From NCBI GenBank assembly GCA_029864465.1, contig JAOTTJ010000005.1:1-32980 (forward strand): a DNA stretch of 32,980 nucleotides, read 5' to 3'. Made by a program: the position numbers and the translations under genes. Origin of the DNA: Gammaproteobacteria bacterium (GTDB lineage: Bacteria; Pseudomonadota; Gammaproteobacteria; Steroidobacterales; Rariloculaceae). Shown one piece after another: positions 1 through 32,980 of this stretch. The notes beneath the pieces are model-generated. The model searched no databases and was not told where the DNA came from. It worked only from the letters and a program-made list of their open reading frames with translations. The stretch's first letter is position 1. The number at the start of each line of letters is the position of its first letter.

Positions 1-2
1 AG

Positions 3-503
3 GTCTCTAGCTATATCGATTCCGGGGTTGCAGATAACGCGGATCTGATTCGCGACGGCCGTGGCTTTGTCTGCGCGGACCATGAAAATGGTTACTTCGT
101 CGGTCCGACGCTCTTCGACAACGTACGGCCTGGAATGCGTATCTATGACGAGGAGATCTTTGGGCCGGTGCTCAGCGTCGTCCGTGTCGCGAGCTTCGAT
201 GAGGCGCTCGAGCTCGTTAATGATCACGAATATGGCAACGGCGCGGCGATATTCAGCCGCGACGGTAATACGGTCAGGCAGTTCTGTGAGAACGTGCAGG
301 CCGGCATGGTCGGTGGGAACGTTCCGATACCGGTACCTATGGCATTTCACAGTTTCGGCGGATGGAAGCGCTCGCTGTTCGGTCCACTGCACGTGCATGG
401 CACGGACGGCGTCCGTTTTTACACGCGCAAGAAGACGATTACGGTGCGATGGCCGACCGACTCGAGAAGCAGCGCCGACTTTACCATGCCGACGATGGGC
501 TGA
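3..503 (+). CDS. mmsA: Methylmalonate-semialdehyde dehydrogenase (CoA-acylating), 3' part
   Basis: The frame is open from the first bases of the window, so the 5' part of the gene lies outside; the ATG at 135 used by the ORF track is internal. The translated part reads SSYIDSGVADNADLIRDGRG, then GYFVGPTLFDNV, EEIFGPVLSVVRV, GNGAAIFSRDG and NVPIPVPMAFHSFGGWKRS, ending near MPTMG. These are the C-terminal catalytic and oligomerisation motifs of the CoA-dependent methylmalonate-semialdehyde dehydrogenase branch of the aldehyde dehydrogenase superfamily. The enzyme oxidises methylmalonate or malonate semialdehyde to propionyl-CoA or acetyl-CoA in valine and beta-alanine/inositol breakdown, in the cytoplasm. 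The nucleophilic Cys and most of the NAD-binding domain are upstream and cannot be checked. The C-terminus matches the usual family end. Confidence 0.93.
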   Translation, partial: VSSYIDSGVADNADLIRDGRGFVCADHENGYFVGPTLFDNVRPGMRIYDEEIFGPVLSVVRVASFDEALELVNDHEYGNGAAIFSRDGNTVRQFCENVQAGMVGGNVPIPVPMAFHSFGGWKRSLFGPLHVHGTDGVRFYTRKKTITVRWPTDSRSSADFTMPTMG

Positions 504-548
504 TTGTCGATCAGAACAGTAGCTACAACAGAGGTCTATACTCGACAC

Positions 549-1172
549 ATGAATACTGCCGCAAGGGTTTGGCGCCACCCGCAAGTGCGCCGTGCGGTTA
601 CGACATTCTTGTTACTGGCCTTGGTTGCCTCGCCGGCGGCATGGGCCGAGAAGGCGTACCTTGCTGGCGGCTGTTTCTGGTGCATGGAATCCGACTTCGA
701 AGGCCTACCGGGCGTGCAAGACGTCGTTTCCGGCTTTACCGGTGGCACTGTCGAGAATCCGACCTACAACGGCAATCACACTGGCCATTACGAAGCCGTC
801 GAAATCACCTACGATCCCAGCATCGTCAGCTACCAGGATTTGTTGAATCATTACTGGGTCAATATCGATCCATTCGACGCGATCGGGCAATTCTGCGACA
901 AGGGCCCAAGCTATCGTGCTGCGATATTCGTTGCGACTCCAGAGGAGCGACGCCTCGCTGAGCAATCTAAGCAGAAAGTCCAAGCGATGTTTCCAGACGA
1001 ACAGGTGGTCACGGAAATTCTCGATGCGAGCATCTTCTATCCGATCACGGGCGACGAAAGTGCTCACCAGGACTACTACAAGAACAACCCTTTGCGCTAC
1101 AAGTTCTATCGCTATAGCTGCGGCCGCGATGCGCGCTTAGAGGAGATCTGGGGAGATCAAGCCACGCATTAG
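549..1172 (+). CDS. msrA: Peptide-methionine (S)-S-oxide reductase MsrA, exported form
   Basis: The protein reduces methionine-S-sulfoxide in oxidised proteins. The catalytic motif GCFWC follows immediately after a signal peptide (basic VWRHPQVRR, hydrophobic TFLLLALVASPAAWA, then EKAYLAGGCFWC), so it probably works in the periplasm. Further family motifs are GVQDVVSGFTGG, the GHYEAVEITYDP strand, FDAIGQFCDKGPSYR and SAHQDYY. A C-terminal Cys in YSCGRDARL is a likely resolving cysteine. I chose the ATG at 549 over the TTG at 504 because it gives a compact signal peptide; the longer start adds 15 residues of no clear use. At 207 residues it is of normal size. It follows mmsA by about 45 bp on the same strand, but no functional link is expected. 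Confidence 0.93.
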   Translation: MNTAARVWRHPQVRRAVTTFLLLALVASPAAWAEKAYLAGGCFWCMESDFEGLPGVQDVVSGFTGGTVENPTYNGNHTGHYEAVEITYDPSIVSYQDLLNHYWVNIDPFDAIGQFCDKGPSYRAAIFVATPEERRLAEQSKQKVQAMFPDEQVVTEILDASIFYPITGDESAHQDYYKNNPLRYKFYRYSCGRDARLEEIWGDQATH

Positions 1173-1251
1173 TTTGTTTCTTCAGTGCGCGCGGCTCGGG
1201 TGACGGTAAAGACCAAGTAAACCGAATCCAGTAGCTGGCGTTGCTGATGCC

Positions 1252-1269
1252 CGCTATTGGCCAATAGCG
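1252..1269. repeat. Perfect 18-bp palindrome (candidate operator)
   Basis: CGCTATTGGCCAATAGCG equals its own reverse complement over all 18 bases. It lies between the msrA stop and the start of the broken DUF2798 gene, about 110 bp upstream of the latter. The length and perfect two-fold symmetry fit a binding site for a dimeric regulator better than a terminator: there is no loop and no U-tract follows. The regulator is unknown and no second copy was noticed in the window. Confidence 0.4.
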
Positions 1270-1376
1270 CAAGCCGGTATCGAGTCTGGATAGAATTTGA
1301 GCATTAACTCCGCTGATCGACGGCCAGCGCGGCGAAGCATCCGGCGCCATTCTTCACTTAGCGGAGAACTATCGAA

Positions 1377-1634
1377 GTGAAAGTCAGAGTACACCGCGAT
1401 TTGCGTATGCTTGCATCGTGGGCCGGTCCCTTCGTGACACCGCTATTTCTCTCATTGTTCATGAGCGCGCTCGTGTCAATGATTGCCACTATTCAGGCGA
1501 TTTGAATCTCAGACGGTCTCATTGCTACCTGGAGTCGAGCCTGGCTCACGAGTTGGATGATCGCATTTTCAGTGCTGATGCTCGCGTTGCTGATCGTTAG
1601 ACGACTCGTTGCTGTAATCTGTCGTCCTGAATAG
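1377..1634 (+). pseudogene. DUF2798-family membrane protein interrupted by an in-frame TGA
   Basis: Reading from the GTG at 1377 (GGAG about 10 bases upstream) gives a protein of the DUF2798 pattern: FVTPLFLSLFMSALVSMIAT as the first membrane helix, then IQAI-stop-ISDGLIATWSRAWLTSW, then MIAFSVLMLALLIVRRLVA as the second helix, ending at TAG 1632-1634. DUF2798 proteins are small two-helix inner-membrane proteins of unknown function with an AW-x-x-SW segment before helix 2. The frame is open on both sides of one TGA (1503-1505), exactly at the loop between helices, so a single substitution is enough to explain the break. The ORF track misses it because the two halves are short; its 1418-1600 ORF is another frame of the same DNA. 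A base-calling error or readthrough are alternatives. The family assignment is from memory of the pattern. Confidence 0.6.
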
Positions 1635-2345
1635 CCTGGCACCAGATCGTATGCGTGACACCACAAGTCGTCGAATCGGGTACTGACGCGAGTGTCAGCT
1701 CCTGGCCGAGGCTGTGTGAATACGCTGATCTTCACCTCTACCAGAACCGCGCCATCAACCGCAACTACCTAAACAGCGTTGCCAAGTGGTAACGGGTCCT
1801 CTTCGGTCAAGCCCAGTCGGGCAGGCCAAGATTCGAGGCCGAGTCGGACTCTCATCGAGCGTGTGCTATCGCGTGAATGCGAAGTTACCTTGCCGACTGA
1901 GCCGATCAGATGTTCATTGACCGGCTTAGCCTCTCCTCCCGAGAGCCGTTCTAAAGCGTGAGCCAAATGCCGTCGCGCTTTCCTATGCCCGGACGGGCGG
2001 TCGCGAAGAGGAAGTCGGCGTTGAGCGGCGCCTAAGCTGCGATCGGCGGAGGTCGCTTCGTCTCCGGAACTTGCCATAACGGTTACCTCAGTTCCCGAAA
2101 CGAACGCCTTGATTTTGGCGGGCCGTGCCGGGTCGGACTCGCGGCCGTCGGATTCGCCTCTCACCTGTTGGCTGATGCGCAGGTATTCTCTCATGCTACG
2201 GAAATCACCACCGTCGCCATCGAGCGACAGCGCGCACTGGTAGAGAGTCTCGGCGTAGACTTAGTCTAATGGCAATTCACGATCAGCTCATGTTCGCGTC
2301 GCGGTTCAGTTTGGCAAATTTTGCTACTGAGAATATTTAGCATTT
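1635..2345. other. 711-bp stretch without a convincing gene
   Basis: No frame here gives a protein I recognise. The longest ORF (minus, 1769-2194) has low-complexity Arg/Ser-rich composition and no motif. In the plus strand, about 2125-2273 reads ATEITTVAIERQRALVESLG and stops at TAA. This resembles the NAD(P)-binding region of zinc-type (MDR) dehydrogenases, in which a Thr/Ser-rich turn is followed by a helix and an SLGAD motif. It may be a scrap of a decayed dehydrogenase gene, but the match is weak. The last 70 bases before 2346 are AT-rich and probably hold the promoter of the next gene. The stretch looks like decayed DNA. Confidence 0.35.
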
Positions 2346-3662
2346 ATGGACACTGACCTCTTAGCCTTTGCTATCTACGGGACGCCCTTCGCGCTGATCC
2401 TGCTGCTCTACATCCGAAAGCATCGGCGACAACAACGAGTGAGCGTGGAAACTTTTGCAGAAAGTCAAGAAGCTGGCCTTCTCGATCCCGCGTCCTTACA
2501 CCCGGTTATCAATCTCAATAGGTGTATTGGGTGCGGGTCTTGCGTGGCGGCCTGTCCAGAAATGCCTAAGCATCAGGTCCTCGGGCTGGTGAGGCGAAAG
2601 GCAAAACTGATTAGCCCCACTGACTGCATCGGTCACGGAGCCTGCAAAACCGCGTGTCCGGTCGATGCCATCACTCTGGTCTTCGGAACCGAGCGTCGCG
2701 GCGTCGATATCCCGAACATAAGGCCAAACTTTGAGACCAATGTTCCTGGAATTTTTATCGCCGGTGAGTTGGGCGGCATGGGTCTTATCCGAAACGCCAT
2801 CGAACAGGGCCGGCAAGCCATGGAATGCATCGTCGAGAAAGTGGATGGGACCCGCAACGGCTGTTTGGACGTCGTCATCGTTGGTGCCGGACCAGCGGGT
2901 ATCGCAGCATCGCTCGCCGCCAAGCAGCACAAACTAAACTTCGTCACGATGGACCAAGATTCGCTCGGCGGAACTGTGGCTAGTTTTCCACGCCGGAAAT
3001 TGGTTATGACGTCGCCGGCAACGTTACCGTTAGTGGGGAAGATGAAGTTCAGGGAAACAACGAAAGAAACGTTGCTGGCGTATTGGCAAGATATAGTAAA
3101 ACGCACTGATCTGAAGATTAGCTTCCAAGAAAGGCTGGAGTCTATCAATAGACACAACGGCAGTTTCAATGTGGTCACAAATCAGAACCAATACGCCGCA
3201 CACGCAGTATTACTGGCAATCGGCCGGCGCGGGACTCCACGAAAACTCGGTGTACCGGGGGAGGAACTATCCAAGGTCACGTATCGATTGATAGACCCGG
3301 AGCAATACAGCAGTTTGAAAGTGCTCGTTGTTGGCGGCGGCGACAGTGCCCTCGAATGCGCGTTGATGCTCAGCGAGCAACCCGGAACAACGGTTACTCT
3401 CTCGTATAGATCGCAAGCATTTTCACGTGCAAAGAAGAAGAACAGACTGAAACTCGAGAATGCCGGTCGCGAAGGCCGCATTGAGATTCTGCTCGAATCT
3501 AACGTTAAATCCATCGCCGAGGAGTATGTTGAGATTGAACAAAAGGGCCAGCTACTGCGCATTGCAAACGATGCGATCATCATAAGCGCCGGAGGCATAC
3601 TGCCCACGGGATTTCTGAAGGAACTAGGTATTGAGATAGAAACCAAACACGGGACTGCCTAG
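2346..3662 (+). CDS. Membrane-anchored ferredoxin-flavoprotein oxidoreductase (thioredoxin reductase-like fold, permuted motif order)
   Basis: A 438-residue protein. Residues 5-24 form one N-terminal membrane helix with a basic cytoplasmic edge (RKHRRQQR). Residues 60-104 hold a two-cluster ferredoxin domain: C60-IGC-GSC-VAAC is canonical, while the second site reads C94-IGHGAC-KTAC, with His97 where the second Cys is expected. Then VPGIFIAGELGG (about 133-144), which resembles the motif that normally ends FAD/NAD(P)H disulfide reductases, comes before the FAD Rossmann motif VIVGAGPAG (about 177-185). LLAIGRRG follows, then the NAD(P)H motif VVGGGDSALE (about 328-337) and ISAGG near the end. 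The redox-active CxxC of thioredoxin reductase is absent, so it is not a thioredoxin reductase. It probably passes electrons from NAD(P)H through FAD and FeS to a partner. The globin gene 75 bp downstream is the obvious candidate. The ATG has only a weak ribosome site. Confidence 0.8.
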   Translation: MDTDLLAFAIYGTPFALILLLYIRKHRRQQRVSVETFAESQEAGLLDPASLHPVINLNRCIGCGSCVAACPEMPKHQVLGLVRRKAKLISPTDCIGHGACKTACPVDAITLVFGTERRGVDIPNIRPNFETNVPGIFIAGELGGMGLIRNAIEQGRQAMECIVEKVDGTRNGCLDVVIVGAGPAGIAASLAAKQHKLNFVTMDQDSLGGTVASFPRRKLVMTSPATLPLVGKMKFRETTKETLLAYWQDIVKRTDLKISFQERLESINRHNGSFNVVTNQNQYAAHAVLLAIGRRGTPRKLGVPGEELSKVTYRLIDPEQYSSLKVLVVGGGDSALECALMLSEQPGTTVTLSYRSQAFSRAKKKNRLKLENAGREGRIEILLESNVKSIAEEYVEIEQKGQLLRIANDAIIISAGGILPTGFLKELGIEIETKHGTA

Positions 3663-3736
3663 TACCTGAGACGCAAAGGCCCAGCCCTGATTAACTGTCT
3701 CCGTAGCCGATAGGAATCGATTCAAGAGGTAGAAAT

Positions 3737-4525
3737 ATGCCGCATACACAATTGATGGAGGAGCGTCTTAGGTTCCTGCAAATCGATCACAATACCTTGT
3801 CGGAGCTACGACAAGCCAAAGAATTTCTCGAACCGGCAATGGACGAATTGTTGGATCGATTCTACTCGCACTTACTCGGGGAACCCGATCTACGAGCGCT
3901 CTTTGCCGATGAAGACGCAATCGATCGCGCCCGTTCAGCGCAAAAGAATCATTGGCTCAAGACACTGTTCGAAGGCAAGTTTGACAACACGTACTTTGAG
4001 AAGGCGGGTCAGATCGGTCGCGCTCATTTCCGCGTAGGCCTGACACCAAATTGGTATATCGCCGGCTATTGCCAGATGCTCGGTCAGTTTATTGAGCTGA
4101 TTTCAAACGAATACTCCAACAGAGGCAAGCCAGCAACTCAGATTATCCAGGCGGTCAGTAGAGCCATATTTCTCGACATCGATTTGGTCATCCACTGCTA
4201 TCTCGATGCTAAAGACAGCTATATGCGACAGATTTTGCGCCACGCGACCGAGTTCACGGCCGATGTGACGGCACTTGGTGATGAACTAAGCGCTTCGGCG
4301 ACACAGATTAATGCCACCGCTGAAACGTTGTCGGCACACGCGGGCAACGCAGCTGAGCAAATAAGCGAGTTACTAGCGCAAGCCGCACAATTGACCCGCC
4401 AGACGGAGCAGCTAGATGCGCGCCTCAAGGAGCTGCAGTTCCGCGACAAACTATACATTGACGAGAGCACTCCGGAGTCTGGAACGATTTCGCGCTTGAA
4501 GGCTCTAGTATTGGGCAAGAAGTAA
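3737..4525 (+). CDS. Protoglobin (globin-coupled sensor type) with a short transducer-like coiled coil
   Basis: Residues about 10-160 form a globin of the sensor/protoglobin family. Tyr43 in LLDRFYSHL is the expected distal B10 tyrosine. His97 in IGRAHFRVGLTPNWYIAGY is the proximal haem ligand in the family's H-x-R-x-GL-x-P-x-WY-I pattern. The remainder (about 165-262) is coiled coil of the chemoreceptor kind (SASATQINATAETLSAHAGN, then EQISELLAQAAQLTRQTEQL). It is only about 95 residues long and lacks the methyl-accepting hairpin tip, and there is no GGDEF, kinase or other output domain. It probably binds O2, NO or CO in the cytoplasm and signals by protein contact, or acts as an enzyme. AGAGGT lies 7 bases before the ATG. 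It follows the FeS-flavoprotein by 75 bp on the same strand, likely one transcript. Signalling versus NO/O2 chemistry cannot be decided from sequence. Confidence 0.85.
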   Translation: MPHTQLMEERLRFLQIDHNTLSELRQAKEFLEPAMDELLDRFYSHLLGEPDLRALFADEDAIDRARSAQKNHWLKTLFEGKFDNTYFEKAGQIGRAHFRVGLTPNWYIAGYCQMLGQFIELISNEYSNRGKPATQIIQAVSRAIFLDIDLVIHCYLDAKDSYMRQILRHATEFTADVTALGDELSASATQINATAETLSAHAGNAAEQISELLAQAAQLTRQTEQLDARLKELQFRDKLYIDESTPESGTISRLKALVLGKK

Positions 4526-4678
4526 TGTCACAAAAACTGCTGTGCGCGGCGTCTATGTCATGCAGGCTTCGACCCTAATAGGTCACGCTGAATCGCGTCC
4601 AATCAGGCTGTACTGGAACTTTCTAGGAAGGTTTCGTCAGGTAGCGGCTATAACTAGCGGCAGCAGGCGTTCATCGTC

Positions 4679-4885
4679 GCAGCTGATCTGCTCCCCTTTT
4701 TTGGCGTGATGAAACGAGAGCGAGTGAACCGTGTGCGCTACCGAAATCGAGACGAAGCTCGAGCGGATATATTTGAATACTTTGAGTGTTTTTATAATCG
4801 GAAACGCCGTCATGGCTATCTTGGCAATATCAGCCCGGCGGCGCTCGAGAAGCGAGTAGCCGGTCGATGCGAAACGGTCCATTGA
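4679..4885 (+). pseudogene. IS3-family transposase (OrfB) C-terminal remnant
   Basis: The frame through the ATG at 4709 reads PFFGVMKRERVNRVRYRN, then ADIFEYFECFYNRKRRHGYL and ISPAALEKR before TGA. This is the end of the IS3-family rve integrase: the basic LKRERV segment, the EYIE-x-FYN-x-RRH motif and the SP-x-x-(F/Y)E close. Only the last 60-70 residues remain. An in-frame stop lies just upstream (4655-4657), and the DDE catalytic residues and OrfA are gone, so it cannot be active. The minus-strand ORF 4637-4882 in the track is its antisense shadow. It marks past insertion in this accessory stretch. Confidence 0.85.
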
Positions 4886-4943
4886 CGCGTTACAAAACCA
4901 TCTGGCCGAAAGCAGACATTCAATCAGAAGCCGGATGGGCGAT

Positions 4944-4962
4944 ATTTGAGCGGCAGCTTCCG
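4944..4962 (+). repeat. Dispersed short repeat, copy 1
   Basis: ATTTGAGCGGCAGCTTCCG matches 5648-5666 (ATTTGAACGGCAGCTTTCG) at 17 of 19 positions. Both copies lie in non-coding DNA on the same strand and about 0.7 kb apart, flanking the 5067-5552 gene. Copy 1 is preceded by GCCGAAAGCAGACATTCA, which looks partly complementary to the core and may form a long-range stem. Confidence 0.45.
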
Positions 4963-5066
4963 ACCCATTAGAGACACGTTAATTGTGTGGGGAGTTTACC
5001 GAGGCTTGTAAGAGTTTCTGTAACGGCTGGAAATGGCGAGAGGCGTAGTTCTGAATAACAATCACA

Positions 5067-5552
5067 GTGTTAGCCGGAAAAACTAATTTTCGCGCTCATA
5101 AGTGGGGCCGTTTCGTCGTCACCTTAGCCCTCTTTCTGCTTTGGTCGAGTGCGGCCCATGCACAGAGGATCCCCTTGATCCTTGTTGGGGTGGCTGGTAC
5201 CAGCCTCCTTGCACCGTTTGTTGCTGTGCCGGTCAAAGTTGTGATCCTCCGTCTGCTTACCGCTAAGGCTGGGGCCTCTCGTTTGTGGTTTATCAGTGCA
5301 ATCGAATGGGTGCTTTGGTTCCCAGTGACTGTGATCGCGGTTGTATCCAGCGGTCCATTCGCTGTGCCGCTCGTCGTCCCGTTACTGCTGGCCACGGCAG
5401 TTTGGCTGCATAGAGAACGCGTGGATAACGCTTCATGGGGCTCTGCGCTACTTTTGTCCCTCCCCACACCGATTCTGGCGGTTGCGATACCGTCTCTAGC
5501 CTTTGTCTCAGCCCCCTTGCTGGAAGACTACCTTCCGACTTGGCTCCTTTAG
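5067..5552 (+). CDS. Hypothetical inner-membrane protein, 161 aa
   Basis: I do not recognise the family. The N-terminus has a signal-like segment (WGRFVVTLALFLLWSSAAHA) followed by a hydrophobic stretch RIPLILVGVAGTSLLAPFVA, and two or three more predicted helices (IEWVLWFPVTVIAVVSSG, FAVPLVVPLLLATAVWL, LLLSLPTPILAVAIPSLAFV). The end is LPTWLL. It is therefore probably an integral membrane protein with four to five helices. The start in the track is a GTG with no good ribosome site; a start further in cannot be excluded. It stands alone between two copies of a short repeat, downstream of the IS remnant, which suggests accessory DNA. Confidence 0.55.
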   Translation: MLAGKTNFRAHKWGRFVVTLALFLLWSSAAHAQRIPLILVGVAGTSLLAPFVAVPVKVVILRLLTAKAGASRLWFISAIEWVLWFPVTVIAVVSSGPFAVPLVVPLLLATAVWLHRERVDNASWGSALLLSLPTPILAVAIPSLAFVSAPLLEDYLPTWLL

Positions 5553-5647
5553 CAGCGTGAGGACGGAACGCCAGGTAAGGGTTGGCTTGGCCGGGAATGC
5601 CGCCTTCTGGCCGATTGGCGCCATAGCGCCCGCCTGAATTCGAGCAG

Positions 5648-5674
5648 ATTTGAACGGCAGCTTTCGGGGGGGGG
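5648..5674 (+). repeat. Dispersed short repeat, copy 2, running into a G9 tract
   Basis: ATTTGAACGGCAGCTTTCG is the partner of 4944-4962. It ends in nine consecutive G residues (5666-5674), an unusual homopolymer for this window and a likely slippage site. It lies in the gap between two small membrane protein genes and not in a supported reading frame. Confidence 0.45.
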
Positions 5675-5768
5675 CTGAAATCGGGCGGAAACGTGACGGG
5701 TCTCGCAGTGGCCCTTGGCTAGTTGCACTTAACGTGATCAAGCATGTGTTCTTCCCTGAGTGCCTCAA

Positions 5769-5966
5769 ATGCTCAAGATATGGTTATCCTCGAGGCTATA
5801 CCGGCTTCTTCCTCTCGTTTATCTTCTGTCCGGCTCGCTGATGCTCGCCCTGTTCGGCAACCAACCTTTGGGCCGTCTTAGCGGGTTATTGTTATGCGCT
5901 GCAGCGGTTTTGGTTTGGGTGTTGAGATTTCACGCGCGTAGTAAAACTTCTGCTCGTCGCCGATGA
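5769..5966 (+). CDS. Small hypothetical membrane protein, about 65 aa
   Basis: The protein begins MLKIWLSSRLYRLLPLVYLL (or MPQ earlier, from a GTG at 5760) and has two closely spaced hydrophobic segments, RLLPLVYLLSGSLMLALFG and LSGLLLCAAAVLVWVL, then a basic tail HARSKTSARRR. This two-helix layout with a positive C-terminal tail is common for small inner-membrane proteins of unknown function. I cannot name a family. The ATG at 5769 is preferred because it is the first ATG; no strong ribosome site supports either start. The overlapping ORF 5650-5841 in another frame has no such structure. Confidence 0.45.
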   Translation: MLKIWLSSRLYRLLPLVYLLSGSLMLALFGNQPLGRLSGLLLCAAAVLVWVLRFHARSKTSARRR

Positions 5967-6170
5967 GTCCCTGCCTGGTCGAAACGACCTATCCCCTTAA
6001 ACCGGCTGGACATGCATAGAAAACCAACGTAAACAAAGCGACGCCGTAGCAATGCGACCCCGAGGTTGCCCGGCGCTGTGTTTCTCGATGAAATCTGCCA
6101 GGCGAACTATGCTATTTTCGATGTCCGCGCATGACCGCGGTAGCGTCTGGCAGGGCAGAGGAGACAGGCA

Positions 6171-7241
6171 GTGACCGTAAGGACGAGGCTCGAACAAATG
6201 GTTGGAGACTGCGTCAGTTTCGCTGTCGTTGGGTTTCTGTTCGTAGCTTCGGCGCAGGGTCATCACAGTGACGCGGGGCTAGATATGGAGTCGGTCGTCA
6301 TGCTCGAAGGGACTATCACCGAGTATAGTTGGCGGAACCCACACATCTATTTCACGGTCGAGACAACGGACGATCGTGGCGAACGCGTCGAGTGGTTGGT
6401 GCAAACCAGTCCAATCATCTCGGCGACCCGTCGAGGTTGGACGCGCGAGTCGTTAGCGATCGGGGAGCGCGTATTTGTCGAGGCTCACCCCGCTAGGGAT
6501 GGCCGACCGTATGCACTGCTGTACGCGATCGAGAAGGAGGGCGGCATCGTGTTGGGTACGGCAGCGAGGCCTGCGAGCGATCGTCCTGCCGAGCCTGAGA
6601 GTACGGCCAGCACCACCACGCTGGCTGGGATCTGGATGGCAGACCGTACAGAGCTCGTCAGCTACCCGGGCGGATTCGACGGCTTCTTCCACGCTCACTT
6701 GCAGCTGACCGAGGAGGGTGCGGCAGCCCAGGCCGCATACGACCCGCTATCGGCTGAGAACCCGGAGTCCAAATGCATCGGGCGTCCAACGCCCGCGATG
6801 ATCGTATCCAGCGATCTGTTTCCAATGCAGATCGAGATCGATGAGTCCGAAGACATCATCATGATTCGTAGTGGGTTCTGGGACGAGGAGCGCACGGTAT
6901 TCATGGATGGCCGCATGCACCCCGAGCCCAACGAGCGCTCACTCAGCGGCCACTCGATCGGCAGGTGGGAGGGCGAGACGTTGGTTGTGGATACGACGAA
7001 TTTCGCAGATCATCGTTCGCCTTATCAGATTGGTGTGCCCTCGGGATCTGGGAAGCATGTCGTGGAGCGATACCGGCTCAACGACGAGGGTACGCGCATT
7101 ATCGTGGACTTCATGCTCGAGGACCCGCAATTCTTGTCCGAGCCCGTCAACCACTCCCGCGAGTTGGTCTACTCGCCGCATCTAGAGATCCTGCCATACA
7201 ACTGCGATATGGATTCGACGAGTCGCTTTCTGCGTCCATAG
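6171..7241 (+). CDS. Secreted DUF6152-type protein with a second conserved C-terminal domain
   Basis: A GTG start with GGAG about 8 bases upstream precedes a signal peptide (CVSFAVVGFLFVASAQG), so the mature protein begins HHSDAGLDMES. Residues about 30-125 follow the DUF6152 pattern: HH near the mature N-terminus, then LEGTITEYSWRNPHIYF, and a VFVEAHPARDG-type strand. Such proteins resemble small beta-barrel domains whose role is unknown. After a Pro/Ser/Thr linker, residues about 150-356 belong to another family often found in environmental proteobacteria, with FMDGRMHPEP, GHSIGRWEGETLVVDTTNF, HVVERYRL and FMLEDPQFLSEP. The two parts are fused here. The protein is probably periplasmic. It stands alone and its substrate or partner cannot be read from context. 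Confidence 0.7.
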   Translation: MTVRTRLEQMVGDCVSFAVVGFLFVASAQGHHSDAGLDMESVVMLEGTITEYSWRNPHIYFTVETTDDRGERVEWLVQTSPIISATRRGWTRESLAIGERVFVEAHPARDGRPYALLYAIEKEGGIVLGTAARPASDRPAEPESTASTTTLAGIWMADRTELVSYPGGFDGFFHAHLQLTEEGAAAQAAYDPLSAENPESKCIGRPTPAMIVSSDLFPMQIEIDESEDIIMIRSGFWDEERTVFMDGRMHPEPNERSLSGHSIGRWEGETLVVDTTNFADHRSPYQIGVPSGSGKHVVERYRLNDEGTRIIVDFMLEDPQFLSEPVNHSRELVYSPHLEILPYNCDMDSTSRFLRP

Positions 7242-7599
7242 CTTCGCGGCAATGCTCGATCGGCTGGTACTTCACTTCCGGTCTTTCGCGAAGGACGTTG
7301 CCGGTTCGCGTACAGGATCCCGTTTCTTTTTCATACCGGCATGTCCTCGCTTTACGGCGGCCATCTCTTGGTCGCGGCCTATGCCACGACCGACAAATGC
7401 TTTAGATCCGTTCGCCTAAGGACTACAGCCCGTTTCTCTTAATAGCCGCTCTGAATACGCAAGAATATTGCCGTGAGAACGCACCAGGTGAGGCTAGGGT
7501 TTCGGCTTGATTATACTGGCGGTGCGGGGAGTCATGGCCCACCAAGCTCTGAGCATGGCGAATGCTCATTTTTCCGTACGGCCCAAGGAGCACATCGGC
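7242..7599. other. Intergenic stretch between convergent genes
   Basis: No gene is supported. The ORFs at 7507 and 7562 overlap the end of the minus-strand gene and have shadow-like composition. The only structure I see is the small hairpin at 7550-7574. It separates the plus-strand DUF6152-type gene from the minus-strand three-gene run. Confidence 0.4.
7550..7574 (+). terminator. Possible small rho-independent terminator
   Basis: TGAGCAT-GGCGA-ATGCTCA forms a 7-bp stem with a 5-base loop, and five T residues follow on the plus strand. It would end plus-strand transcripts from the 6171-7241 gene. The stem is short and partly AT, and it lies about 310 bp after the stop, so confidence is low. 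Confidence 0.3.
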
Positions 7600-8343
7600 T
7601 CAGCAGCCTTTCAGGTACCTCAGCCGGAACATGAGATGGCCATCGCGATCGAGGAGCTCTTCGCGGGTCAGCCGGATCGGCTCTTCGGCGACGAGGGGAG
7701 GCGGGACGCCTTCTTCACACCATAGGTCGGCCGGTTGCTCTGAACGCAGGCTGAGCGCATCGGATTCGGCTTCGACCACGTACATGCCCGAGCCCCGCAG
7801 CTCGACTATGTCGCCGGCCTGTATGTAAATTATCGATGATCGCTGTTGCTCACTGGGCCGATGCACCCATACGGGGGTTTCCCATGGATTGCGGGGCAGC
7901 TGAAACCAGTCACCCTGTCGTTGCGCTAGAGTTTGGTGGAAGAAGGGCCCGTAGCCCCAGTCCTGCAGGTACAGATCGGGAACGAAGCTGATCGTCTCGC
8001 CCGAACCGGATGGATGGAAGTACGCGCTGAGCCCCCTTCCTGGAACGGCCAGGACGATGAGTCCGCCAACCCGGGTCGATGTCTCATCGGGCTCAGAACG
8101 CAAATCGTACACGTCTACTGCCGCCTCCAGCATTCGTGAGTAGCAGGTCGATGTATCCGCGAAGGCCTCGCATAGCTCAGCGATTCGATTCTCATTTTCG
8201 AGCCAACCGAGTCTCGCCGGTGCGTAGATTCCGACCCATGCCAGGAAGCCCGGTTGGGCGGTCACGCCGGGTGCGATTAAGACGCCGAGCAAGAGCCCGA
8301 AAAACCGGCTGTGCCGATACCTGTTTCCTCGAGGGTTACGCAT
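7600..8343 (-). CDS. Secreted SH3-like domain protein, hypothetical
   Basis: The protein has a basic N-terminus and a hydrophobic signal (FFGLLLGVLIAPGVTA) with a likely cleavage before QPGFLAW, so it is exported. In the middle, VDVYDLRSEPDETSTRVGGL opens like a bacterial SH3 domain (a 'variable/Arg-x-x-P' strand). QRQGDWFQLPRNPWETPVWV matches the typical 'gdW-x-x-V...GWV' close of that domain. The C-terminal part has no motif I know. Its ATG overlaps the stop of the ankyrin gene by 8 bases (ATGCGTAA), so it is translated with it. Together with its neighbours it may form an export/protection module, but no function can be assigned. At 247 residues it is complete. Confidence 0.6.
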   Translation of the reverse strand: MRNPRGNRYRHSRFFGLLLGVLIAPGVTAQPGFLAWVGIYAPARLGWLENENRIAELCEAFADTSTCYSRMLEAAVDVYDLRSEPDETSTRVGGLIVLAVPGRGLSAYFHPSGSGETISFVPDLYLQDWGYGPFFHQTLAQRQGDWFQLPRNPWETPVWVHRPSEQQRSSIIYIQAGDIVELRGSGMYVVEAESDALSLRSEQPADLWCEEGVPPPLVAEEPIRLTREELLDRDGHLMFRLRYLKGC

Positions 8344-8869
8344 CTCCGATTTGCTCCATGCGGCAGGCTTTTTCTCTCAGCAAGGCAACGGCTCGTTGGC
8401 GTCCCAGGAGTTCTGCTTCTTCGAGCGGTGTCGCATAGTCGTCTATGCGCGTTCGTGCATGCAGATCCGCGCCATGCGCGATCAGCTGTTCTATCGCTTG
8501 CAGGTCTTCGAGAGCGGCTGCGTAGTGCAGCGGCGTATAGTCGTTGTGCCCGCGCTGCTCGATGTCTGCCCCGAAGGCCACCAGCATATCGAGCATTTCG
8601 TGACGATCCGGCCGATCTTGGCAACTGAGAGTTGCGAGCAGGCACGGAAACCCCGAGTCATCACGGTAATTCGGATCCGCGCCCAGCTCGAGCAGCGCTC
8701 GCACGAACGGCAACGGGCTATGATAAATGGCGTACTCGAGCACGTAGCCGATACCTGCTGTTCCGTGACAATTCGGAAAGTCAGGCCGGTCCCCCAACGA
8801 GGTTTGCAGCGCCTCGAGATCGCCGCGTCGGCAAGCTTCGTGAATTGAAATCGAATCGTTCATTGCCAT
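8336..8869 (-). CDS. Ankyrin-repeat protein
   Basis: About four ankyrin repeats fill the 177 residues: the opening SIHEACRRGDLEALQTSLGD, then PFVRALLELGADPNYRDDSG, EMLDMLVAFGADIEQRGHND, and YTPLHYAAALEDLQAIEQLI followed by HGADLHARTRIDDYATPLEE. There is no signal peptide, so the protein is probably cytoplasmic and works by protein-protein contact. It is the middle gene of a minus-strand run: 25 bp after the zinc-ribbon membrane protein gene, and overlapping the secreted SH3-like gene by 8 bp. In bacteria such small ankyrin proteins are often partners or antidotes of neighbouring proteins, but nothing here shows which. Two in-frame ATGs (8869 and 8863) are possible starts. Confidence 0.8.
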   Translation of the reverse strand: MAMNDSISIHEACRRGDLEALQTSLGDRPDFPNCHGTAGIGYVLEYAIYHSPLPFVRALLELGADPNYRDDSGFPCLLATLSCQDRPDRHEMLDMLVAFGADIEQRGHNDYTPLHYAAALEDLQAIEQLIAHGADLHARTRIDDYATPLEEAELLGRQRAVALLREKACRMEQIGDA

Positions 8870-8894
8870 GCTTTGGAGATTACGGGCTGCGCAC

Positions 8895-9296
8895 TTATTC
8901 TCGCTGCGAGTGGTCTCCGCGTAGCGTCACACCACATTGTCGGCAACCTTTTGGAATTCCGAGCCTACTTTGCCAGCCCAGATTGGCCTGGCATCTCGGA
9001 CACCGAGATGAAAACTGGAGTAAGACGGCAACGATGGCCGCGCCGAACAGAGCGCCAATCAGGTTGTTGGTCGTCCGCTCGGACAACTCGAGGAATTCGA
9101 TTGCGAGAACCGCGCAGACTGCACAGATCCAGAACGCGACAAATAGACCAATCGTCTGGTGGTGGTGCTGACGCAGCTTCTTGAGCTCAGTTTGCGACAA
9201 CAAGGGGATATCCAACTGCTGCGTGTCCCGTAGTCTGACGCATGCGGTCGATACATTCTGTGATCCGGCTACCACAAAGGCGGCCCTTGCCGTCAT
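8895..9296 (-). CDS. Small membrane protein with C-terminal zinc ribbon
   Basis: Two hydrophobic helices (TIGLFVAFWICAVCAVLAIEF and NNLIGALFGAAIVAVLLQFS) are followed by a four-cysteine zinc ribbon, CPRC-x16-CRQC (RCPRCQANLGWQ, then KGCRQCGVTLRG). The ribbon probably faces the cytoplasm. The true start is uncertain: the ATG at 9296 adds about 35 residues of odd sequence before SQTELKKLRQ, where a more typical helical N-terminus begins. No name or function is known to me. It is the first gene of the run that continues with the ankyrin and SH3-like genes, and it lies next to the tRNA-Ser associated duplicated DNA. Confidence 0.55.
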   Translation of the reverse strand: MTARAAFVVAGSQNVSTACVRLRDTQQLDIPLLSQTELKKLRQHHHQTIGLFVAFWICAVCAVLAIEFLELSERTTNNLIGALFGAAIVAVLLQFSSRCPRCQANLGWQSRLGIPKGCRQCGVTLRGDHSQRE

Positions 9297-9456
9297 CGCC
9301 GCGCAAGGGAGAACGTCGATCAGCTGCGAGCAGAGCGCTCTGTCAGTTTTGGCGAGGGCCGCCGATTTGCGTAGAGCCGCGGCCCAGCCGCAATTCGGTC
9401 GGCGATAGCCAGTCGCCCGACAAAACCAAGCAAGGCTCTGATGGTGCAGGATCTAG

Positions 9457-9477
9457 TCTGGCGGAGAGGGTGGGATT
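9457..9477 (-). repeat. Second copy of the tRNA-Ser 3' end (att-like direct repeat)
   Basis: Twenty-one bases here are identical and in the same orientation to 9654-9674, which is the 3' end of tRNA-Ser: part of the T arm, the 3' acceptor strand, discriminator, CCA and 2 bases beyond. Identity stops on both sides. A detached copy of a tRNA 3' end downstream of the gene is the usual trace of site-specific integration or of a lost tandem tRNA gene. Confidence 0.75.
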
Positions 9478-9616
9478 ACTCGCCGCCCTCGAATAACTCG
9501 GGCGGCTCACCCTCGAGGGGCCGCTCGCCGACTGCGTCGGCTCCGCGTTCTCTCGCGTGCGCCTGCGCGCCGCTCGAGTCGAACCCGAGCGGCTTCGTCC
9601 ACACACCCTCGCCACC
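9478..9616. other. Hairpin-rich GC-rich stretch between the tRNA 3'-end copies
   Basis: Within 140 bases there are several near-perfect inverted repeats: GCCGCCC/GGGCGGC (9482-9506), GCCGAC/GTCGGC with a 3-base loop (9527-9541) and CCGCTCG/CGAGCGG around GTCGAAC (9570-9592). The last one, read on the minus strand, has GGTTCGA in the loop, which looks like a tRNA T loop. This may be a decayed tandem tRNA gene or a structured RNA. The ORFs the track reports here (for example 9441-9695) only read through tRNA DNA. Confidence 0.45.
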
Positions 9617-9747
<131 letters not shown>

Positions 9748-9827
9748 GGCTGGGGTGGATTCTAGATGTTTAGGCGGCGCCTGGCACGCTTGGAGCAGCG
9801 ATTCTTCAGCGCGCCGGACCTCCTCGT

Positions 9828-11252
9828 CTAGTTGCGATAGTCCAGTGGCGGGGCGCGGTCGCCAAGTAGGGCTTCGTACACGAAGTCCTCGCCGAGACTC
9901 TCGCGATGTTTGGCGGCCGCGGCCTCGCGCAACTCGCGATTCTCAAACAGCTCCACTGCTGCGAGCGTCAGTGTCTTCGCAGCATTCGTCGCACCCTTGA
10001 AGCCGATCGACATTCCACCCGCTGCTGCGGCCTGCCAGCTGTGCGCCGAGGTGCCCGGTACCCAGGTCGCAATCCGCAAGCCGACGGTCGGCACGGCGAT
10101 CGAGACGTCGCCGACATCAGTCGAACCGTAGCCCTGGGAGATCTCGTAGGGTTGGATCGTTGCCTCTGAGCCGAGCGCGCGCAGCGGGTTCGTGAGCGTT
10201 GCGTAAATCTGCTCGGCAAAGGCCTGTTCCTCCGGCGTGTACTGGACACCGCCGACGGTTCTGAGCTTCACATCCATCATCTCGGCCAGTGGCTCGTTGA
10301 CGAGCACGGGATGGTTGCCGTGGATCGTCTCCCAATCGACTTGCGTCCCAGTTCCCTGGGCGGCGCCACGCGCCGCGTCTTCTAGCCGCGCCCAGATCTC
10401 CTGTACGACGCGTGCCTCGGGATGGCGCACGTAGTAGAAGACCTCGGCGAAGTCGGGCACGACGTTCGGTGCGAGTCCGCCCGCCGTGATCACGTAGTGA
10501 ATGCGGGATTGCTGCGGGATATGCTCGCGCAGGAGATTCGCCATGTGGTTCATCGCCTCGACGCCATCGAGCGCGGAGCGCGCGTTGTGGGGTGCCGATG
10601 ATGCATGTGCGGAGAGCCCGCGAAAGCGGAATTTCGCGGATCGATTGGCCAATGTCGTATCCGCGGACGCCGAGTTTCTATCGGCGGCGTGCCAGTGCAA
10701 GACGATGTCGACGTCGTCGAACAGCCCTTCTCGGACCATATAGACCTTGCCGCTACCGCCTTCCTCGGCTGGCGTGCCGTAGAGCCGGATCGTGCCGGGC
10801 GTGCCGGTGTCCTCGAGCCAATGCCTGACTGCAAGCGCTGCGCCAAGAGAGCCGGCGCCGAAAAGATTGTGGCCACAGGCGTGCGCAGCGAGCTTGTTCG
10901 GTATCGGGCTGCGCGTGGGCAGGGCGTCCTGCGTAATGCCGGGTAGGGCGTCGAACTCCGCGAGGATGCCGATGATGGGGCCTTCGCTCCCATAGCTTGC
11001 GACGAAGGCTGTTGGGATGCCGGCAACGCCAGCCGCGATCTCAAAGCCCTCGGCCGCGAGCGCGGACTGCAGCAACGCGCTGCTGCGCTCCTCCTGGTAG
11101 CCGACTTCGGCAAGGTCCCAGAGAGATCGAGCGACCTCGATGGTCTGCGCGTGGCGGGCCTCGACAAATGCCAGCAGCGCGTCCTCGTCCGCTGCGTGGC
11201 TCGTCAGCGGCAGACAGATCAGGCTCGCGGCAAGCGGCAGGTGGTGTCTCAT
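9828..11252 (-). CDS. Exported M20-family amidohydrolase (AbgB/amidohydrolase type)
   Basis: A 474-residue zinc metallohydrolase of the M20 peptidase/amidohydrolase group. It has a signal peptide (MRHHLPLAASLICLPLTSHA), then AEVGYQEERSS, GILAEFDALPG (first metal site Asp), AACGHNLFGAGSL-type HACGHN metal motif, GTPAEEGGSGK (catalytic and metal Glu), HWHAADRN, GLSAHASSAPHNARSALDGV in the dimerisation lid, and GTSAHSWQ near the end. The FDALPG and CGHN signatures favour the p-aminobenzoyl-glutamate/indole-acetyl-amino-acid hydrolase branch. The substrate is an amide or N-acyl amino acid outside the cytoplasm; its identity is not shown. I use the ATG at 11252: AAGGGGG lies 6 bases upstream, whereas the longer start in the track (11429) adds 59 non-secretory residues. 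It stands alone between tRNA-Ser and the 4.5S RNA gene. Confidence 0.88.
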   Translation of the reverse strand: MRHHLPLAASLICLPLTSHAADEDALLAFVEARHAQTIEVARSLWDLAEVGYQEERSSALLQSALAAEGFEIAAGVAGIPTAFVASYGSEGPIIGILAEFDALPGITQDALPTRSPIPNKLAAHACGHNLFGAGSLGAALAVRHWLEDTGTPGTIRLYGTPAEEGGSGKVYMVREGLFDDVDIVLHWHAADRNSASADTTLANRSAKFRFRGLSAHASSAPHNARSALDGVEAMNHMANLLREHIPQQSRIHYVITAGGLAPNVVPDFAEVFYYVRHPEARVVQEIWARLEDAARGAAQGTGTQVDWETIHGNHPVLVNEPLAEMMDVKLRTVGGVQYTPEEQAFAEQIYATLTNPLRALGSEATIQPYEISQGYGSTDVGDVSIAVPTVGLRIATWVPGTSAHSWQAAAAGGMSIGFKGATNAAKTLTLAAVELFENRELREAAAAKHRESLGEDFVYEALLGDRAPPLDYRN

Positions 11253-11416
11253 CGGCATCCCCCTTCGATTCGATGGTTGATTCGCATTGTAGAACCTATC
11301 TCGAGATCCCGCATGGCCGCGTGGCGTGCGTTGTCGGCGAGTGCTCACGGGCTCCAGTGGGCCTGAGGGCCGCATTCCGGGGCTTTGGAAAGGCCGGTGC
11401 GCAGGTCCTGGCGGGC

Positions 11417-11425
11417 TGGTAAAGT
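11417..11425 (+). promoter_or_regulatory. Extended -10 promoter of the 4.5S RNA gene
   Basis: TGG-TAAAGT fits the extended -10 form (TGnTATAAT) and lies about 6 bases before the start of the SRP RNA. The -35 region is weak, as is common with extended -10 promoters. It is inferred from position and sequence only. Confidence 0.4.
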
Positions 11426-11429
11426 ACAC

Positions 11430-11537
11430 GGGGTCCGCGTCGGTTCCCCCGCGACGACCAGCCGTGAACCCCGTCAGGCCCGGAAGGGAGCAGCGGCAGC
11501 GGCCCGGTCGGGTGCCGGGGTTGGGCTGACGCGGATC
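11430..11537 (+). ncRNA. ffs: 4.5S RNA (bacterial small SRP RNA)
   Basis: The apical core GTCAGGCCCGGAAGGGAGCAG contains the conserved GGAAG tetraloop region and the AGCAG asymmetric loop that bind Ffh. The return strand has GGTGCCGGGGTTGGGCTGAC. The ends pair: GGTCCGCGTC (5') with GACGCGGATC (3'), ten base pairs with one G-U. The length of about 108 nt matches the small gammaproteobacterial SRP RNA without an Alu domain. A run TTAATTTTT follows and probably ends it. It lies directly upstream of dnaX, a known arrangement in related bacteria. The exact ends are estimated from the pairing. Confidence 0.92.
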
Positions 11538-11572
11538 TTAATTTTTGGACACGAGAGAACGCTGCACGCGCG

Positions 11573-13243
11573 ATGAGTTACACCGTTCTGGCAAGGAAAT
11601 GGCGTCCGAAGCGCTTTGCTGAGGTGGTCGGCCAGCAGCATGTCGTGCAAGCGCTCGTGAACTCGCTCGCGGCCGGGCGCCTGCATCATGCTTATCTGTT
11701 CGCGGGCACGCGCGGGGTTGGCAAAACGACGGTCGCGCGCATTCTCGCCAAGGCGCTGAACTGCACCGATGGCGTCGTTGCTGAGCCGTGTGGGACGTGC
11801 GATGCGTGTCTTGCGATCGACGAAGGCCGTTTCGTCGACCTTCTCGAGGTCGATGCGGCCTCGAGAACGCGCGTGGACGATACACGCGAGCTTCTCGACA
11901 ACGTTCAGTATGCTCCGACGCACGGGCGCTACAAGATCTACCTCATCGACGAGGTTCACATGCTGTCGAATCACTCCTTCAATGCGTTGCTGAAGACGCT
12001 CGAGGAGCCGCCACCGCATGTCATGTTTTTACTCGCTACGACCGATCCGCAGAAACTGCCCGTAACGGTGCTGTCACGCTGCCTGCAGTTCAATCTGAAG
12101 CGGCTAACCCCTGCGCAGATTCAGGAGCAGCTACAGAAGATCTGCGCCGCAGAGGAGATCGAGGCGGAGCCTGATGGGCTGAAGGCGCTCGCCAAGGGTG
12201 CCGAGGGCAGTATGCGAGATGCGTTGAGCCTGCTCGATCAAGCGATCGCATTTGGCGGCGGGCACGTGCAGCGTGAAGCCGTCGAGGCGATGCTCGGCAC
12301 GATCGACCGCTTCCATCTCATTAATCTGCTCGAAGGTCTCGCAGCTGGTGACGGATCGGCGCTCATGAAAGAGGTCGCGGAGCTCGATGAGCAGGCACCG
12401 AACTATTCCTTCGTGCTCGACGGGCTCATGGGCGCGTTGCAACGGCTCGCCGTCATCCAGCTCGTCGGGCCCGAGTCCGCGACGGACGACGATGCGGCAT
12501 TGCTGCAGTTAACCGAGAAGATGTCGCCCGAGGATGTGCAGCTCTATTACCAGATCGCATTGCAGGGACGGCGTGACTTGGCCGCCTGCGCCGACTGGCG
12601 CTCGGCGTTCGAGATGACGCTGTTGCGCATGCTCGCGTTTCGCCCGGCGGCTGCGGATGAGCCTGGCCGTGCAGCTGCTGCGCCGACGTTAAAGCCAAAG
12701 GCGAAGCCGAAGCCCAAGCCCAAGCCGAGGGCGGAATCGGAGCCTGCCGGTGGGCCGCAGCGCCCGCGACGCAGCGCCGTTCGTGATGAAGGCACGGTGA
12801 CACCACCGCCGCAGGCCGAACCCGGTCTGGCGTCACCGGCGACGCCAGATGCGACTGCGTGGGCTGCGCTGCTCGGCGAGGCCGACGTGCGCGGCGCGGC
12901 GCGCCAGCTCGCCGAGAGCTGCGCTATTCGCGAGCGGACCGACACTCGCATCGATCTCGTAGTTTCCAAGGACAGGTCACACCTGAATACCGACCAGATT
13001 CGCGGGCGCCTCGAGGCCGCGCTCGGCGAGCATTTGGGCAGATCGCTGAAGTTGACCGTCACCCCCGGCACGCCCCCGGCGCCGACACCGGCCGATCAAC
13101 GCAAGGCGAACGAGACGCAGCGCATGCGCAAGGCACGCGAGGCTATCGAGCGGGATCCCGCCGTCATAGGATTTCAAGACACCTTCGACGCTGTCGTCGA
13201 AGCCGATACCATCGAGCCAATTGAAGCAGCCAAGGGAACGTAG
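11573..13243 (+). CDS. dnaX: DNA polymerase III subunit gamma/tau
   Basis: The clamp-loader ATPase of the replicative polymerase. The N-terminus is the classic [20 protein letters not shown]; the P-loop is GTRGVGKTT; the four-Cys zinc module is C-x8-C-x2-C-x2-C ([20 protein letters not shown]); Walker B is [11 protein letters not shown]; sensor 1 and the SRC motif are [20 protein letters not shown]. Domain III runs to about residue 360, then a Lys-Pro rich linker ([16 protein letters not shown]) leads to the tau-specific C-terminus that contacts DnaB and the alpha subunit. The 556 residues are a little shorter than in E. coli. I see no A-AAA-AAG slippery run in the linker, so a gamma form made by that frameshift is unlikely here. 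ybaB starts 6 bp after the stop. Confidence 0.97.
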
Positions 13244-13248
13244 CGCCG

Positions 13249-13569
13249 ATGAAGGGACTAGGACAACTGATGAAGCAGGCCCAGGAAATGCAGGCCAATA
13301 TGCAGAGGGCTCAAGAGGAGCTCGCTGCCATGGAGGTGTCTGGCGCGGCGGGCGGCGGCATGGTCGAGGTCAGCATGACGTGCAAGCACGAGGTGCGCCG
13401 TGTGGCGATCGAGGATGAGCTCCTGAGCGGCGACAAGGAGATGCTCGAAGATCTCATTGCAGCGGCGTTCAACGATGCCGCGGCCAAAGCCGAGCGTGCC
13501 ACGCAAGAGAAGCTGGGCGGTCTCGCCGGCGGGCTCGGGCTACCTCCAGGCATGAAGTTGCCGTTTTGA
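13249..13569 (+). CDS. ybaB: YbaB/EbfC nucleoid-associated protein
   Basis: A 106-residue YbaB/EbfC family protein: [20 protein letters not shown] is the N-terminal helix of the dimer, [20 protein letters not shown] the central strand region, and a Gly-rich tail [17 protein letters not shown] closes it. The family forms tweezer-like dimers that bind DNA. The order dnaX-ybaB-recR is the standard one in gammaproteobacteria, and the 6-bp gap to dnaX points to a single transcript. AAGGGA inside the dnaX end is the likely ribosome site. Length matches E. coli YbaB (109 aa). Confidence 0.95.
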
Positions 13570-13592
13570 GAATCGGCAGAGGTTGAACGCCC

Positions 13593-14222
13593 GTGAGTCA
13601 GGGTTATTCGCCACTGCTCAAGCAGCTGATCAACGCGCTGCAGTGCCTGCCCGGTGTCGGCACGAAGTCCGCACAGCGCATGGCATTTCACCTGTTGCAC
13701 AAGGATCGCGAGGGGGCAACGCATCTGGCGAAGTCGCTGGAGCTGGCGAGTCGGCTCGTCAAGCACTGTGAGCGTTGCCGCATGCTGACGGAGGAGGCGA
13801 TCTGCGGCTTCTGTGCGAGTGATCGTCGCGACAGTTCCCAGCTCTGCATCGTTGAAATGCCCGCGGACGTCATCGCGATCGAGCAATCCGCGGCCTACAG
13901 TGGTCGTTACTTCGTGCTCATGGGGCATATGTCGCCGCTCGACGGGATCGGACCGAGTGAGCTCGGTATCGACCTGTTGGAGCGCCGCCTCGAGCAGGAG
14001 GACATCGCCGAGGTCGTGCTCGCAACGAGCGTGACGGTCGAAGGGGATGCGACCGCCCATCTCATCGCCAATCTGGCCGCGCGCCACGGCATCAAAGCCA
14101 GCCGAATCGCTTATGGTGTGCCGATGGGTGGCGAGCTCGAATTCATCGACAGCGGCACGCTGTCGAGAGCGCTCTCGGGACGCCGCGAGATTGAAGCTGC
14201 ATCAACGGAAGATCTGTCATGA
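13593..14222 (+). CDS. recR: Recombination mediator RecR
   Basis: RecR works with RecF/RecO to load RecA on gapped single-stranded DNA. Visible features: the helix-hairpin-helix [18 protein letters not shown], the C4 zinc finger [20 protein letters not shown], the Toprim domain beginning [20 protein letters not shown] with [10 protein letters not shown]-type loop ([15 protein letters not shown]), and the C-terminal Walker-like [10 protein letters not shown]-type sequence ([20 protein letters not shown]). The start is GTG with AGAGG about 10 bases upstream. Its stop overlaps the ATG of the HIT gene (ATGA), so the two are coupled. Length 209 is close to the usual 200. Confidence 0.97.
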
Positions 14223-14572
14223 GCCGCCAGGCCGACCCGGACTGCCTGTTCTGCAAGATCGTGGCTGGTGAGCTGCCCGCTGAACGCCTCTACGAGGACG
14301 ATGACCTGCTTGCGTTCAAAGACATCAGTCCGCAGGCGCCGTTTCATGCATTGATTATCCCCAGGCGCCATCTGGCCACGCTGAATGAGCTCGAGACCGG
14401 GGACGCAGAGCTTGCCGGGCGGCTCTTCCTGACGGCCAAATCGCTCGCCGAGGAATATGAGCTCCCTGGCTATCGCGTCGTCGTCAATACGAATGCCGAA
14501 GGGGGGCAGGTTGTCTATCACGTGCATATGCACGTGCTCGGCGGCCGGCAGATGAAGGGCGGTCTAGGCTAA
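14219..14572 (+). CDS. hinT: HIT-family purine nucleoside phosphoramidase (HinT-like)
   Basis: The protein opens with [20 protein letters not shown] and ends with the histidine triad [10 protein letters not shown], the catalytic site of the HinT branch; [20 protein letters not shown] lies between. It hydrolyses AMP-NH2-type phosphoramidates and adenylated lysine or tRNA-synthetase intermediates in the cytoplasm. The ATG overlaps the recR stop by four bases. It is the last gene of the dnaX operon: rsgA ends only 10 bp away on the opposite strand. Length 117 is typical. Confidence 0.93.
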
Positions 14573-14582
14573 CGACACTGGG

Positions 14583-15473
14583 CTAGCGACGACCCGCCTG
14601 CAAAGAAGCGGTCAGTTCGTAGAGTCGCTCGTAGCTTGCGTAGCGTTGTGCAGCAATTTCTCCGCTGACCACAGCAGACTTGATTGCACAGTCGGGCTCG
14701 GCGAGATGGCGGCAGTTTTGGAACCGGCACAGCGGAATTTTATCGCCGAATTCGCGAAAACCATTCGCGACGACGCGCGGATCCTCGATATACGGTGCGT
14801 AGTCGCGCACGCCCGGCGAGTCGATGAGTTCGCCGCCTTCGGGCAACGCAAACAACACGGCCGTCGACGTCGTGTGGCGGCCCAGGCCGCTTTTCTCTGA
14901 CAGCGCGCCTACCGCCTGGCGCGCGTCGCCGAGCACTGCATTGAGCAGCGAGGATTTGCCGACACCCGATTGGCCAATCATCGCGCTGCGTTTACCCCTC
15001 AGCGCGGCAGTGAGCTCAGCGAGGCCGTCGCCGCGAGCCGCGCTCGTGCGGATCGTGACGTAGCCGAGGTTTGCGTAGGCGTCGAGCTCATCGGGCAAGG
15101 CTGCAGTGAGGTCCAGCTTGTTGAATGCGATGACGGCGCCGTAGCCTTGCAGCTCGGCAGCGGCGAGGTAACGGTCCAGCAAGAACCAATCGGGCGGCGG
15201 ATCCGGTGCGAGCACCACGACGAGCTGGGAGAGGTTCGCCGCGACGATCTCGGGCCGGCCGCGGTTGTCGATGCGCGTAAGTTCGTTGTCACGGGGCGAA
15301 ATCTTCGTCAACGTGCCTGTTCCGTCCGCCTCGGGCTGCCACGATACCGAGTCCCCGACGACGGGCTTGAGTGCACGGCGCTGAATCTGACAGCTGACGC
15401 GGCTGGCATCGGCGCCTTCCACGAGACAGTGGCGCCGGTAGCGCGCGACGACCGTTCCAGTGATGCTCGTCAC
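14583..15473 (-). CDS. rsgA: Ribosome small subunit biogenesis GTPase RsgA (YjeQ)
   Basis: A circularly permuted GTPase that checks late 30S assembly. The N-terminal OB-fold begins TGTVVARYRRHCLVEGADAS. Then the GTPase motifs appear in permuted order: G4 (AFNKLDL) first, then G1 (GQSGVGKSSLLNAVLG), then G3 (LIDSPGVRDYA). The C-terminal zinc domain is CRFQNCRHLAEPDCAIKSAV (C-x5-C-x-H-x5-C). The start is GTG at 15473; a TAG lies in frame 5 codons upstream, so no longer protein is possible. At 296 residues it lacks the long N-terminal tail of E. coli RsgA. It is divergent from orn, the usual gammaproteobacterial arrangement. Confidence 0.96.
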   Translation of the reverse strand: MTSITGTVVARYRRHCLVEGADASRVSCQIQRRALKPVVGDSVSWQPEADGTGTLTKISPRDNELTRIDNRGRPEIVAANLSQLVVVLAPDPPPDWFLLDRYLAAAELQGYGAVIAFNKLDLTAALPDELDAYANLGYVTIRTSAARGDGLAELTAALRGKRSAMIGQSGVGKSSLLNAVLGDARQAVGALSEKSGLGRHTTSTAVLFALPEGGELIDSPGVRDYAPYIEDPRVVANGFREFGDKIPLCRFQNCRHLAEPDCAIKSAVVSGEIAAQRYASYERLYELTASLQAGRR

Positions 15474-15520
15474 AGCATGCGTCTTCTATGCAGGTTTGCT
15501 CTATAAATCATTGATCGGGC

Positions 15521-15529
15521 TGCTACAAT
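15521..15529 (+). promoter_or_regulatory. Extended -10 promoter of orn
   Basis: TGC-TACAAT is a good extended -10 element (TGnTATAAT). It lies 15 bases before the orn ATG, giving a very short leader; GAGGAG precedes the start codon. No strong -35 is seen. Inferred only from sequence. Confidence 0.45.
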
Positions 15530-15544
15530 CGGCCTGAGGAGCCG

Positions 15545-16096
15545 ATGTTGAAGTCCAAGGAAAATCTCATCTGGATCGATCTGGAGATGACGGGTCTCGA
15601 TCCGGACTCGGATCTCATTCTGGAGATCGCGACCGTCGTCACGGACAAGCATCTCGTTGTGCTTGCCGAAGGGCCGATGCTCGCAATACATCAGTCCGAC
15701 GAGATCCTGGCTGGTATGGATGAGTGGAACACGCGCCAGCATTCGAGCTCAGGGCTGGTTGAGCGCGTTCGTGTGAGCTCGGTCACGGCTGCCGAGGCGG
15801 AGCAGCAGACGCTCGATTTCCTGCGTGACTACGTCGACCCGAACGTGTCGCCGATGTGCGGTAACAGTATTTGTCAGGACCGGCGTTTTCTCGTTCGCCA
15901 TATGCCTGAGCTTGCCGCTTTTTTCCATTATCGCCACCTGGACGTTTCGACGCTGAAGATACTAGCGCAAATGTGGGTGCCCAGCTTAATCGGAAAGTTC
16001 GAGAAGACCTCGACACATCTGGCGCTCGCAGATATTCACGACTCTATACGGGAGCTGCGGTATTACCGCGAGCATCTCATCAACATGCCAGGTTGA
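15545..16096 (+). CDS. orn: Oligoribonuclease
   Basis: A DEDDh 3'-5' exoribonuclease that degrades 2-5 nt RNAs and pGpG, so it ends c-di-GMP breakdown. Motif I is [20 protein letters not shown] (D-x-E), motif II is [20 protein letters not shown] (N-x-x-x-x-D), and motif III is [20 protein letters not shown] (H-x-x-x-D). [16 protein letters not shown] is also characteristic. Length 183 matches the family. It faces rsgA across a 71-bp region with an extended -10 promoter. The YgiM-like gene starts 5 bp after its stop, likely on the same transcript. Confidence 0.97.
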
Positions 16097-16101
16097 TTAT
16101 C

Positions 16102-16830
16102 ATGCTGAACTCAGTCGACTTCACTTGGGAATCGAGTCTAGAAAGAACTTCGGGCTCGCGCCGGTCATGCACGGTTGTTCAGGGCTTGGCTGTAATCGTA
16201 CTGTGCGCGATCGCGAACGTATCGCTCGCGCAAACGATGTATGTGACTGACGAGCTCGTCATTACCGTACGTACGGGCCCCGGAACGCAAAACGCTATCA
16301 TCCGCAGCCTCGGTAGCGGCGCGTCCGTTACTGTGCTCGAGGAAACCGACGACGGCAACTACGTGCGCGTGCGTACCGATACAGGTGAGGAGGGTTGGGC
16401 GCTTAGCCAATATCTGGTTGACACGCCCGTAGCGCGTAGCCAGCTCGACGCCGCGCAACGCAATCTGAGCCAGGCGCGCGATCGCGTTGCGGAGCTCGAG
16501 ACCATCGTTACCGATCTGAGCGGTCAGCTCGAGACGATCACGCAACGTATGGAAGAGGCCGAAACGGCTGCGACGAGTCTTAATTCGGAGCTTGTCGACG
16601 TGCGCAGCGTGTCGGCAAACGCATTGACGATTCGAGATCAGAACGAGAGTCTGAGGCGGCGGGTCAACGAGCTCGATCAGCTCGTCAACGAGCTGACGGT
16701 TCAGAACGCGACCCTGGCCAGTCGGGCGACCCGCGAGTGGTTTGTCGTCGGCGCGGGTGTGTTGATTACGGGCATCGTGCTCGGGCTCGTCATTCCGACC
16801 CTACGGCGCAAGCGTCGTACCGACTGGTGA
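16102..16830 (+). CDS. YgiM-type SH3 domain protein (TIGR04211 family)
   Basis: The N-terminus holds a signal or anchor (VVQGLAVIVLCAIANVSLAQ). It is followed by the SH3 domain that marks the YgiM family (TMYVTDELVITVRTGPGTQN, ending EEGWALSQYLVD, about residues 45-110). A coiled coil follows (about 115-205, ARSQLDAAQRNLSQARDRVA onwards), and a C-terminal membrane helix WFVVGAGVLITGIVLGLVIP with basic end RRKRRTDW. So the SH3 domain and coiled coil sit in the periplasm, anchored by the C-terminal helix. The role of YgiM is not settled. The ATG at 16102 is chosen over the track's earlier start, which lies inside orn. It ends at a hairpin shared with ppsA. Confidence 0.85.
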   Translation: MLNSVDFTWESSLERTSGSRRSCTVVQGLAVIVLCAIANVSLAQTMYVTDELVITVRTGPGTQNAIIRSLGSGASVTVLEETDDGNYVRVRTDTGEEGWALSQYLVDTPVARSQLDAAQRNLSQARDRVAELETIVTDLSGQLETITQRMEEAETAATSLNSELVDVRSVSANALTIRDQNESLRRRVNELDQLVNELTVQNATLASRATREWFVVGAGVLITGIVLGLVIPTLRRKRRTDW

Positions 16831-16845
16831 GCGAGCGACTCGCTC
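16829..16845. terminator. Hairpin between convergent ygiM-like gene and ppsA
   Basis: GAGCGAG-CGA-CTCGCTC is a 7-bp perfect stem with a 3-base loop. It overlaps the stop codon of the plus-strand gene and lies 16 bp from the ppsA stop. No U-tract follows on either strand, so it may only help termination or protect RNA ends. Confidence 0.35.
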
Positions 16846-16860
16846 GGTAGCGGTGGGCAT

Positions 16861-19218
16861 CTAGCGCGTGTGTTCGGCGAGATACAGCCACGTATCGAGC
16901 ACGGAATCCGGATTCAGAGACATGCTTTCGATGCCCTGATTCAGAAGCCACTGCGCGAGGTCCGGGTGGTCTGAGGGTCCTTGTCCGCAGATGCCGATAT
17001 ATTTGTTCTGCGCGCGGCACGCCGAGATGGCCATGGCGAGCAGTTTGAGCACCGCCTCGTCACGTTCATCGAACAAATGGGCGATCTTGCCGGAGTCGCG
17101 GTCGAGACCCAGCGTGAGCTGAGTCATATCATTGGAGCCGATCGACATGCCGTCGAAGTGCTCGAGGAATTGCTCTGCTAGTAGGGCATTGCTCGGCAAC
17201 TCACACATCATGATGAGCTTGAGATCGTCTTTGCCCCGTTCGAGGCCTTGCTCGGCGAGCAAGGCTACGACGTCGCGTGCCTCGCCGAGCGTGCGCACGA
17301 ACGGCACCATGACCTGCACGTTCTTGAGGCCCATCTCACCGCGAACCTTGAGCATTGCCTTGCACTCGAGCTCGAAGCACGGTTTGAAGCCATCATCGAT
17401 GTAACGTGAGGCGCCGCGAAAGCCGAGCATCGGGTTTTCTTCGTGCGGCTCGTAGCGCTCGCCACCGATGAGATTGGCGTATTCGTTGGACTTGAAGTCC
17501 GACAGTCGGACGATGACAGGGTTCGGCGAGAAAGCCGCGCCAATCGTACCGATGCCTTCGGCCAGTTTGTCGATGTAGAAGGAGACGGGATCGGCGTAGC
17601 CGGCCATTTGCTCGGCGATCAAGTTCTTCGTGGCCGAGTCTTGTCGATCGAGCTCGAGCAGCGCCTTCGGATGCACGCCGATCATGCGGTTGATGATGAA
17701 TTCGAGTCGCGCGAGACCAACGCCGTGATTCGGGATGCCTGCGAACGTGAATGCGCGATCCGGGTTGCCGACGTTCATTGTGAGCTTGACCGGTATCTCC
17801 GGAAGGTTGGTGAGCTCGATGTCGGTCTGCTCGTATTCGAGCTTGCCTTTGTAGACGTAGCCTTCGTCGCCTTCGGCACAGGAGATCGTCACGTCCGTAC
17901 CGTCCGGGATATCTTCGGTCGCCGAGCCGCAGCCGACGACAGCCGGAATACCGAGCTCTCTCGCGATGATGGCCGCGTGGCATGTTCGGCCGCCGCGATT
18001 CGTCACGATCGCCGATGCACGTTTCATGATCGGTTCCCAATCAGGGTCGGTCATGTCGGCGACGAGCACATCACCGTTCTGGATGAGGTTCATCTGTTCG
18101 ATGCTATCGACCACGCGTGCAACGCCGCTGCCGACGCGTTGGCCAATGCTGCGCCCGGTTGTGAGCACCTCGGAATGCTCCTTGAGGGAGAAGCGGGTCA
18201 TAACCTGTCCGGACCGGCTCTGCACGGTCTCCGGGCGAGCCTGGAGGATGTAGAGCTGGCCGTCGTTGCCGTCTTTGCCCCACTCGATGTCCATCGGACG
18301 GCCGTAGTGATTCTCGATGATGACGGCCTGCTCAGCGAGCGCCGTGACCTCCTTGTCGGTCAAGGAGAATTTCCGGCGTTGCTCGGCAGGGACCTCGATC
18401 GTCTTGACGCGCTCGGCAGGATCCTCACTGTAGATCATCTGGATGTTCTTGCTGCCGATATTGCGCCGCAAAATCGCATTGTTGCCGGCCGCGAGGCTGG
18501 GCTTGTGGACGTAGAACTCATCCGGATTAACGGCGCCCTGCACGACGGTCTCGCCGAGGCCATAGCTCGAGGTAATGAACACGACATCGCGGAAGCCCGA
18601 TTCGGTATCGAGCGTAAACACAACGCCCGCGGCGCCGAGGTCACTGCGAACCATGCGTTGCACGCCGACAGACAACGCCACCAACCGATGGTCGAATTTC
18701 TGATGCACTCGGTAGGCGATCGCTCGGTCGTTGAACAGCGATGCATAGACTTCGTGAATTGCTGCGACGACTGCGTCGAGGCCACTGACGTTTAGCAGGG
18801 TCTCTTGCTGGCCGGCGAAGGACGCTTCCGGGAGGTCCTCGGCCGTTGCCGACGATCGCACCGCGACTTCGATGTCCTCGCCCTGCGTCAGCTCTTGCCA
18901 GGCTATTGTGACCGCGTCGCGCAGCGCCGGCGGGAAGGGTGCATCGAGGATCATTTGTCTGATCTGGGCACCGGCCTTTGACAGTGCGCGGACATCGTCG
19001 ACGTTGAGCTTATCGAGAATCGAATGGATCTGGTTGTCGAGCCCGGCTTCGTCGAGGAAATCACGGTAGGCTGCTGCGGTTGTCGCAAAGCCGCCGGGGA
19101 CCTGCACGCCGAGACCGCTGAGCTTACTAATCATCTCGCCGAGCGAGGCATTCTTGCCGCCCACGTGCTCGACATCATTCATGCCGCAGTCAGCGAGTCC
19201 GATTACGTATTGTTCCAA
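16861..19218 (-). CDS. ppsA: Phosphoenolpyruvate synthase
   Basis: It makes PEP from pyruvate and ATP with AMP and phosphate as by-products, for gluconeogenesis. The N-terminal ATP-binding domain has [20 protein letters not shown] and [20 protein letters not shown]. The central swivelling domain carries the phospho-accepting His in [20 protein letters not shown]. The C-terminal PEP/pyruvate TIM barrel has [53 protein letters not shown] and the Cys in [12 protein letters not shown]. It is 785 residues against 792 in E. coli. The start at 19218 is a TTG (reading [12 protein letters not shown]) with GGGAG six bases upstream, which may hold down its expression. The regulator ppsR lies divergently 47 bp away. 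Confidence 0.97.
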
Positions 19219-19220
19219 GC

Positions 19221-19226
19221 TATACT
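19221..19226 (+). promoter_or_regulatory. Possible -10 element of ppsR
   Basis: TATACT lies 40 bases before the ppsR ATG and only 3 bases from the ppsA start codon on the other strand. The gap between the two divergent genes is 47 bp, so both promoters must overlap the opposite gene or each other. No good -35 is seen. Confidence 0.25.
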
Positions 19227-19265
19227 CCCGAGCCTTGACCCACAGTCTCGACTGATGAGCCCGGC

Positions 19266-20090
19266 ATGCCTCAGCGCACAGTGTTTTTCGTCTCCGACCA
19301 GACGGGTGTGACCGCAGAAACCCTGGGTCATTCGTTGCTCACCCAGTTCGACGGCTTCGAATTTAGGCCGGTGACTGTGCCATTTGTGGATAGCATTGAC
19401 AAGATAGAGCAGCTCGCGGAGCGCATTGACGCAGCTGTCGAGGAAAGTGGCCTGCGTCCGCTCGTCTTCACGAGCCTGGTCGACGAGAAACTGCGTGCGA
19501 GGCTGCTTGCCTGCAATGCGCTCATATTGGACTTCTTCGAGGCGTTCCTCTCGCCACTCGAGCAGGAGCTCGCTACGAAATCCTCACACGCGCTCGGTTC
19601 GCCGCACCGCATGGCAGACGTTGCGAGCTACAACTTGCGCATTGACTCGATCAACTACGCGATGGCTGCGGATGACGGGCATAGTCCACAGCACTACAGT
19701 CAGGCGGACGTGATCCTCACGGGCGTTTCCCGTTCTGGCAAGACGCCTACCTGTCTCTACTTGGCGCTACAGTACGGCATCTTCGCGGCGAATTACCCGC
19801 TTGCCGAGGAAGATCTCGAGTCGGGCCATCTTCCGGATGGGCTCATGGGCTTCAAGGAGAAGCTCTACGGATTGACGATCTCGCCCGAGCGGTTGCGCCA
19901 GATTCGCCTCGAGCGCCGCTCGCTCGGTCGTTATGCCTCAGCTCAGCAAGTCAGCTTCGAGCTGCGTTCTGCCGAGCGCCTGTTCAAGCGCTACAACATC
20001 CCGTACATCGACGCGACCCACTGCTCTGTCGAAGAGATAGCGAGCACGATCCTCAACGTTACAGGGATCGAGCGTCGCGTCCGACCGTGA
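19266..20090 (+). CDS. ppsR: PEP synthase regulatory kinase/phosphorylase PpsR (DUF299)
   Basis: The bifunctional protein inactivates PEP synthase by ADP-dependent phosphorylation of a threonine and reverses it by Pi-dependent phosphorolysis. The family start [20 protein letters not shown] is present. The P-loop is [20 protein letters not shown], followed by [13 protein letters not shown] and [37 protein letters not shown] closes the protein. Length 274 against 277 in E. coli. It is divergent from ppsA, as in many gammaproteobacteria, so the target enzyme is the immediate neighbour. Confidence 0.96.
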
Positions 20091-20174
20091 CGCGCATCGC
20101 GGATCAGTTGTCAAGTCTTTGTTTCTACAGGGGGCTTATGGCATGCTCGGATCATGGTCGACAGAGTTTGAGCC

Positions 20175-20633
20175 ATGCTTGTAGACAGCCTAATCGTACC
20201 GGAATGTATCTATCGCCCGGGGAGCTTCTCCGGGCTCATGACTGTCTATGAGAGTAATTTCATCAAGCTGGCGAGGCTCGTCGCCGACCTCGACGATCTG
20301 AGCGCTGAGAGCTTGCGGATCTCCCGCAGTCCGCGAGATCTAGACCTGCACGCTGAGGTCCAACAGCGCGAGCCGTACACGACCACGCTCAAGCTCACGT
20401 ACTGGTTCGAAGACGGCAGACCCGAGCTCGTGCCGGATCCGGATCTCGTCCTGCGTGTCTACCACGACGCGCGACTGGTCGAGGCGGTCGCCGGGCGCGA
20501 AGACCATCGCCATGCCAAGCTTCGCGAGATTGCGCTGCGCCATTCGTTGGAGCTCGGACGCCGTTGGCGTAACAACATCATGCTCAACAAGTGGTTGGAC
20601 TATCTGCTCGAAATGGGCCACGCGTTTCCGTGA
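20175..20633 (+). CDS. yqiB: DUF1249 family protein (YqiB)
   Basis: A 152-residue soluble protein of the DUF1249/YqiB family. Family features are the GLMTVYESNFIKLARLV start, TLKLTYWFEDGRPELVPDPD, LVLRVYHDARLVEAV and the Trp-rich end RWRNNIMLNKWLDYLLEMGH. In E. coli the gene lies next to nudF and cpdA; here it stands 84 bp after ppsR on the same strand. The function is unknown. The ATG at 20175 is the first plausible start; only GAG lies upstream. Confidence 0.88.
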   Translation: MLVDSLIVPECIYRPGSFSGLMTVYESNFIKLARLVADLDDLSAESLRISRSPRDLDLHAEVQQREPYTTTLKLTYWFEDGRPELVPDPDLVLRVYHDARLVEAVAGREDHRHAKLREIALRHSLELGRRWRNNIMLNKWLDYLLEMGHAFP

Positions 20634-20776
20634 TCCATCGCACAAACAACCCTTAGATCGACGGGCGAGGACAGGGCTAGGCTAGCGCCCCGATTCTTGC
20701 TCTGAATCACACTTTACATATCCTGTCAGCGCTATAGTGGCCGCCAGGTTGTGGCTCGGAGGAGCCCCGCACGGCT

Positions 20777-21838
20777 ATGGCTGAACTCGCCACCTTGATC
20801 AAAATTCCCGGAAGGCAGTCCGAGCCGACGGACGAGGAGCTACAAAAGCTCTTCTCGAATCGCGCGACGGTCAAGCGGGAACTATCGGCATTGCGCCGGG
20901 AGCGCCATGAGCTGCTCGACAAGCTCAAGGAGCAGGAGGGTGCCATCATTCGCATCCGCGAGGAGCTCGAGAGCCTCGAGCGCTTGCTTGCCAACCCGCT
21001 CGCAGCCGCCAATGCCATGGTCTATTTCCAGCTTCGGCATCTCTGGCGTGTGGGTGCGCAGCGTGTCGAGCAATTCTCCAAGGAGTTGCGCGCGCAGCGT
21101 GAGCGCAAAGAGCGCGCAAAACTCCAGGAAGCCGCACTCCAGAAGCGTAAGCTTCGCCTCGACATTCTGAACGATAAGCTGCAGAGCCTGTTGATAAAGG
21201 ACCGCAATATCGCGCATGAGCTCGAGACGCATCAGCAGCGACTCGATGCGATGAGCGGCGTTGGCCGGCTTCTCAAAGGGCGGACGGAAAAACGTCGCTT
21301 AACGGGATTGAACAACGGTCGAGAGGCATTGCAGCTGCGAATCGACGAGGTCAAGGATACCCAACAGAAGATTAACGCCGAGTCGCTGCCGGACATTTCG
21401 GGTTTATCGCTCGATAGCCGCCGGCTCATCAATCTCGCCGTGTTGGCGCTCGCGCAGGAGCTCGTGCTTCACTTCGCCGAGCACAACCTCGTGAACTTTG
21501 CGAAATCAGCCACCGAGAAACCGGTCGCGGACATGAAATTCGGCGATCGGCGCGATTGTGACCGGCTCGTCGAGCGGATTCGTGGACGCATTGGTGAGCT
21601 AGACGATCAGAAAGTGATGGCTGATGCCGTCAAGCTCAGAACAGATCACCTGCTGGCCGAAGTCAGTTACGCTGACGAAAAGACCTCTGTGCCTCTCAGC
21701 GAGGCATTTGCGGGGATACCGCCTGAGGTGCCCAGTGTGGCTAGCGACGGCGTAAAACGGCAACGGGCGAGCGACGCACCGCTGCGCGTCAACGTGCTTG
21801 CCGACGACTACTGGGATGTCCTGAAAGTCCTGCTCTAA
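20777..21838 (+). CDS. Coiled-coil protein of unknown function, 353 aa
   Basis: I do not recognise a family. Residues about 15-75 and 90-165 are strongly helical with heptad character (ATVKRELSALRRERHELLDK, EQFSKELRAQRERKERAKLQ, HELETHQQRLDAMSGVGRLL). The centre has SLPDISGLSLDSRRLINLAV, then LALAQELVLHFAEHNLVNFA, which looks like a folded domain, and the end is LADDYWDVLKVLL. There is no signal peptide or membrane helix, so the protein is cytoplasmic. GGAGGA lies about 13 bases before the ATG inside a small GGCTC/GAGCC hairpin, which may modulate translation. A promoter-like TTGCTC-N16-TATCCT precedes it by about 80 bp. It is monocistronic and ends at a palindromic element shared with prc. 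Confidence 0.65.
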   Translation: MAELATLIKIPGRQSEPTDEELQKLFSNRATVKRELSALRRERHELLDKLKEQEGAIIRIREELESLERLLANPLAAANAMVYFQLRHLWRVGAQRVEQFSKELRAQRERKERAKLQEAALQKRKLRLDILNDKLQSLLIKDRNIAHELETHQQRLDAMSGVGRLLKGRTEKRRLTGLNNGREALQLRIDEVKDTQQKINAESLPDISGLSLDSRRLINLAVLALAQELVLHFAEHNLVNFAKSATEKPVADMKFGDRRDCDRLVERIRGRIGELDDQKVMADAVKLRTDHLLAEVSYADEKTSVPLSEAFAGIPPEVPSVASDGVKRQRASDAPLRVNVLADDYWDVLKVLL

Positions 21839-21853
21839 GCTTCTCGTATCGAT

Positions 21854-21887
21854 GGGGTCAGAGCAAATTCGAATTTACTCTGACCCC
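21854..21887. repeat. 34-bp near-perfect palindrome, REP-like element at a convergent gene end
   Basis: GGGGTCAGAG at the left pairs with CTCTGACCCC at the right, and the 12-base centre AAATTCGAATTT is itself a palindrome; only one position pair (C/A) breaks perfect symmetry. It sits 16 bp after the coiled-coil gene and 7 bp before the prc stop (opposite strand), so it can act as a bidirectional terminator. From memory, palindromes built on GGGGTCAGAGTAAATT are dispersed in many proteobacterial genomes and are linked to REP-type (Y1-transposase) elements. Confidence 0.7.
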
Positions 21888-21893
21888 GCCGAG

Positions 21894-23984
21894 TTACTGC
21901 AGCGATACGATATCGGGACTGGCTGTCGCGGCCGGCGGAAAGGGCGCATCCAGCGCGGCCATGTCGGCAACGACGCCCGAGGCCTGCTCCAAAAGGATGT
22001 CTGGCGCCTCCGTAGAATCGAGATCCTCGATCGTCGCAAGCGGCTCTAGACCCAGCGCCGCGCGGCGCTCGTTCTCGCGCTTTAGCTGCTCCTGCTGCAA
22101 CGCCTCGCGCTCCGTTTGACGGACCGTGAGATTCAAGGAGACGGTCTCGCGGTTTCGCAATGCACCGACCGCCTGGATGTCGTCTAGTAGATAGTTGAGG
22201 TCGGGGTCGTCGACGGCGCGCTCTTGGTAACGCGCTTCGAGCAGGCTGATGGATTGGTCCAGTGAACTTTCGGCGTCGAAGCCACTCGCCTCGCTGATCT
22301 GATCCCAGGGCAGTGCCGTATCGCGGGTGCTTTCACCGACGGTTTCAATATCGACGAGGGACGGCAGCTCGATATCCGGCTCGACACCACGATGCTGCGT
22401 GCTGCCACCCGTAACGCGATAGTACTTACCGATCGTCAGCGTGAGCTGTCCATAGCCCGGCGCTCGCATGAAGCGGTCGAGATTGAAGAGGTTCTGCACC
22501 GAGCCTTTGCCGAAAGTACGTTGGCCGATGACAATGCCGCGTTCGTAGTCCTGAATTGCGGCAGCGAATATCTCCGAGGCGCTTGCGCTGTAGCGGTCTA
22601 CGAGCACGGCGAGCGGGCCACCGTATACTGAGCCCGGACTCGGGTCGTCGAGCACCTCTGTGTTGCCGCGCGTCTCGCGCAGTTGCACGACAGGGCCGCG
22701 TTCCAGGAACAGGCCGCTGAGCTCTCGCGCTTCTGAGAGGTGACCGCCGCCGTTTTGACGAAGGTCCATAATCAGACCGTCAATGCCTTCAGCTTCGAGT
22801 TCATTGACGAGCCGGGCGACGTCGCGCGTTGTGCTCGTGTAATCCTCGTCGCCGCGGCTGCGTGCGGCATAGTCTTGATAAAAGCTCGGCACGCGAATCA
22901 CACCGATCCGGTAGGTTCGGTCGTCGCGTGGAACTTCGATGAGATTGCTTTTTGCGGCTTGCTCCTCGAGCTTAACCTTGTCGCGCACGAGCGCAATGAT
23001 CTTCTCGGGCGTGCCCGGCACTGAACCGGCAGTGAGAACCTGTAGTCGCACGACGGTTCCGCCTGGACCACGAATGAGCTGTACGACGTCATCGAGGCGC
23101 CAGCCGATCACGTCGTCGAGCTCGCCCGAGACGCCCTGGCCGACGGCCGTGATCCGGTCACCAGGTTTGAGTTGCCCGTCTACGTGCGCCGGCCCACCGG
23201 GTATGATGTTCATGACGTTGACGTAGTCGTCCTCGAGCTGCAGTGACGCGCCGATGCCGTCGTAGGAGAGGCTCATCTGGATCCGATACTCCTCGCTGTT
23301 ACGCGGCGACAGGTAGCTTGAATGCGGGTCCATGGTGTGCGCCATCGCGTTCATAAACGTCTCGAACACATCGTCCGCGGTCAGCTGGCCGACACGCCTG
23401 AGCACACGCTCATATCGCCCTCTGAGAATCTCGGTGCTCTCTTCCCAGTTCTTGCCCGTGAGGACGAGGCTCAGGCCGTCGTTCTTGACGCGCTTGCGCC
23501 AGATGTCATGCATCTCGGCCTCGGAGTTCGGCCACGGCAGTTCGCTGCGGTCGAAACGGAATTCTTCATCCAGCGTGAAGTCAGGCTCCTGGTCGAGCAG
23601 GGTGAGCGCATAGTCGATCCGTTCCTGCGTACGTGTACGAAACAGATTGAAGATCTCGAATATGGGCTCGAGCTCACCGTTGCGCGCGCGCTCGTCGAGC
23701 TCGTAGCGGTACCGACCGAAGCCGGAGATATCGCTGTTGAGGAAATACAGACGGTTGCCATCGAGCGTGTCGAGGTAACGATCGAGGATGGCTGACGAAA
23801 ACGAATTGTCGATCCGCGGCCGCGAGTAGTGCAGCTCCTCGATGATTCGCGTGACGTTCTGGCTGATCTCAGAGTGCTTGTCGCCGATGGTGAGGTCGGC
23901 GATTGATTCGGTTGCGGCGCTTGCTGCGTAAGCCAGCACCAGGGTCAATACAGACCCGAAACACCATCGGATTGATTGCCTCAC
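21894..23984 (-). CDS. prc: Carboxy-terminal processing (tail-specific) protease Prc
   Basis: A periplasmic S41 serine protease of the Prc/Tsp type. The GTG start follows AAGGAG by five bases and opens a signal peptide (IRWCFGSVLTLVLAYAASAA). The N-terminal domain has LDRYLDTLDGNRLYFL, typical of Prc. A PDZ domain follows (YDGIGASLQLEDDYVNVMNI, GPAHVDGQLKPGDRITAVGQ). The catalytic dyad is in VDRYSASASEIFAAA (Ser) and GQRTFGKGSVQ (Lys), with RQNGGGHLSEA before it. The C-terminal DUF3340-type tail ends the protein. Length 696 against 682 in E. coli. It degrades SsrA-tagged and other proteins with non-polar C-termini and processes cell-wall enzymes. It is monocistronic and convergent with the coiled-coil gene. 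Confidence 0.96.
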   Translation of the reverse strand: MRQSIRWCFGSVLTLVLAYAASAATESIADLTIGDKHSEISQNVTRIIEELHYSRPRIDNSFSSAILDRYLDTLDGNRLYFLNSDISGFGRYRYELDERARNGELEPIFEIFNLFRTRTQERIDYALTLLDQEPDFTLDEEFRFDRSELPWPNSEAEMHDIWRKRVKNDGLSLVLTGKNWEESTEILRGRYERVLRRVGQLTADDVFETFMNAMAHTMDPHSSYLSPRNSEEYRIQMSLSYDGIGASLQLEDDYVNVMNIIPGGPAHVDGQLKPGDRITAVGQGVSGELDDVIGWRLDDVVQLIRGPGGTVVRLQVLTAGSVPGTPEKIIALVRDKVKLEEQAAKSNLIEVPRDDRTYRIGVIRVPSFYQDYAARSRGDEDYTSTTRDVARLVNELEAEGIDGLIMDLRQNGGGHLSEARELSGLFLERGPVVQLRETRGNTEVLDDPSPGSVYGGPLAVLVDRYSASASEIFAAAIQDYERGIVIGQRTFGKGSVQNLFNLDRFMRAPGYGQLTLTIGKYYRVTGGSTQHRGVEPDIELPSLVDIETVGESTRDTALPWDQISEASGFDAESSLDQSISLLEARYQERAVDDPDLNYLLDDIQAVGALRNRETVSLNLTVRQTEREALQQEQLKRENERRAALGLEPLATIEDLDSTEAPDILLEQASGVVADMAALDAPFPPAATASPDIVSLQ

Positions 23985-24336
23985 GGTCTCTCCTTAGGTC
24001 GTGTTACCGCCCGCGCGGCCGCGCCAGGTGGCGAGCCCCTAGTTTCCGGCGCAAATGCTAGCGAATCAAGGGGTTTATGACCAAAATTCCAACGCGGTCA
24101 CGCTGAAGCGTGCCGCTCTGGGCAGTATCCGGGCTGTTCGATCCCGGCCACGGGCCCGCGATGTCGGACGTCCCGGGCCGTTTGCGGCTGGACCTCGGGC
24201 CTGGCAAGCGGGCCTGGACCGGCGCGAGGACGGCTCTGAGTCGGTCTCAGAGGGATTTCTTGGAAGGGGCTCGGAAATGGCCAACGGCGCATGCGCGCGG
24301 GCCGCTGGCGTCGTGGCGCGGCTTGTTGGGTGTCGG
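23985..24336. other. Intergenic stretch upstream of prc
   Basis: No gene is supported. The left 70 bases hold the prc ribosome site (AAGGAG) and probably its promoter. The rest (about 24100-24330) is GC-rich with repeated GGGCC/GGCCC blocks that can form local hairpins and no convincing frame; the four overlapping ORFs there are shadows of each other. Confidence 0.4.
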
Positions 24337-24591
24337 CTAGCTGCTGCGGCGTTTGTTGATGCGCTCCCAGGAGCCGCTGCGGTTGAATGTGCCGGTGTTG
24401 TACGGATCAAAGCCCGCGTCTGGGGGCGTCACGATATCGAGATCCGGATTGTCTAGGGAATCGATGGCGGGTGGCTTCGAGCTCGGGAAAGCTGGATTTC
24501 GGGAATAGGCTGTCTCGTTGCGCGAGCCACGCTGTGCCGGGCGGCGGGCTTGTCGACCCCCACCAAACAAGCGTTTGAACAGGCTGAGCAT
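24337..24591 (-). CDS. Small basic protein of unknown function, 84 aa
   Basis: The track's ORF starts at 24798, but the real start is probably the ATG at 24591, with AAGGA just upstream. It gives MLSLFKRLFGGG, an amphipathic basic N-terminus, then a disordered Arg/Pro/Ser-rich region, then an acidic NPDLDIVTPPDAGFDPYNTG and an aromatic end FNRSGSWERINKRRSS. I recall similar short proteins with a DPYNTG...SWE-type end in other gammaproteobacteria, but no function. It follows the 101-aa membrane protein gene (ends 24684) by about 90 bp on the same strand and may be the last gene of the FHA/ATPase cluster. Confidence 0.55.
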   Translation of the reverse strand: MLSLFKRLFGGGRQARRPAQRGSRNETAYSRNPAFPSSKPPAIDSLDNPDLDIVTPPDAGFDPYNTGTFNRSGSWERINKRRSS

Positions 24592-24683
24592 AATCCTTCG
24601 CACCTTGAGTTGATTCAGCCCCGCCGGCGTATTCGGCCCGCCGCGGGATCTTGATACATCATAATGCGTAGATAGCGTGCGGT

Positions 24684-24989
24684 TTATGTGATTTCTCGCG
24701 AATCTGTGACTGGCGTCACAGTACGGCCGCGACGCCGCGCTTTGAAGGCCAGCCGGACCAGCTGAATCGTTGCGTACGGGCTCAGGACGAGCAGCCAAGC
24801 GCCGAGTTCGAGCGAGAAAAAATCGGACCAGATGCTCGTGAGCAGACCCCAGAGCCCGGCCTCCGACTCGTAGTCGCCAACAATGCGTTGTCCAACCCAG
24901 TAGACGGCGAGCGGCAGGAGCAGCAAACCACCGCCGATAAGGCTCGACGCCAGTACGAGCTCTTTCTTTAGCGTTCTCGGCAGGTGCAC
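24684..24989 (-). CDS. Small membrane protein in the FHA/Ycf46 cluster, 101 aa
   Basis: Two hydrophobic helices (LVLASSLIGGGLLLLPLAVY and FFSLELGAWLLVLSPYATIQLV) with an acidic loop between them and a basic tail FKARRRGRTVTPVTDS predict a two-pass inner-membrane protein with both ends in the cytoplasm. I do not know the family. The start is a GTG at 24989, only 15 bp after the FHA gene stop, so the two are probably translated together. This spacing suggests that it forms a membrane anchor or partner for the FHA protein. Confidence 0.6.
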   Translation of the reverse strand: MHLPRTLKKELVLASSLIGGGLLLLPLAVYWVGQRIVGDYESEAGLWGLLTSIWSDFFSLELGAWLLVLSPYATIQLVRLAFKARRRGRTVTPVTDSREIT

Positions 24990-25004
24990 TGTAGCTAACT
25001 CAGG

Positions 25005-26384
25005 CTAACCGTTGCCGCCGGCTTGATAGCGAAATTGCGTGTCGCCGACTGTGATGAGGTCGTTCGCCTCGAGATCTTGGCGCTCCACCTTCACGGCGTT
25101 GACGAATACGCCGTTCCGACTACCGAGATCTTCGATGAAGCAGCCAGTGTCTGTCGTCGTAATCCTCGCGTGCTCTCGGCTGACGTAGTGCGTCCCGATC
25201 TGGATGTCGCAGGTCGTGCCGCGGCCGATCGTTAGGGTCGTCTTATCGAGCGGATAGTCGGTGGGTGCTTCTGTGGTCAGGCAGACGAGCTTTGCCGGTT
25301 CGCGCGACGGTACCGTATCGAGCGGCTCGCGCTCGGTCTGCATCTGGTTTTCGAGGCTCCTGATGGCTGCTTCGAGCTCGGCAAGCCGGCTTAACGTCCC
25401 GGCGTCCTCGCCCTGACTCGCCTGTAGAATCACGGTCTGCGCAAGCTCGCGCCTGAGCTGCGCCGCGCGGTCCGCATCCGCAATTGGCTCGGGTTCCGAC
25501 GTCTGGGGTGCCTCTGGGCGTTCGTCGACCGGCTTCCTGCGTTTGAGGGTTTCCAGCGCTTCGCCCAACTTCTCCCGCGCGGCGCGCGCACTGGCCGCCT
25601 CGGTTGCGGCGAAACTCTCGGCCTCGAGCTGGCGCTCGAGGCGCTGAGCAACCTCGATTTCGAGCTCTCGATTACGGATCGACTGCGCTGCGAGCTTCTC
25701 CGCCTGATCGTGCCAGACCGCGTTGCGGTTCTCGATGTGCTGAGAGAGGGCGGCGACTTCGTCGCGCAGCCTAGTTACGGTCGCGTCGTCGCCAACTTGC
25801 TTCGCGTCCTCTCGTGCGATCGCATGCTCAGTCTCGATCTCCTTGATCTTCTGCTCGAGCCCTTTGATCTGTTGCTCGAGGTCGTTCGAGCTGCGCTCGA
25901 GTCCGGCGGCTCGGTCGCGTTCGGACTCCAGCGCCGACGTGAGTTCGGTGATCGTGGTCTTGTGTGCCCGCAATTCCTCGGAATTGTGCTCGAGTGCCGT
26001 GCGTTGCTCGGCGATGGCCGCTTCCCGATCGGCGAGCTCGGCACGCAACCGGGAAAGTTCCGTATCTCGCTCCGACAGCGTCGCTTCGGTATCGCTCCAA
26101 CGCGCTTGCAGACGCGCGAGCTCCGTTTCGAGCGTCGAGAGTCGCTCGTTGCGGGCGTCGAGATCTTTCTGCAAGCCTGCAGCCGCTGACTTTTCCGCGC
26201 CAGCGGATTGGCCCGCCTCGTCTCGCGGGTTCTGAAATCGCCCGGTGTCCTCTGCAGCGTCGGAGGGCTCATGCATCGATTCCGTGTGCTCGGCAGCCTC
26301 CCCGAGGATGACATCGGTCAGAATCGGCAGCTCATCCGTCGGATCGTTGTCCTGGAGTTCTTCGTCGGATGGATATGTCGACAT
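25005..26384 (-). CDS. FHA-domain protein with long coiled coil
   Basis: Residues about 70-300 form a long coiled coil (LQKDLDARNERLSTLETELA onwards) with almost continuous Glu/Ala/Leu/Arg heptads. Residues about 360-455 form a C-terminal FHA domain: LTIGRGTTCDIQIGTHYVSR contains the GR and the S-R pair, followed by EHARI, and LGSRNGVFVNAVKVE with the SRNG motif. FHA domains bind phosphothreonine peptides, so the protein is probably a cytoplasmic scaffold controlled by Ser/Thr phosphorylation. The N-terminus is acidic (DPTDELPILTDVILGE) and free of membrane segments. It lies between a Ycf46-type ATPase gene (135 bp upstream) and a small membrane protein gene (15 bp downstream). No Ser/Thr kinase gene is visible in the window. 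Confidence 0.88.
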   Translation of the reverse strand: MSTYPSDEELQDNDPTDELPILTDVILGEAAEHTESMHEPSDAAEDTGRFQNPRDEAGQSAGAEKSAAAGLQKDLDARNERLSTLETELARLQARWSDTEATLSERDTELSRLRAELADREAAIAEQRTALEHNSEELRAHKTTITELTSALESERDRAAGLERSSNDLEQQIKGLEQKIKEIETEHAIAREDAKQVGDDATVTRLRDEVAALSQHIENRNAVWHDQAEKLAAQSIRNRELEIEVAQRLERQLEAESFAATEAASARAAREKLGEALETLKRRKPVDERPEAPQTSEPEPIADADRAAQLRRELAQTVILQASQGEDAGTLSRLAELEAAIRSLENQMQTEREPLDTVPSREPAKLVCLTTEAPTDYPLDKTTLTIGRGTTCDIQIGTHYVSREHARITTTDTGCFIEDLGSRNGVFVNAVKVERQDLEANDLITVGDTQFRYQAGGNG

Positions 26385-26519
26385 AACAATAATTTACAGA
26401 GGAAATTTAAAGCTGTTGCAAGCTTGCCGTCGGGCTGATCCTGGTAGTTCGGGCGATATGTTAGAGCATGTGGCGGGCGATCTCGACGGTTCTCGTCACG
26501 TTCGTAATGGCAGAGTGGG

Positions 26520-28007
26520 TCAGTAGGCAGGCACGGTTCTGGATTTCGCCCAATCGCGAAGCGCAGTAACCGGCTCGGCCATGACGACCGAAAGCGGCCG
26601 AGTGCGGCTGAACTCTGCCAGCAGATGCTCGTCCTGCAATGGCTGTCCCATCGCGTGAGCGGTGTATAACGCGGAGACGACCCCTTGCTCGATCTCGGCG
26701 CCGGAGAACCCCTCGGTTGCAGTGACGAGCCGAGGCAGAGCGAAATGGGCGGCATCGATGCCGCGCGCACGCATGTGGATGCCAAGGATGTCCGCCCGCA
26801 CGACCGGCTGCGGCAGATCGACGAAGAAGATCTCGTCGAAGCGTCCTTTGCGCACGAGTTCCGGTGGGAGCTCCGTGATGTCGTTCGACGTAGCGACGAG
26901 AAACACCTCCGATTGACGTTCGGCCATCCAGGTCAGGAACGTGCCGAGCACGCGCCGCGACGTGCCGGATTCGTCCTGTCCCGTCGCGATCCCTTTCTCG
27001 ATCTCGTCGACCCATAGCACGCAAGGGCTCATGACGTCGGCGGTCTGCAGTGACGTGCGCAAATTCTTCTCGGTTTCGCCGTGGTACTTGTTGTAGAGCG
27101 CGCCGAAATCGAGCCGCAGCAGCGGCACGCCAAATAGCCCCGCCGCAGCCTTTGCGGCAAGGCTCTTGCCGCAACCCTGGACGCCGACGAGCAGAATGCC
27201 CCGCGGCGGGTCTAGCGTCGGCGGCTTGTCGCCAGCGAACGCCGTCTTGCGGCGGTTGAGCCAGACTTTGAGACTGTTGAAACCCGCCACATCGGCGAAT
27301 GCGGCGGTCTCGTACTCGAAGCTCAGAATGCCGTCCTGGCTTAACAACTGATACTTCGCTTGCATGATGTCAGGGATATCGTCGTCTGAGATCGCACCGT
27401 CTTGATGGATCGCGTTACGGGCGAGACGTCGAGTATCGGCCAGCGTGAGGCCCTTTAGGTTCTTGACGAGCAGGTCCAGCGCCTTCGGGTCGACGCGGAC
27501 CGCTGCTCCGGCGTGTTCAGCTCGGTATTCGGTAATGAGTTCCTCGATGGCCGCACGTGTTCGCTCAGGTGTCGGCGTGCGCAGCTCGAAGCGTGCCTCG
27601 AAACCCTTGAGCTCCGGCGGCAGCTGAATCTCGTGGCTGATCAACAGTAACGAGATACCTTTTTCCGCCGCCGTGATCGCAATGTCCTTGAGCATCCGGA
27701 CGTTGACGGGGTCAGCCAGGAAGGGATGAAAGTCGAGCAGCGCATAGATCCCGGGACCGTTGACGGCACGAATATGACCTAACACGTCTTCCGGGGCCGC
27801 GTTGTGGCGCTGCGGCTCGAGGTCCAGGTCGAGCCGCTGAAGACCGTCGGTGATCGACCAGCGAAACAACGGCCGATACCCGCGTGCACCGGCCGCAGCG
27901 GCGATCTCGACGAGCACGGCGAGGATCCGGCTCTCGTCGGTTGTCTCGATTACGACAATCGGCGGGCCGGCTTTGAGAACGACTTCGAGATCGTGACGGT
28001 TATTCAT
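26520..28007 (-). CDS. AAA+ ATPase of the Ycf46 type
   Basis: A 495-residue AAA ATPase of the Ycf46/cyanobacterial-chloroplast type. The N-terminal half is the non-catalytic domain typical for these proteins (PPIVVIETTDESRILAVLVE, GPGIYALLDFHPFLADP, LLISHEIQLPPELKG). The catalytic domain follows: PPRGILLVGVQGCGKSLAAK (Walker A), FGALYNKYHGETEKNLR (pore loop), CVLWVDEIEKGI (Walker B), FLVATSNDITELPPELVRKG (sensor 1), RKGRFDEIFFVDLP (arginine finger) and GFSGAEIEQGV (sensor 2). Ycf46 is linked to photosynthesis regulation in cyanobacteria, but proteobacterial homologues have no settled role. It is the first gene of a minus-strand group with the FHA protein and two small proteins, so a remodelling function on an FHA scaffold is a reasonable guess. 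Confidence 0.9.
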   Translation of the reverse strand: MNNRHDLEVVLKAGPPIVVIETTDESRILAVLVEIAAAAGARGYRPLFRWSITDGLQRLDLDLEPQRHNAAPEDVLGHIRAVNGPGIYALLDFHPFLADPVNVRMLKDIAITAAEKGISLLLISHEIQLPPELKGFEARFELRTPTPERTRAAIEELITEYRAEHAGAAVRVDPKALDLLVKNLKGLTLADTRRLARNAIHQDGAISDDDIPDIMQAKYQLLSQDGILSFEYETAAFADVAGFNSLKVWLNRRKTAFAGDKPPTLDPPRGILLVGVQGCGKSLAAKAAAGLFGVPLLRLDFGALYNKYHGETEKNLRTSLQTADVMSPCVLWVDEIEKGIATGQDESGTSRRVLGTFLTWMAERQSEVFLVATSNDITELPPELVRKGRFDEIFFVDLPQPVVRADILGIHMRARGIDAAHFALPRLVTATEGFSGAEIEQGVVSALYTAHAMGQPLQDEHLLAEFSRTRPLSVVMAEPVTALRDWAKSRTVPAY

Positions 28008-28163
28008 GGCTCAGCGAGGTGGCCGCGTCGCTGGAAAGGCACGGGCGCGATTTCGCCCCGCAGTGTGCGCGGCGAGCGCCTGAGATTCAATGCTACAGGT
28101 CGCGTTCTCGGGGATAGACGCACCGGCGCGCGGTCGCACCCTGCGCCCGGATGGCGTTGCGTG

Positions 28164-28865
28164 CTAGCCCAGCTCGGGGCCGGCGCCGTAGCCGTATGGC
28201 GACGTCAGGAATTCTCTGAGCTGATCTGTGAGGCCACGACACGCTTGCGCCTGGGGTCGAGCGATCAGCGGTATCGGGATGATGATCGCAGGCATTACCG
28301 AGCGTCCACGGAAGTCCGCGTAAATCGTGCCAGCCGATTCGAGTTGCTCGATATCCCAGACGGTCGCATCGTAACGCGCGTCGTCCTCCCACCATGCCAG
28401 ACCCATGCAGCCCGCACCGCCGACACCGGCTGCGCAGCTGATGCCGCCGCCGCTCGAGGTGCGCTCTGTCGAGCCATCGAGCCAGACGAGGAAACGCACG
28501 CCTGTGTCGCGTACGCGGTCCATGACCCCGGGCTTTTCGAGCAGTTCGGAAAGCTCCTCAGTGCTCAACGGCGCCATCGAGGGCTCGAACCATGGATAGA
28601 GGGTGTCTTCGAACGCCTGTGTGGGATGGACCTCGATGGCGTCCCTACCTCGGCCGAGCGATTCGCTGATGCATTCGACGAAGCCTTCCTCAGCCTCATG
28701 CGTCGCGTGATGCTTACGGGCGAGAACGACGACCTGGTCACCCTCGTTGATGACGACGTTCGTCTGCTTGTAGGGTTCCATGCGGGCTGTGACGCCACAG
28801 GCGCTCAAGCAGGCAATGCAGATCAAAGAGAAGCTGACGCGCTGGAGGGTTCTCGTGTTAGTCAT
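28164..28865 (-). CDS. Lipoprotein, hypothetical (second of a pair)
   Basis: A signal peptide with lipobox LSACG (VSFSLICIACLSACGVTARM) shows a lipid-anchored envelope protein. The rest is about 210 residues without a family I know; QTNVVINEGDQVVVLARKHH and WLDGSTERTSSGGGISC stand out, followed by CAAGVGGAGCMGLAWWEDDA. The ATG at 28865 is preferred to the longer start at 28898 because AGGGA lies six bases upstream. Its start overlaps the upstream lipoprotein stop by 8 bp, so they are coupled. They are probably partners in one envelope complex, but no substrate is indicated. Confidence 0.6.
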   Translation of the reverse strand: MTNTRTLQRVSFSLICIACLSACGVTARMEPYKQTNVVINEGDQVVVLARKHHATHEAEEGFVECISESLGRGRDAIEVHPTQAFEDTLYPWFEPSMAPLSTEELSELLEKPGVMDRVRDTGVRFLVWLDGSTERTSSGGGISCAAGVGGAGCMGLAWWEDDARYDATVWDIEQLESAGTIYADFRGRSVMPAIIIPIPLIARPQAQACRGLTDQLREFLTSPYGYGAGPELG

Positions 28866-29574
28866 CGTTCGTCCCTGTGGTCGAATCCTCGTTGACAAGG
28901 CCCGTGTCCTCGGTGGGGATCAGAAAACTGCTATCGGCCACCTGCACCTGATTCTGCCGTTCCCGAAGCCAGTATTCCACCTCGGGCTGTGACGGAAACT
29001 GCGTCGCAATCGCCGCGCCGACCTCTCGCAGGGCAACGACGGCAGCCTCGTTGAGTGAGCCTTCGCGGTCTCTCATGATTTCGGATTTTCCATAACCGCT
29101 GACCGGCCAGTCTACGATGAGGTCGCCGTCTGGCTCGTACAACTTGAGCCGGTACTGCATCCAGACCTCGGCGAAATTGTCGCGACCGCGGACCGGGACC
29201 TCGAACTCGAATCTTTCGAGCTCCGGCTTGATGACGCCGTCGTGCTCGGACTGACTGTCCGCAGTTGGAATTGCATCTACGGGCACTGTCATGAACAGCG
29301 TGCCGAGCAGCTGTTCGAGCATTACCCGATTTGCCGCGCCGAGCCTGATCGTCCAGGTGATCTGTTCCGGGATATCCTCGTGGTGCTCGTATTCGGTCAG
29401 CGTCTCGTCGAGCACGATGCCGACAGTCAGAGGTAACTGCTCGATGAGCGGTCTCGGGAACTCGGCGTCGACCTCGACTTGGGAGGCACAGCCGCCCAGG
29501 CAGAACAGCCCGAGAACAGCGACCGTGCTCCGGGCCGATATCTTGGGTCTGTAGCTCCTTATCCTAAGCATCAT
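28858..29574 (-). CDS. Lipoprotein, hypothetical (first of a pair)
   Basis: The N-terminus (RSTVAVLGLFCLGGCASQVE) has a lipobox LGGC, so the mature protein is lipid-anchored at Cys. The soluble part has a beta-rich look (LPLTVGIVLDETLTEYEHHE, FEFEVPVRGRDNFAEVWMQY, DGDLIVDWPVSGYGKSEI) and ends in an acidic, low-complexity tail NEDSTTGTNDD. The acidic tail and the Asp-rich residues suggest an outer-membrane protein facing the periplasm. I do not recognise the family. Two start ATGs (29574 and 29571) are possible. It is divergent from the acyl-CoA dehydrogenase gene. Confidence 0.6.
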   Translation of the reverse strand: MMLRIRSYRPKISARSTVAVLGLFCLGGCASQVEVDAEFPRPLIEQLPLTVGIVLDETLTEYEHHEDIPEQITWTIRLGAANRVMLEQLLGTLFMTVPVDAIPTADSQSEHDGVIKPELERFEFEVPVRGRDNFAEVWMQYRLKLYEPDGDLIVDWPVSGYGKSEIMRDREGSLNEAAVVALREVGAAIATQFPSQPEVEYWLRERQNQVQVADSSFLIPTEDTGLVNEDSTTGTNDD

Positions 29575-29747
29575 TGAGACCAGCGGCCTGAATCTCGTAG
29601 ACCAGCACTACGCCGGTTGGTTCCTCCGCGTCGATCCCACCATACCACGGAATTGCGGGGTGGGGTGCCCCGACGACGTCCGATTTTCGCGACACCGACG
29701 GCACGCCACGTAAGCGTCTAGAATGTTAGTTCGTTCGTTTGTCTCGG

Positions 29748-31541
29748 ATGGTTTCAATGGGCGGCTATCGCGCGCCTCTTAGGGAAATTCAGTTCTGGCT
29801 GGGGTTGCAGACGCGCTCCGGCGGCGCACCGCTGAACGACGGTGCCGTGCTCTCCGACGCTGACGTCAGCGCCGTGCTGGAGGAGGCTGCTCGCATGGCC
29901 GAGGAGTTACTGGACCCGCTCTATCGGCTCGCCGATGAGCAGGGCGCAGCGCTCGTGGACGGCCGGGTCCGGTTGCCGCCGCAGATCAAGGCTGCGTATT
30001 CACAGTTCATCGAGGCCGGTTGGGTCGGCTTGCCGGCGGATCCAGAATATGGCGGCCAGGGTCTGGGGCACGTGCTGGCGACGGCCGTCAACGAGATCTG
30101 GAAATCAGCGAACCTAGCGTTCTCGCTCTGCCCGATGCTGACACAGGGGGCCATCGAGGCCGTGCACAGGCACGGTAGCGACAATCTTCGCCGGCGTTTC
30201 TTGCCGAAGATGATCAGCGGCGCCTGGACCGGCACGATGAATTTGACCGAGTCGCATGCCGGCTCAGACCTCGGCGCCCTGCGCACAACGGCCGTGCGCG
30301 AGGGCGATCATTACAGGCTCAAGGGTCGCAAGATCTTCATCACCTGGGGCGACCACGATCTCGCCGAAAACATCATTCATCTCGTGCTGGCGCGCGTACC
30401 GGATTCGCCGCCGGGTGTACATGGGATATCGATGTTCGTCGTACCGAAGATACTCGTCGCTGAGGACGGCTCACTCGGGGAGAACAACGAGATTACGACT
30501 GCGTCAGTCGAGGCAAAGCTAGGAATTCACGGGAGCCCGACTTGCGTCCTGAATTACGGCGACGACAAGGGCGCAATCGCATACCTCGTCGGTGAAGAGA
30601 ACCGGGGCTTGAGCTATATGTTCACGATGATGAACTCGGCACGGCTCGCCGTCGGCGTCGAGGGGCTCGCTATGGCCGAGCGCGCCTACCAGCAGGCGCT
30701 TGCCTATTCGTTCGAGCGTGTGCAAGGCAGCCGGCCCTGGGCCGACGAGCCGGTCGCGATCTTCGAGCATCCCGACGTGCGCCGCATGCTCATGTTCATG
30801 CGGGCGGGCACGGATGCGATGCGTGCCCTGAGCTATGCTGCGGCCGCGGATCTCGACGCGGGGGCGGCAGGCTCGATAAACGCACCCAAAGCGCTGGATC
30901 GTATCTCTGTGCTCACGCCAATCGTCAAGGGCTGGTGCACCGAACTGGGTCAGGAGCTCGTGTCGATCGGGCTTCAAGTGCACGGCGGCGCCGGCTATAT
31001 CGAGGAGACCGGGGCGGCGCAGATTTTTCGCGACGTGCGCATCACGACGATTTACGAAGGCACGACTGGCATCCAAGCCAACGATTTAATCGGGCGCAAG
31101 CTGATCAGCGACGGTGGCACGGCTGTCAACGCCCTCCTGGACGACGTCGAGCGCTGTCTCGCAGCGCTCGATTCCACGCCCGACCGCCTGGTGGCGACCC
31201 GCGTTGCGCTGCGTCGAGGCCTCGAGGCCGCCCGGGACGTTGTGGCGGCCGTGCTCGAGGGTCATGAGGCCGATCCGAACCTCGCGGGGGCTACAGCCGT
31301 TAACTTCCTCATGCTCATGGGTACATTGCTCGGTGGCTGGCAGCTTGCTCTGGGGGCAGGCTTTGCGACTATGCAATTGGACGCCGGTGATGCGGGTCGG
31401 CCATTCCTCGAGGGCAAGCTCGTGACGTCGGAATTTTTCGCCGAGCATTTCATGCCACGGATCGAGGCGTATCGTGCCAGTGCAATCGCTGGAAGCCGAA
31501 CAGTCATGGGCCTGACACGTGAGCAGCTCGAGCGTTCGTGA
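29748..31541 (+). CDS. Acyl-CoA dehydrogenase, long (about 600 aa) form
   Basis: A flavoprotein that puts a trans-2 double bond into an acyl-CoA. Visible motifs: AGWVGLPADPEYGGQGLGHV, GTMNLTESHAGSDLGALRTT and KGRKIFITWGDHDLAENIIH in the FAD/substrate domains. MNSARLAVGVEGLAMAERAY and QLHGGAGYIEETGAAQIFRD-type sequence (LQVHGGAGYIEETGAAQIF) follow. The catalytic glutamate lies in TIYEGTTGIQANDLIGRK. A C-terminal extension of about 130 residues (acyl-CoA dehydrogenase C-terminal domain) separates it from the shorter 380-aa types and fits long-chain or unusual acyl-CoA substrates. Start choice is uncertain: TTG 29739 (ORF track), ATG 29748, or ATG 29757, which has GGATGG seven bases before it. 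No ETF or thiolase genes are adjacent. Confidence 0.92.
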   Translation: MVSMGGYRAPLREIQFWLGLQTRSGGAPLNDGAVLSDADVSAVLEEAARMAEELLDPLYRLADEQGAALVDGRVRLPPQIKAAYSQFIEAGWVGLPADPEYGGQGLGHVLATAVNEIWKSANLAFSLCPMLTQGAIEAVHRHGSDNLRRRFLPKMISGAWTGTMNLTESHAGSDLGALRTTAVREGDHYRLKGRKIFITWGDHDLAENIIHLVLARVPDSPPGVHGISMFVVPKILVAEDGSLGENNEITTASVEAKLGIHGSPTCVLNYGDDKGAIAYLVGEENRGLSYMFTMMNSARLAVGVEGLAMAERAYQQALAYSFERVQGSRPWADEPVAIFEHPDVRRMLMFMRAGTDAMRALSYAAAADLDAGAAGSINAPKALDRISVLTPIVKGWCTELGQELVSIGLQVHGGAGYIEETGAAQIFRDVRITTIYEGTTGIQANDLIGRKLISDGGTAVNALLDDVERCLAALDSTPDRLVATRVALRRGLEAARDVVAAVLEGHEADPNLAGATAVNFLMLMGTLLGGWQLALGAGFATMQLDAGDAGRPFLEGKLVTSEFFAEHFMPRIEAYRASAIAGSRTVMGLTREQLERS

Positions 31542-31750
31542 CGAGCCACGTGCGTCTCGGTCCGATGCGCCGCGTAGACCCGATCGATACCCACCATCGA
31601 CGAGATGCACATCGATGCAGTGTTACGTTAGTTGCCGCTGCCAATCGGGCCGTCTAGACTCTTGCGCACTTCTATGATGGCGTCTGTCGAGAATCCCGCG
31701 GGCTCGTCAGTTGAGCATGAAGATCAAGCCTTATCCGAGGAACCCGTTTC

Positions 31751-32980
31751 TTGACTCGCTCTAGTGCAACGATCGCCGGCATCGTCTTATTGGCCGTCGC
31801 AGGGACGGGCGCCTTCGTCATTTCTCGCGGTACCGGTGGTGACGGTCGCATGCTCGAACGCGGTGAAGCGCTTGCAGCGACGTATTGCGGCAGTTGCCAT
31901 ATTCAGCCGCAGCCGGACATTCTGCCGAAGCGCAGTTGGGAAGCAGCGCTGGGTTACATGGGGTACTGGCTCGGCATGCAGGACCTGAGCTTTCTCGCTG
32001 AGCACCCGGAATTTGCGCAGCAGAACGTTGCATCGCGCCACGAGGTGCTGCTTCGGGAGAACGTGTTTCCGAACGCGCCGTTGCTGACGGTTGCGGATTG
32101 GGAAGCGCTGCGCGGCTACTACGTGGCCGCCGCACCCGAGGCGGCGCTCGCGCAGACGGGTAAGCCGACGCTCGACTGGGAGCTGGCGCGCTTCGATGTG
32201 TTCAGAACGAGCTACCAACCGAGCCCGGTGGCGGTTACGACGCTCGTGCATATTCGGGAGAGCGGCCAGGAGGTCTATCTCGGCGACAGCGTTGCACGAA
32301 CGCTGACCGTGCTCGGCAGCGATGGGCGTATCAAGGCCGGACCGCGGCAGTTTCGACCGGATATCACGCCGGTCGATCTGGAGTTCGTCGGCAGTACGGG
32401 GTATTTGGGCTCGATTGGCGATCTCATGTCGACGCGACCGCCCGAGGAGCGTCTCGCGCACATCTCCGCGATCGAGCTCGTCGACGACAGCATCACGAAC
32501 GGGGCTTCCCGCGTCGTGCTCGATCGGCTCTATCGAATGGCCGATATGAAACCAGCAGACCTCAACGGCGACGGCGTGCTCGATTTTATCGTCTGCGGGT
32601 TCGGCGCAATCGCCGGTAATGTCTCCTTGCACGCATCCCAACCTGATGGCAGTTACACCGAGTCAGTGCTGCTGAACCTGCCCGGTGCCGTCAAGGCCGA
32701 GGTCCACGACTTCAATGATGATGGCTTGCTCGACATCATGCTGCTCGTTTCCGACGCCCGCGAAGGGCTGCACGTTCTCGAGAATCTCGGTGATGGCAAT
32801 TTCGCTCAGAATACGGTTTTCGAAGCCCATCCGGCCTACGGCCATACGTATTTCGAGCTGCACGATTTCAATAGTGACGGGCGTATGGATGTGCTCGCCG
32901 TCAATGGCGACAATGTAGATTCCGATCCGTACAACACCCGTAAGAGGTACCACGGCGTGCGAATCTATCTGAATCGCGGC
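31751..32980 (+). CDS. Membrane-anchored cytochrome c / FG-GAP repeat protein, 3' end outside window
   Basis: A frame of 410 codons without a stop runs from the TTG at 31751 to the window edge; the ORF track omits it because it has no stop. GAGGAA lies eight bases before the TTG, which supports that start. The N-terminus is a membrane helix or signal (ATIAGIVLLAVAGTGAFVIS). Then comes one c-type haem site (ATYCGSCHIQPQPDILPKRS). From about residue 280 there are FG-GAP/VCBS repeats with calcium-binding loops: ADLNGDGVLDFIVCGFG, VHDFNDDGLLDIMLLV, LHDFNSDGRMDVLAVNGDN. It is therefore an exported beta-propeller protein with a haem domain, probably an electron carrier joined to a binding or enzymatic propeller. 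At least 410 residues are in the window and more follow. Confidence 0.82.
   Translation, partial: MTRSSATIAGIVLLAVAGTGAFVISRGTGGDGRMLERGEALAATYCGSCHIQPQPDILPKRSWEAALGYMGYWLGMQDLSFLAEHPEFAQQNVASRHEVLLRENVFPNAPLLTVADWEALRGYYVAAAPEAALAQTGKPTLDWELARFDVFRTSYQPSPVAVTTLVHIRESGQEVYLGDSVARTLTVLGSDGRIKAGPRQFRPDITPVDLEFVGSTGYLGSIGDLMSTRPPEERLAHISAIELVDDSITNGASRVVLDRLYRMADMKPADLNGDGVLDFIVCGFGAIAGNVSLHASQPDGSYTESVLLNLPGAVKAEVHDFNDDGLLDIMLLVSDAREGLHVLENLGDGNFAQNTVFEAHPAYGHTYFELHDFNSDGRMDVLAVNGDNVDSDPYNTRKRYHGVRIYLNRG

Follow-up and report, generated by a model that had tools for sequence, protein, structure and literature searches.

A rare gene pair of a membrane-anchored FeS-flavoprotein and a short-tailed globin in a gammaproteobacterium

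When the gene for a reductase lies directly ahead of that for a globin, does the first protein supply electrons to the haem of the second, or have two independent genes been caught side by side? The question is raised by a stretch of gammaproteobacterial DNA 32,980 nucleotides long (the window). On its forward strand, to which all features of the pair belong, an open reading frame for a membrane-anchored FeS/FAD/NAD(P) reductase of 438 amino acids (2346-3662; Pfam Pyr_redox_3 and Fer4; 57-86% identity to 40 homologues) is followed by one for a short-tailed protoglobin/HemAT-like globin of 262 amino acids (3737-4525; Pfam Protoglobin and HemAT 1or4; orthologues at 38-52% identity). The reductase stop and the globin start are separated by 74 nt, and a ribosome site, AGAGG (3725-3729), stands 7 nt upstream of the globin ATG, which confirms the layout given in an earlier note on this DNA (same strand, about 75 bp apart, good ribosome site). 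The pair is real, conserved but rare; it combines two known families, each represented by an unusual variant, and it is not a flavohaemoglobin.

Two unusual members of known families

The reductase begins with a predicted transmembrane helix (residues 5-23, 2358-2414; mean hydropathy 2.21; helix over residues 3-43 in the model) followed by RKHRRQQR, an arrangement that should place the redox domains in the cytoplasm. Two FeS motifs come next, assigned from the sequence and from column counts over 41 homologues. The first (CxxCxxCxxxCP, residues 60-71, 2523-2558) has the standard form, CIGCGSCVAACP. In the second (CxxHxxCxxxCP, residues 94-105, 2625-2660; CIGHGACKTACP), His 97 replaces the second cysteine in 41 of 41 aligned family members, and the label of a plain 2x[4Fe-4S] ferredoxin is therefore an assumption. 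Of the membrane-anchored 2x[4Fe-4S]/FAD/NAD(P)H reductase described in the earlier note, the helix, the FAD and NAD(P) domains and the first motif stand, while the cluster content is assumed.

The FAD and NAD(P) domains (residues 175-435, 2868-3650) are YpdA/TrxR-like. Phmmer aligns them to 7a76 (E 3e-28), Pfam identifies Pyr_redox_3 (E 7.6e-42) together with several Fer4 models, and the closest folds are flavoproteins of the YpdA/TrxR type. The protein falls outside YpdA itself, with 177.9 bits (E 2.1e-52) against a cut-off of 339.9 for the NCBIfam model TIGR04018. It has the motif GAGPAG, not GGGPCG, and the active-site cysteine is absent at that position in all 41 aligned sequences. Ahead of the GxGxxG domain lies a segment (2727-2837) like the C-terminal FAD-binding part of YpdA; residues 128-164 pair with YpdA 282-319 in a weak second alignment domain, and FIAGELGG is conserved in 41 homologues. 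The occurrence of this YpdA-terminal FAD segment (GIFIAGE-like) before GxGxxG suggests a circular permutation of the FAD domain that would be common to the reductase family.

The window reductase deviates at 7 of 190 conserved family columns, and changes specific to the pair are confined to three columns. Compared with L005, the one other locus with the pair, the reductase has an omega of 0.17 and the globin, over its 73 comparable residues, one of 0.32. Both genes are intact and under purifying selection, and they look functional. The idea that the reductase is a degenerate paralogue was ruled out by omega and by the conserved columns.

The globin matches Pfam Protoglobin (PF11563) with E 2.9e-40 and 138 bits (cut-off 25) and HemAT 1or4 with E 1.3e-14. 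With its proximal haem ligand His 97 (F8 position, 4025-4027; aligned with HemAT) it belongs among the protoglobins, and both this residue and the distal Tyr 43 (B10 position, 3863-3865; aligned with the FY of HemAT) are invariant in six orthologues. A long tail helix follows (residues 163-239, 4223-4453), MCP-like but without the receptor tip, QTNLLALNA, to which HemAT-type relatives run on. The helix is present in a model made from the single sequence (pLDDT 70.9), on whose tail geometry we did not rely for that reason. Orthologues conserve the tail, including its C-terminal residues. Outside the order, the globin is closest to long receptors of the HemAT type, mostly with this tip; the window protein ends after the first part of the helix, and its 262 amino acids hold no full C-terminal MCP transmitter. 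The short transducer-like tail that the earlier note had described is thus borne out, as that of a HemAT relative lacking the tip. Full-length short-tailed orthologues occur in five genomes of the same order (38-52% identity), and a partial one stands at the end of the L005 contig. Searched against plasmids, the window globin gave weak best matches (about 24-33% identity), the annotated ones being chemoreceptors or globin-coupled sensors.

The same note had proposed a flavohaemoglobin-like module. A true split flavohaemoglobin, that is, a two-protein NO dioxygenase homologous to Hmp, would agree with the presence of the same cofactor set across two adjacent proteins, but we consider it very improbable. 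The globin is not of the flavohaemoglobin/Vitreoscilla class but of the protoglobin/sensor class (best matches Protoglobin and HemAT/AfGcHK), and in place of a single chain with an FNR-type FAD/NAD reductase there are two open reading frames, with a YpdA/TrxR-like, FeS-containing flavoprotein (Pyr_redox_3/YpdA match). For kinship with flavohaemoglobin, the globin and the flavoprotein are thus both of the wrong class.

Neighbourhoods of the two genes

By full-length homology and conserved motifs, the window reductase belongs to a cytochrome-linked FeS-flavoprotein family defined in this analysis (57-86% identity, 40 loci), and this family is widespread. We surveyed 80 public reductase loci, of which 58 had enough upstream DNA and 60 were scored downstream. 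A cytochrome cluster lies upstream in 52 of the 58 informative loci (multihaem cytochromes in 49, a membrane protein in 42), and an ankyrin-repeat gene lies downstream in 46 of the 60. The family can be taken as the marker of a gene cluster that is widespread and encodes cytochromes very rich in haem. None of the 60 downstream stretches contains a globin (these 60 do not include L005, where the contig breaks off within the globin). Tblastn found no cytochrome, membrane-protein or TPR partner in the window, where the multihaem-cytochrome neighbourhood is accordingly missing; with an ankyrin query the one match, at 8824-8456, was weak.

The window's genome (G000) holds a second, cytochrome-linked reductase with 63% identity to the window copy, as likewise do its two congeners. 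At this canonical locus (L122), the two cytochromes have 21 and 29 CxxCH motifs. Both there (1149-6565) and in most of L006-L084, the cluster is divergent, with c-type cytochromes very rich in haem, a membrane protein and a TPR protein encoded opposite the FeS-flavoprotein. Five histidines are conserved in the membrane-protein family, for which neither Pfam nor NCBIfam gave a match, and the TPR protein resembles CcmH only weakly. The canonical reductase of G000 (L122 6659-7738) carries an arginine at the first cysteine of its second FeS motif (DRIGHGAC), a position occupied by cysteine in all 41 sequences of alignment A2. Elsewhere in the window, a DUF6152-type gene (6171-7241) belongs to a strongly expanded family, with at least 53 copies in G000, 67 in G001, 26 in G002 and 8 in G003, and no copy in G053, G595, G677 or G760.

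Adjacency of the two genes was found at 1 of the 80 public reductase loci and at two of the seven short-tailed globin loci (the window and L005). For the other five globins the reductase is on another contig, a reductase of the same family being present in all seven genomes. The earlier note had held that near absence of such adjacency among homologues would tell against a partnership, and at the family level this is largely what we observed; the exact pair is, at the same time, kept in a single further genome, where the genes upstream differ. Searches with the window globin of 58 genomes of relatives, 369 of the class, 396 of the order, 107 of the family and 109 from G760's order (G760 being the MAG in which L005 lies) gave no further adjacent pair, nor did a six-member globin profile run against 399 genomes of the phylum.

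The DNA of L005 is 83.7% identical to window positions 2212-3957 with unchanged spacing, and the two reductases share 86% amino acid identity; the gene upstream is gdhA in L005 and msrA in the window. In the reductase tree the two cluster together (100/99), joined by L006 at full support. We searched G760 as a genome of a different order; compared with the window, identity is 47% for dnaX and 64% for PEP synthase, although the latter may be a paralogue. Given the different orders, and 47% identity for dnaX against 86% for the reductase, the pair probably moved between bacteria horizontally as one unit, unless the L005 contig is mis-binned. Mis-binning is possible; the case for transfer would then be weaker, and what remains would be two related copies from a single event.

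A serious alternative is incidental co-transfer, with both genes caught on one mobile stretch but independent, the reductase serving multihaem cytochromes and the globin acting alone. The C-terminal remnant of an IS3-type transposase lies directly downstream of the globin (4661-4885, forward strand; rve_2 E 1.8e-11), the canonical cytochrome cluster is found elsewhere in G000, adjacency is rare family-wide, and the paired reductase is almost without specialised change. Incidental linkage sits poorly with the persistence of the exact spacing and both reading frames at a dS of about 0.4-0.5 in two genomes with different upstream flanks, and we regard it as possible but on balance doubtful.

Within the gap, the first half is poorly conserved relative to L005, whereas in the second half (3703-3736) 32 of 34 bases are identical. 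The conserved stretch comprises the ribosome site and a palindrome, GAATCGATTC (3714-3723), that occurs once in the window, and it could be a separate control element near the globin start. No sigma-70 promoter or terminator-like site was found in the gap, FNR/DNR-type sites showed no excess over chance and none lay in the gap, and no RNA structure was detected there (z-score 0.70).

The most recurrent other neighbour of the short-tailed globin is glutamate dehydrogenase (GDH). Three of the seven globin loci adjoin GDH genes, which are of two different subfamilies (globin/GDH loci L116 9706-10500 and 8351-9709, L118 9583-11669 and L005 578-1933). G595 has an NADP-GDH gene whose start overlaps the stop codon of the globin (...GAATGATGG...). 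In G677 the gene preceding the globin, after a gap of 20-30 nt, encodes a GDH of another subfamily, and the NADP-GDH of L005, which shares 78% identity with the G595 enzyme, is divergent to the pair. Three of seven is well above expectation if a genome of some thousands of genes has one to three for GDH, but the test is post hoc, and G595 and L005 share their GDH type. Among the papers listed in a literature search, none was directly relevant to globins with GDH or to protoglobin reductase operons. In G053 the gene after the globin, on the same strand, encodes a membrane diguanylate cyclase (L117 8157-9500).

The GDH neighbours could be explained if the short-tailed globin were a gas-responsive regulator of NAD(P)-linked enzymes, in which O2 or NO would shift a tail docking GDH in some species and the FeS-flavoprotein in the window, acting allosterically with no electron transfer to the haem. 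The conserved tail and C-terminal residues, and the origin in a sensor family without the MCP tip, are consistent with such regulation. The count covers few loci and was post hoc, no GDH match was obtained in G000 or G729 with the query used, and in G643 and G053 the GDH genes are on other contigs, away from the globin; we think this reading rather unlikely. Less likely again is a general scheme in which tip-less HemAT-derived globins are gas- or redox-responsive adaptors that left chemotaxis and control two kinds of GDH as well as a membrane FeS-flavoprotein from a multihaem electron conduit. If the GDH link is real, gas sensing would be tied directly to nitrogen metabolism.

A possible electron supply to the globin haem

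The explanation that we tentatively favour is that the reductase keeps the globin haem ferrous and that the pair is a small unit inherited together. An additional copy of the membrane-anchored NAD(P)H:FeS flavoprotein, whose relatives elsewhere stand beside a periplasmic multihaem cytochrome chain, would have been coupled to a soluble truncated HemAT-type globin. Electrons would pass from NAD(P)H through FAD and the FeS clusters to the globin haem, which in its ferrous state would bind O2 or NO; the ferrous globin might serve turnover (removal of NO or O2) or the resetting of a gas sensor. What we infer here covers transcription of the two genes together, their products forming a complex, the passage of electrons, the identity of the ligand and the role in the cell's physiology.

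Electron supply is favoured by the conserved order and spacing, by purifying selection and by the retention of the haem residues and reductase motifs, and the cytoplasmic placement of both proteins fits it. Also in its favour are the probable transfer of the pair as a unit, the lack of a terminator-like site in the gap, the occurrence of the reductase family in every genome with a short-tailed globin, and the persistence of a cytochrome-linked reductase copy elsewhere in G000. A precedent comes from Legionella, where a bicistronic operon under NsrR control joins GlbN to a ferredoxin reductase (PMC3820574). Against electron supply stands the rarity of adjacency (five of seven globins not beside the reductase, one of 80 reductase loci with a globin). 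The recurrence of the globin beside GDH implies that it does not need a reductase partner nearby and, with the rare pairing, suggests that several NAD(P)-linked enzymes may be its targets or partners. The few pair-specific columns of the reductase give no sign of a new docking surface, the conserved gap near the globin start could mean separate control, and L005 may be mis-binned.

Comparison with known systems

The cytochrome-linked FeS-flavoproteins (for example at L122 and L030) have the protein architecture of the window reductase, with 57-70% identity. As exemplified by L122, they are divergent from two multihaem cytochrome genes, a His-rich membrane protein and a CcmH-like TPR protein and, unlike the window copy, have no globin. 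The YpdA/Bdr bacillithiol disulphide reductases and FNR2-type reductases share the FAD/NAD(P) fold; the window reductase differs from them in having no active-site cysteine in GxGPxG, an added FeS domain and membrane helix, and an apparent circular permutation.

HemAT-type globin-coupled sensors have the globin domain and the first part of the helical transmitter in common with the window globin, but are about 440-620 amino acids long and carry the QTNLLALNA tip. Hmp resembles the pair in combining a globin, FAD and an NAD(P)H site in the cytoplasm, whereas the window pair consists of two chains, with a sensor-class globin and a permuted TrxR/YpdA-like flavoprotein bearing FeS clusters and a membrane anchor. 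The Legionella GlbN-ferredoxin reductase operon (PMC3820574) shares with the window separate tandem genes for a globin and an NAD(P)H reductase, although its products are a truncated 2/2 globin and a soluble FNR-type reductase.
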